This document shows, in pieces, positions 1 to 64,000 of a stretch of DNA of 64,000 nucleotides. Both the position numbers and the translations under genes were made by a program. The notes under the pieces are model-generated. The model had not been told where the DNA came from and made no database searches. It worked only from the letters and a program-made list of their open reading frames with translations. Origin of the DNA: Ceratodon purpureus. Lineage: Eukaryota; Streptophyta; Bryopsida; Pseudoditrichales; Ditrichaceae. Location of the stretch: assembly GCA_014871385.1 (NCBI GenBank), contig CM026431.1, forward strand, positions 14,293,094-14,357,093, written 5' to 3'. How positions within the stretch are numbered: the stretch's first letter is position 1; each line of letters begins with the position of its first letter.

Positions 1-26
1 ATTGAAGAACCCTTACACTGCATAAA

Positions 27-112
27 ATATAGAATTTGAATAAATCATATGCGTCCATTAGTCCTATACATATATAACTAATGCATGAATATGATTAATT
101 CAAATTCTATAT
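27..112. repeat. Near-perfect inverted repeat (hairpin)
   Basis: Arms at 27-61 and 78-112 are reverse complements at 31 of 35 positions by eye, with a 16-base loop. The sequence is AT-rich and lies about 360 bp upstream of the transposase start codon. It has the size of a plant miRNA precursor or a very small foldback element. No family is recognised. Confidence 0.7.
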
Positions 113-468
113 ATGTATTGTTTTAAATGCAGAAGGAAAAGACGGCTCTTTTTAATCAAATCACACCCCATAAAAAATAGAATCTGCTCCACGATTTAAA
201 CACTTAAAGCAATATTCTGAAAATCTAACCACATATTTATGGGCCTGCAAAAAGCACATTCCAATCAGTTAGCGCCGTCTCTCTTTAATCATACATTCGT
301 TACGTAGCAGAATGAATCATTACCTAGTCGCCCACATGGACATTCCAATTTGAATAAAATGATCAACAGCGATGCATCATTCCTCTCACTTTGCTCTCGC
401 GATACAGCTTGGCTAGTACACTCACTCTTCTCCGTTCTTCCTCTAGTATCTTTGAGTTGCCGGCGAAT
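113..468 (+). promoter_or_regulatory. Upstream region of the transposase gene
   Basis: No gene is seen here. A CCAAT motif lies at 345-349, about 120 bp before the chosen ATG. The frame stays open upstream of that ATG to 391 but contains no other ATG. I looked for a terminal inverted repeat matching the far side of the convergent pair (4855-5060) and saw none. Confidence 0.3.
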
Positions 469-3400
469 ATGGGGATGGTCTGTCTGTACGCCCAAGGCAT
501 GGGCATCCCTCTTAGGTTTCGCGTAGATGACGATGGTCTAGCTACGGTGTCCTCTCTTCGCCTCAGTCTCAGATTTCATTTTCGAGAGGATTCCATCAGT
601 ATAGAGGAGGAGATGTTTGATGACGTTACTGCCGAGGTTACCCACACCCTCGGGCAGCCTTCGGTGAGAGATGAGAACAACATGTTGCAGTGGAGACTCC
701 TCCCTGGATCCTATAGAGTCTATGGTCTTACTGATTCTCTTATGGCTGCATCCACTGAGATCCTCACCCCCCGTCGCTCTTCTACTTGCACAATTCAGAC
801 TCCCTTACCTCGTGATGTCAAAGTCAAAGTCGAGCCTGGTACCGAGACTTCAGATGTAGAGAAACCTCCTCCGACCGTCATATCTCTCTCTTCTGATGAC
901 GAAGTCAGTCCCGTGAAGTTGGTGCCTAAGGTCCACGCAGATGCTCCTCCTTCCAATGTGTCTCCTCCATTGTCCCAGGTCACAGTTAGCATTGTTCCGC
1001 TCCTTAAAGAGATTGCTAAGACGCGTGGGTCCAAAAACATTTTGAAGAAGATAGACTATTCCACTATTAGACACGAGAGAGTAGAGTACTTGCCTGCGAA
1101 GTTTGATGGTCCGGTTCTTTTTGAGTTGCCCCCAGCTGCTGCAGGATCCTCTAAGCTCGCCGCCAAGTCAATGCAGGGAATGGACAAACGATACGACGGA
1201 CACTTGTGGACCAAGACCATCACAACAAACATCAAAAACGACTTCGGACTCTCTTTTCGGAGTTCCACCTGCGTCGGATGGCTGCGCTGCATCAACAAGG
1301 AGTGTAACTTCCTGAAGCGTGTTCCCAAGATCTTCGAGGTCAACGAGACTGAGTTCGAAGGCTGTACCCTGCAAGCTTTTGTCATGGACCAGCCTCCTCC
1401 ATCTGACTCCACGCTAGTGTGCAAGGTATGTAAAGAACCTCCATCATGTGTAGCTACATGCGAGGCTAAGATTTATTACGTTGTGGGCAAACCGAATCAG
1501 ACTAGAGCGTGTATTCACATAGGAACACATGATCATCCAGTGAAAGTTGGAGACTACAGAGACTCTAAAGCAGAGATTAGTAGCTTAATAGAAGAGCAGG
1601 TAGAGATGAACAACAAAGCAACGAAGAGCGCCGTTGTCTTGGAGGCGAGCAAACTCCTCATCGGGAGCTACCTTCTACAGCATGAGGATGCACCACCGAG
1701 GAAATTGACGATGGAGGAGCTGGTTCCTGTTCTGGATCGATGCAAAGAGATGGCGTCGCCCAACATCCGCAACAAAGTCGCCACCTTCAAAAAATTTGTA
1801 AGGTACGGAATCATGGACGGTATCACCAAGCTCCGTGGTAACAGTCTCTGGGCGTATGTTCAGGAAAATAGGTTTCCTGGTCAGGGATCGATGCGTGACA
1901 AAGTCTTTGTCTTCAAGATGTCGGAGGTCGGGCCGGGCAGTGGTGTCGACTTGGTCAGCCGTATGCAAGCTGGTGGCGATTTGGAGAACGCATGGATCAT
2001 GTTCGACCATGTCAAACGCGTCAAAGATTGGTCGACGATGGCGTGCCATGTGTACGACGCCACGTACTGCCGCGTCATGACAATCGCCACTTGCGACATG
2101 CAGTCCGAGGACACGGACGCCCAGCTCGTCTTCTGGAAAAACCTGAACCTGGTCATGGAGATCAATGGCGTTGCAGCGCCGAACTTCAAGGGGTTCATGG
2201 CGGATAACGCACAGGCCAATTGGAATGCAGTGCGGATCCTTTACGGCAATGGCAATAAAGAGGACCCAATGGAGGACCGGGAGAGGTCGTGCTTGTTCCA
2301 CTGGACTCAGAACATGGTGGCGTATACGCAGAAGCACTTCCCCGAAGAACTCTGGGAACAGCACAAGAAGATGTGCACTCAGTACAAGAATGCGACCAGC
2401 ATGGCAGAGGCGGAAACTCTGTACCACGCGTTGCGAGCATGGTGGGCATCCACCGGGGTCGTCGGCGAGAGCGGACTCATCAAACTCGATCAGTGGCTGT
2501 CATTCTGGCACCACCGCTTCCGCCAGTGGGGGGGATTCATGACCGAGGTATGATTTCTGCACTCTGTTTTGATGTTTATGATACTGGTTTCCTAGCTCTA
2601 ACCTACAAAACTCTAATTAGTGAATCTAACGGCACCTACTCTCTAAATTGCAGAAATTCACGGAAGAAGAACTCACAAAGATGCCGACCTGTAACCTGGC
2701 CGAAACAATTCATAACAAGTGGCTCCAAGCTTCAGGAAACAACGGGAACGACCTCTACGTTGCTACCGTGGACGATTTCGTTCGGGCATTTCTACAGGTT
2801 GTCAACTACTACCAGTTCCTCAAAGGTGACGTCGGCGGAACAGGACCATCTAAGAAGGAACTCAGGCTTCGGATGGCGGAACGCAACGCGAAGAAATGGG
2901 GAAATCCTACACTGCTCGACAAGCCCATGCTCGATATGCCAGGCGCGGATGAGTTCTGCACCCGTCAGCCTATCATGCCAGGAGCGGAAGTCTTCGGTTC
3001 ACAGAAGCGAAAAGCCGACGTCCTTATCGAAGCTGACGAAGAGTCTCATCGCCCGGATAAGACCAACTTCTCACGCCCAAGAGGCCCAAGACGTGCCGTC
3101 AGGGCTCGCCCTATGCAGATGCCCGTCATTGTGGAAGACGACTCCGAACACGACACCGAGGTACAATGTACCCAACCTCCTGCCCAGGAAGTTGATTCCC
3201 CTTTACCTTCACCTGTGAACAAGGGCGGCATTCGCCATGTCAACGCGGTTGAAGAAACCAAGGTCGACGTGAAGGAGTGGCACATCTCGAGACTTCACAA
3301 ACTTTCTGCGAAGTGCTGCTGGGCCCAAAGAGCTGAAACGAAGAAGAAGTGCACTGAGAGAATCGTCAGGGGGCCCCATTGCACAGCTGCACCGACCTAC

Positions 3401-4147
3401 ACTGGGCTCTGGACTAACTATCGCAGGAACCTAGTGGAGAAGACTGAGTTCTTCTTCTGCTCCGACGATATTGAGCGTTGCGTGAAAGGCTCTAAGCGCA
3501 AGTGGGTAGCACACTACTCAAAGGACCAGGAATTCCCCTCCATTCCAGAGGTGTGGCCAGTGAAACTAGGTACTAACCTAAAATTTACTGAGATTCTTGC
3601 CCTCGAAGCAGCGGGCTTTCAACTTCCGCAGAAGAAACCGGTCTCCCCAAGACGCCTCTTCTCCTCTGCCCCGCCCCCTGCAAATCTCAGCTCAGTGCCA
3701 GTCCCTGCAGACGCTGACCGCTACCCAGGGAAGAGAGACGGCAAGATGGTGAAGCGCACTGCCACTCGTCCCAATCAAGCGCAGCGACTCTCCATGGGCT
3801 CCTCCGAATCTCTTAAAGCGCGCCTCCGTTCCGTCACCATGATACCTGAGCCGGGCCACGGTTGCATCATTGGGCTGGATTCGGGCGTCGCTCCACACAT
3901 CACACGGTACCAGATTACCATCAGTTCTTACCCTGGTTGCACTTGCCCAGCATTCAAGAAGACAATGACTACGTTCCGTGGGAAGACTCCGTTCACGTAT
4001 TGTAAGCACCTATACTACATATTCTTGAAGGTCTGCAACCGTGATCCCGAAGCGGAGCTTTTCATCCATGCGCCTACCTTCAGCTTCAACGAGGTCAAGC
4101 TACTCTTAGAGGGTGGAATCTTGCGTCACCCCTTGGCGAAGAAGTAG
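469..4147 (+). CDS. Mutator-like (MULE) transposase with GCM/WRKY-type zinc finger and SWIM finger
   Basis: Two exons, 469-2547 and 2654-4147, joined by a 106-bp phase-0 GT-AG intron, give 1190 aa with no stop or frameshift. The first ATG of the open frame was taken as start. Domains in order: a low-complexity N-terminus with a SUMO-interaction-like motif (VISL then SSDDE, about 137-145) and a VKVE sumoylation-like site; a Cys/His finger at about 268-356 ending GTHDHP, as in the GCM/WRKY/FLYWCH group; a MULE catalytic core with DATY (D530), MADNAQ (D579) and CLFH (C608, H611); and a C-terminal SWIM finger CxCx18CxH encoded at 3938-4009. The third catalytic acid could not be assigned. MULE transposases cut and paste DNA in the nucleus. 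No terminal repeats were found, so a domesticated gene is possible. Family assignment is firm; autonomous activity is not shown. Confidence 0.85.
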
Positions 4148-4401
4148 GTAGCCCTCCTACTTTAGAACTTCCATTTCCACAATGGCCATTTGTCACGTAG
4201 TGAATGATTTTAGTAATATACCATATACTAAGTCAGCTATTGAGAAGCTGTATTGACTTTTTCATTATATTAAAGGCTTTGGCGTTCACATTGATTGCAT
4301 TCTATTTCAATACATTGTATCTTGAAGAAGTGCACTATATACCTCGTATCCCCTGACATGTACCCTTTATTAAGGCAAACATATACTTGTTATTAGATGT
4401 C

Positions 4402-4854
4402 CTAATCTTCGAACCTAACACGTTTAGGGTTGCCCACTACACTATCAGCAGGACTGCCAGCCGCTGACTGTACTACAGGAGAAACTACATTCGCATTCAC
4501 TTTCGTTCCCACACTTGGCAAATGTCCTTGGTATGATCGTTTCAGCAATGGCCCACCTCCCCGCCTCCGATTAACTGATTCCCTGGAATAGGTTCCCCTT
4601 GGGATCTTTCCAACCTTCGAGTATGCATGTGGTTGCAAAGGCACATCTGCATCCTTCTCTAGCACTATGATTTCATCCGAATTTTCTGAACGTGGAGGGT
4701 CAGCTCTTACATCCGGTTGTACCGCAACATCCGATGTCGACGGACGCCCTTGGCTGTTGGCCATCACCTCTTCTTCGTCCTCCACCTCAACATATGGTTG
4801 AAATGGACAAACATCGTCAGCAAGTGAAACAACAATATCTCTGACGTCTTCCAT
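4402..4854 (-). CDS. Orphan 150-aa protein, convergent partner of the transposase
   Basis: The 150-codon frame starts at ATG 4854 and ends 254 bp beyond the transposase stop, tail to tail. I recognise no domain. The protein is acidic at the N-terminus and basic at the C-terminus (NRRRGG, PKRVRFED), and looks mostly disordered. Two SUMO-interaction-like motifs are visible: VVSL followed by ADD (residues 8-14) and IIVL (62-65) flanked by acidic residues. Upstream, at about 4930-4945 on the reverse strand, an AT-rich TATA-like stretch could serve a promoter. The convergent layout resembles mudrA/mudrB of MuDR, so it may be the second gene of the same element. No sequence similarity to MURB is claimed. 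It could also be a chance frame or an exon of a longer gene. Confidence 0.5.
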   Translation of the reverse strand: MEDVRDIVVSLADDVCPFQPYVEVEDEEEVMANSQGRPSTSDVAVQPDVRADPPRSENSDEIIVLEKDADVPLQPHAYSKVGKIPRGTYSRESVNRRRGGGPLLKRSYQGHLPSVGTKVNANVVSPVVQSAAGSPADSVVGNPKRVRFED

Positions 4855-5980
4855 AGCTGCTGTCCCGCACTACGGAAAAGAGCTTCACATAACACCAATA
4901 CAAAAGAGGCAGAGACATTCCCTACTCTTATCTTAAATATCCCTGAAGAAGATGCTTGGCGCCCTTGAAAATCGGCTATTCATTCATTTAAAAGTTGTCA
5001 TCCTCCTAAACCGAATGGAAAAAGATGAAGGTTTAGCAGAGGTCATTTAGCATTTGAATTTTTCTTTTAAAATTAAAGAATGAAAAAAAAAAAAAAAAAT
5101 TAAAAAAAAAAAAACATTTATATAAATTGAAATTAAAAAGATTAAAGAAAAGAATAGCAATATTTAAAATGAAGGTTGAAAATAATATGAAGGAGATCAA
5201 CAAATTGAATGTGAAAATAAAATGATTGTGAAAATAAAATGAAGGAGAGAATCAAATGCAAGGAGGCTTTTGACCCCTCTAACAAGATAGATAGAATAAA
5301 GAAAATTTTATAAAAAATACAAAACAAATTTCCAAAAAATTTAAAAAATAAAAAAAAAGGAGAAAGGCATGTAGACTATAGTGGATGAATTCTAGCAATG
5401 TTAAGAAAATGTTATGAAATTAAATGTTACTTGATCACTGTTCACAGGTTCAATACCAAAACATTTTAAGTAGTAATTTGCATATAAATTTAAGGAGATA
5501 AGGGGAATTACTGTATGCCTGAACTAGTTAGAAGGAGCTGGAGCATTGTAATTGGTGCAAGTTAAAAAATTAAGCACCAAGAAAAGAGAATATGAACTAC
5601 AAATTCAATGAAAATATTGTAATTAGTACACGGTTATAGGGTCAATTAAATTACTAAAATTAGTAACTTCCCAAAAATATACTAAGAATATTCGGATCTT
5701 CTAATTTTGTAATTTTGTAATGCTATTTTAAGGTTCTGTCTCCCATTCTGTGCTCTCCGCTCTCCAAATCTGCGCTCACCGCTCTCCGCTCTGCGCTCTC
5801 CGCTCACGTACAAGCTTCCCTCGTAAAAACATCGAGAGATCAACCTTGAAGTCCTAATTCAAAAATTGGATGGAGATAGAAAAGGGTGGGGTCGTGGAGA
5901 GATCCACGGTCTTGGTTTGTACTGCATCATGTCACTTAGCTCAGGGGAATAGGGTGGCTGGTTGGCTGGTTATTTCCTGC
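4855..5980. other. AT-rich spacer with poly-A tracts and a pyrimidine-rich microsatellite
   Basis: No gene is seen. A-rich low complexity dominates 5040-5350, with long A runs at about 5083-5114. A degenerate repeat of GCTCTCCGCT type lies at about 5745-5812. Some of 4855-5000 may be promoter of the reverse-strand frame. Confidence 0.5.
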
Positions 5981-5989
5981 TATCACTAG

Positions 5990-6112
5990 CGGTGCCAAGT
6001 TGCAGCTGCTCCGACCGAATCAACAAATCCGACGGGATTCGAACCCGGAACCGGCTAGCAGCTTTCCAGGGACTCTGACAACCAACCAAGTCTACAACTT
6101 GGCGACAGATAT
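5990..6112 (-). repeat. tRNA-derived SINE-like fragment with a pol III B box
   Basis: Read on the reverse strand, a perfect B-box-like core GGGTTCGAATCCC lies at about 6033-6045. A weak A-box-like TGGTTGGTTG sits roughly 45 bases upstream. The flanks contain short inverted matches (GCCAAGTTG and AGCAGCT). It does not fold as a normal tRNA cloverleaf, so a SINE head or tRNA-like repeat is preferred over a functional tRNA. Confidence 0.35.
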
Positions 6113-6407
6113 TAGTCCTGGAGTGGTTTTATACCACTGTTGGTTAACCGTTTGGCTTTCGACTGACGGAACAGTACTCCTAGGTCTATTCTTTCTCACC
6201 TAGGTTATCTTTTGATAAATAAAAAGATGCCTTTGGCTGCTAGTGTTTGTTTTACTATAAAGATAGCCATTATGATTTTATTGGAGTGTTAAAAGTGGAA
6301 GCAAGCTTCTCAAGGAAGCTACTAGGTTTAGAATAAAGATAACCGGGTAGCTTTGCTTCTCTTAGTTCACTCTGAGTAGTTTGGGTTTGGATTCAGTGTT
6401 TGTGGTG

Positions 6408-6821
6408 ATGGAATCACAAGATCCTGACGATTGGCAGTTGCCCTTATCTCAATTACCGATTGATCCAAGTCAACCATCTTCTTCAAGGCGGCGTTTGCGA
6501 GATGAGGCGGGGCCTTCTGAGCGTTGTGTGCAACCACGAACAGAGCCAGGTATCTCGCAGTTTACACTTCCGGCCTTGCAATTGGATGACAGGGCTTTGG
6601 TCATCGTTTTGGAATCTGAGCCTACGCTTTCCGGGAACTATCAAATGGTGTTTGAGGGGTGCTTTGAGAACAACAATGAAGGTCAAATGGTGAGCCGCAT
6701 TTCTAGTGAAGTTGGCCATCGCTTCTGGCTTCAAGGGCAGCTCAATCTCCTGACCAGGGAACGGAGGGCAAGCTTCATCGCTGCGGTTATTTTGCGTATT
6801 TTGGAGTTTTTGAGTGTTTGA
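6408..6821 (+). CDS. Orphan 137-aa hypothetical protein
   Basis: An uninterrupted frame runs from ATG 6408 to the stop at 6821. The N-terminal half is Ser/Pro/Arg-rich and acidic. The C-terminal half has regular hydrophobic spacing that could fold into strands and a helix ending in ILEFLSV. No domain is recognised. It is followed by long non-coding DNA with internal tandem repeats (7412-7791 and 8001-8126), a layout more like a non-autonomous mobile element than a normal gene. No matching terminal repeats were seen. It may be a chance frame. Confidence 0.3.
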   Translation: MESQDPDDWQLPLSQLPIDPSQPSSSRRRLRDEAGPSERCVQPRTEPGISQFTLPALQLDDRALVIVLESEPTLSGNYQMVFEGCFENNNEGQMVSRISSEVGHRFWLQGQLNLLTRERRASFIAAVILRILEFLSV

Positions 6822-7411
6822 AGTAGATGCTTCCTTTTATTGGGATTTTAGTGCTGATTTTGGCTTGTTTTTAGCCTTAGTTTTGAGTTTTATTTCCACC
6901 AATTGATTTTATTTGGAGTTGGATGAAAGCTAGTTGCTTTCTTTACTTCTATCTAGTTGACTTTGAGGTTTGTGGACCCAAAGATGACTTAGCCTTGGTG
7001 ATAAGATAGAAATGGGGGGAGCCTATGGCTGGAAAGATGCCCTCATGGGCGAGGCATGGGCTGAGGTGGCCGGGTTTGGAAGGATATGGGGGAGGATTCC
7101 TCCTCTCTCCTGGTGGTTGTTTTAGTTTGGTGAGGTGTGCTGGAGTGAAGAGAGCCGAGACTTGAATCGGACTCTGTGTATTGTGTAAGGGGAATTTGAA
7201 TACAAAAATTGGTGGAGTTAAAGATGATGAGTATACGCTTCTTTTGGCGTTGATTTCACTTGATTTGGAGCCTTTATGAGTGTTTTGTGAGCGTTTGAGT
7301 GAGGAGTGGTCTGCTGTTACCCAAAGCGAGGAACAGAGATTTCGTACCTCTCCTACAGTCGCAACTCTTGTTGAAGCAAAGTGAAATTCAGAGGAAGTGA
7401 AGTACTTGTTG
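6822..7411. other. Non-coding stretch after the orphan frame
   Basis: No convincing gene. A reverse-strand frame of 166 codons (6949-7449) shows no recognisable domain and is not annotated. The DNA is G/T-rich on the plus strand. Confidence 0.3.
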
Positions 7412-7791
7412 TTAGCTTTCCATAGAGATAACACACTTGTAGATAGCATTCGTGAATCTTGAGTTATGAGCTAATAAGTTGAGTAGTATACACTGCTGCT
7501 CAAGACTTTTTATAAGAAAGTTTGAGTGCTCATATCTTATGGACAGTAGCTTTGTTTCAAATGAAAATTTGATGCATAATAGCAAACTGTCTTAGCTTTC
7601 TATAGAGCTTTTACACTTGCAGAGAGCATTCGTGAATCTTGAGTTATGAGCAAATAAATTGAGTAGTATACACTGCCGCTCAAGATTTTATAGTAAAGTT
7701 TGAAGGCTCATATCTTACAGACAGTAGCTGTGTTTCAAATGAAAATTTGATACATTGTAGAGAACTGTCTTAGCTTTCAGAAGAGCTATCA
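7412..7791. repeat. Tandem repeat, unit about 180 bp, just over two copies
   Basis: Copies begin TTAGCTTTC at 7412, 7592 and 7770 (the last partial). The first two copies match over most of their length, including GTGAATCTTGAGTTATGAGC and CAAATGAAAATTTGAT, with scattered differences. No coding function is evident. Confidence 0.85.
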
Positions 7792-8000
7792 CTTATCCAA
7801 AGTGGAGCTCTAAAACGTTTTTGGTGACTGTTTTAGTACTGCTGGTCCAGAAGAAGTCCGAATTGAAGAATTGAAGATTTGAAGACTTGAAGAATTGAAG
7901 TGTCAAGTGAAGATTTACATTGCGAGGACCTATTCTATGTTGTGGGCATGTGGCTTTGTTATTCCTAGCCTGATTTGGAGGCTCGTTGTGAATTTTGTAT

Positions 8001-8126
8001 TGTAAACTTTGTTGCGGATTTGGCCTGAGGTAACAATCAGCCTTACCTCATTTTGTGTTGTCATTTTTGGCTTTGTAAACCTTGTTGCGGGTTTGGCCTG
8101 AGGTAACAATCAGCCTTACCCCATTG
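8001..8126. repeat. Tandem repeat, period 73 bp, two copies
   Basis: Copies at about 8001-8053 and 8074-8126 share TGTAAAC, TTTGGCCTGAGG and TAACAATCAGCCTTACC, with about four differences. They are separated by a short unmatched spacer. Together with the 180-bp repeats this suggests one repeat-rich non-coding element across about 7.4-8.3 kb. Confidence 0.8.
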
Positions 8127-8650
8127 ATTGTCGTGGGCAACGAAGTGGGGTTAATGGCCCACATGGTTGAATCTTATGTCGTTCTCACAGTGAGACTGGG
8201 TTGATGACCAGTAGACTGTGAATTTGAAAGTTTAGGATCCATATTCACGGACGGTTCAGCTCGTGGTCTGCCGTCCGTTCTACCCGTCCCGTATCCCGTG
8301 GTTTCTTATCCCTCCCTTGACCCTTGAGCCCCTAGAGCCATAACAGGATAGGCCAACGGGGAGCTGATTGAAGATTCAAGAACCGAAGGGACATTGATCG
8401 AGAATCCCTCCTCCCTAAGTCAATTTCAGCTGCAGCCAGAATCCCTGTGATTTCCCAAAGCAAACCCCTCTCTACTCGACATCGTCCTCCTCGATGTTGC
8501 AAGACGCACGCTCGCCATTTCAGCTGATGCTCTGTCTGTGCCCCCGGCCTTCCCCCCCACCCCCGACTCGGGCATGGCTGACCTATGAAGTGTCGCGCAC
8601 TCACACCTCTTGGTGACCACCGATCCTGTTGACACTATCCAACCACAGAA
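8127..8650. other. Spacer without a recognisable gene
   Basis: Overlapping reverse-strand frames at 8332-8635 show no domain. The segment is more GC-rich than its surroundings and merges on the right into the TGACG-rich region. Confidence 0.25.
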
Positions 8651-8659
8651 AACCTAGGA

Positions 8660-9360
8660 TGTAAACACGTTTCCGTAAACACAGCTTGACTCAATTTCAT
8701 GTTTACCGTGACGCTCGCGTCACTATTGACATCCCCTAGGATGTTGACTAGGTCGAGCCCTAGGTGCCACGTTGGCCGCACCTTATCCGCACAAGGGACA
8801 CGTCAGCTGTTCCAATATGTCATATGCAACACATACTTGACGCGTTTTGATGTCACTGGAAACAAACGCGTCACTATTGACACCCCCCCGGTCTGTTGAC
8901 CCTGTTCAACCCTCGAGTCCATGTCAGCCATAGCTTCCACGTCAGTTGGTCACATCAAAAACGCTTTCCACGTCGGATCTCTAATAACGTCACTTTTAAC
9001 ACATTTTAACATGTATGACACCCATCTATGTTAAAAGTGACGTGCGGACTTTAGATATTACCATATTTAGCTATTTGAAAATCACCGCGAGGTAAAAAAC
9101 CCCTTCAAAAAGTTACTTTTCCACACTGTCGGATCTACCTTGTATGTCTCTCTTGACGCTGCTATGTCACTGAAAACATCCAAGGTGACGTAAATTTATT
9201 TCGCGTCAAAGCCGCGTCATATGTGACATTCGCACGTTAACCCTACTTGACGTACACTACGTCACTTTGGACCAGATTTCCACACTAATTTCGTATAGTC
9301 TGGGCCCGTGTCATCTTTGACGCGTTTTTACGTCCCCTAAGCCTCGGTTTTCCTCTAGTG
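8660..9360 (-). mobile_element. CACTA (En/Spm)-type DNA transposon end with TGACG-rich subterminal region
   Basis: The reverse complement from 9360 begins CACTAGAGGAAAACCGAGGC, the form of a plant CACTA terminus. The adjoining 700 bp are dense in TGACG/CGTCA words, including TTGACGCG, CGCGTCAC and TGACGTA, as in CACTA subterminal repeats. A direct repeat of about 34 bp (CGCGTCACTATTGACA then a C-rich tract) occurs at about 8714 and 8867. The three bases after the terminus are ATG, a possible target duplication. No matching opposite terminus or transposase was found, so this is a deleted or non-autonomous copy, or only one end. Confidence 0.5.
8987..9043. repeat. Perfect 15-bp-arm palindrome within the TGACG-rich region
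   Basis: Arms ACGTCACTTTTAACA (8987-9001) and its exact complement (9029-9043) flank a 27-base loop. It could be a subterminal stem of the CACTA-like element. Confidence 0.75.
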
Positions 9361-9379
9361 ATGAAAGGGCACTAGAACT

Positions 9380-10380
9380 CCATAAATGAGCACAATTGCT
9401 TGCCACGGTACAAGAAGGTGCCACTGGACTCTAAGAAGTATTGATTTCGGCAGCTACAATGCGCCCAACTCCCAAGCCCGGGAAATTTAGTAGCCTTAAG
9501 CTTCGAAAAGCGCTTTATGGACTTAAGTAAGCGGGAAATGCGTGGTATCATCATCTTCGACGCTTTCTCACAGCTCACAAGTTCACTTGTCATACAACCC
9601 TTCATTTCATCTTTGTACTTTGTAAGGATATTGATTATGTTATCTTGCTAGTGTATGTTGGTCGGACTAGCTTCTGTCTAGGCTTGCAAGTTCGTCACCT
9701 CTCCGACGAGACCATTCTTCTTCATCAAGAGACTTATGTGAAGAAATTGAAGCACTTCAACATCGCAAATTCCAACCCCATCTGAGCACTGATGATTGAC
9801 CAAAGCAAGACTAGAGGGGATCCTTATCAACCTTGCGAAAAAGAGGAGGAAGAAGTTGATAAGCAACGTTACCTTGCTGCGGTCGAAGTTTTGATTCACC
9901 TTGCCACTCATACAAGACTCAACATAGCATTTCACCAATTTTATAGGACATACTCTTTTCTCACCTGAGAATTTTCCCGCTGGGGTTTTCCTCAAAGGTG
10001 AGTATTTAATGAAGTGCTCCTAGGTCGAGGAGGAGTGTTAGAAAGGTTCTAGAAAGGTTCTAGAAGGGTGCGACCTTGGGAGCACCGACATGCAACTCCC
10101 GAGTGTCTTAGACTGAAGTAGAGTAGAACAGTAGGTAAGTCATAGTTAATCTCTCTATATTATCACCCAAAGAGCCTTGAAGTTACCACCTATGAGGCAA
10201 TAAATAAGAGTAGCCTAAAGAAGGCTACACACTTTCCATTTTTCATTTTTCCCTTTTGATTGAGCTCTATAACATTCAGCTTCCAGTCGGCGGAGTGTAT
10301 CTGTTGGTTGCAAAGTGAGTCTGCAAGCAATGTGATATTTCGGTGATACCTACATAGTTCTTGGACAATACTTGGGTGGA
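9380..10380 (+). mobile_element. Fossil Ty1/copia LTR retrotransposon (3' part)
   Basis: A decayed reverse transcriptase region with the copia signature ALYGLK is followed by the connection to RNase H (about 9450-9950). A purine-rich tract ends near 10035. Next comes a TGTTAG sequence that may open a 3' LTR, whose end is not clear. The 5' half of the element is absent. It is clearly broken, with several interruptions, and old. It begins directly right of the CACTA-like terminus. Confidence 0.65.
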
Positions 10381-12440
10381 TTGGTTGGTTGTTTAGAGAA
10401 AATGTAGGATAATTAGTACCGATTTCTTCAATAAAATACTTCCCAGACAGTGCTTCCCAACCATGGTAGCAACCAGTCCACGGTGATGGTATGAGGTGAG
10501 TAATGGTTAAATATCTAGGTTGTAATTCAGAGTATGTAAGTTGGTATGGAAGATGGATCCATAAAACTTTAAAAGGACTTTAAAACTAACCATTAACAGC
10601 AAATAAGGAATTAAATTTTCATAACAATTTCTAATTACTTCTAATAAAAAGGCGAATGCTAGGACATGAGAGATGAGCCGTGAGCCATGTGCCCTGAGCA
10701 AGATTCCATGAGCCGTGAGCGGATGATTTACTTTATTTAGTATGTGCATTTCATCCATCAATGACAATGAACTCATCCAAAACAAATGAATAATTTGCAA
10801 ATGAACAAAGCATATTTCAAATGAAATGATTATTGGTACTCCAACGTGTCAAATTAAATCATTAGGATTAGAAAGCTCATGTGAAAAGAAACGGCTAATG
10901 AAACCTCCATAGCTACTTGGAAGCCATGGCCAGGGAGATTAGATTCAAACACAGAGCTACTTGCAAGCCATGGCCAAGGAGATTAGGTTCAAACAAAGAT
11001 ATGGCTTTTGCAAGCCATGGCTAACAGCCATGGGATAGATATCTTTGGAGTGACCATGTTGTTTATGATGTGTTCGTAAACCTGGAGAGGCACACCCTCA
11101 GTTGGAAGTTAGTCCTATTACTGTGTATGGATCATATCTACTACTTGTCATCGGATGAATGCTATGGGTTGCCGCAAGGCACGATCCGCATTCTCAATAT
11201 TAACACGGCATTGAGAGCGCTGCTTTAAGTTCACACAGAGGTACTAGCAAATTGAGATATTAAAAGTAATTTTTGATGATCTTGCTACAGAAAGCTATCT
11301 CTCCTATAATCTCAGAGGATGTGGTTCTTGCTTTGTTTGATTTGCCACACCATGGTTTAGAATTTTTAATCTTACTTTGTTTATGTTTTAGAATTTCAGT
11401 TCATTCTAGTGTTCCGATGCTTTTGAAAACAAGGACAGTGAGTGTGCGCGTACATCTGATCATGTGTTCCTAGGAATCAAGGTGGATTTCTAGATTGTTA
11501 CACATGTCACGTTGCAGGACTCATTTGCAAGACGGCCAACATATAATCGGAGCATTCAGTAAATGATGGTGACTTTATCCGAACACTTTTGTAAGTTTCA
11601 AATGCACATTTGTAATTTCCAATGTTACTATGATTGGCTAAAAGTAAATTGCTAGTCAAATCTCAATGTTGCGTGCTTGTAGATTACTCGTTCTCTGATT
11701 TTGTTTCTTTGTTGGGTAGCTTATTTTTATAAACATTGTCGTGTCTCTAAATTATTCCTGCCCATTGCTCTGGCATGTATTGTTTGTCTTATCTTTGGTG
11801 TAGCAGGAGATGTGCTTATGGTGAACTTATTCATATTTGATGCAGGATGTGTTGGAGGCCATCCAAAGAACAAGCTTATTACATTCGGTTCTTGTTGTTG
11901 AGGAACAGCTATAGAATATCAAACACCAGATTATCCCATTCACAAAATCTTATGGTAAGTTCTGTGTAATCTTTGAGCGTAAGATTTTGAGGTTGTTCAT
12001 TGTCTGTTGAACGTTCATTTCTAACCTTCAGAAGATACTTTTGTACTAAAGACTGGAACTCGTAGTTACACAACAAGAGATAGCAAAGACTAAGAGATCG
12101 TTTCAAATATTTACATATTGGTTATTAGTATTGCATTGTTCCACAACATTTTTGCTAACTAATTATTGTTATTGGGATTGCACATTGGTGGAGAACCAGG
12201 TAATTCCTCTAAAATTGTGGATGTGTCAATAGGTTTCAAATATGTTTCTGTTGTAATTACTCACCTTACACAATGCATTGACTTTTAAAGTTTCAGTGTG
12301 TGCATGAGTGAAAGTCTATCGAGACTCACATTTGAGAGTTGACTGATCAGCGTGTTTGAATTGCTATTTGTTTCAGTAGCTTTGGTGTAAGTTTCTGATG
12401 GTTTTCTACTTAACATGGTCTAAGATACGACATTTGAGGT
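10381..12440. other. AT-rich intergenic stretch without a gene
   Basis: Nothing recognisable is seen except an approximate tandem duplication of about 52 bp (AAGCCATGGCCA core) at 10911-11003. Short frames here carry no domain. Confidence 0.4.
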
Positions 12441-12468
12441 AGGGCAGTGAATTACCAGATTAAGAGTG

Positions 12469-14262
12469 ATGGAGAGGGGTAAATTGGAGAGAGGGATGGA
12501 GCCGTGGTTTGCATTGGAGGTTTCTTTGTCCAACTGGGGGCTGGATCCTTCCAGAGATTGCAACCATGTGCAAAACAAAGAGTTAGAAAGGATGTTTGGT
12601 GAGAGATAGAAGAAGAAAGGATATTTCTATCCAAGTGCTAAGTCTGATAGGGTTAGATAGCGGGTAGGGGAATTATATCCTGCCATTTACTACTGTACTA
12701 AGATGCCAAAAAATCAGTGTATCTCAGAGTCCTTCGCTAGAGCTATAGTATCTAAGATGTGCTACGGCCACCCAATGAATTGGGTTGAGTACGTTGAGGA
12801 GAGATGGAGGGCAAAAAGAAATGGGAAAAGAAAAGAGATAGTGATAAAATATGGAGTCCAAGAATTCATACTATGGATTAGTGAAGGCAAAAATTGAGGG
12901 AGAGTTAGCAAAATCAGAATTTCAGCACATCGAGGTAGAGGCTGAATACAGCGATCGACATATCTTCATTAGTACATTGATGTCCATGCCGAAGAATCCA
13001 ATCAGTGGAGCTGAAGAAGAGCAAATCAAGAAAAGCATATCAAGGATACGAGGGAAATTGCAAGCTTCGAAGGGTGTTCTCAGAACCATTGCGGAGAGTG
13101 GACAGCAAATGCAAGAAAGGAAGGAAGAGGAAGACCGCATCGTGAATCTGAAGTACAGGTCAAAGAGGAAGGAGATAGCCTTGATTGATACAAAAGGTGA
13201 GATATTTGAAGCAATGGAAGAGCTCTAGCGACTTCAATCAGTTATGCAAGACCTTCAAGAGAAATCAGATCTATTGAGAGAGAAAGTTGAGAAGATGGCT
13301 AAGAGACTCCAGATTCCCTTTACTTTGCGTACAAGTCATCATGTTGAAGAATATCAATCTCGTCGGAGCAGTTTCCAGCTGAAAGTCAAACCATGTGCTT
13401 TGTGTGATTCCACCTTCCCCCGGATGGAAATTATAGTCGCACCATGCCAATGCACATACCACCCGTGGTGTGTTATCATGCAAAGCAGGCTAGCAGATGA
13501 ATGTGCTAAGAGGGAATGTAAGGAGAAGTTCACCGAATCTTGAAAGAAAAGTCTCGGCCTCGACATTATGCCAAGTAAAAAAAAAAACAAATCTCATCTT
13601 CCAGTAATATTTTGTTTGCATTACTTCAACATATAGATAATATGTATGTCTTGGTTCGTTTGCATTTCTTTTACAAGCAACCATCTGAAAGTCAACTGAC
13701 CAAGCGGAAGCGCAAACATACAAACTCAGACATTGGAGGCATAAACTTTTCCAAAAGAAAGAGAAAGTGAAAAAAACAATAGATGAGCCAGATCCAAGTA
13801 CTGGTGAGTACATAATTCCATAAGACTGAGATTAATCTGTTTAGTAGGATAGCAATCCTTGAAACCTACTCAGATACTAAAATGTGGCACAACATGGTAA
13901 AATGCTTTTCAAATTCGCAAATTCAGTTGTTGTCCCGAATTTGACATCTAAGACTGTCACGAAGTTATGAATGGTCTATGTGCAATTTTACACTAATTAG
14001 AAGTTGTAACAAGTTGTCTGTAATGACTATGTTATCTGACTGGTTTGTTTATGTCTAAATCTCTATTATTTGAATCCATTAGTGTATGTAGCCGGAATTC
14101 TGAATTACTAAAGTAGTTATTGATATTGGTGCAGATCAAGGATTTTGAAGAGCACATGTGAGACTTCTTGGCTGCGCATGAGGAACACAAATATGTATCA
14201 TTGCATAGTTTGATGTTGAACTTTAAGGAAACAATGCAGGATTTAAGTCTAAACTCTTGATA
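12469..14262 (+). pseudogene. Decayed gene: unknown N-domain, coiled coil, RING-like finger, basic tail
   Basis: Protein-like sequence runs in pieces across this stretch. A Trp/Tyr-rich unknown domain at about 12469-12890 contains NWVEYVEERW. A long charged coiled coil follows (12880-13310, rich in Glu/Lys/Arg). Then comes a Cys/His cluster CALC...PCQC-x4-HPWC with further cysteines at 13390-13520, resembling a RING/PHD-like finger. After it lie two basic clusters (KRKRK) near 13710-13770. A last exon-like block FEEHM..FLAAHEEHKY follows an AG acceptor at about 14134-14262. Several stops and at least one frameshift interrupt it, including a single TAG between the coiled coil and the finger at 13226. 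I do not recognise the family; a repeated moss gene family or a transposon-borne gene are both possible. Confidence 0.5.
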
Positions 14263-15445
14263 GAAACGATTCTACATAAGTGGATATATGTCACTGACTC
14301 ACAAATTGGAGTGAACAAATGCTTTGGAGGGATGTCTGAAAAACAAAGGTGTTATCAATTAAATATGGATTCTTGATTTAAATGCATTCGATATTAACCG
14401 CACTAATGCAATATACAAACACACATGCATTTCGACTCCAGAGGGTAAAGAACTAAATGAATGAGTACTGACTTGATTCACGTGATTGCAATCGGTGGCA
14501 TAAGAAGACATAAAAATAAACTTGGTAATTGTAATAGACGAACAGAACTAAGATTCACAAATCAATAGCAGTGGAGTCGTTTTCCTCAACAAAAAGAAGC
14601 TCCAATAATTTTGCTACACCTCTCTACTACCTTAAAGATTTACAATACATAGAACTAATATGATTTCGTTCAAGATTGTCAAAGATTTTGTTCTATAATG
14701 AAAAAAATTATTATTTGAAAAGTCAAAGTTGTTCAACTTTTTTGTTCACAATGCAAAAAACATTTTCTTTATCATATACAAAAATAAAAAAATTGTATTC
14801 TTTTTCTACTTCAATAATAGACATATGCCTTTGAACTGGTAAAATGAATTCAAATTCTAAAACTAACTGAATTTACAAAAATCAAAATGTGCATAGGAAA
14901 TACCATGAACTCATATTCATCATATAAACCATACTAATATGAAATTTAGACCTTGGATGCTATAGAAATTGGCATCAAGAGAAGTAAAAGCTTTATGATT
15001 TTGGTTGGGTAGGATTTAAAAAAACGATATTTTTTACTTCAAACTCTAAAATATTGCAATTCATGTGGTAAAATTAAATTAAAGTGTTAAAGACAATCTC
15101 CTAATGAGTCTTAGTATAAATCCTACAGCTAGAGATGCAAAGAAAGTTTCTATTTTGATTCTTTTATTCTTTGCTTTGAAAGTGACACTTTTGGAGTTCA
15201 CCTTATTTCTGGTTAGAATGCTTGAAGAATCTCTAGAGGTCAACGAGCATTTTCTTTGTCTTTTAAATCAAATGGTTAAGAAAAAATGTGCATACCTGGA
15301 TTTGACTCACCTCACCTCACATCTCTTCTCTTCTCTTCTCTTGATGATAGCACCAAAGGTTTGTCAAATCCAATCCAACGTCAATACAATGCAAATGTGA
15401 TCATATTCATTATATTGGCCAATCTTGATCATATTGGCCATATTG
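14263..15445. other. AT-rich spacer
   Basis: No gene is seen. A CTCACCT/CTTCT pyrimidine microsatellite lies at about 15306-15341. Confidence 0.4.
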
Positions 15446-15482
15446 ATTATAATGCCATATTCATTATATATGGCATTATAAT
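15446..15482. repeat. Perfect 15-bp inverted repeat
   Basis: Arms 15446-15460 and 15468-15482 (ATTATAATGCCATAT and complement) are separated by a 7-base loop. Direct words ATATTGGCCA and ATTCATTATA repeat just upstream. AT-rich; no Rho- or pol III-type terminator is implied. Confidence 0.7.
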
Positions 15483-18400
15483 GAACATGGTGTGAGTATG
15501 GGGTTTAGACTTCATGTCGTCCATTCACCTAATCTGGTTTTCTAACATTCACAAAAGAGAAGAGTAAGTTAAGTGCATGTTACTCTTGGCTAGTTTTTGG
15601 GGACTCTACGTGAAGCAGCCAAGTACTTGAGAAGAGCACCCTTGCAATTCAAAACCAAAACCTCAGCCACCTCCAAGTCAGGATTTTCTAGTGTTTGGAA
15701 ACCTTGAAAAACTAAATTTGAAAAATAAGAGAACAATGTCTATCACTTCTGATACTCACCTTTCAAAGAGCTTAGAGCCATCATCGTTAAACTAGGTTTC
15801 GGGTATATAAAGCGGGGACACACTCTGCACCATTTGTAACCCTAATCTGTGAGGGCGCTCTACTTCTCTTAGAGTTCTCTGCGAATTAGGGGAGTAGTCA
15901 AGTTCCCTTGACTCCGGAAACAGAAATATCGAGGTAACCTCAGCGTTGAACGCAGATGGTCACATAAACGTCCGGTTTAATCGGAGGAAGTACCTGATGC
16001 ACATGATCGACCTCTGCGACACAGAAGCAGTGGCACTCTTGCTCTCAACCTCCAATGATCCAAACAACAAAAAAACCAAAACATCAACTTGCAACAATTA
16101 CAAAACAATCTAACTCATGGTGAGAATGTTGGGACACACTCAGAAATCCAGTGCCAGATTCTCGAACTCGAAGTAATTTAGATAAATCTCCTCTGAAGCA
16201 TCAAGGTTGTTGAGCCTGCACAAGAATTTCAGTACTTGCCATCACTAAAAATTAAGTGTAAGTTCCTTAACCTTGACAAAGGAAACTTGTTAAAACTTAA
16301 CCCCAGTGATGATACTTTCTAACTTTGAAGCACTTGATCGGACACATGATTGAAATGATCATCAAGATGAATCACTCACCGACAGAAGATGAGCACTGCT
16401 CGTGCTGGCTGCGAGTGAGGGAGGATCCAAAACACCTGCAATTTGCCGGATTCTGCCATAATTGCTCCTCCAATAGCGACCCAAATTCCAAATTCTTCTG
16501 CAAACTGCAACTTATCACAGAGTCATTCTTGGACTTTTGAAAGTAAATTTTTTTATTTTTAATTTTAAAAAACCATGAAACAGCAGTGTTCATTTGATCA
16601 TTGCTATGTCCATGTAGAATTGTTCATAGGGTTTCATTCATGTCTTCCTCAGGTATCAATGGATTCCTGATTGAAGATTTTGGTATGCCTCTCGCAAATA
16701 TGGTAAGGTGTTCAATAATGGCTCAATTTTCAGCGTGGGAAATCTAGAGCGAAATTAGCAGTGCAAGCAATTTTCGTGCATGGGGAAACTAAGCGAAAAG
16801 ATCGAGGAAGTAGATCCATCATTTTTGGATCCTTTTAAAATTAGTTATGAATTTTTGAAGTTGGATTTATAGGTGTTTCTAAAATGGTGCCCTAAAATGG
16901 TACCCTATTATGTTTGCTCTTAGCATGTACATAATACTGTTGGATTGGGGAGCTATTATGTACATCTAAGGGAAGATCACTAGAGCTCCATTGTATGACA
17001 TGCTGCATTTTAGAGCATTCTACCATAATGAATGTTCAACAGCACAGATCATCTGAACTCGTTGTCACTAGGATTGAAGCTTTTGCGCTAATTTGTAGCT
17101 ATAACTTAATAACTGTAGAGATTTCAGTCATCACGTATAGGAAGTTGTTCTGGTATTTGGTCATAGAATATTTATTGTACATTTCAAGTAATCTTGTATT
17201 CTTGAACATTTCATATCTACTAATAACATGAGACTTATGTAGTTTAATTTTTTTTGTAAAAGCTTATAAATATATGATGACTTTGCGACTTGTTAATAAT
17301 ATAGGCAAGGGAGATTTTAATGCAAGAATATACTATATACTCTTACATTCTAGATAAAGGTGTCAAAGATGCTACTAGGACCTAGTAAATTTATTGACGT
17401 ATAAGATTTGGAGAAATAATCACTTCACTTGTGTTGAATAAATAATTGCAATGTAATGCATTGGAAGTCATTTCCAAATTATTTAAGAAATGTGTTTAAA
17501 AGCTTGTCAATCATAGGATGCATGATTTCCAAAAAAAAATTAAAAAATACAAATAAAACTTGTTTGATATCTTTGAAACATATTTGCAAACTATTTTTTT
17601 TGGAACAAGTTTATAACTATAGTAATGGTTACAGACATGAAGTATGCATGAAACTACTACACCAAAGTTTGGAATTAGTCTAAACCTGTTTCTTGATTCA
17701 ACAAACTTTCAAAAATGTATTTATGGTAAGGTTCATGCCAGATGACACCAGCTGTTCACATTGTAGTCCATTCTATTCACTTCTCATGGAAAAACTACAG
17801 GAAGAATGTGAGTTGGCACTTCAGCCACCTTCGCTACAGAGTACTGTAATCTTCATGGAGGGCACCTTTACGGCTGCCCTCGAAGAGTTCAGTGTACAGT
17901 ACAATGGGATGTGCATAATATCCCTTGGTAGTGCTGATTCTTTTTCTAACAAACCCTTGTACGCCAGCCTTATTTGAGAGTGTTGTACTATCCCCTGTAT
18001 GCGGATTTGCATATGCCGATTCTGGAAATCCATGACACAACCATGTCCCACATCCAGCAGCCCAGCCAGGCGAACCACTTGCCAACTAAAACACACAGAA
18101 CATTGTACTAATTCCTTCAGCATAACACCAGTCAAAAATGGTGGCCACACCTCTAGAACATCAAATCCGTAACCTGGCAGACACAGTACAGTACACAAAT
18201 ATACGCATATTCAAAACTCGACTGCGAAGCTCCATCTAACATGATCAGTGGTACATCCAACAGGCAGACATGGCTTCATACAAAGGCAAACTGCAGCCAG
18301 TGTGCGACTTTCAAGGCTCTGTAGCACGGACTCGTAAACTGGTAAGTCACTCCCTAATTATCAACAACAAGACCATACCATAAGTTCGTCCGCGCCTTGC

Positions 18401-19159
18401 CTGCTGGATATTCATGCCCCATGCACGGATTCCTGCACGGACCCAGATCATGAGCCATGCGCGAGCAATTTTTTAATTAATCTTCAGACAAATAGTGACA
18501 TCTGAACTTAGAGAAACTTTGCAGATTATGAGCAAAATTTATAATCACAGCCTGCAAACATTGTCTGCAAGTGACAGACCTGAGGAAGTGAAGCTCAAAA
18601 AAACAATTGTCTTGATGTTCTGTGTGAGATTGAAATGAACATATAATTTCCAACACATGGGTTGTGTTTTCAAGCTCCAGGGTTGAGTCCATTGTGGGCT
18701 TTGAAGTGGAGTAGGCTCCTGCATTGTGCTTGATGATCTACTCTAGGAGCTTGGAGATCATGCACATTGCGTGAGAAATCTCATTGAGTTCATGTATGGG
18801 CAAGTATCAGATGGGTCTGTGATTGTTGGTGTTGCTTCAGCGTCAGAGAAGAGGAGCTTCGTTCAGGTACTTGTTGGTTGGCGATGGCAATCCAGGTTCA
18901 GCTCTAAGTGTGTTGTGTGTTGTGTGAGTACCACGGAGGATGCCTCTTCATTGATCCTGTCTGTTTGCACTTGGATGCAAGCGTGCGATTTCAATGGCTT
19001 GTCTGCTTCGTTTAGTACTTGTTGCCATTATGAACCTTGACTTTGTTATGGTGACAGTGGTGGCCATGGCATGACCTAATTGTGAGCTCGACGCCGGAAC
19101 ATGCACTCTCCGTGACATAAAAACAGTGTGCCTGTGGATTGTTTTGTTAGCGAGTCCTG
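15483..19159. other. Long spacer before the germin-like gene
   Basis: No supportable gene. A TATA-like TATATAAAG at about 15803-15811 is followed by GC-richer sequence to 16030 that resembles an isolated promoter or repeat leader. A reverse-strand 125-codon frame at 17821-18198 has no recognisable domain. The last 80 bp before the germin ATG contain ACATAAAAA (about 19117), a weak TATA candidate. Confidence 0.35.
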
Positions 19160-19849
19160 ATGGTGATGAAGAATTCATTTCGCAGAGTAGGAATGACCGG
19201 GAGTATGAGCTTCGTGGTTGGGAGTCCTCGCATGGCGGTGCTCCTGGCAATGGCGCTAGCGATGGCGTTGGTTCTTCAGCTCCCAGCTCCAGCGCAGGCC
19301 TCCGACCCGGAGCTCACGACCGACTTCTTCCTCCCGGCGGGCACAAACAAGAGCACCATCACGGGCGACTACTTCACAGACCAGAGCCTCCGCAGCGGCG
19401 CCGGCCTCGCTCCACCTGCGAAATTCGCCATCAAGCGAGTGAACTCCGAGTCGTTCCCGGCGCTCACCGGCCTCGGCGTCTCCACGGCCCTGCTGGAGTA
19501 TCTGCCCGGCGGGATCAACACCCTCCACACGCACCCGAGAGGCACCGAGGCTCTCACCGTCCTCAAGGGGACTCTGACGGTGGGCCTCATCGACTCCACC
19601 AACAAGCTCTACACCAAGGTGCTCAAAAAGTACGACGTATTCGTGTTTCCCAAAGGTTTGGTGCATTATCAGATTAACCTAAGCAAGCACACCGTGATTG
19701 CTTATGCGGCGTTCAGCAGCTCCAACCCCGGGACGATCTCCCTGCCGGCCAATTTGTTCGGCTCCGCCATCGCTGATGTCGTCCTGCAGACTGCATTCAA
19801 GGTTCCACTCTCTGTTATCGATGAGCTCCGAGCACCGTTTGAGACGTAG
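19160..19849 (+). CDS. Germin-like protein (secreted cupin), cysteine-free type
   Basis: Intronless, 229 aa from the first ATG; in-frame ATGs at residues 12, 16 and 25 give shorter options. The last gives a classic signal peptide (MAVLLAMALAMALVL) with cleavage near AQA-SD. Germin box 1 is present (GGINTLHTHPRGTEALTVLKG spread over residues 117-137) with ligands H123, H125 and E130. Box 2 supplies H169 within PKGLVH. These four residues bind Mn in the cupin family. Germins form oligomers in the cell wall or apoplast and may act as oxalate oxidase or superoxide dismutase; which activity applies cannot be told. Unusual: the mature protein has no cysteine, so the family's N-terminal disulphide is missing (DFF replaces the usual DFC). 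Two N-glycosylation sequons (NKS, NLS). Clearly GC-richer than its flanks. Confidence 0.93.
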   Translation: MVMKNSFRRVGMTGSMSFVVGSPRMAVLLAMALAMALVLQLPAPAQASDPELTTDFFLPAGTNKSTITGDYFTDQSLRSGAGLAPPAKFAIKRVNSESFPALTGLGVSTALLEYLPGGINTLHTHPRGTEALTVLKGTLTVGLIDSTNKLYTKVLKKYDVFVFPKGLVHYQINLSKHTVIAYAAFSSSNPGTISLPANLFGSAIADVVLQTAFKVPLSVIDELRAPFET

Positions 19850-19942
19850 AGTACCAGTTTTCCACTCATAGCAGGTTTTCTTTTCTTCTTTCTTCGTTTT
19901 GGTTACAATTAGTTTTACAGCTTCCTATAGCAAAACACCATT

Positions 19943-20155
19943 TAGCATTGCAAGTTCACGTAGGCGATGGTTTGTAGCAGTCATATGAGCAGTGTAAATT
20001 ATCTTTCAATGTAGTTAACATTTTCGGATGGCGCAGCATGTGGCTTGCAATCACACTCTTGATCTCTACACTTCCAGGAATGTGATCTACGGTTATCTTG
20101 TTCAAGTTCTGTAAATCAATACGTATCTAGAAAACCTAGTTACTCGTTTTCTAAG
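19943..20155. repeat. 3' flank repeat of the germin-like gene, copy 1
   Basis: Starts about 94 bp after the stop codon. It matches 20262-20456 in order through GATGGTTTGTAGCAGTCA, GAGCAGTGTA, ATCTTTCAAT, CTTGTTCAAGTTCTG and TCTAGAA-CTAGTTAC, with many substitutions. It probably lies in or near the 3' UTR. Confidence 0.65.
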
Positions 20156-20261
20156 ATGTTTTGAAGGATGCTCATTGTGCTTTCTTTTCTTTTCTATCTG
20201 ATTTTAGTTTGAACTGATTTCTTGGATTAGCGCAGTGCTATGCAGAGCAGTCAATTGATTA

Positions 20262-20456
20262 AGCATCACAGATTTACATGCTCGCGATGATTTGTAGTAG
20301 TCACGAGCAGTGTAGAATTTTGTGATCTTTCAATACATGTATTGAGCTCGTCTAGCAATCATCCTCTTCTCTACGCTTCTTATAAGAAGTGGATCGATAC
20401 TCTTGTTCAAGTTCTGGGAATGAAATGTGTCTAGAACACGTAGTTACCTTTCTTAA
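20262..20456. repeat. 3' flank repeat of the germin-like gene, copy 2
   Basis: Diverged direct copy of 19943-20155, offset about 315 bp. There is no second germin coding region between or after the copies. Confidence 0.65.
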
Positions 20457-23110
20457 GTTGAAGCTGCCAGGACAAGCTTGTGGATTATAGGTTATTGAAT
20501 TTACTCTCTCACGATGAGCCTGGCAAGCAAATAAATTATGTATTGCCGGTAGAATCAGGCTCTTGACTAACTTGTTGTGTGAGTCGAGTCATGGTCATTA
20601 ATATTGAACATCGGACAGCGTTGGATCAAGTGGTGGAGCGCCATAGCCGACTGTGAAGATGGTTGTACGAAAATCAGGTGGAGTAACAAGCGAACTAATT
20701 AGCACTGTGATGTTGTCCTGGTGTCTTCTTCCCCACGTTAATCTGACACTAATTCGCACTTGGAATTCTCTCAAGCAGTCACTGTGACTCGGAATTTTAA
20801 CGGTCTTTGGTTTAATGTCCACAAGTTGTAATAAGTTCCTGTTCAAAGGGCTGTTTAAATATTTAATATTGCATGGTACAAGATGGAGCTTGTTACAGCA
20901 ATTGTGTAGCAACTTAGAACTACCGTTTCATTTTAAACATTGTTCTGAAGTTGTAAATTGTGGTTAATGAATGAATTACAAAGATCCTGGTGAGAGGTTT
21001 TTGAACGTGATGATGCGTATTTTGGTAGTGAAAAAGCACTGTGACATCATACCATTCTAGAAGCATTGCCAAGGCAGCCCTCTATCTAGGAATTGTTGAG
21101 GAGAATCAAGATTTCTCTTAAAACCAAAGTGGAAGAGGCTTTTCAAAGTACAGAAAGTGATCGGCAAAGAATAAGTAATGTATATACGTTACAGAAGGGA
21201 TGGACATGACTTCCTAGAAAAGGAACAAATGACCATTTAAATTAATAAAGATTTGTTACAAGAGCACACAACCATCATTACATTCGTTTAAGAATGTTAT
21301 AATAATACAATTATAAAGTATTTATCTATTATTTTCAATACCATGATTTTTAAAAATAAAATTAAAACAACTAATCAGACATAAGTATCGAAGATTCATG
21401 CTTTAATCTTTCATTTTTACCATTGTATGTTTTGTTTTTTTGTATTATAGTTTTCCTTTCTACATGTTTTATAATCCAGAATTATATGAATTCCTGGCCG
21501 TCATATTGGAGAGTGACGTCATATCTTTGCACATGTAATGACACGAGTGAGCTGAGCGAATGGGTTACAAAATCAACCCGCCCACAAGGAAGTTTTCTCT
21601 GTTAAGTTAGTGCAAGTTGCAAGGCACCTGAATGAGTGGGGAGACCGTGCTGTGACTGGTGACTGTACCGACACAAACACCCCCGCTCACGCAAATCAAC
21701 GCAACGCCATTCATTACACGAACCCCACTGCAACCTCACTGTTACTACTGTACAGTGTACACGTCCCCAGCACACAAGCTCCGCAATGGACCAGGCTCTA
21801 ATACCCGGTGCATACCCGGGTGTTTAACCTTTTGCTGCCTTGTTTGAGTCAGCTTTGGCAGGGGACCGACTCAAGTAGCAGCACCAGAAACCGCCAAATT
21901 TGGCTGCTTAATGGCACAAATAGTGTGGAGAAGTACACAAAGGTTGGGGAATCATTAGAGGATATAGACTAAACAAATTTTAAGATTTTTGGAGTTGTAA
22001 TGGATTTTCTAGGATCATTTAAATGTTCAATAATAAAAATGTTAGGAACTCATAATAGGAGGTTATCTAAATCATGTGTAAAAGAACCAAAAATCAAAAA
22101 AGAGTCTTATTGATTTGAGCCATTTTCATGTTGTCACTTGTTAATTTATGATACTTCCAATTATTGATGTACATAAGTTTAGTACTTGGTCCTTTAGTCT
22201 CACACTTTTGGTTATTGATGCATTTAGAATTGATACTTGGTCCTTCACAATTATTGGTGCTATTAGTTTATCAGGAGGTATTTCTTTAGAGGAAAATAAA
22301 TGATTAGAGATTCACTTTTTTGGGGGGGTTGGCATAATTTTAGTGGTTATTTTTTGAGTAATTTCCACTAGTGTCATTGCTAGTAAAATGGCCAAAGATA
22401 TGAAGTATACAAATTAATGGTCTATACTTGTTAAAAAGAATTGATGGAAAATGATTTTATTTGTGGATTTGGAACTTTTAATTTAATTAATTTTCAACAT
22501 TTTTTTGAATAATTTGAAATCAACGAAATATATATAGTTTTTATTAAATTATGTCATCATTATGAAATAGACATGTTGCAATAGTTTTTCTAACTTCATT
22601 TGACATTGATGTGCATGAATAAAAGAATTGAATTGAATTCAATGCAATCATTATAATCTCTAATTTATTATAGATCAAACTTATTGTGGACTAGTATCTA
22701 CTACATACTACATTATAATTTTTCGCAAGTCACTTCATTTCCACATTTTTATTCAATATTTTTTTATAACTTGAATTGCATATTCAAAGTTTAAATTCTA
22801 CTTGAGTACATCATTGTATGCATTGTATTGATAATTTGGTAAAATTAAATATCATTAAAAAAATAGATTTTCAAAGAAAAATATGGAATTCAAATGTGAC
22901 ATTATAAGTTAATCTCACATTATATAAATATACATATATATGTTATAGCATTATACATTATGGAATTATATCTATTTTATAACTATATTATGGAATTGTT
23001 TATTAAACTATTTGAAACGAAAAAGAAGGAAAAAATCGTAGTACTTTGCCTTACAATTGAAAAAAAACCACAGAGGAAATAATATTAACAAGAGGTAGTA
23101 AAATAAATAA
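20457..23110. other. AT-rich intergenic DNA
   Basis: No gene recognised. A reverse-strand 104-codon frame (20598-20912) has no domain. From about 21950 to 23100 the DNA is extremely AT-rich, with TATA/ATAT runs near 22920-22990. Composition changes sharply to GC-rich at about 23115, where the DDB1 promoter begins. Confidence 0.4.
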
Positions 23111-23453
23111 ATAAACTGAAAGCCTTGCCGGTTTAGCGCTCCCAACGCCAGGTACACGGGCAAGCTCACCGCCCTTTATTAATACCCTGCCGGGTATCTC
23201 CGGGTCTCTTCCTCCAGAGAAACAAAGACCTGGCGAAGCCGAAGCGTTAGGGTTCGAAGCTCAGGACGGACTCCATCGCCTCAGTCCCCGCCCCGCCATG
23301 CCGTCTCACATCCCCTCCTCCCACACACCGTAACTCCCACCGGACACCCTCACGTCCGCCATCCGGACCACACCTGGCCACCCCAAACCTCACTCAATTC
23401 GGTCCAGGAACGAGGAAGAACGGACCCCTGCAAGGAAGGAAGGAGGAGCCACG
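23111..23453 (+). promoter_or_regulatory. DDB1 promoter and 5' UTR
   Basis: A GC-rich island after an AT-rich desert. CTTTATTAATA at about 23174 is a possible TATA element. A telobox-type TTAGGGTT lies at 23248-23255, about 200 bp before the ATG. Teloboxes are common near start sites of plant housekeeping genes. Confidence 0.4.
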
Positions 23454-26400
23454 ATGAGCAGCTGGAACTACGTTGTAACGGCTCACAAGCCTACCAATGT
23501 CACACACTCCTGCGTCGGCTACTTCACTAACCCCCAGGAGCTCAATCTCATCATCGCGTATCCTCCAAACCCGAGTTTTGCCGTTTTGGAATCGTCCTCA
23601 TCTGTAGAGAATTTCGACGTGTTTTTTTCTGGAATGGTTGCCAGTTTTCTGCATTTAAGTGCGGGTTAGTTTTGGAGCCAGGAGTTCGGTTTGGTTTGGA
23701 GTGGAGTGGAGTGGAGTAGAGTGCGTTGCTAGAAAATGGCTGCTGGTTTTTTTAAAATTTTTATTCTGGACGTTTTAGAATTTTAGTCGACATTAGGTTT
23801 TGGGATTATATTGTGGACAATTTTTGCTTCGATCAGGCGTCTGGCTGCGTGGAGTTCATTGTTAGTGATTTTCAGACAGTTTTCTGTTGTAAGGTTTAAT
23901 GTGTAATTGAGAGGAGTAGCAGTTTCTGAGGTTTTGGCTGTGTAATGAGTTAGGAGGTTGCCATGAGTGCGTTTCGAATGTGAGGTTTTGGGTGGATAGG
24001 TTAGTTAGTTTGAGGGAATGGCAGGGTGTTGAGTAGTTGTGATTCTTTAGTTTTGTGTGTTTAGTTGGTGAGGTTTCTAATGGAGATTGTTGGGAGTTGT
24101 AAGGGTGTGGAATAGAAACGAGAGGGATTGGATCAAAGGAATTGTATTTCTTCTTTTTTGTTCGTGGTGGGAATGATCAGTTTATGTGAAGAGTTAGTAT
24201 GCAGTGTTTTTGACTCGGTTTATGTTATCAGTATTTATGGCCTTTTTCAGCTCTAGAGGTTTGTTAGTGAGATCCTTGACTTGTATCTCAGAAAATGCAC
24301 GCGAATTGAGATTCACCTGCTGACGACATCGGGGCTCCAGGTATTGGGATTTTCTTACCCCTGATTTTTCTAAAGTTGGTTGAAGACTTGTATTGCGATT
24401 TGTTCGTGTGAGGTTTCGTCTTTCTTGCAGCAATTAGTTTGTACCTCTGCCTGCTTTTAGTAGATAGATAGAATTCATGGCTTGCACGAGTGCACCTTAC
24501 AAACAGATGCACATGTCTACATGCAACATGGGGTTTAGTTTGCGTGGCATTTTACTTCTCGAGAAAGTGTCTATCATCTCATAAACTTAAATTTATGCTT
24601 TGAAAGGGTCTGTTGAGTCCTCTGAGGGGATGATGTCTCAACTTCCTCGAATGTTTTATACGTTGTACTCGTAAGCATATGTTTCGGATACATTCAGCTC
24701 TTATTAAGAGGGCAAGTGTATTACCGTGTTTTCTGAGGAATCAGATCGTAGTAAGCGTACACCAGTTTTGTTCTACATTAGAAGCTGATACGTTTGATTT
24801 CTTGGATGCAGCCCATGCTGGATGTTCCTATCTATGGCCGAATCGCCACACTCGAGCTTTTCCGCCCTCCTGTAAGTTATTGAACTTAGAAATGTTTCGA
24901 ATTTTTTATGGAGATACTGCATGTAAGCCAGAGTAGTCTATTTTAGTGTACTGCTTATGGATGTAGCCTTGAAAACTGTGACTTTTCCAGTGTGCGGGCG
25001 AGCTTGTTAGCATGTAGTTTGGTCTGGTATGGTAAAAGTAAAATAAAATACAATATATCGTTGAAAGTCGGCACGAGTGTGTGAAGAATTATTCAATTAT
25101 AGTGTGCTTTGATTACAGGGGGAGTCACAGGATGTACTGTTTATATCATTTGAAAGATATAAATTTTGTGTTCTACAATGGGATGCAGAAACCAGCTCAC
25201 TCATCACACGGTAAATATGGACTTTTACGATACTGTTTAATGTTTATATTAGCCGAGTTACTCGAGTATTGGACCTTGAGCCCGACATGTCTTAAATTCT
25301 CTCCTGCCTTTCACTTTTCTTCTTCAGTTATTATTCGAGATTGGATACTTAGCTGGTGATGCAATGGGTGGAATGCAGAGCAATGGGGGATGTATCCGAT
25401 CGAATTGGTCGACCCACTGATAATGGACAGGTGTGTATTTCAGCAGATTAATCTTCTTGTTATGTTAAGATGAGGAGGTTTAGGACTTTGAATATGCAGC
25501 ATATTCAAGGCTAAATGTTATATTTTTCAATGAATGTTATATTTTAGCTATCTTACAATTTAAATAGAAGCTAGAATTTGGGGATTTTCTGTTTGGGAAT
25601 GGATGTTCGGACTTCTGTGGAACAGTGTCTTATCTTGTTCTTGTTCCAGATTGGCATTGTTGATCCCGATTGCCGCCTTATTGGTCTTCATCTCTACGAT
25701 GGACTCTTCAAGGTTTGTCTCGTGTCTCAAGCATATGATGTGCAATCGGAAAAATGAAAATTCTATTCATACTAAATACGACTGTCGTCTGGTTTTGTGT
25801 TCGTTGTAGCTACCATATATTATAGTTATTACCGAATAGAGCGATATTGGTTACAGTAGTGGAAGTCACCTTCTCTGGTTTTTAGGATGCACCTTCAGCC
25901 TAAACCTAGCGGAATGTGTGTTTACGTTGGATTTCAGATTCGACATGGTTAAGTGTGAATTTTGTCTATGCTTTCAGGTGATTCCGATTGATAATAAAGG
26001 TCAACTGAAAGAAGCTTTCAATATAAGGTTTGTTAAGCGTTGTTGATTTTGTTGTGTCAAGCTAAGGCTTTCGCTGTTTGTGCTTAAGGTTTAGATGGTC
26101 TGTAATAGACATCTCCATTTTGTTCTTTCTTCTTTGAAACTTAGCTCAGAGGCTCGAAGCGGGGTTTCTTACTTGGTATGACTAGCAGGCTGGAGGAGCT
26201 GCAAGTACTTGACATTAAGTTCCTTTATGGTTGTGCTAAACCTACCATTGCAGTTCTTTATCAGGTTGGATCTCGACTCTTTTGGACTAAGGAAAATCTT
26301 TTGACATCATTGTCTTTGTGGTTTTCTCAATCTACATAAAAGCATGACTATAAAAAATATTCTATCATCTCATCCTTTCTGAGCATAAGTATCTGATGGT

Positions 26401-29400
26401 TTGTTTCGGAGGGATGATTACTGGAAACTGCTGCTTTAGATTGTTGGGTCTAGCACTTTTTCTGAATGAGTTTTATTGGGTGCCAGGTGGAAAATCAACG
26501 CATTGATAATGATTGTAATATAATTTGCTTTAGCATTTAAATGAAATTCTAGAAGAAATTCTTCCCTTTTTGATAGCACTGATTCAGTTTTCATGACGTG
26601 GTCAACCAGGACAATAAAGATGCAAGACATGTTAAGACCTATGAGGTGCAATTGAAAGAGAAAGATTTTGGAGAAGGCCCTTGGTTGCAAAACAACCTGG
26701 ATAACGGTGCAGGCCTGTTGATTCCGGTTCCACTTCCATTGGGTGGTTGCATAATCATTGGGGAGCAAACTATCGTTTACTACAACGGATCTGTTTTTAA
26801 AGCTATACCAATTCGACCGGTACATTCCCTCGCCTTCATTTTATTGTTATCCTTTTCTTTGCCTTACAAACAGTTACAAAAGTCGAGAACCAAGTCTTTC
26901 TTTAACGGACTTGAATAGTGAGCTTGTCTACTTGTATGTGATGGAACCTACTGTGAACGAGAGTGTAGGGTTTGTCGCCACTCCGGCTGTACAATTGATG
27001 TGGTTTCGTAAACTAGTTTGTGGGAGACTAGTCTTAAGGGGATGTCAATCTTGATGGAGTATTGACTGTTGGAATGATTGGTGGAGCTGTTATCAGTCAA
27101 TCACGAAGGCCTATGGAAGAGTGGATAGCGATGGTTCTCGATACTTGCTGAGCGATCACATTGGCATGCTATATTTACTTGTTATCTCACATGACAATGA
27201 AAGGTTAGTACTTCCTGGATGGGCCCTTCTCTGATGACGTTTTTCCCATTGTGGGAGAATTGTGAGTGCCTACTTGCCTTCTTTCTCTTTCGACCTGTGC
27301 CAATAACCTTGATTAGGAAGCCCTTCGTAGAGACTCAATACTTGAATTTAACATGTGAGTGGTGATATTTTTGCAGGGTCTCGGCCTTGAATGTAGAGCT
27401 ACTTGGGGAAACATCAGCAGCATCTACTTTGTCCTATCTTGACAATGGGGTTGTGTTCGTTGGTTCCAGTTACGGTGATTCACAGGTATGTTCTAGATTT
27501 GTCGAGAGAGTATGGCTTGGTCATCATTTGCATAATATATCTGGTATCAGGAATCAACTTGTGTCGTTGAGCTCCAAAGTATGTAGAGCCCCCTATACAT
27601 CTCTTCATCCTTGCAATTACCTTTTTGATGATCATGACGGACTGATTTAGTCTCATGTGGCTGTGTAGCTGATCAGATTGAATCAACAGCAAGATGCCAA
27701 GGGGTTCTATGTCGACGTTTTGGAGAGTTTTGTGAACTTGGGACCCATTGTCGATCTGTGTGTTGTGGACCTTGAAAGGCAAGGTCAAGGTCAAGTGGTG
27801 ACGTGCTCAGGCGCTTTCAAAGATGGCTCTCTGCGTATAGTGCGCAATGGTATCGGCATAAACGAACAGGTCAGTCTCTATCTCAGCGAGCTCTAAGCTG
27901 ACCAAGTCACTTGTACTCGTTATTTCTTACACGATTTAATTGTTGTTTACAGGTAGCTTTTACTCATTACCAGATGGTGTGAAAATGCATATCATCTCTC
28001 TTGCTTCTGTCCCTTCTGTTGTTTAGGTAGTACAAATATGCACGAGCTTATGCATTGAGGAATCTTTGTGGTGGTTGGTGCAGGCGACGGCAGAGTTGCA
28101 AGGCATAAAAGGCATGTGGTCCCTACGAGCATCGTCAAGTGATGTCTTCGATACGTTTCTCGTTGTGAGTTTCATAAGTGAGACACGTATTTTGGCTATG
28201 AATGCTGACGACGAACTCGAAGAAATTGAAATAGATGGCTTTGACTCTGAAGCTCAAACTCTCTTTTGTCACAATGCTGTCCACGACCAACTTGTACAGG
28301 TAAGCACATGTGCTTTCTATTGGCTTTCCTCTTCCTGGATTATATGTTGTAGGCCATTGCATTTATTTGGGGGTGTAAGGAGGGTGCTTGAGTCTGCTTT
28401 GGATTTGATGTATCTCATAAGTAGGAAAGTATGGATTCATTTTTTAAAGATTTTTTTTCCCCCTTAAATGTTATTGGCACAGGTGACAGCAGACTCCTTG
28501 CGTCTTATTGATGCAAAGACAAGGAGGCAACTCACCGAGTGGAGGGCCCCAGCCCCAATTTCAATCAATGTTGCTACGGCAAATGCGTCTCAGGTCTGCC
28601 CCACTGCTGTGAAACTAGGTCTTCCACATTTTTGAAGCAAGCGGAGAAGTTTGGGCATTGGACCGATTAGCACTTTATGTCTTTCACATTTATTGCGTAT
28701 TTGATGCTATCATTATGATTGCTATAAATTGGCTGCATTCAGATGTTGTCTCAATTTCACCGAAAATATGGATGGACAGGTCTTGCTTGCAACCGGAGGT
28801 GGCAATCTTGTATATATTGAAATAGGGCAAGGTACACTGGTGGAGGCGGCACACACAAAATTGGAACATGAGATCTCTTGTTTGGATATCAATCCTGTAG
28901 GAGACAATCCTGAGCACAGCAACTTGGTAGCAGTCGGCATGTGGACGGACATCAGTGTCCGAATCTTTTCTTTGCCGTCTCTCACCTTGATCACCAAAGA
29001 AATGTTGGGTGGAGAGATCATACCCCGCTCTGTCCTCTTCTGCTCGTTCGATGGGGTGAGATCTCGTTCTTATCATTGTCTACTTTTTTCGTTTTAATGA
29101 CGATAGATCTATTTTTCATTCCTTTGACGTCATATTGCGTAAATAATGGTATTTAGAGTTTGTCCTGCGGTCTAATTTTCTACCCAACCTGAGTATCTTT
29201 AACTGACAAGACTAGACTAATTGATTACTGTAGTCACTGTTCTTTGGTTAAGCTTTGACTCGGTGTTAGCAGATATTAATAGCATTTGCTTATCTGCGCT
29301 ACAGCTCTATTTTAAGGTCCTTAATTTGAAATTACGTTTTTAGTGCTTTACATCTGCTAATTGTGAGATCAGGTGCTCATTTGAGTTTTGTGCTGTGTAT

Positions 29401-31428
29401 TCAGATAGCGTACTTGTTGTGTGCTTTGGGAGACGGACATTTGTTCAACTTCATGCTGAACCCCTCGACAGGAGAATTATCTGACAGAAAGAAGATATCC
29501 CTGGGCACGCAACCTATTGCATTACGTACCTTTCGATCCAAGAACGCTACACATGTGTTTGCAGCCTCAGATCGTCCGACAGTGATATACAGCAGCAATA
29601 AAAAACTTTTGTACAGTAATGTCAATCTGAAGGAAGTGAATCATATGTGTCCATTCAACTCGGCATCATTTCCAGACAGGTTCGTTTTGGATCATCTATT
29701 ACTGCAATCATTATGGATATGCCCTACTTAAGATGCTTGTGACAGAAGGTTGGACAGTTTTCAATGGTGAAGATATGGAACAGCATTGCGGCATTTGGAA
29801 CACCGTCCCTTTGTGTATCTATTCTTAGGAGACTGATCAAAATTATCTTCGTTGATTACATGACTAATTTGTCTGATGTGGCCTGCAGTCTTGCTATTGG
29901 GAAGGATGGAGAGCTCACTATTGGTACTATCGATGATATTCAGAAGCTACACATTCGCACAATTCCACTTGGTGAACACCCTCGCCGCATTACCCACCAA
30001 GAACAATCTCGCTCATTTGCCATATGCTCGGCCAAATACTCATCGACAGGTTCCAATGGTGAAGACATGGAATCCCATTTTATTCGTTTGATTGAAGACC
30101 AGACATTTGAGATAACAGCTGGGTTTCCTCTCGACCCGTATGAAAATGGATGCTCTATTATCTCTTGCTCCTTCACAGATGACACCAATGTGTACTATTG
30201 TGTGGGAACGGCCTATGCTCTGCCGGAAGAAAGTGAACCCAGCAAGGTAGCCATCCTTTGGCTAAATGCCTTGTATTTTCTCTCCACGATTGGTTTTGGT
30301 CTTAGAATTGTTGCTTCAAATTTGGCTTTCAAATTTTCAGTCGCAATGTTCTTCATCTCATTTGGAGATTTGTTTTGTTGAAACAGGGTCGTATACTTGT
30401 TTTTCTTGTGGAGGAGGGCAAGCTCCAGTTGGTGGCCGAGAAGGAAGTGAAGGGGGCTGTGTATAACTTGAATGCTTTCAATGGGAAGTTGCTAGCAGGT
30501 ATTAACCAAAAGATTGCTCTGTATAAGTGGACATTACGAGATGATGGTACAAGGGAGCTGCAGTATGAATCTTCTCACCATGGACATATCTTAGCATTAT
30601 ATGTTCAATCACGAGGAGATTTTATCGTTGTGGGGGATTTGATGAAATCGATCTCTCTCCTCATTTACAAGGTCTGTACCACCGTCGCATTTCGGATTAT
30701 ATCTATTGAATTATTCCATTGGGAGTTATTGCTTCGGAAGCTTTATTTCTTCCATTTCACTTTAACCATTAGCACCTTCATCAATGTCAATGTTTGAGGA
30801 ATCCCATTGGAATGTCTTACACTCAAACGGATTTTGTTTGTGACAGCCTGAAGAGGGTGCAATTGAGGAGAGAGCTCGAGACTACAATGCGAACTGGATG
30901 ACAGCTATTGAAATTTTGGATGATGACACGTATCTGGGAGCGGAAAACAGTTTCAATCTTTTCACTGTTAGGAAAAACAATGATGCTGCTACAGATGAAG
31001 AAAGAGGTCGATTGGAAGTCGTGGGCGAGTACCATCTCGGTGAGTTCGTGAACAGATTTCGACATGGGTCACTTGTGATGCGACTCCCAGACAGTGAAGC
31101 TAGTCAGATTCCAACCGTCATCTTCGGAACCGTGAATGGCGTCATAGGAGTCATTGCTTCTCTACCGCAAGAACAGTATTTATTCTTGCAGAAGCTACAG
31201 CAAGCTTTGGTGAAGGTGATCAAAGGTGTTGGTGGTTTAAGTCACGAGCAATGGCGCTCTTTCAACAACGAGCGGAAAACAGTGGATGCGCGAAACTTTT
31301 TAGACGGTGACCTAATTGAGTCCTTCCTGGATCTGAGTAGAAATAAGATGGAGGAAATTGCCACACCGCTCGACATTTCTGTTGAAGAGCTTTGCAAACG
31401 CGTAGAGGAGCTTACTAGGTTACATTAG
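23454..31428 (+). CDS. DDB1: DDB1, UV-damaged DNA-binding protein 1, CUL4 E3 ligase adaptor
   Basis: Nineteen coding exons give 1091 aa, matching the family's usual ~1090. Exons: 23454-23557, 24292-24340, 24812-24871, 25119-25210, 25379-25430, 25650-25712, 25978-26027, 26189-26264, 26610-26819, 27097-27203, 27377-27485, 27669-27869, 28084-28299, 28483-28593, 28780-29055, 29405-29679, 29889-30246, 30387-30671, 30847-31428. All junctions are GT-AG and keep phase. Recognisable blocks: start [143 protein letters not shown]. The three beta-propellers are intact. DDB1 links CUL4-RBX1 to WD40 receptors in DNA repair, chromatin control and light signalling, in the nucleus. Looks fully functional. Confidence 0.97.
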
Positions 31429-31758
31429 ACTTCTTGGACCTGTCATCCGAATCTTATCCAATTCCGTGAGTGAAGGTGACCGCAGACGTTTCCTGTAATT
31501 ACCGTCATTGTTGAGCTGATTTGGTTATGGTACTGATTACCATTTGTGTAGTACGATTTGAAAGGAGGAGATTCGGATCTTTAGAAACAGCCTACAACCG
31601 TCGAAAGACACTGATCACGCATACAACGAAATATTGTGCATATCTTCACCCTAACACTAAAGTATTTTATCATCCTATCTTTTTCCCTACGCGCCTCACA
31701 TTTTCTACGGAAAACTCTGTGACGGTTAAATTGTTCAATTTGGAATGATTACAGTATG
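31429..31758. other. DDB1 3' flank
   Basis: No gene. Probably holds the DDB1 3' UTR and ends where the large duplication begins. Confidence 0.4.
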
Positions 31759-31879
31759 CTTAGCTCCAACTTTTGTGTTGCGATGACTGCTTACACACAT
31801 TGCAAGAACTGTTCCTCTGCAGTACGAAAAGAACTGTTTCTCGTTTCATCTGCTGAAGCACACTGCGGCATTAGAGTTA

Positions 31880-32246
31880 TTTGCAAACTCAGCCATTCTC
31901 TCACCCCAAGACTTCACTCATGATCACTGGAGTCGACAGCATCGACTCAGACATCGACAACGACGAACATAAACAGCGTCGATTCTACCCAAATGAACGA
32001 CGCCGATCTACGAACACAAACGATGTCGATTCCACGCAAAAGGAAGACGACAGTAGACTGCATCTGTCGTCGTCGATTATGCTCAGACGGACCACGGCGA
32101 TGCGCTCCAGCCACGTCGACGAGGAGTGCAGTGCAGGTTCACGCCAGAGCCGAGAGTACGCCACCACCATCACTCATACAGATTTACAAGTGCCAGTTGC
32201 AGAGGTGGCGCCAGGGAATGGGATGCACCGCAAGCACCATCTACAT
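31880..32246 (+). other. Probable 5' leader exon of propeller gene copy A
   Basis: A donor ACAT|GTAAGC at 32246/32247 is conserved in copy B. Acceptors in TTGTGCAGTAGCAG at about 33257-33268 lie just before the start codon. This suggests a non-coding first exon and a leader intron of about 1 kb. The exon start is not defined. The open frame through it is not shared with copy B and is not called coding. Confidence 0.4.
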
Positions 32247-33294
32247 GTAAGCATCTCGCTCTCATTCTCAGTCTGGAGAGCTCATTTCTCTTACTTTGGT
32301 GCTAAATCGACATGGTTGTTGTGGACGCGGGTGTGTCCCCGGTGGTCGATGTCTAGCAGCGGGGTACATCGGAGGTAACTGGTTGTGTAGGTTGGGGTGG
32401 GGGAGCTGATTATTGGGTTTCTCAAGTGATTGTGGTTGTGTGGAGGAAGTTGTCTAGGTGAGATTTCTGGCTTTCCTGTGTTGCATGGCTTAAGTTTTTC
32501 AAAATAAGTGGATAGCCTTTGAGAGCTAGAATTTTTGGATCTTGTTCAATCCTTTTCAATTTTCATTTGAGCGTTTCAGAAGAAGAGTGTTGTAACCTTC
32601 TAGGTTTGAGAAGGTTATGGGACCTGATTCCGAAATTGGTGAATTTTGGTCAATCTTGTAATTTTGTACTTTTTGGTACTAAACATAATCTCAAAGGTTG
32701 GATCTTGTTCGAAATTGTTCGATGATGATCAATCAATAGTCTAAGAAGGAGAGTATCACAACTTCAAAGCAGACCTGTTAAGGAAAATAACCTTGCTCTT
32801 CTTTATACAGAGTATGGCTGTCTCCTCAATAGAAATGGATTTGATTCAGGTTATGCTTATCTTGTGTGAGGATTGGTAATCGCAAGCTAGAATGGTTGTC
32901 TAATGAGTTAACTGCCAGGATAGATGGTGAGTTGGGCGTTTGCAAAATTTGTCACATTTCTGTATTGAATTTATCTTTTTCTGTATGTTGAGCTGGTTTT
33001 GCAATGCAATTGTATGAAAATTCTATCTGGGCTGCTTTTAGAAGGGTCGAGTTTGAGTTTTTGGTCTGTTCGTTTCAAATTGGCTGTCGAGATTGAAGGG
33101 TAAATGGGTAGGCAGCAATGTAGTTTGCAAGATTTCAGTCCCTTGTTTAGGCATGGATTCCTGCAGGGACGACGATGTATGTGTGGTTGTGATAACTGTC
33201 CTTATCTGATGTTCGAATCCATGTTAGAATCTATTTACATTTTGCGTCTTCCGTTGTGCAGTAGCAGGTTTGAACCGAAAGAAGCTCGATTTCA

Positions 33295-35169
33295 ATGTCC
33301 GCCCTGAGCTTGGTCTGCAACCTTGCGTCATTGAATTTCGGCATCACTTCACTCGGGTACACCCACAAATCGTTATGCGCTGTGCAAAGTAGTGGTTCAT
33401 TCTCATCTCTAGCTCATCATCCGCAGCGTTTGCTCCCGCAGCCTTTTAAAGTTACCAAGGAAGGAAGAGCCCAGCGGAGAAGCTCGATCGTTATCAAATA
33501 CTCCGCAATGGATACTGATATTCAAGCTGACAGGTGGGCTGAAATCCTCCCATTTGCAATGCATGTCCTTTGATTTGTAGCCCTAAACCAGAATCATGTC
33601 TCATGAGGCTCAATTTTCTATCAGAAGCCATGCTGGATCTACATTTTGAATACTGAGAATTCCAGAAGTACAGAACAGAATTCCAGATCTTATGGTTGTT
33701 GTATGGAACTAAGGTCGATGGTGTCTGCACTCCAATCTCTTCATGATATGCTCGCATTCGATGGTTTTTTCAGGCGATTCAGTGGCCGAGTACTAGGGCC
33801 AGCACCTGCAGACTTTGATTGGTGGGACAAGAAGCTGCTCTCAGGTGCGGTGGTTGTTCCAGAAATCGGCAAACCAGGATACCGCATGTACTACTACGGG
33901 CGCGGCACGGATGAGTGGGCGAAGGGGGTGACGCCCTTCAATGCCTCGCTGCCGACGGGGCGGAACGGCATGGCAGTCAGCGAGGATGGGCTTCAGTTCG
34001 AGCGTTACAAGGGCCACCTCAGCGGGGGTGCCATAATGGACCCTTCTGAGGAGTACGATACCTTTGATGCTGTGCACTTGGGCGTCAGTGATGTTTTTTA
34101 TGATCAGGCCGAGGATATCTGGCGGATGTTCTACTTCGGTGGCGGCTATGACGAGTCCCCACTTCCAACAAATCCTGAGAAGTTGTTCAGGTGCGTACCA
34201 CATTGCAACATTAGTTGAATGTTGTGCCGTGCTGTAAATGCTACCGTCTCCGGAGCGAGTTGTGGTGGCTGCCAATTTAGTAGCGGTTGGATAATCCAGT
34301 GAGGCTTGAATCTAAAATTGGAGGTTCTTGCTACCTGTGGCTTAGTGAGGAGTTGGTGCAACCAGAGTTCATGGTGTGTTTCGTGTGATGTGTTTGTCAG
34401 GGGATTGAGGTTACGGCCTGGTGTGGCTACATCAAAGGATGGGCTTGCTTTCGAAGACAGGGAAGGGCCTATTCTAGAGCTCGGGGAGGAGGGCGCTTGG
34501 GACCGTGTCGGAGTTTCGTGGCCCAGAGTCTTGCGTCCCGAAGGTAAGTAACCCAACCGACCTCCGTAACCATGTCCGGGGTACTCCCAAGCATTGGAAA
34601 CACGAAAGCCTGATGTTTGCCCCTTGTCTATGCACACAGGAGATGGAAATGGGAAGTGGCTGCTGACCTATCACACACGAGAGACTGGCGGTCGCAACAA
34701 TTTTGGATTTTTTTCTGCAGGGGTGGCAACATCGACAGATGGGAAACATTGGCAGAAGGTGAGCAAAATCTTGTCGACGGGGGAGCCCGGAACATGGGAT
34801 GAAGGTGGCGTCTCGGTTCGCCATGTGCTTCGAGTCAATGGCAAGTATGTAATGTTCTATGAAGGGTCAGATTACAAGTTTCAGTTTGCCATTGGTTTGG
34901 CAACGTCGGACGATGGCCTAGTGTGGGAGAAGGACACAGGAGTTGGACCTGAGCCTGGAGGCCCCATTCTAAAAGCACGAGTCGGTGAGAATGTGTGGGA
35001 TAATGTCATCGTTGGAACACCATACGTGCTGGCAATGGACGACGGGAGCTTCCGAATGTATTACCTGGGAGTTGGTAAACTGGAGGGTGATGAAGCTTCG
35101 AAGCAGGGAATTGGACTGGCAGTTAGCGATGGCCCGAATTACAGGTCCTGGAAGAGGTTCAACGAATGA
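33295..35169 (+). CDS. Five-bladed beta-propeller protein (GH43/GH32-like fold), probably plastid, copy A
   Basis: Four exons (33295-33533, 33774-34190, 34401-34543, 34640-35169) give 442 aa. The first ~70 residues are Ser/Arg-rich with few acidic residues, like a chloroplast transit peptide. The rest shows five spaced repeats of the type G(V/L)A(T/V)S-x-DG: GMAVSEDGLQF, GVATSKDGLAF, GVATSTDGKHW, GLATSDDGLVW and GLAVSDGPNY. This matches one motif per blade of the arabinanase/levansucrase/invertase superfamily. Aromatic strand motifs (YRMYYYGRG, WRMFYFGGG, KYVMFYEGS, FRMYYLGVG) alternate with them. The family acts on glycans, but I cannot assign the catalytic acids, so substrate and activity are open. 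Nearly identical to the gene at 43991; differs by one residue (Glu248 here, Lys there) and about five silent changes. Confidence 0.85.
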
Positions 35170-35840
35170 CTCAACTTATTTGCCCTTCTTTTCCCAGTTG
35201 ACTTGTAAAGACTGTTCAGACGATAGGAGTGATGTTACGAGACTTGTAGCTTCCCCCTTTTTTCAGAACGATGGGAAGGAGAGCAGGGATTTGCAAATCC
35301 GGGTTGCTTACTAGTGAATGCCATAAACATGTGAACAGTGTACAGATTTTAATATGTAATTTTGAGCTGTAGTTGAGCTTTGTGCTTGATATCACCAGCA
35401 GCTTATATCGTAGTCGGGCTTCATTGCTATAGCTTCATTTTTGGGTTTATTCGATGGCCGTATTTGAAAGTTCGGATTGTGAAAGTCCTTCACCTGTTGT
35501 CTTTTTGGACTTAATAAGGTTGCGCGGTTTGGATATTCATGTGTTCGGAGCCTGAGTTGAAGGAATCATGTTTTGCAGTGAGCACGTGGACTCTGTGCCT
35601 TCATCAAACATCGTATAATCTAAATGAATGAAAATTGGAACTGAGGAAGTACTCAATGTCCGATTTGCTTTGTAGCCATCTTGTTTACCTTAGGTAGAGA
35701 GTGCATCCAGTTTGCAGTCCCTTTGCTTCGTTGTCTTTCATCAATTTGGCTCAAAAAACACAAGGAACTGTAGGGTTTAATACATCCAGTGAGTCGTTAG
35801 AATACTGTTTTGCTAATTGAATTGAGAACAGCGTGCAATA

Positions 35841-35930
35841 CAAAATGCCATCATCAATCACAATCCTCTATGGCTTTATGATGTACAAAATGCCATCATC
35901 AATCCCAATCCTGTGTAGCTTTATGATGTA
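35841..35930. repeat. 45-bp tandem duplication
   Basis: Two copies, at 35841 and 35886, each begin CAAAATGCCATCATCAATC and end TTTATGATGTA, with four differences. Confidence 0.85.
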
Positions 35931-35998
35931 CTCCTTTAAAAGTATGTCATTAAAATTTGCTTTTAACCGGGGTACGGGTGGCCTTTGCCATTTGTGGC

Positions 35999-36318
35999 AG
36001 AGTAGGAGTAGTCAAGCTCCGAATAGAGTAACCCTAAGTAAGTCAATCTCTCACCCAATTCTAATTACAGGAGTAGGAGTAGTCAAGCTCCGAATAGAGT
36101 AACCCTAAGTAAGTCAATCTCTCACCCAATTCTAATTACAGGAGTAAGAGTAGTCAAGCTCCGAATAGAGTAACCCTAAGTAAGTCAATCTCTCACCCAA
36201 TTCTAATTACAGGAGTAGGAGTAGTCAAGCTCCGAATAGAGTAACCCTAAGTAAGTCAATCTCTCACCCAATTCTAATTGCAGGAGTAGGAGTAGTCAAG
36301 CTCCGAATAGAGTAACTC
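35999..36318. repeat. 71-bp minisatellite, about 4.5 copies
   Basis: The word GTCAAGCTCCGAATAGAGTA recurs at 36011, 36082, 36153, 36224 and 36295, an exact 71-bp period. Units differ by only one or two bases, so the array is young. Each unit holds AACCCTAA, a telobox-like word. There are no spacer-repeat alternations and no coding potential. Confidence 0.95.
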
Positions 36319-36487
36319 GAGGTCTACACTCTGGACTTTCGCTTTAACATATGTATCGCATCATCGAACAGACAGCAATATACAACATGTGTATTACATC
36401 ACTGAACAGACAGCAATATACAGAGAACTGTACACTTCATGAGAAATGGTCCCATCTAAAGTTACCGAAACAAAAAACCTTCAAACC

Positions 36488-37681
36488 CTACCACTTGAGA
36501 CCATCGATGTCAATGCCTGTGACCAGTGATGCGGTCCGTCTGCGCTTTGAACCGCTCTCCCCCATAACTTTCCGAAATGCAGCACGAGCAGCAAGTGCAG
36601 TAGAAAGTGTATCTGCAAGACTTTCACAACGTAAAAAGTCACGACATCGAGGACGACGTCGGGGCTCCTCCGAGGCCTCGTCGCGCTGCGGAGGAGCAGC
36701 GGCGGCCTGGGGGGGCGGATCGTGCTGCGGAGGAGCAGCGGCGGCCTTGGGAGGCGGGTCGCGCTGCGGAGGAGCAGCGGCGGCCTGGGGGGGCGGGTCG
36801 TGCTGCGGAGGAGCAGCGGCGGCCTGGGGAGGGGGGTAGTGCTGCGGAGGAGCAGCAGCCGCTTGGGGAGCCGGATCTGATCCCACACTGGAGCCCTCCT
36901 GGCTGGAGGAAGCGGCCGCCTGAGATGTCGGATCGCGGTTTAGAGGGGCAGCGGTGGTCTGATCAGTCTGGTGGCGTTGGGGAGGAGCCGCGGGCGCCTC
37001 CAGAGGCAGGTGGCCTCTCCCTCTCTCGACTCCCTGTCCCAGTCCCGGCGCGATCCCCTGTCCCTGTCCTGCCGCCACATCCTCTCCTTGTCTCAAATCC
37101 CTCTCCCTGTCCGGGACGGCAACTACCTCGCTCTCCAGAGGGGCAGCAGCGACTAAGTCAGCCTGGTCGTCTCGAGGAGGTGCTAAGGGCGTCTGCACAG
37201 CCAGTTGGTATCGCGGAGAACCCTCATTGACAACTAGAAAGACTTGCGGTCCAGCCCCAACCGGCCGCGACGCCAAGTAATTCAGTATGTGGTAAGGGGC
37301 ACAGAGAAAATAGCACGCATTCCACAAAACGCTTGCTATTGTGATGTAAAATGTCACAACAGCATACAGGAGGGGATTAAATATATACTCATGGATACTC
37401 TCAGGGCGCATCCCCCCAAAGTCTCCCCTCACAATTACTAGAGAGAAGTAAATAACGGCCATGAGAAGTAGATACAACGCTAAAAACGTCACACCGGCTG
37501 CACAGACACAGAGTACTGCTACCAGTCCACCAAGGAATTGAAGAATTGGGTGAGAAACTGCTCCTTCTCCTCCCGCCGTACTACGTACACCAGCCCATAT
37601 GAGTGTGAAAATCTCCAAGCCGCATGGCAGGGGGACTACCATGTTCGCCACCCACCAACCGTGTGTCGCCTCCATTTCCAT
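36488..37681 (-). CDS. Multi-pass membrane protein with Pro/Ala-rich 13-residue repeats
   Basis: A single open frame of 397 aa from ATG 37681; ATG 37675 is an alternative start two codons later. The N-terminal ~130 residues hold three to four hydrophobic segments (MVVPLPCGLEIFTLIW; a long LVAVLCVCAAGVTFLALYLL region; LLYAVVTFYITIASVLW). A long Gln/Pro/Arg-rich part follows, then five tandem copies of a 13-residue unit of PPPQAAAAPPQHD type, encoded by a 39-bp DNA repeat. The C-terminus is basic (RRRPRCRDFL, SKRRRTA) and could be a nuclear or cytoplasmic tail. I do not recognise a family. Bryophyte-specific or fast-evolving is a guess; a gene is supported by length, membrane segments and in-frame repeats. 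Confidence 0.6.
   Translation of the reverse strand: MEMEATHGWWVANMVVPLPCGLEIFTLIWAGVRSTAGGEGAVSHPILQFLGGLVAVLCVCAAGVTFLALYLLLMAVIYFSLVIVRGDFGGMRPESIHEYIFNPLLYAVVTFYITIASVLWNACYFLCAPYHILNYLASRPVGAGPQVFLVVNEGSPRYQLAVQTPLAPPRDDQADLVAAAPLESEVVAVPDRERDLRQGEDVAAGQGQGIAPGLGQGVERGRGHLPLEAPAAPPQRHQTDQTTAAPLNRDPTSQAAASSSQEGSSVGSDPAPQAAAAPPQHYPPPQAAAAPPQHDPPPQAAAAPPQRDPPPKAAAAPPQHDPPPQAAAAPPQRDEASEEPRRRPRCRDFLRCESLADTLSTALAARAAFRKVMGESGSKRRRTASLVTGIDIDGLKW
36685..36879. repeat. 39-bp coding minisatellite, five copies
   Basis: GCTGCGGAGGAGCAGC begins at 36685, 36724, 36763, 36802 and 36841, a strict 39-bp period. Units are very GC-rich and encode the 13-residue repeat of the reverse-strand membrane protein. 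Because 39 is divisible by 3, copy number can change without shifting frame. Confidence 0.95.
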
Positions 37682-38300
37682 ACTCACGACGGCCACAAAC
37701 TCCTGTAAAACCCTTCACAAACACCAATGACGCACTCTACAGGACCAAGCTTACACTCCGTCCAGTGGCTACCATGGCGTTCTCACTGCCCAGCTCCTCA
37801 CTCCCCTCCTACTTCTCACGGCAAAACCTTTTTCTTACCACACCTATATACTGCAAAACCGCTAAATTGCATACGCACAACACAGACTGTGTCAACATTG
37901 CCAATACACCTGAAGGACTGGGTTCAAGGACCTTGGGTTGCCGTGCAGGAGAAGCGTCGCCAACACTTGAATATCACAACCATCTCCACTACACAACACC
38001 ACTTCCTCGATTCGGTACCAATTCTTCCCCTTCTTCTCGATGGCGATGGCGATGGCGATGGAGCCTTCATCGTCCACTTCTCCACATGCTCACGAATTCA
38101 CCACCTCTTGAACTGGGTCCGCACTCAACCTAACCCAACCCATCTCTCTCAAATCACTCAACTGCATTGTAGGACTCATTGAAAATCTTTGCTCAGTAAC
38201 ATATAAAGTGTTCTTTCTTCTTTTTTTTTTGGACACAGGAGATAACCTCAAAGAAAAGAGTTCAATACAGAAGCGTATGACTTGTGTAAAAAACCTCATA
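37682..38300. other. Upstream region of the membrane protein gene; ambiguous forward frames
   Basis: Two overlapping forward frames (37624-38133 and 37727-38182) are open. One has a good context ATG at 37773 and a Ser-rich N-terminus. They disagree in frame, show no domain, and include a (CGATGG)n-type microsatellite at 38039-38062. I do not call a gene here. The first part may be the promoter of the reverse-strand gene. Confidence 0.25.
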
Positions 38301-41300
38301 GTTAAATTTTTATTTTACTTAAATTAAAAGAAACAGCGGTTTTGGCCCGGATGGCTTTTCTTTTGGATGATGTACTACGGTATTTGTTGTTTCACATTGA
38401 AATTACCTTAATTTGTACCACAAAAATAAATCAACTATTTTTATTTTTAACCTCATTGAATGCCAGACCGATGTATCATTCTTTGGTACCTCCGTCCAGT
38501 GTGGCCCACTAACAGACAACAGCTAGGAGTAACTTCTAAATCACGGAGCCTGCTGGAGAACTTGGAAGCCCCAGCAACAGTACTGACTCCAGATGCAATG
38601 TGCCAAGCCCGTCTAAAGGCCCTGTGAACCTCGCCCTCGTCTTAAGGAGAAAAACAAGGAAAAGGAGACTTTTCAAAAGCAAAGTGCCATGTTGGAGGAA
38701 ATTGTGAAATTTCAGAAAATATAGAGGGAGTTGGAAGAATCTTTCCATTTTTAAGCAAGATTTGGTGTACTCCCTCTAAAATTTGAAAATGTGGTATTTT
38801 CAATGGGACATTTCACCTTTGTCAAATTTTTACAATTTTTTTTTCTTGAGAAATATCTCACGTTTATTTTAATGCACTTCTAATGATGGTAATTTCAATG
38901 TCTAATTTTAGGTCAGTCAAAAGATAGATTTGGTTTAGAGGGGCGCTATATAGTGTACAATTGGGGATGCTCTTATGCCTCTCGTGTGGTAAGGGCTTTA
39001 GACTAAGCGATAGAAGGATTTGAACAAACCAAAAACATCAGTAGTGATTGGTCTCCTAGAATCTTGGATGGTATTATTAGTTGATTGGAGCTATTGGAGT
39101 GGTGAAAAGGACAAGGGTTCTTCTACAACTAGCACTCCAACAACCCTGACTTGGCTAAACTAGTTAGGGCGCCCACAAAGTCTTGGTATTAGTAATAATA
39201 TATGAGTGTAACAAATGTTTTGAAATTGCCCTTTATTGATGAAAAATGATTTAGAGGAGCATAATTATTTGGTTAGAGGTTAAATGAAGGACAAAAAAAT
39301 CATATTGCCAAAAAGATTTCTTACGTTCACAATAGCTTTCAAAAAATCACATTAACAATTAACATCATATAGACCTCGCAATTGTTTATTGAAATGGCCT
39401 ATGGAGTTTTATGATTAATATAAATGACACTATTTGAATATAGATTTGTTTTTTGTGACAAAAATAGACATATTTTGAAAAAATATATAAATTTTAGATA
39501 TAAATTGAACATTTAAATTAAAAATTAATTAAAATTTAGTTCAGAATTATTAAAATTTGTTAGAAGTATCTTATAATTCATATTGCATAATAAATTCATA
39601 TTTATGATATGTGAATTCCATGATAGATTCATGCTTATAATGTGTGAATTTCATGATAAACTAAAATTTATGAAAAAAAATACAAAAATATGGTAAAACT
39701 ATAATGATGTTGGTAAAAAATAATTGTATGGTTGAGAATTCATAAGAATATACTTTATTGTGTTCAAATAATTTGGAATTTATCTCTTAATGTCCACTAG
39801 ATTTTAATATTTTTTATCAACTGATTTTTTATAATTATTTGGTTAAAATTATAAACTTGAAAGATAAAAACAAAGGCTACGCATTGCTACGCAACCGTCA
39901 ACGAAATCAGACATTTTTAATTTGAATATGAATTAGAATATATTTCACAATGAAGTGTCTATTGCGGCACTCGCCATAGAAGTGTGAAGTCTCACATTTA
40001 GAAAGTAAATGAATGAATGTATATTTAGATGTATATTTAGGAAGTTGCAAGCGAGTCTAGGTTGACTATGATCTCGACCACGACCACGCCGACGCCTACG
40101 TCTTCCAATTCCCTTTGTAATTTTTTTGGGTGGAAACCCTCTCCGAATACCTCGTTGACGAAATTAAAGTAAAGTTAAAAACAAGGTTACTTGTTTTTTG
40201 AATGAATTGTTTGAAGACTACTTTATGGAACAAATTCCAAAAAATCAAAACTAACAAGTAAGAAGTGAAAGGTGTTTATATAAAAATGAAATAAAATAAA
40301 ATTTACACAAAAAATGAATGAAGTCGAGCTATGCTTTTGTTTTTAAAATATGTCAAGTTGTCAATTCATTTTTAAATATTGTTTGAAATAACTTTTGCAA
40401 TAACCTTTTGAATAGCCATCTATATAATCTATATAACCTTTCAAATAACTTTTCAAGTTTCCAACTCCAACTTCAATATCTTCTTTCTTTTCACAACCAT
40501 ATAGGACCAATAATATCAAAAGACATGACGACGGCGGTCACTACTACGATAACAATTTTTCTTCATATTTTTCTAGAATAAAACCCTCTTCGAGTTCCTA
40601 GTCAACGGAATTAAAAATAAATAAAATTACACATCTCATAAAAGATTAAGAATTGAGATTTTTTTTTTCCCTCAATGATAATTACATTGGTTATTATTAT
40701 CTTAATTTTTATTGCCTTAGAACAACTTATCCTCAAGCATCAATGAAGATGGAGGTGGCAAGTAATGACACTCATTACTGGAGGGAATTTAAATGAGAAG
40801 ATGAACCAACAGATAATAAACAATGCTGGTGGGAGGCACTATTAGTAAAGTAGTGTAATTCTTAATTCAAGTGCTTGAAAGTGTGGAGATCATAGTAAAA
40901 ACATTTACTACCTCAATGCTTAAATTCCTTTTAATCCAAATCCAATAATGGAAACTAAGGAACTTAAATGAAGTAGTAAAAAGTAATATTTTATCATGAA
41001 ATCTTCTAACAAGTAAGATTTTATTGTAGTCTAACTGTTTGGTTGTTTTGCGATTTTATGATTTTTGGAATTTTTTTCATTGAAGAACTTGTTTTTTCAT
41101 CTAATTCAGTAATTAAAATAAATCATGACATTTTTTGAATTTTTCATTCTAACGTATTCTTAAGCAAATTTCTACTCAAACTATCAACTTATCTAAGGTG
41201 TAGTATATATGAGTTTTACAAGGATAGGCACACAACTTTTGGAAAAATCCACAGTTGTTACAAAAACAATTTTCAACCTACATTAATCTTTATGATCTCA

Positions 41301-41836
41301 AAAATGAAGAAAAATCAACACTCCAATTTTGCTATATGAATAGTATATCAATTTAATTCAACGACCTCATGGCTAAATGTAAAAAAAATGGCTTAAATTG
41401 AGGCCCAAAGTAGAAAAGAGTCAATTTCGGCAATTCAGACCAATTTGCAACAAGGATCTCTAGGGGTCAAAGGCACCACAATTTTTCTCTTTAACACAAA
41501 ATTGTTTATTACCCTTTCTAATTCATGCTGCGCCTGATATATTCCATGTAAAACTTAAGGATAGACAAACTATTCAAATTGTAGATTAAGTGGCTCAGAA
41601 ACCCCTCAAGTTTTAGATTAGTAGGCTCATTGAGGAGTTATTAAGGGAATCAAATTTTGAAACATATGCAAAGTATATAGAAAATTGGACCAATTGGAAT
41701 AATAAATTTTGGATTAATATTGAATTAATTATGAATTTTGGAAGGGGAACTTGTACACATATCCTAAACTGCTCAACCTAAAATGTACATCATGATTACA
41801 TAGAAATTTGAAGTTGGAAGCTACATGTACTTTCTG
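38301..41836. other. AT-rich spacer between duplication copies
   Basis: No gene recognised in about 3.5 kb. A diverged direct repeat is seen between about 40107-40170 and 40550-40625 (AAACCCTCT, CGAAATTAAA blocks). Otherwise low-complexity A/T. Confidence 0.4.
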
Positions 41837-41912
41837 CCTGGATAGGTCTAGTGAGCGGTTGTGGGTTTTAAGCCACCTACTATAAGGTAGAGGGTTTGAT
41901 ATCCGAACTGGA
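41837..41912 (+). repeat. tRNA-like sequence (tRNA-Leu/Ser-type relic or SINE head)
   Basis: GGATAGGTCTAGTGAGCGG resembles the acceptor/D-arm and A box. GTGG-GTTTTAAG-CCAC resembles an anticodon arm, CTAC-TATAAG-GTAG a long variable arm, and GGGTTTGATATCC a degenerate B box. The T-arm and acceptor pairing are imperfect. Most likely a pol III-derived SINE head or tRNA pseudogene. Confidence 0.4.
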
Positions 41913-42597
41913 TCATGAACCGCTTAGTAGGGGCAATTACCTAAAAGCTAGATTCTAGGTTTCAACTCCAAAATGTAATGTACACGGGAGCTAAATATTA
42001 GGATGAATGCTTTTAGAAATCCCTATAATTTTACATTCAAAATTTTATAATTAGTTCAAAAAGAGTTCAAAAACTATTATTTTATCATCACCGGCCTCCC
42101 ACAAGCTTTGCAAATGCCTCTAAAAATATACCCTTCACCACTCCACAATATACAGTACTTGACAATCTGAAAGTTGTACGGTTTCTGAACCCTCTACCTT
42201 AATGATTAAAATGGAACCACCTATTGGAGATCACCTTCCCATAACCGTTCGCTATATAAATACATGCATTCACAAGCAATGCATCATCTATTTCTATGCA
42301 AACAAAATTCTATTTCTAAAACAAATCCAACACAAGGCACTCATTGATTGGCAGAAGTCACCAAAAGGTGAGTTGTCTTAATGCACGCTTTTAGGAGGGA
42401 TCTATTCACATAAATAGGTGTCTATCCATACAAAACTCTAAAAATTCATAACTTATTCATATAGAATGAGAAAAATATAATTTCACTTCCATTCTCATTT
42501 GCTAATTTGTTGGAAAAAAAATTCAACTCATACACCACTTTGCAACCCTTGTATCCTCTTAAATGCACGAAAATAGGTGGTTCTACCTTACAGCACG
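41913..42597. other. AT-rich spacer up to duplication copy B
   Basis: No gene is seen. TATATAAATA at about 42252-42261 is TATA-like and could serve a transcript through copy B. Confidence 0.3.
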
Positions 42598-42699
42598 CTT
42601 AGCTCCATCTCTTTGACGAATGCCTCCAGTACGAAAAGCATTCGGACTCGTTTCATCTACTCCGAGTTGAACCATTTCTTAACCATTCTGAGCCCCCAT

Positions 42700-42904
42700 G
42701 CTCTAAGAAGCACGTAATATGCTCACTGTATGTGCACGATTGAGACATCGACAATGACCAACATAAACGATGTCGATTCCACGCTAAAGGAAGTCGACAG
42801 TAGACCGCATCTGGACGCCACCACCATCACTCGCACAGATTTACAAGTGCCAGTTGCAGGGGTGGCGCCAGGGAATGGGATGCACCAACAAGGAGCATCA
42901 ACAT
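42700..42904 (+). other. Probable 5' leader exon of propeller gene copy B
   Basis: The donor ACAT|GTAAGC at 42904/42905 corresponds to that of copy A. The acceptor region TTGTGCAGTAGCAG before the start codon is also conserved. The exon's left edge is undefined. Confidence 0.4.
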
Positions 42905-43990
42905 GTAAGCAACGTCTCGCTCTGATCCTCAGTCTGGAGAGCTTCGTTTCTCTTATTTTGGTGCCAACTATTGGTGCTGGGGACGCGGATTTGTCAAGGG
43001 TGGTCGATGTCTAGCAGCGGGTTGTATCGGAGGTAACTGGTTGTGTAGGTTGGGATTTCAACGCTGACAGTTGGGTTTCTCAAGTGATAGTGATTGTATG
43101 GAGGAAATTTTCTAGGTGAGATTTCTGGGTTTCCGGTGTCGCATGGCTTGTTGGTTCAGTTTTTCAGGATAAGTGTTTAGCCTTTGAGAGCTAGAATTGT
43201 TGGATCTTCTTCAATCCCTTTCAATGATCAATCTCAGCGTAATCTTCTAAACCCCAGGTTTCAGAAGGAGAGAACTGTAACCTTCAAGGTTTGAGAAGGC
43301 TATGGGACCTGATTCCGAAATTGGTCAATTTTGGTCAATTTTTGACAGTTGATTTTTTTGGTGCCTAACATGATTTCAAAGGTTGGATCTTGTTCAAAAT
43401 TGTTCGATGATGATCAATCGAGAGTCCAAGAAGGAGAGTATCATAACTTCGAAGTAGACCTGTTATGGAAAATAACCTTGCTCTTCTTTATACAGAGTAT
43501 GGCTGTCTCCTCAATAGAAATGGATTTCATACATGTTATGCTTATCATGTGTGAGGATTGGTAATCGGAAGCTAGAATGATTGCCTAGTGATTTAACTGT
43601 AAGGATGGATGGTGAGTTGGGCGTATGCAGAATTTGTCACATTTCTGTATTGAATTTATCTTTTTCAGTATGTTGAGCTGCTTTTGCAATGCAATTGTAT
43701 GAAAATTCTATCTGGACTGCTTTTAGAAGGGTCGAGTTTGAGTTTTTTGGTCCGTTCATTTCCAACTGGCTGTAAGAAGTTGTAGAGATTGAAGTGCAGA
43801 TGGGTAGGTAGCAGTCTAGTTTGTTAGGTTCCAAGCTCTTACTTAGTTATGAATTCTAGCAGGGACGACTATGTATATGTGGTTGTGATAACTGTCCTTA
43901 TCTGATGTTCGAATCCATGTTAGAATCTATTTACATTTTGCGTCTTCCGTTGTGCAGTAGCAGGTTTGAACCGAAAGAAGCTCGATTTCA

Positions 43991-45865
43991 ATGTCCGCCC
44001 TGAGCTTGGTCTGCAACCTTGCGTCATTGAATTTCGGCATCACTTCACTCGGGTACACCCACAAATCGTTATGCGCTGTGCAGAGTAGTGGTTCATTCTC
44101 ATCTCTAGCTCATCATCCGCAGCGTTTGCTCCCGCAGCCTTTTAAAGTTACCAAGGAAGGAAGAGCCCAGCGGAGAAGCTCGATCGTTATCAAATACTCG
44201 GCAATGGATACTGATATTCAAGCTGACAGGTGGGCTGAAATCCTCCCATTTGCAATGCATGTCCTTTGATTTGTAGCCCTAAACCAGAATCATGTCTCAT
44301 GAGGCTCAATTTTCTATCAGAAGCCATGCTGGATCTACATTTTGAATACTGAGAATTCCAGAAGTACAGAACAGAATTCCAGATCTTATGGTTGTTGTAT
44401 GGAACTAAGGTCGATGGTGTCTGCACTCCAATCTCTTCATGATATGCTCGCATTCGATGGTTTTTTCAGGCGATTCAGTGGCCGAGTACTAGGGCCAGCA
44501 CCTGCAGACTTTGATTGGTGGGACAAGAAGCTGCTCTCAGGTGCGGTGGTTGTTCCAGAAATCGGCAAACCAGGATACCGCATGTACTACTACGGGCGCG
44601 GCACGGATGAGTGGGCGAAGGGGGTGACGCCCTTCAATGCCTCGCTGCCGACGGGGCGGAACGGCATGGCAGTCAGCGAGGATGGGCTTCAGTTCGAGCG
44701 TTACAAGGGCCACCTCAGCGGGGGTGCCATAATGGACCCTTCTGAGGAGTACGATACCTTTGATGCTGTGCACTTGGGCGTCAGTGATGTTTTTTATGAT
44801 CAGGCCGAGGATATCTGGCGGATGTTCTACTTCGGTGGCGGCTATGACGAGTCCCCACTTCCAACAAATCCTGAGAAGTTGTTCAGGTGCGTACCACATT
44901 GCAACATTAGTTGAATGTTGTGCCGTGCTGTAAATGCTACCGTCTCCGGAGCGAGTTGTGGTGGCTGCCAATTTAGTAGCGGTTGGATAATCCAGTGAGG
45001 CTTGAATCTGAAATGGAAGGTTCTTGCTACCTGTGGCTTAGTGAGGAGTTGGTGCAACCAGAGTTCATGGTGTGTTTCGTGTGATGTGTTTGTCAGGGGG
45101 TTGAGGTTACGGCCTGGTGTGGCTACATCAAAGGATGGGCTTGCTTTCGAAGACAGGGAAGGGCCTATTCTAGAGCTCGGGAAGGAGGGCGCTTGGGACC
45201 GTGTCGGAGTTTCGTGGCCCAGAGTCTTGCGTCCTGAGGGTAAGTAACCCAACCGACCTTCGTAACCATGTCCGGGGTACTCCCAAGCATTGGAAACACG
45301 AAAGCCTGATGTTTGCCCCTTGTCTATGCACACAGGAGATGGAAATGGGAAGTGGCTGCTGACCTATCACACACGAGAGACTGGCGGTCGCAACAATTTT
45401 GGATTTTTTTCTGCAGGGGTGGCAACATCGACAGATGGGAAACATTGGCAGAAGGTGAGCAAAATCTTGTCGACGGGGGAGCCCGGAACATGGGATGAAG
45501 GTGGCGTCTCGGTTCGCCATGTGCTTCGAGTCAATGGCAAGTATGTAATGTTCTATGAAGGGTCAGATTACAAGTTTCAGTTTGCCATTGGTTTGGCAAC
45601 GTCGGACGATGGCCTAGTGTGGGAGAAGGACACAGGAGTTGGACCTGAGCCTGGAGGCCCCATTCTAAAAGCACGAGTCGGTGAGAATGTGTGGGATAAT
45701 GTCATCGTTGGAACACCATACGTGCTGGCAATGGACGACGGGAGCTTCCGAATGTATTACCTGGGAGTTGGTAAACTGGAGGGTGATGAAGCTTCGAAGC
45801 AGGGAATTGGACTGGCAGTTAGCGATGGCCCGAATTACAGGTCCTGGAAGAGGTTCAACGAATGA
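43991..45865 (+). CDS. Five-bladed beta-propeller protein (GH43/GH32-like fold), probably plastid, copy B
   Basis: Same four-exon structure as the gene at 33295: 43991-44229, 44470-44886, 45097-45239, 45336-45865; 442 aa. All splice sites, the transit-peptide-like N-terminus and all five G(V/L)A(T/V)S-x-DG blade motifs are intact, so this copy also looks functional. By eye the only protein difference is Lys248 for Glu248 in the segment ILELGKEGAW. Introns are as similar as exons, which argues for recent duplication or conversion rather than selection on protein alone. The leader differs much more than the gene body, so expression of the two copies may differ. Substrate is unknown. Confidence 0.85.
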
Positions 45866-46361
45866 CTCAACTTATTTGCCCTTCTTTTCCCAGTTGACTT
45901 GTAAAGACTGTTCAGACGATAGGAGTGATGTTACGAGACTTGTAGCTTCCCCCTTTTTTCAGAACGATGGGAAGGAGAGCAGGGATTTGCAAATCCGGGT
46001 TGATTACTGGTGAATGCCATAAATATGTGAACAGTGTACAGATTTTAATATGTGATTTTGAGCTGTAGTTGAGCTTTGTGCTTGATATCACCAGCAGCTT
46101 ATATCGTAGTCGGGCTTCATTGCAATAGCTTCATTTTTGGGTTTATTCGATGGCCGTATTTGAAAGTTCGGATTGTGAAAGTCCTTCACCTGTTGTCTTT
46201 TTGGACTTAATAAGGTTGCGCGGTTTGGATATTCATGTGTTCGGAGCCTGAGTTGAAGGAATCATGTTTTGCAGTGAGCACGTGGACTCTGTGCCTTCAT
46301 CAAACATCGTATAATCTAAATGAATGAAAATTGGAACTGAGGAAGTACTCAATGTCCGATT

Positions 46362-47631
46362 AAATTGGGAGCCACGTTGTTTTCCTGAATGACCGAGTTC
46401 AAGATACATTTGTTTCAATTCATGTTTGTTTGCTGACTAGGTCACAAGAACTTCATGGACTCTACTAATCATAGGTTAATCAAACATCTTCATGATCTCA
46501 TGTACAAGCCTAGTTTGTGTGAGAACTACTGTTCTATCTTGATGGACGAGTCAATTCATCATTGCTGTTTGAAAGATCTTCTGACTCCTATGTTGAACGG
46601 GTACTGTAGTAGAAATTTTATGCATCACTTAGAGTGAGGTGCACAAATGCATAGCGTATTGGATACTTGAGAGTGATGGTTGTGGACTCAAGAGGAATTT
46701 CCGATCTCGAACTTAAGTTCGATATCGCTCAAGTAGTTTCACAATTGGGCTCCTCCATACATTGAGATCCTTCCCCATTGCCTTTGCAAGCTGGACTGAC
46801 TCTCTCCTGAATGCGGATCACCATCCAATTGGGCGACATGAACAAGGCAAACCCAGCCTACTAACACAACTTGCAATGGTTGCATCTGGCCGTTACTGAG
46901 GTGCAGCTGCTCCCCTCTTAATTTTTGGCTCTAGCAACTCCATTAATGTGTTTGGAAGACCCTTGTCAGGATTTCAAATTGTAATCCGCATGGAAAGATC
47001 TTGTACAAGTGAATTTGCGAACACTAATTTTATGTATGTCTTCAATGGTGCACAGGAAGTGTTTGGATTTTTCTTCTAAATTCTGAGCCTGACAACATTT
47101 TAGTCTTCCATACAACAAACGTAATTCACGTCTATGAGGGAAACCTCTCACCAACAATGTATTGTTTCAGTGAGGTTTTGCAAATAGTTGTTGGAAGTGA
47201 AGACTTAAGGGAACACATTCGAAAAGAGCTCAATGCAAAGGGATCAATCATTAAGGGTTTCAAAATCAAAACACTTTTATTCAGCAGTGCGAGTGTAAAT
47301 AATCTCTTTACCGAGTAATATTATGTCTTAAGTACATCGGAAATAGAGTCTCACAAATAAGAATGCAGGGTGCCTACCGTAATCATAATATTCAAACACA
47401 CAAGATTGTGAATCTTCAGATTAAACTGTTTTAGCCCAGCACAAAAGCTACCCTGGAGCAAGAACAGTCAGAGGAATCCTGTTAAGTTTACCCAACTCTG
47501 AGAATGAATCGACCAAATCTAAAATAAAATACAGTTTTCAGATGTAACTGACCGGAACCACCTGGTTCATTCACTTCCGTCTGGAAGCACAGGTTAACCC
47601 GGCCGTATTTTCTTTGTTACACCAACCTATA
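46362..47631. other. Spacer between copy B and the START gene
   Basis: No gene recognised. The right end (about 47300-47631) is likely 3' UTR of the reverse-strand START gene. Confidence 0.35.
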
Positions 47632-49818
47632 CTACAACCTTCGACCAGCTCTACCTAAACGCTTTGCAACTCCAAAAACAAGAAACTTGCCCACGGCACC
47701 TTTGTCAATGCCACAGGCCAGAGCAACAGCACCACCTATTACAATCCATTTCAAGTAACCCTTATTCTCCTGGTGCTCTCGCTCCTTTCCATCAATTACT
47801 TCGTAAGTGGTTTCAGGTTCAGCAGATTTGGAATGCTGCTCAGGGTTGTTGAGGAGATGGGGTGGTACTTTGGTCATGATATGAGCCGAACGTGCTGATG
47901 GTGAGAGAGGCTTGTTTGTTCCCCGCTCCGCCTTGTATTTCCTGATCCCAGGTTCCATCTTCTTCACACATCCCCACATGCCTTGACGAACTCCAAGTTT
48001 TGCCAAGTCTTTCTGGATGCCCATTTCTTCGTGGTGGAACAACAGGACTTCGCATGCAGTCATTTGTCCGTCGCCCTTTGCTGATTCAACTGCAACCAAT
48101 ACCCAAATCAAATTCAGCAACTATCTCCAAGGCTCAGTTAAACCTTTCCCATGCTCACAATTAGGGAGTAAGATCTTTATCCCTGGCGTTATATTATTAA
48201 CACATGATCGTCGAACTCATCTTGTGTAAGTATCCCAACCACGAAACTTAGTTTCTCAAGGGTAATGCATATTGCAAACATGATTTAAACCTTGGAACAA
48301 TACAGCGTCCAGAGCAAACCTTACATGATCTATATACAATGACGAGTCAAATGATGTTTATAAAGATATACCTGCTCGTACCCGCCAGCTCGAAAAATAA
48401 ACATCCACCCTTCTTGGGGAATGTCGCCTGGGAATCGAGTTGTACTGCGCACCCTGCAATCAAACATGAAAAGTCTCATTAACTATGCTCTCAAAAAGGA
48501 TTTCAAAAACATCAGTAAAAACTTGACTTGTTCGTGGAGAATAATCAAGGAAAAAATCAAGTATTTTAGAAGCATCTGCGAAATCAGAAACGTTACCTGG
48601 GTGATGCAGTAAAAAGTTCTATTGGACTCCCAAATGCGTCGGCCGATGATATACTCTCGGTCTTTGCAGAAGAAAGGATACTGACATCCACATCCAGATT
48701 CAAAATCAACAATCCCTTCATGAAAAAAAATTATGTTTTCTAAGTGCAAGCCAGTAGTGAGCTCCCTGAAGACTGTATCCATAATGTCAACTCATATATG
48801 ATACATGATCAAGTCAATCCCAAGAATATGATACAAGTAAAGGAGAACATATTTCAGTACAGATAGGGCATGTCAAAAGTACGTACCTTCCTCACCCATT
48901 GCCCTATCGTAGAACCAGTTTCTTCACACTCCTCCCAAGTTTTTGTAAAGATCAGCATGTCATCCCAGTGTTCTCTAAACTCGTCGTCCCAGAAGAAATC
49001 CCGCACCAATTCAGGCGTCATATCCTCGAACACAGTTCGACTCCGATATTCAGTTGGTCCCATCTGAAAAATTCATAAGAAATCATACTGAGTATGTGAA
49101 TAAGTCAGAGGACATACTGAAATACCCAACCGCTCGAACAACAGCCTATATACACCAAATGCTCACCTCAGGCTCACGGCGCCATGCTTGATAGGCCATG
49201 CCAGGAACAGATTTTTCCATCAAAGGCTGCCAGGTAGGACCTCCGTCTGTGCAGTCCAGCATCTTCATGAACCGAGCTAAATCCTCAACTGTCACCACCT
49301 CCTTCTTAGTCTCCTCCTTAACGACGAGCGCACTGCACATCAACAAACCTTCCATTGAGTAAATGGCGAGTACTCTCAAGACACCAGATATTAAAAAGAT
49401 TAATATAGTTTATCAGGACCAAAACAACAACAATAATAATACCGTAAATCATATGCATCACTCACCTCGGTACTGCAACAGCATCAGAGTGCAAAATTAT
49501 GACTTCCGCAGGCGGCCACATCCACGCACTAAACTTCTTCCATGCCTCCTTCCACATAGGAAAAGACGACACTGCCATCACAGCCAGCCAGAAACGACGT
49601 GCTCCAAATCCTGGAGGAGTTCCCCATACTAGCCGGGGACGACTTCTTATGCCCATTAAGAAAAGACTAACCCATTGAGGTTTCCACGACCAACCAACTA
49701 CAAGACCAACTGTAATGGCCACCCAGATAGGCACCATGCAAAACATCAAATCTGCAGCTGTTTCCATCACCACAGGCTTGCCCCATAAGGAATAATTTAC
49801 TTTGCCTGTAGGGTCCAT
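47632..49818 (-). CDS. Membrane-anchored START-domain lipid-transfer-like protein
   Basis: Six coding exons on the reverse strand (49818-49466, 49332-49167, 49063-48887, 48680-48597, 48453-48372, 48089-47632) with GT-AG junctions in phase give 439 aa. The N-terminus has a hydrophobic segment (LMFCMVPIWVAITVGLVVGW, about 24-43) and a second weaker one. The START domain spans about 125-350, with recognisable plant motifs WDDEFREHWD, REYIIGRRIWE, YFSSW, ESAKGDGQ, CEVLLFHHEEMGI and KLGVRQGMWG. A C-terminal hydrophobic helix (IVIGGAVALACGID) is followed by a basic tail. It resembles Arabidopsis At3g23080/At4g14500-type proteins (polyketide cyclase/lipid transport superfamily). The family binds a lipid in the START cavity; the ligand is not known here. 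ATG 49818 is the first in the exon after an AG acceptor. Confidence 0.92.
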
Positions 49819-50240
49819 CTTTCTGAACAAAATTCCTATAAAAACTGAATCACACCCAAGCGGATGCTCCTGTGAAGTCAACCTGATACAATAAGAGAGA
49901 ACACATCAGCCCAATGTATTATGCAATCCGAATATGCTAGAGATGCATTCGCATCGACAAATTCATACACTGAGCAGGAAGTTAGGTGGTTTTACCTCAG
50001 TCAGAAAACCTTGAGGCACGATCCGGCAGTTGTTTGTCACACTTTGTGTCAAAAAAATCCCTGTGGACGGTTTCTTCTTTTCAATCCTCTTCACCCTGTA
50101 GTGCCAGGAAAAAAAGTTGAAATCAATGTTTCTGGAAACCAGTCTTCGAAACGGACAAAACCGCTCAAGCGCCAAAACCGAATCATGTCTTGGAAGACGC
50201 AGAAGACTACAGAGTTTGTGAGACTACAGAGTTCCTCACG
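49819..50240 (-). other. Probable 5' UTR exon and intron of the START gene
   Basis: On the reverse strand a donor GAG|GTAAAA at about 49998/49997 and an acceptor GTATCAG at about 49883 bound a ~115-bp intron upstream of the ATG. The upstream exon would lie at about 49998-50240. Its start is not defined. Confidence 0.35.
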
Positions 50241-53200
50241 CTCAAATTAACACGAGGAAAAACCTTCGATACATACACTGATTATGAATATCCTCAAACG
50301 GCACAAAGACAACAGTGCTTAAAGCAAGAAAGGACATGAAATACACGAGAAGGAACAAATAGAGACAGAGAGATGTCAGCTATTCAATTTCTCAAGACCG
50401 AAACTCAAAACTACAATTCTCTCCCATCACTCAAAAACTTGTCACGACCTCATGTATCCCTTACGTTCAAATGCAGTCGAGAACCAAGAAAAACCACGCA
50501 ATCCGCCCTATGTCAAAAATCATTTTCTCAAAATGAAATAAGAAGATGAACACCTTTATGTTTCTGAAATGCACATCCAGCAAAATTGACTCAATCGACT
50601 TCCTAACAAAGATGATCACAATGAAACCACGAAACACATCTCCAACTCGATCATTTCAACGCTTCCAGACAACACCAATGCCGCAAAACATAACGACATA
50701 ATCACAAACAAACCCGCTCTGTTGGTGGAAGAACCTACATGAGACGAAAAATTAATCCCCTTCGCAGGTTACCGAGACTGCAACATCGGAATTCAGACTC
50801 GAACCCAAAAGTACGCTCTCATGTAAAACGTCATCCCAAATGATCATTCCAAAACCTTACACATCATCCCCGTGTACAGCGACTCCAAAAACAACACATT
50901 TTCTGTCTACGCCTTTCCCTGAGCTACAAAACCGGGCTCCTCATGAACACCACAAGAAACCCCAGTTTCAGCAGCCAAGAAACACTGATGTGAATTTCCT
51001 GGGACTACAATCCGTGAAATATTTCGTCTTGGAACAAAAACAGGGACGGTATTGTAATCTCTCCCATGCCACCACCAGACCAGGTCTCTCCTTATATACA
51101 GAACACCTCTCCTGCCGAGACATCCGGTCCATTCCGAGACAAACCAGGCACTCAAATGTAGACCATCGGCATGGTACCCTCAGAAGAAATGAACTCTCCT
51201 GCTCAGTCCAATCCTTCGCACACTAAAAACCAAAATTTTCAAACTAGTCGGCAATCGCACTCTCTAGGGTAAACTCCATCCTCTACAACGGTGCTGTAGC
51301 AAACCTCACCGCCATAGTTGAACAAAATTCTCTTCTCTTCTCTTCTTCAAACCCGTCAAACTTCAACCAACTGTACATCCAAGCCGCCACAAAACCAATC
51401 TCACGAACCAACTAACTCAACCCTCACATGAGCCTACAGTAACCTGCACCCCACACAAGCATCATCCCTAAATGACTACGCTTCTCCTAAACCTCTCCAA
51501 CCAAAAGGATCCAATTTGATCTTATGCACCCAAGTGGCAACCCACCTAGCTCGCCAGCAAAACTCGCTCCGGACGCCACCGACCGTGAATCTCTCCCGAA
51601 AACTCCCAGTTTTGCCCAGTTTTGCCGACTCGTTCTGACCAGTTTCGGAGAGCACGATCATGCTCCTCCCTTCACCCTCCTTGCAACCCACTTGTTTCAA
51701 GCTCCTCCCACACCATCTCACACCATCCCACACTTCTTCCTACCTGGACTAACTCAAAGCTGAGTGTGGATCACCAAACCAGTTTGCTGCAAACAGTGCT
51801 AGCAACTTAATATCCCACTGGGACTCATATACAATATATGCTACCCTTGATACCTTCTCACAAAGATCAAGTACATGATGTTACACATAGACTCAATGTA
51901 AGTTAACACAAAACACCACACCAGGTGTAGTACCCATTATATGATAATATATATATAAGGGTACTAGTGTACTCTACATGACACAGACAAGCATGTAACA
52001 ACTTTAACACCTTCTCTATGTAAGTAAGCCTCTATATAACATACACAAATAGGTGTACTACCACAAATGCATTCTCCTGAAACTAACTAACTTACTGCAC
52101 ACTTGCATAAACTCAAATCTGTGATCAGGTTAAATTCATCACCTGCAAGCTCTGAATCTCTGATCAACTCTCAAACATAGGCTCTATGCAACTACATGTG
52201 GGTTAGCTATGAAGGGAGAGTTCAAGATATGAAACTCCGGGTGAGTGATCAGGTAGCATCCTGTGAAGCGATTTGGAGCAATTTGGGGAAGTTTGGGGCA
52301 GTGTTTGGCCAATTTGTTGAGGTTTGGAGAGCTCTGGGTTTGATCTCGATCGCTAAGTTGCGCTTGCTGAATGCCGTCGCGAGGGGCGGGGATCGGGGGC
52401 CGGATCTAGGGGAGCTCAAGAGATGAAGATCTTTGGGGCGAAGATTTGGGAGATCTATGAAATTGAGGATATTTGGGGCTGCTTTTGTCCTGTTGGTGTC
52501 GTGTTGTGAGATGTTCACTTGGGGTGATTTTCTCCGGGGTGATATGTATAAAGGTGGTGGATTTGGAGGTATTTACTTGTGTGCTTTCTCTTTTTCTCTT
52601 TTCTATTGGTTTTTTTGTTTTTTTGTTTTTTTGTTTTTTTTTTTTTTTTTTGTGAGGGGGCCAAAGTATGAATTTTTGGAGTGGGTGTTACCAAGTCAGA
52701 TTATGGGCTTGACATTCTTTTTCTGGAGCATAGAGATACCGATTTTATTTTCAATTTCATTACTGAATTGGGCTGGGCTTTGGATTTTGATATTTTTTTT
52801 TAAATATCTTTGTGCAGGTGGATATGACACAAAATTCAGATTTTTTTGGGGTGAAATTAAAAAATCTTTAAATGTGTTGCAGGTCATAAATGGCATTACA
52901 TTCATGGATAGAAAGAGATTTTTATTTCTTTTCAAGCAAATGGTGATTTTATTCCGCTGCAAAGAGATTTTCACCTCACAACATTTGAGGGTAGTCTTTA
53001 ACTGGATGTCTATGTATACAAAATAGAGATAGCTTGTTTTTATTTGAAACTTTGATTTTGTGAATCTTTTTCACCTTTTTATGCTCTCTATTTGCTTTCT
53101 TTTCCCTTGTAGGCTAATAGCAAGGTCATGTCAAGCTGCCCAACCCAATTTAGCCAATTACATTTAAATGCAGTTGCTAGATGCTAGGCTTTTTTTTTCC

Positions 53201-55910
53201 TCCACCCTCAAATAGTTTCAACCAACTAAAAGTACCACTCCTTGAAATCCCATGAGATTAATTGAAGCTTGTGTTTTTAAGTGTGATAGGGTATAGTTCT
53301 TGTATAAGTCAAACTATATGGACCTACTATATATAGTGATTTTCTTTATTTTAATTAACCATTGGACAAAGAACTTCCACGTCGAGATTGCCTTTCATTT
53401 AGGAATCTTAGAAGAAAGTTATTTCAAAAGCTATATATAATGGCATCGAATCAGATTGGCAAAATGAAGCAAGTAGCCATCAAAGAAAAGGTATGTACAT
53501 GTGTCAGTAAAGGAATGGGTATAAGAACTCACAAAAAGAATAAAGAAATGTTGCTCAATGAATAAATCATCACGTTGATTGTCCAAGAATCTATCTGATA
53601 GCATACAAAGAAGCAATAATAGGAGATTGGTGGAGTCGCTCTATCAAAAACTCCATTTTCATAACATTGAGTTGAAAATTCTTTCTAGTTATTTTTAAAT
53701 GATACATGTTTTTTGCTAAAGGTGTCTAATGATATCTTTGAAGTATATAATCAGACCTCTTCTTTGCTTTATGCATAAATTTCTCAAGTAAAGATTAATA
53801 TGATTGGATTTTTTAAAATACATTAAATTCTTTTTGAATTTTGAAAAAATCCAATATCGAATGAAAATACATGCAATAAAGTTTTATTTTTTGGAAATAA
53901 ATCAATCAATATTTAAACTTGAATGTACAGCAATCATGCCATTTGTGAATGGCAATTGGTCAAAGATGAGGTAAGAATTGCTTCTAGACTATTGGTCATT
54001 CATCATACATTGTCTTAAATACTCTCAAATTCAAAGCACGTCAAAACATACTTCAACATGGAGGGTTTATTTTTTGAAAATAGATCTACAAAGGTTTTGC
54101 AAAGATCCACCATTAAAACCTATAGAAAAAAATCCCACTTATACTATGTGAAATCGTAAACCACCATGTTGTTGCCAAATATACTTAGATTCCATTTCAC
54201 TTTGTTGAACATAAAGGTAACTCCACCAATTTTAGATTTCAGACAATAAATAAATTAATGAATATACTCAGTTCCATTTTTCTACTTGTCATCGTAAATC
54301 AAATATCTTTGATTCATTTTTTCTCTAATGAATAAACACCACAATAAGAGGAAAAAAAACTCAAAAATTGGAAAAACCTTGGTGACTTTCAACAACTTAA
54401 AAAAACTTCCATATTTCAACAAAAAATGTGTGCTCGAACATCAGATAATCAAATAATGAGATGTTTGACTTCCCCAACAAGAAATTCCAAAGGAATAATT
54501 ATCCGGCGTTGTTCTAGAAGGCAACATCTGCCTAGTATAAAAATTCACTTTGTATGTACAAGTATTAATGACGTGTCACCATTTCACTAAACAAGACCTA
54601 TAAAAGAAAAAAAGTACAGTGCAAAGGGGAACAGAACGAAAACTATTATTATTTTTATGATTTTTATTGTTTTTGAGATAGAAAATACTATTTTGGCGAT
54701 GAAGTTCCTAATTGCAGTAATTGTGGAAAAATTCCATTTGCACAATTCTGGCCCCTGGGCCTAATTTTCTGTGAATTCAGGATTTGGGGCACAAGGCCAA
54801 AGATTGAGTAGTCTCATTTGGGTGAAGTCTTTGGCCGTCTGTAATTTCACTGTTTGTGGAGCTCCTTGCTAGGATTTGGGTCTCCTCAAACTTTTATTAT
54901 TTTTATTAATTTTTATTGTTTTGGGAACAAAGGGTGTTAAATCTTCAAATTAGAATTTTTTATTTTTTTAGTTTTTAGTCTTCTCAAGTTTGAGAGGATG
55001 GGTGTGATGAGATGCTGGCCTGTGGATTCTCTTATTGACTGAAGGGTCTCACTTTACTATTTTATGGGTTCTTTCTCATGGCTGAATCTTGGGGGATGAG
55101 TAATTGGGTCAAAGGAAATATGCTTAGTTCCAAGAATCGACACCCTTGCTTGGACGGAAACTAATTTAACCCTTCAAAATCCCTAGTTGATGGTAGATAC
55201 GGTGATGAATGGGTAGTTTTGCCTTTTTATTTTCACGGAAAGATTTAAATTGGAATTCTATTAGTCCATTTAAACCACATTAGCATGAAGTCAATCTTCA
55301 CTTTTTGATCTTAAATTTGTTTGATATGTGAAACTATTCCAAATACATCAAAGTACTATTGTATTCTATTGATAACAATGAGCTTTTTGGACCATTGAGG
55401 GTAAAAAGATCCTTTTAAGAGGTGTAAGTTTTTGTACGTATTCTATGAATCTAAGTAATAACGAAGAAATTACTTTTTCACTTCAACAACTATGTTATTA
55501 GTGCAACGTCCAAAAAAAAGTTGAAGTAAAAATCTTACTGGTTCATATGGCAGCCCACTGTAATTTTGTTTCACAGTGTCTTTCAGCTCCCAGTCAGCTC
55601 CTAGAAATTGTACAAAACCGTGTGCTTTAATCTTGGATTGTCAATTTACTGTACTTTGACAAACATGACTTTAAAAAAAGAATTGGTTTGAAGAATGTAT
55701 CAAGACAAGCACATGATTACATTTAACAGATTATTTAAAAATATTATATTATTCATTATAAAACACCTTATTCTTTTCAATAAGTTAAAACCTTCATTTA
55801 ATTTGTTTAGTGGAGAGTCTTGCCACAATTGCGATGGGGTTTGTCACGCCCAGGACCACAAAAGGAGAGCACACTGCTTGGCATTCAAAGCAAGGGTGCA
55901 GATGCTCTTT
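50241..55910. other. Long intergenic region
   Basis: No convincing gene in 5.6 kb. Part of 50240-51300 may be the START gene promoter. A 197-codon forward frame at 52433-53026 is Phe-rich, comes from a T-rich tract (about 52605-52650) and is judged spurious. The similar words TTATTATTTTTATGATTTTTATTG (about 54645) and TTTTATTATTTTTATTAATT (about 54892) are low-complexity. The rest is AT-rich. Confidence 0.35.
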
Positions 55911-56191
55911 GGGCCAGTTCAGACTATGCCCAAGTTGAGAGGACGACCGTCACTTTTCTCGACTAAATTTTGTAGAGAGGCTATGCCCAATAAAAGAAAA
56001 AAATTGGTCTCTCAACCAAAATTTGGATTGAGCATTTTGCCTTGGCACCATATCTTCCTAAAAGTATTGCTACCTAGGCTCTTTTGGAGGCAACGTCCTT
56101 TGAACCTCTGCCCTAGTGTGAAGGCCATTCAGTATTTCATTGGTCCAAACCAACAGCCTCTCAAAGTTTGGGCATAGTATGAACCGGCCCC
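55911..56191. mobile_element. Foldback (MITE-like) element 1
   Basis: The left tip GGGCCAGTTCAGACTATGCC (55911 onward) pairs with the right tip, whose complement reads GGGCCGGTTCATACTATGCC. Similarity continues inward through CCAA-GAGAGG for about 40 bp. Length is about 280 bp. There is no coding capacity and no clear target duplication. It is a non-autonomous DNA transposon, perhaps hAT or PIF/Harbinger-like by tip composition; the superfamily is unsure. Confidence 0.6.
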
Positions 56192-56240
56192 TATATTACC
56201 CTCCCTCACAACTTGTGAAATCTTGCAACAAACTCCATAG

Positions 56241-56417
56241 TAGGCTGGTTCACACATGGTGCTGGCAAAGGCGGGGATATTACTTTAGAGTAGGTCTCCT
56301 GATGAATTTGTAAGTTAAAAGCCATGTGAACTTGGCAAGGAGACCTATAAATTCAGCAGAAGGCCTACTCCGAAATTACCTCCCTACGCCTGCTGGCAAG
56401 ATGTGTGAACCAGCCCA
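56241..56417. mobile_element. Foldback (MITE-like) element 2
   Basis: Arms of about 70 bp pair across 177 bp: left GGCTGGTTCACACAT and, inward, GGAGTAGG/AGAGTAGG and CTGATGAATTT blocks, versus the complement of the right arm ending GTGTGAACCAGCCCA. Tip sequence GG(G)CTGGTTCA resembles element 1 only 50 bp away. It may form a hairpin transcript. Confidence 0.65.
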
Positions 56418-57829
56418 GTGACTCAGCCCACCTGGATGACTAAAATCCATGGATATTTACAAATGCATGACGAAGCAACACACTTGTCCGAGGCCACAGC
56501 AAAAAGCACTCCGACAAGCAGTAAAGGCCACAAAAATATACACAGTCACTCCCTAGCATTTAATATTCTGCCTTTGAGTGGCTTCGAGTAGAAATGCTTT
56601 CTGAAGCAGCCAATCTTTGCAAAATGGTTTGCAACTTTGCATGTCCATGGCTCTCCAACTCAACGTCTCAAACAGCTCACTCGCAAGTCAAGTCAGTGGC
56701 CAGCCTGAGAGCAATGTGCAGCCAAGCTACTACAACTGTTGTGTGCCTTTCATTGAAATGGTCCCACTCTAATTTGCCTGCCCACTTGGTGTATGGGCTT
56801 CCACTGGAGTGTCTCTCTCTCTGCCGTTGGATTGTGTGGTTTGGGTTCGAATTTTGACGATTCAGAAGCATGGTTTTGACGTTTCATGAACTTGGACATG
56901 AACTGTGGATGGCAACATGAGGTTTAAATATATCATGGTTAGCCAGTGAATTTTGAGGAGTTCAACGGAGCAGAATAGTTTTGGGTACCTGGCATGGTTT
57001 CGGATATTTGCAGCAGTGGATGGAATCTATGAGAAGGGTGTTAGAAACTCATTGCCATAGTGGTCTTGCTTAATTTCGAAGTCTAAGGTCAAGACTGCAA
57101 AAAAGGTTGTTGAACTATCAGACAACAGAATCAACAGATTCAAAATAGTGTAGTTAGGAAGAAGGCAATAATCCAGCAACACTATGGCAGTAACAATGAA
57201 ATAGGGTGGATCGATGAGAAAAAATTCTCATGTACTGTTGCAGTAGGAAACGTTTCTATAATATTGTGCAAAAAAATTAAAAATGAGAGGACCCTGATGT
57301 GCTTAGACATGCCCTTTTCAGGCATTGATAATGTAGTACCAACTTGGCTTATATCTCACAGGTACTAATTACAAACGCACGGTTACTTCCAGGCTACCGC
57401 CACCGATTTGGTGTGCAGAAGTGTTTTTCTGTCATGAAGTTACGTGTAGGTTGAATAGTATTGATTTCCAATGCGAATAAAGTACTCCCCAGAAGTCCAG
57501 AACTAGTGTTTCCATTCTCTTGACCAGCGGCTAACCCGCTTGGCATTGTACTATTCTTTTGCAACGAGTAATAAAATTCTCTCGTTTGTGTCAAAGAAAA
57601 AAGTACTCCCAAGAAAGCTAAAAATCGGTCCGACTATCTGGGATATTTTCACTAGACATGTGTTCACTTCGTAGACGATCCGGAGTGAATTCGACAAGAC
57701 ATTCAAGCTACCCAAACTTGCCGGACTGAAGGACGCCAGCTTTGCGAACTGCAAAACTTTCATGCTAGAGCTTGATCTTGTCCAGGGCCTCTTGGATCCA
57801 AACTCTTCCCCGTGCTGGCAGATAGATTG
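56418..57829. other. Spacer right of the foldback elements
   Basis: No gene recognised. The last few hundred bases may be 3' UTR of the small reverse-strand gene. Confidence 0.3.
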
Positions 57830-59301
57830 TCAATATATACTTGCTGGAGAGCCAAGCTGATGGGCCTTTGCTTGTAACACATCTGCACTCAAACAAGAAG
57901 GTACCTGCAAAAACATTAAATTGTACAGTACAGTTATTGCTCCTTGAAGGCATTTTGGATGTCAGTTGAAAATGGAAGGAGTTGAAGCCAATCGAGAATG
58001 TCATCAAAGTAAAGTCAATCAAGGAGTTCAAAGCAAGAATTACAGCCAAACGTTTTGCGTTAGTGTCAATTAGTGATGATAGCAGATCGCATCATGCAAG
58101 CCACATGCGACAGGAGTGATAACTTCCGCATAATATGCAAGCTCCAAATCAGTTGAGAAGATAGGAATAATGCTTCTCTAAGTTAACTATGATTTGTTGA
58201 TTGTAACATACAAATTGTGCGGAAAAGCCATATTTCCGTTCATGTGAATCCTACGAGGTACTCAATTTTAGGGTGACGGGCATTTCATCAAAGAATCAGA
58301 GACGGGTCTCAATTGATATTCCAATCCAAAATCAGGGACTTTTGGTCTAGTCAACTAGGTGGGGGTCAATACTAAGAAACTGCAAAAAAATCATACAAAA
58401 AATCTTCCAGTAGTATCATTAAAGTTTAAGCAGATTGCATAAGAGTTACTTATCCACGATGATTGAAAAAATAGATTCTGACCTTCAGATTTGCACAAAA
58501 GTCGGTCAAGGCATCGGCAAAAATCCCGAACCCTGGAGTCAGGAATATGGTTTTCCTCAGCATGACGCAGGCCGGCTTGTGCATAATCAACGCCATCGTA
58601 TCAAACTGGATACAAAATTACTTATCAGAAAATGATAAGGACAGCAGAAGCCACAAACGTGATGGAAGGATGAGTAAAGAATAAGTAAAACCCTGCTAAA
58701 GAGATCTCCATTTTATAAAGTCAAGAAAGTCTGCTACTCATGCAAATCTAGAACCAAACATGGTTATATACTATGCCAAAAAGTTGATTAGAGATCGTTG
58801 GAGAAAATGCTTGACGCATGGAGTGACGAGAGTAAAGGCTGAGATTGATATGGATTAAATAACAACATTTCAAAATTACTCTATGCACCTTGTCCCACAC
58901 GCAGCTGATCCGAAGACGATATAAATGTAGGCAGTAATAAGACAAGAGGAACCAACGTGAAACAACTCAGACCACTCGAAAATGAAAACACAAACCCACG
59001 ACTAACCCCAGTGAGCTCCCTCAGCAATGCAAGGGGTCTCATCTATAACCTTAACCCAATACTGTCTATATATCCCCACCTTGTGCCCAGAGGAACTCGT
59101 GAACCATCATCAGCTCAAAGCTGCCTCCGAAGGACAATACCACCATGAAAAAGCTTAATATGAAAGTATGAAAACAATCTCCAATAACACTACCCAGAAA
59201 TAGCAGTTTCACAGCAGCAAACTCACCTCCTGTGTGACGCCATGTATCCTTACAGCATTCATTTCCTCTAGTCCCTCCGTTGCCGCTCGTGCTCCACACA
59301 T
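57830..59301 (-). CDS. Probable small three-exon protein gene, family not recognised (about 90 aa)
   Basis: Exons 59301-59227, 58605-58483 and 57904-57830 join in phase 0 at GT-AG sites into 90 aa: MCGARAATEGLEEMNAV... then FDTMALIMHKPACVML...GFGIFADALTDFCANLK, then VPSCLSADVLQAKAHQ... ending in IY. A second in-frame ATG at 59262 gives 77 aa. The middle exon has protein-like composition, with the hydrophobic core IFLTPGFGIFADALTDF. No signal peptide or obvious membrane helix is seen. Introns of about 620 and 580 bp are longer than in DDB1. The frame at the last exon could differ if another acceptor is used. I do not recognise the family and assign no function. Confidence 0.45.
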
Positions 59302-60610
59302 TGCAAAACCTTAGTCTGACTTAATGCTCGAATATCAGCTGCAGAGATCACGGCCAACACTTGTGACAGCATCATTTTATGTTCCCTGAAACGATGGAAA
59401 GTGGACTTTTGATGGAGTAGCTGTTCCAACGCTGAAATGAAATTCCCTAAAACAGAGGCACCAAGAGCAAGGCGAATCTGCAACGCCGCCCTAAGTACTA
59501 CTCTGTCATCGCAAGAAAGAACAATGCCTAGGTGTAGAAGTCTAAGGAACTGGACATTTACGATCACAACCTTGGCTTGCTCATCTCCAGTTCATCCGAA
59601 CCGACAACGCTTCCTACGAACAGGAAGTCATGAGTATGAGTAACCGTCCAAATCCTAACATCCTGCATCATTAGGGCAAGCTTAGAAGCACGGTCCTCAA
59701 GCAATAGTAGTTACCAGCACTTCAGCACATGAAAATTGACAAGGAATCCATGGCAGCACCAAACTGAGCAAGAATTATTCATTCACCTTGTAGTACATGA
59801 TTAACTTCACTTTCTCTTTCGCACTCCAACCCATTTGCATCAAGTGCAGCGTGTTAGTGGCGCCCGACTCAAAGCAGCATGGCGGAGCAGCTTAGTCCTC
59901 ATCTGTTCCCCTTCGACCTGTAACTGGGTTGGCCTCCATTAGTTGCAGAGATGGAATAGCCAAAACGTGGGTGAATGCTATCAGCATACAAGAGGATATC
60001 AGAACACTGGCGATTCCTCTGCTATAGTTGGCAACCATTCCATCGTTACCATGACTGACAATCTCATAACACCTAGAACTGCTTCACTGGTTAAATTTCC
60101 CCCATTGGGAAGCGTGGTCTACGTTTATGCAGCTGCAGGGGAATGGCCAATGTAGCAAAAGAAGAGCAAAGCTTAATCACCACAGACCGAGAGCAAGTAA
60201 AGCATCGCCACAGCATTACACCCAAATATGATAAGACGTGTATACGACATAAAGAATTATCCTCAAAAAATTGTTTGGATCTGAACCAGAACCATTAAAT
60301 AATATTTTGGTATTTTACACATGAGGACCGTCCCTTGCTCTAATCTCGTCAAAACTAAAATCGTGAGAATGAAAGACACAATGAAAAGTCTGGATTCTCA
60401 TTCTATATAAACCTCCTACCGCTTCAAGTGCTAGTGGCACGGCAAATCGTACCTCAACATTCAGACAGCTTGCTGTCTGAACCATTCGTTTCCACAACGT
60501 TCGACCAGAGCAAAGCAATTTTTGTACTTGACCAGACACTCTTACCCTGAATCTTTCAGAAACAAAAAGTATAAACTCGTGAAAGAAGTCGCACGCCGAC
60601 GAGAGCTCAG
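59302..60610. other. Region between the small gene and the exonuclease gene
   Basis: No firm gene. A reverse-strand 99-codon frame at 59268-59567 overlaps the small gene's first exon in another phase and is not called. Bases 60315-60610 probably hold the exonuclease 3' UTR. Confidence 0.3.
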
Positions 60611-62533
60611 TCACTTCATACATGTGAAGGCAAGTGTAGTCTCTGCCCGAGCAGCAAGTTCTTCAAGAACATCTTCGTTTATCCTTGTCCATTTCTCTAA
60701 GCCAGCTGCATTGCCTTGGCGGCTCTTCCACTTGAGCTCCTGCAGCCGCCGGACACTAATAGTGTCGCCACGGCCGGTTGCCACTATGAGCAAGGTATTA
60801 GGTTCCAATGCGTCGTACAGCTTCTTGAAACGCTCATCTAGTCCAGCCAAGACTCTTTGCAAGTCCTCAGGTAACGATCTATGAGCTGCCTTTGCTTCAT
60901 GCTTTGTGTTCGAGTCCTCAGAAGTTCCCTCCAATTTGGCTGGAACACTGCAGGTCATCGTGGCAGCCATCTCAGCCATGCGGGTAGACCAATCCTCTGT
61001 AGCACGCCCTCGGTCTTCATAATACGCATCCAGATCCTTAAACTGAGCCCACAAGAAATCCACTCCAGCTTTCTTGACTTCTTTCACTGCTTTGGCACAA
61101 ACATCTTCATCTGAGGTTGCAATTATCGCATTGCATGACCCTACGGCATACTGGTGCAGCACGGGTCTTCTGTCTATCAATGAGCTATGACGACCATGGC
61201 GAGCCAATATCTCAATCAAATTCTCGCAATCATGTTTCATACTCTTCCCGAATCCAGGACCCTTTCTGATCTTCAAAAGCGCCAAATCCATGGCAGCACG
61301 CGCATCTTCCACACTGTCGTGGCCAGCTATGTCACCCTGGATCTTTCGATTCAAGTACATTGCAGTTAATACTCTCAGTGCAGGCTTATACATGTGCCCC
61401 TTTCTGGGGTGGTGATAAAGCAAGGCAGTGTCGATCACAAGGGGGTGCAAAATCTTAAGTGCATTCAAGTCATTCTCGACAGAATGCCCCACCAATATCG
61501 TCTCCGCATGCACCAGCTTCAGAATATCCTCTTGCACATCTGCTAAAGTCGTTGTGACATCGGCCATCATGGCCTTCGTAATCCCACTATACTGCGTATT
61601 GTAATTTGTGATAGGATTCTCAGGCTTCACTAACTTGTCTAGGAGAACTGCCCCTTGCAGATTCACCATTGACACTCTCGTCAGCTCCAATCCTACATGT
61701 GTGTAACACATCTCACAATCCACAGCAACCATCTCCAAAAAGGTCACACCTGGTACGGCAGGAAGGGTTCTCACAAAACCTGGTAGAATGTCCTCCCCTT
61801 CAGCAACGCTAGAGTACCCATTCAGATGCAACTGTCGAGCATTCAAAGTGTAGAAAGAAGCAGGAAGACATACTTCATTCTTACTACTTGCAACGTCATC
61901 TCCGTTAGGCTGTTCACTCTCCACCCTCCTCCGCTTGTTCCCATCATCTCCATCCTCAACTGACACCCGAACGGCCTCCCCCTGCTGCTCATCCTCGCCG
62001 TCCTCACTCTCGGAACGCGCCCTCTTCAGACCTCGAGATTCACCATTCTTAATCCGCGGTTGCGGACAACTGAAAAAAGACTCAATCGTCTGTGACGCGG
62101 TAGCCATGCGACCAGCCCCAACAATTGCTCGAGGAGCCCCACAACACCGAGTCAGATTCTTAAAAAAACCCGGATGCTCCATGTAGAGCGCCGCGTCCAA
62201 TCCCGGCATAAGCAGCATCACAACCTTCTTCACCAGCGGCTTGTTCCTCACAAACACCCACTTGGGATTCTCCCCGTCCGCCAGCACCCATCGCACCAGC
62301 CCTTGCAGGTCCCGAGCACCCAACCTCGAATTCTTCTCTGGAGGATGCAAAATCACCTCGGCTTTCGCCTCAGCTCCATACACATCAAAATACGCGCCTT
62401 TGGCCACCTCCACAACTGGCCTCGAAAACAACTTCTTCTTCTCCAGCATGCGCCGGTTCAACTCCGACGCCGATACATACCCATCCGAATCCGAATCCAC
62501 TTCCACCACCGCCATGGCGGCTCCGTCACTCAT
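60611..62533 (-). CDS. REX1/SDN-type DEDDh 3'-5' RNA exonuclease
   Basis: A single-exon 640-aa frame from ATG 62533. The exonuclease domain (about 265-430) has all DEDDh residues: D272 and E274 in VAVDCEMC, D355 in GHSVENDLNAL, and H405 with D410 in HDSVEDARAAMDLAL. The family signatures ELTRVSMVN and PITNYNTQYSGIT are also present. The N-terminal part contains a plant-specific domain (WVFVRNKPLVKKVVMLLMPG) and an acidic linker with two basic clusters (LKRAR, NKRRR), likely nuclear signals. The C-terminal third may hold an RNA-binding fold. Closest known types are Arabidopsis SDN5-like (At5g25800) and animal REX1 homologues, which trim small or structured RNAs. The lack of introns is notable beside its intron-rich neighbours. 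Confidence 0.93.
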   Translation of the reverse strand: MSDGAAMAVVEVDSDSDGYVSASELNRRMLEKKKLFSRPVVEVAKGAYFDVYGAEAKAEVILHPPEKNSRLGARDLQGLVRWVLADGENPKWVFVRNKPLVKKVVMLLMPGLDAALYMEHPGFFKNLTRCCGAPRAIVGAGRMATASQTIESFFSCPQPRIKNGESRGLKRARSESEDGEDEQQGEAVRVSVEDGDDGNKRRRVESEQPNGDDVASSKNEVCLPASFYTLNARQLHLNGYSSVAEGEDILPGFVRTLPAVPGVTFLEMVAVDCEMCYTHVGLELTRVSMVNLQGAVLLDKLVKPENPITNYNTQYSGITKAMMADVTTTLADVQEDILKLVHAETILVGHSVENDLNALKILHPLVIDTALLYHHPRKGHMYKPALRVLTAMYLNRKIQGDIAGHDSVEDARAAMDLALLKIRKGPGFGKSMKHDCENLIEILARHGRHSSLIDRRPVLHQYAVGSCNAIIATSDEDVCAKAVKEVKKAGVDFLWAQFKDLDAYYEDRGRATEDWSTRMAEMAATMTCSVPAKLEGTSEDSNTKHEAKAAHRSLPEDLQRVLAGLDERFKKLYDALEPNTLLIVATGRGDTISVRRLQELKWKSRQGNAAGLEKWTRINEDVLEELAARAETTLAFTCMK

Positions 62534-62700
62534 CTCCAATCACCATGTGCAACACTTCCAAACCAAACCTCCACAAAATCCTTCCAAAGCTCCGAAACCC
62601 ATCAACCTAACTTCAAACCCTAATTGACCTCCAAACCCTAATTATTTATTCTACTCCGAGGACGAAGCTCCATCTCCGCCATGGTTGAAACTCACATCTC
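62534..62700 (-). promoter_or_regulatory. Exonuclease promoter with two teloboxes
   Basis: AAACCCTAA occurs at 62615-62623 and 62633-62641, about 80-110 bp upstream of the reverse-strand ATG. Teloboxes are typical of plant ribosome-biogenesis and translation-related promoters, which would suit an rRNA- or small-RNA-processing nuclease. Confidence 0.5.
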
Positions 62701-63868
62701 CGCAATTCTCAACGAGTGACGGTAACCCTGAATTCAATCCCATGCCTGAGAAGTGCTCTCTGATTGAATTCTCTTCAGAAACCTGCCGAATTCTCTGCGT
62801 GGATGTGTCTCTCTCACAACTGGAACTTAATTGCTCATGTGGAGTGATGGTTTTGCGATGGTTCTACGACGCAGGAGACGCGTTCACCGCATGGATTGCC
62901 ACGACTAGAATTTCCTAACCTTTCAATCCTTAAACCCTGGATGCTTAAACCCTGGATGCTTAAACCCTGGATTCTTAAACCCTTCAAGGTTCAGAGCAGT
63001 TTTGGAGAAGCCATTTTTTTTGGGTGATAAATTTTTATTTTTACTTTTATTTTTATTTTTATTTCTTTATTTTTTATTTTTCTCTATTTTCCTTTTTTCT
63101 TTTTTCTTTTTCTTTTCGTAATTTTTTTTGTTTTGAGATTAGTGATAGTGTTCATGATAGTTAATTTTGTAAATGTATGCATACCTTGTCAAACAAGTGA
63201 TGATTAAACCTTGGTAAGACGGGATCCTTGGATTGGAAAATCTTGTTGTGTTTTTGAATTGTGTAAGGTAGAGGATCATATATGCGACTGAATTTCAGAT
63301 TAGCTCACTTGGGATAGTGGGTGAAAAAGTTTATAATTTTTGGATGGACTGCAAAGCTAGTGCAAAGTCATTCCAAAAAAAAAAAACATTTTTTGAGTAA
63401 GAGTATAATTTCTTATGAATTTTGGAGTGTTTAGTCCTAGGGGGGCCACTAACCGACCATATAGCCCTAGTTAATATGACCAATTAGATTATGAAATTAG
63501 AACGTTTCTGCACCAATCACAAGCACTTAAGTTATGCAGACATGGACGGAATTAGAGCACTTCTGCACACTTTCAGGAAACATGCTGGATGGAATCATGT
63601 GACCTTGCTCAGTGACCTTAGTAAATTTGATGCATGACATGCAAATTGCGCCCAACAAAGTATTTGCCTTCATCAAATCTAAGATACGTTGAAAGAGATA
63701 TGGAAAAACAACAGGTGCAATTGAGAGGAGGACATGAATGGAGCAACATTTCTCTAATGCTAATCCCCTATTTGAAACTTGAGAGTAAGCATATTGAAAC
63801 AAGGTTTAGATCTTGGAATTGGCGTTGGAATAGGATTATTGTCACCCGCTTTAACAATGCATTGAGCT
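62701..63868. other. Right flank without a clear gene
   Basis: A forward frame (62685-62918) of 77 codons has no domain. A long T-rich tract covers about 63010-63135. The rest is AT-rich and empty as far as I can see. Confidence 0.35.
62928..62985. repeat. 15-bp tandem repeat containing AAACCCT
   Basis: TTAAACCCTGG recurs at 62930, 62945 and 62960, with a fourth, degenerate copy at 62975; the unit is ATGCTTAAACCCTGG. Each unit contains AAACCCT, a plant telomere-like word. Confidence 0.9.
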
Positions 63869-63869
63869 C

Positions 63870-64000
63870 AAGAATTTAGGCAAACCTTGTTGCTTTTGTA
63901 TGTGTGACTAGTGCAAATGACTTTGATTATAAACAAACTTCCAAGAATTTAGGCAAACCTCGTTGCTTTTGTATGTGTGACTAGTGCAAATGACTTTGAT
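63870..64000. repeat. 73-bp tandem repeat running off the window
   Basis: AAGAATTTAGGCAAACCT begins at 63870 and again at 63943, followed by the same GTTGCTTTTGTATGTGTGAC. The second copy is cut by the window edge, so the copy number is unknown. Only one difference was seen. Confidence 0.9.

Follow-up and report, generated by a model that had tools for sequence, protein, structure and literature searches.

A giant, most likely Mutator-like, DNA transposon of the moss Ceratodon purpureus with a convergent second frame and a ParB-methyltransferase-like gene

Does this locus of Ceratodon purpureus hold a compact two-gene transposon, or part of a larger element? In maize MuDR, an element of about 5 kb, mudrA and mudrB are convergent. 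The window (the whole stretch of 64,000 nt that we analyzed) had been described in a sequence-only reading as containing a Mutator-like element (MULE) of this kind between positions 469 and 4854. The linkage of a transposase with a convergent second frame stood up in our analysis, but the two-gene outline did not: the element is 15–17 kb long and more genes lie upstream. We are fairly confident that the window holds the right third of a giant DNA transposon of the cut-and-paste type, most likely a MULE, in which at least four coding blocks are present. The sample behind this reading of the whole element is three copies read end to end.

The transposase gene lies on the forward strand. Open reading frames and copy comparison define exon 1 (469-2547; 693 aa) and exon 2 (2654-4147; 497 aa and the stop), separated by a GT...AG intron (2548-2653) with a nucleotide diversity (pi) of 0.065 vs 0.014-0.015 in the exons. 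The joined exons form an open frame of 1190 aa (693 + 497), which agrees with the unbroken, once-interrupted gene described earlier. By eye, exon 1 presents an N-terminal Cys/His finger, the first and second aspartates of a DDE triad and a CxxH motif, and exon 2 presents a candidate third acidic residue (CNLAETIHNKW) and, toward its C-terminal end, a SWIM-like CxCx(n)CxH. The segment 469-4854 was scored at 34 genome places (the best 34 of 1806 candidates), all of which span the full 4386 bases (identity of 100% for the window's own place and 98% for the other 33). Across 21 copies (the window and 20 of the 33 others), exon 2 and the second frame are free of internal stops and indels; exon 1 is free of indels, and internal stops were found in 4 of the 21 (L009, L016, L020 and L023). 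In these 21 copies, the ratio of nonsynonymous to synonymous changes per site (N/S) was 0.13 for exon 1, 0.17 for exon 2 and 0.44 for the second frame.

Positions 469 and 4854 are the ends of genes and not those of the element. Positions 1-5822 (forward strand) constitute the right part of a 15,462-bp element with terminal inverted repeats, whose right end is at 5822 and whose left end is 9.6 kb upstream of the window, at -9639 (position 361 of L029). The right terminal inverted repeat (5745-5822, reverse strand) is composed of GAGCGGAGAGCG-type short repeats; in three copies it could be aligned to the left end. It is followed by the right copy of a 10-bp target duplication, GTAAAAACAT (5823-5832), and the same 10 bp are found at the left end. 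The copies read end to end measure 15,462, 16,992 and 14,937 bp, and all three present inverted ends of roughly 50-75 bp and perfect duplications of 10 bp, rather than the 9 bp expected in the earlier reading. The right terminus is common to all copies compared (21/21 identical) despite their different flanks. Moreover, the outer 28 bases of the right repeat have 481 matches in the genome at three mismatches or fewer, while the control read backward has none. Taking the first 100 places of each end pattern, 29 of the 51 exact right ends on C1-C4 face an exact left end within 30 kb (14.6-27.6 kb), and 3 of the 51 have it on the wrong side. Two places on C6 (L012 and L018) differ at only 15 positions, with no gap, over 8391 bases, which marks them as recent copies.

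One could still imagine a compact, MuDR-like element confined to about 469-4854 (or to 1-5822). Indeed, in 8 of the 20 other copies the similarity to the window ends at -2, a short distance to the left of the transposase. We considered this break as a candidate end of the element and rejected it for L030+L011, the one of these eight that was read whole: diverged left genes continue beyond the break (identity of 71% across 456 bases), and the left end with its duplication lies 17 kb from the right end. Because the ends pair at 15–17 kb with perfect duplications in three copies, we reject the two-gene element, which we regard as highly improbable.

Assignment of this giant element to the MULEs, which we consider most likely, rests on its ends, duplications and motifs; profile tests gave no confirmation. 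The target duplications of MULEs range from 8 to 11 bp (available text of PMC6446971), and those of the three whole copies fall within this range. The element could instead belong to a different superfamily of DDE transposons and share its 10-bp duplications and SWIM-like finger with MULEs by chance. The lack of profile support is in line with this alternative. The Pfam scan of the transposase returned no family over the cut-off (only DUF6301, below it, E = 0.082), the transposase of the window is absent among the 93 places listed for the Pfam MULE family (PF10551) in this genome, and hhalign against five MULEs of the same genome yielded E = 0.57 vs 0.52 for the reversed sequence. At the sensitivity of these profile tests, a negative outcome is compatible with membership. 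The fold model built for the catalytic region within exon 1 was poor (pLDDT 47.9), and a search of viral contigs with exon 1 gave no confirmed relative. Against a chance resemblance, the 10-bp duplications and inverted ends fit MULEs, as do the Cys/His finger, the order D-D-CxxH-E and the C-terminal SWIM-like finger identified by eye, and we find another superfamily rather unlikely.

The second gene, whose family could not be named, encodes 150 aa from its ATG (155 from stop to stop) on the reverse strand (4854-4402), as judged from its open reading frame and its copies. It lies tail to tail with the transposase, as had been claimed, across a spacer of 254 nt (4148-4401). In each of the 86 best-scoring copies of the transposase (of 2939 candidates), this frame was found convergent and about 260 nt downstream (linkage obtained from 67, 3 and 16 copies). 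The earlier reading had named a transposase lacking the second frame as evidence against the pairing; none was found among these 86, and the frame was broken in three of the last 16. A second frame standing alone at unrelated loci had been named as well; at least 67 of the best 150 places of the second frame (of 1331 candidates) lie beside one of these 86 transposases. An AATAAA (4366-4371, reverse strand), about 30 nt past the stop, and a TATA-like TATTTAA (4933-4939, reverse strand), about 80 nt before the ATG, are identical in 21/21 copies and might serve as expression signals. When the mutation spectrum was taken from non-coding sites, N/S of the second frame was 0.48 in the 21 copies (one-sided P = 0.013); in a wider sample (codons 52-150 in 34 copies, three broken ones dropped) it was 0.70 (P = 0.088). 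The five wrong frames of the same 21 copies gave 0.67, 1.19, 1.21, 1.53 and 1.63. The selection signal is weak and lends modest support to the frame being coding.

These numbers must be weighed against the possibility that the frame arose by chance, antisense to the 3' untranslated region of the transposase, and was kept by hitch-hiking in a young family. The spacer is conserved as the frame is (pi of 0.0128 vs 0.0194 in the 21 copies, neither with gap columns), the selection signal weakens in the wider sample, and the product resembles no known family (the Pfam scan returned nothing at E ≤ 1), all of which are compatible with a chance frame. However, no stop interrupts the frame in 148 of its best 150 copies (of 1331 candidates), its N/S is the lowest of the six frames compared, and the AATAAA and TATA-like signals are invariant. 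We consider a chance frame unlikely.

In all three whole copies, further genes are located in the left arm of the same element, divergent from the transposase. Their coding blocks comprise an MKESGG exon, a 171-bp repeat frame, a YxPTSP exon and a ParB exon, with provisional gene boundaries among them. The repeat-rich frame carries a motif resembling the tail of polymerase II (YxPTSP exon). A spliced gene, modelled at 965-971 aa with provisional first and last exons, encodes a DNA-methyltransferase domain behind a ParB-like stretch. Its nine modelled exons have lengths conserved modulo 3 and are free of stops in three copies, whereas the introns are 56-76% identical. With a dN/dS of 0.18-0.23 (0.10-0.12 for the YxPTSP exon), the left gene is under purifying selection in all three whole copies.

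The methyltransferase domain was recognized by Pfam as N6_N4_Mtase in both spliced copies scanned (E = 4.2e-7 and 1.4e-7; 30.6 and 32.1 bits vs a cut-off of 26.7), by PHROG methyltransferase matches in 3/3 copies, and by hhalign, which aligned it to phage methyltransferases at E = 3.3e-6 (vs 0.1 for the reversed control). The consensus of catalytic motif IV in beta-class methyltransferases is (D/N/S)(P/I)P(Y/F/W). All three copies depart from this consensus of active beta-class adenine or N4-cytosine enzymes and present DIPEN, aligned to the DPPYN of phage enzymes. The ParB-like stretch is a motif match, in register, to a phage motif (GNHRLAA on GHLRLKA), for which hhalign gave no support (E = 0.081 vs 0.16-0.21 for controls); the Pfam scan of the two spliced copies returned no ParB_N, and the viral contigs searched with the ParB exon yielded no confirmed relative. 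This exon has at least 150 places in the genome. Among the matches listed, 33 of the 86 transposases have it in divergent orientation no more than 25 kb upstream, and two pairs are arranged otherwise.

MULEs often acquire host genes (available text of PMC6446971), and in this element it is the left arms that vary. The left genes could thus have been captured from the host or a foreign source, as in Pack-MULEs, and stand outside the autonomous machinery. Yet the gene set, order and frames are the same in the three whole copies at a synonymous divergence of 0.25-0.98 and a dN/dS of about 0.2, and the ParB exon is found at many genome places. We judge such a captured cargo to be quite improbable.

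How does this giant element compare with known systems? MuDR carries two genes, mudrA and mudrB (PMC6446971). The layout of the moss element is alike in its transposase and small convergent gene, but it is about three times longer, with at least two additional coding blocks and 10-bp duplications. The VANDAL/Hiun elements of Arabidopsis are MULEs with the accessory genes vanB and vanC beside the transposase (PMC6446971), and VANC counteracts silencing in a sequence-specific manner (PMC6446971, PMC10398659, PMC5735166). By description, the moss element is likewise MULE-like and has several accessory genes; it differs by its clear inverted ends and its methyltransferase-like protein. A likeness for the left gene comes from algae: accessory ParB-methyltransferase genes have been published for transposons of brown, red and green algae, and the red algal carriers are apparently giant EnSpm elements (available text of PMC12477816). 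The same source describes Sola1-1_Ec32 of Ectocarpus (21.5 kb), whose 1104-aa protein combines ParB-like and N4C/N6A methyltransferase parts and is encoded on the opposite strand from the transposase. As described there, this too is a giant DNA transposon with such a gene opposite its transposase; in contrast to the algal carriers (Sola1 in the brown alga, EnSpm in the red), the moss element is MULE-like and presents DIPEN at motif IV in 3/3 copies. The beta-class methyltransferase domain also aligns over its length with phage ParB-methyltransferases such as that of Wolbachia phage WOVitA1, in which ParB_N (below the cut-off) is followed by N6_N4_Mtase. The WOVitA1 protein is encoded by a single frame of 404 aa and has DPPYN, whereas the moss protein comes from a spliced gene, exceeds twice that length, and has a large middle region and DIPEN. 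The literature searched, which mostly excluded subscription papers, described no MULE and no land plant with a ParB-methyltransferase gene; the available text on moss transposons (PMC7466625) uses none of the terms MULE, Mutator, MuDR, methyltransferase or accessory. The kind of gene is already known from algae, and its MULE-like carrier and its land plant host may be new here.

If the element works as its genes imply, the transposase would bind the inverted ends, rich in short repeats, excise the whole unit and reinsert it through a 10-bp staggered cut. The small convergent gene would help the element to transpose or to regulate its transposition, a role that mudrB or vanB/vanC may also have, and the ParB-methyltransferase protein would bind the element's own repeats and mark the element or shield it from host silencing. 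With DIPEN in place of DPPY at motif IV, catalysis may be altered or lost and the protein may act mainly by binding. A more speculative scheme, which we put forward as doubtful, is that the left arm forms a self-contained module for anti-silencing or self-expression. The ParB-like protein, with its catalytically altered methyltransferase fold, would bind the element's own repeats, and the repeat protein would use its mimic of the polymerase II tail (YMPTSPVYEPTSPGYMPTSP) to recruit host readers of that tail. Through recombination of the arms, a near-uniform transposase arm would drive several diverged control arms, like a segmented selfish element. If the preferred reading of a giant MULE-like transposon is true, an algal-type accessory gene rides on such an element in a moss, in a young family of many copies. 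The role of such genes for the transposon (marking or hiding DNA) could then be tested in a plant grown in the laboratory, and that of N6-adenine or N4-cytosine marks in the control of land-plant transposons would become testable.

The two arms apparently have distinct histories. Block-wise identities are 97% among right arms and 71-95% among left genes, and the closeness of copies conflicts between blocks. Because the right arms are uniform and the left genes diverged, with conflicting closeness, the two arms apparently recombine between lineages. This difference would constitute a natural record of recombination in a large DNA transposon. A point against the preferred reading is that C-to-T-type singletons are commoner in CG (0.069) and CHG (0.059) than in CHH contexts (0.043), so that the copies seem not to have escaped host methylation.

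The transposase with an intron proposed by the sequence-only reading is real: exon 1 (469-2547, plus strand) forms an open frame that continues, across a GT...AG intron (2548-2653), into exon 2 (2654-4147), and the two exons together encode 1190 aa. The second frame of 150 aa said to face it is present as well, on the minus strand at 4854-4402, tail to tail with the transposase and separated from it by a spacer of 254 nt (4148-4401). Positions 469-4854 were used as a query against the genome that the window comes from (362 Mb, 151 contigs), and the best 34 of 1806 candidates were scored. Each of the 34 matched over all 4386 bases, with 100% identity at the window's own place and 98% at the other 33. 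The window copy and 20 of these 33 others were retrieved with their flanks, yielding a sample of 21 copies.

The element does not correspond to the 469-4854 unit originally described, and the window start falls within it. Its right terminus at 5822 is common to all 21 copies, beyond which the sequence differs between copies, and an inverted counterpart of this end was found upstream of the window, at -9639 (negative positions lie upstream of the window start). Read whole, the window copy spans 15,462 bp (-9639 to 5822), and two other copies read end to end measure 16,992 bp and 14,937 bp. The expectation of terminal repeats shared between copies was borne out by the inverted ends of these three copies, but the perfect target duplications that flank each of them (GTAAAAACAT, CATGTGTTTG and GCGCCGACAC) are 10 bp long rather than 9. 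Using the outer 28 bases with up to three mismatches, we found 481 right-end and 856 left-end matches genome-wide (0 for each in a backward-read control); the surplus of left-type matches may include related families. We also took the first 100 exact matches to each pattern; on four contigs (C1-C4) these included 51 right ends, of which 29 were faced by a listed left end within 30 kb (spacing 14.6-27.6 kb) and 3 had it on the wrong side. Two copies at separate places on contig C6 present only 15 differences in 8391 bases and no gap, and the family has therefore moved recently.

Among the 86 best of 2939 candidate places for transposase exon 2, a convergent second frame was listed at 260 or 261 nt from 67, and 3 more sit within full-length matches to 469-4854. 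For the last 16, we retrieved 320 bases at the expected position and found the frame in every case, unbroken over the part read in 13 and broken in 3 (L036, L037 and L039). Transposase copies lacking the second frame, which would have spoken against the pairing, were thus not found among these 86, and the second frame is part of the element. The frame itself was listed at 150 places (the best of 1331 candidates) and is stop-free in 148; 83 of these 150 have no adjoining transposase among the 86 best of 2939.

Neither exon 2 nor the second frame contains internal stops or indels in the 21 copies, and exon 1 presents internal stops in four. Nonsynonymous to synonymous changes per site (N/S) amount to 0.13 and 0.17 in the transposase exons and 0.44 in the second frame. 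Once the mutation spectrum seen at non-coding sites is allowed for, the latter becomes 0.48 (one-sided P = 0.013), relative to 0.67, 1.19, 1.21, 1.53 and 1.63 for five wrong frames on the same copies; for codons 52-150 in 34 copies, with the 3 broken copies dropped, it is 0.70 (P = 0.088). An AATAAA beyond the stop of the frame and a TATA-like motif ahead of its ATG are identical in all 21 copies. Variability is far higher in the intron of the transposase than in the inter-gene spacer (pi of 0.065 and 0.013, respectively). Because this spacer is as indel-free as the second frame, conservation alone does not prove a gene; the second frame is probably a fast-evolving gene.

The left arm carries a spliced frame predicted to encode a putative ParB-methyltransferase. 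Its nine modelled exons, of which the first and last are provisional, give 965, 965 and 971 aa and are stop-free in three copies; exon lengths agree modulo 3 even though the introns are 56-76% identical, and dN/dS is 0.18-0.23. Splice sites are kept, except that the modelled acceptor of the ParB exon is AA in the third copy. A single TGA is listed at many of the 150 listed ParB-exon places; in the copy checked (A2, C6:33122778) it lies in residues ahead of the modelled exon. The N6_N4_Mtase profile scored above its curated cut-off in both spliced copies scanned, and all three copies matched phage methyltransferase families, with weaker matches to CcrM and DpnA. The domain aligns along its length with phage enzymes (E = 3.3e-6; 0.1 when reversed), and all three copies carry DIPEN at the position of the phage DPPYN. 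GNHRLAA in the N-terminal exon aligned on the ParB GHxR motif without significance (E = 0.081; controls 0.16-0.21). Among the matches listed, 33 of the 86 transposases have a ParB exon no more than 25 kb upstream in divergent orientation, and 2 pairs are otherwise arranged.

Also divergent from the transposase are a basic exon (MKESGG), a 171-bp tandem array and a tail-like exon. In L029, the locus spanning the left arm of the window copy, the array (6121-8059) comprises 11.3 units, 95% alike, in an open frame encoding a 57-aa repeat; the unit is matched at about 90-93% in four other loci (L012, L018, L027 and L028). The tail-like exon (L029:5395-5802, minus strand) encodes YMPTSPVYEPTSPGYMPTSP and scored 20.0 bits against the Pfam RNA polymerase II tail repeat, just below the cut-off of 20.3 (E = 0.0008). 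All three copies carry the stop that closes its reading frame, and its dN/dS is 0.10-0.12; the ParB-methyltransferase exons come next in the left arm.

Between copies, identity across the core (1-5822) is about 97% (96.5-97.7% over matched pieces spanning it). Upstream, similarity to the window reaches at least -1031, the query end, in 9 of the 20 other copies and ends at -2 in 8; in L010 it breaks off around -720 to -743, in L022 at -579, and in L024 it is interrupted, with 82% likeness upstream. The blocks of the left arm conflict in their closeness: relative to the window copy, the ParB-methyltransferase stretch is 87% identical in copy B and 73% in A2, whereas the MKESGG exon is 95% identical in A2 (525 bases) and 71% in B (456 bases), with 97% identity between the cores in either case. 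The simplest explanation is that lineages have recombined.

The ends, the duplication length and motifs read by eye, rather than profiles, suggest that the element is a Mutator-like element (MULE), for which PMC6446971 gives target duplications of 8-11 bp. Profile tests of the window transposase gave no MULE support, and hhalign detected no similarity between it and the five Pfam MULEs tested from the same genome. Other, Pfam-recognizable MULE families occupy at least 93 places in this genome, many of them on C6. The transposase and second frame are convergent in the manner of the MuDR pair, and algal giant transposons carry the same type of accessory gene as the ParB-methyltransferase. No report of such a gene, either in a MULE or in a land plant, turned up in the literature listings searched, which mostly exclude subscription journals.

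Judging from the ends and duplications, the transposase would act on the inverted ends to cut out and reinsert the complete element, with a stagger of 10 bp; judged by mudrB and vanB/vanC, the small gene might have a helping or regulatory role. The ParB-methyltransferase may both bind the element that encodes it and mark it, a role put forward in PMC12477816 for the algal genes, or, since its motif IV is changed, it may only bind. Singleton changes of the C-to-T type are more common in CG (0.069) and CHG (0.059) than in CHH (0.043), and host methylation thus seems to still reach the copies.

Finally, the left flank of the window copy (L029:3-278) encodes a stretch that resembles, by eye, the C-terminus of a Ty3/gypsy polymerase (FARRWFGPYVV...YLLRELDG); the copy may thus sit within a retrotransposon. 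About 540 bases beyond the right end, a stop-to-stop open frame of 151 aa (6366-6821, plus strand) contains MESQDPDDWQLPL.
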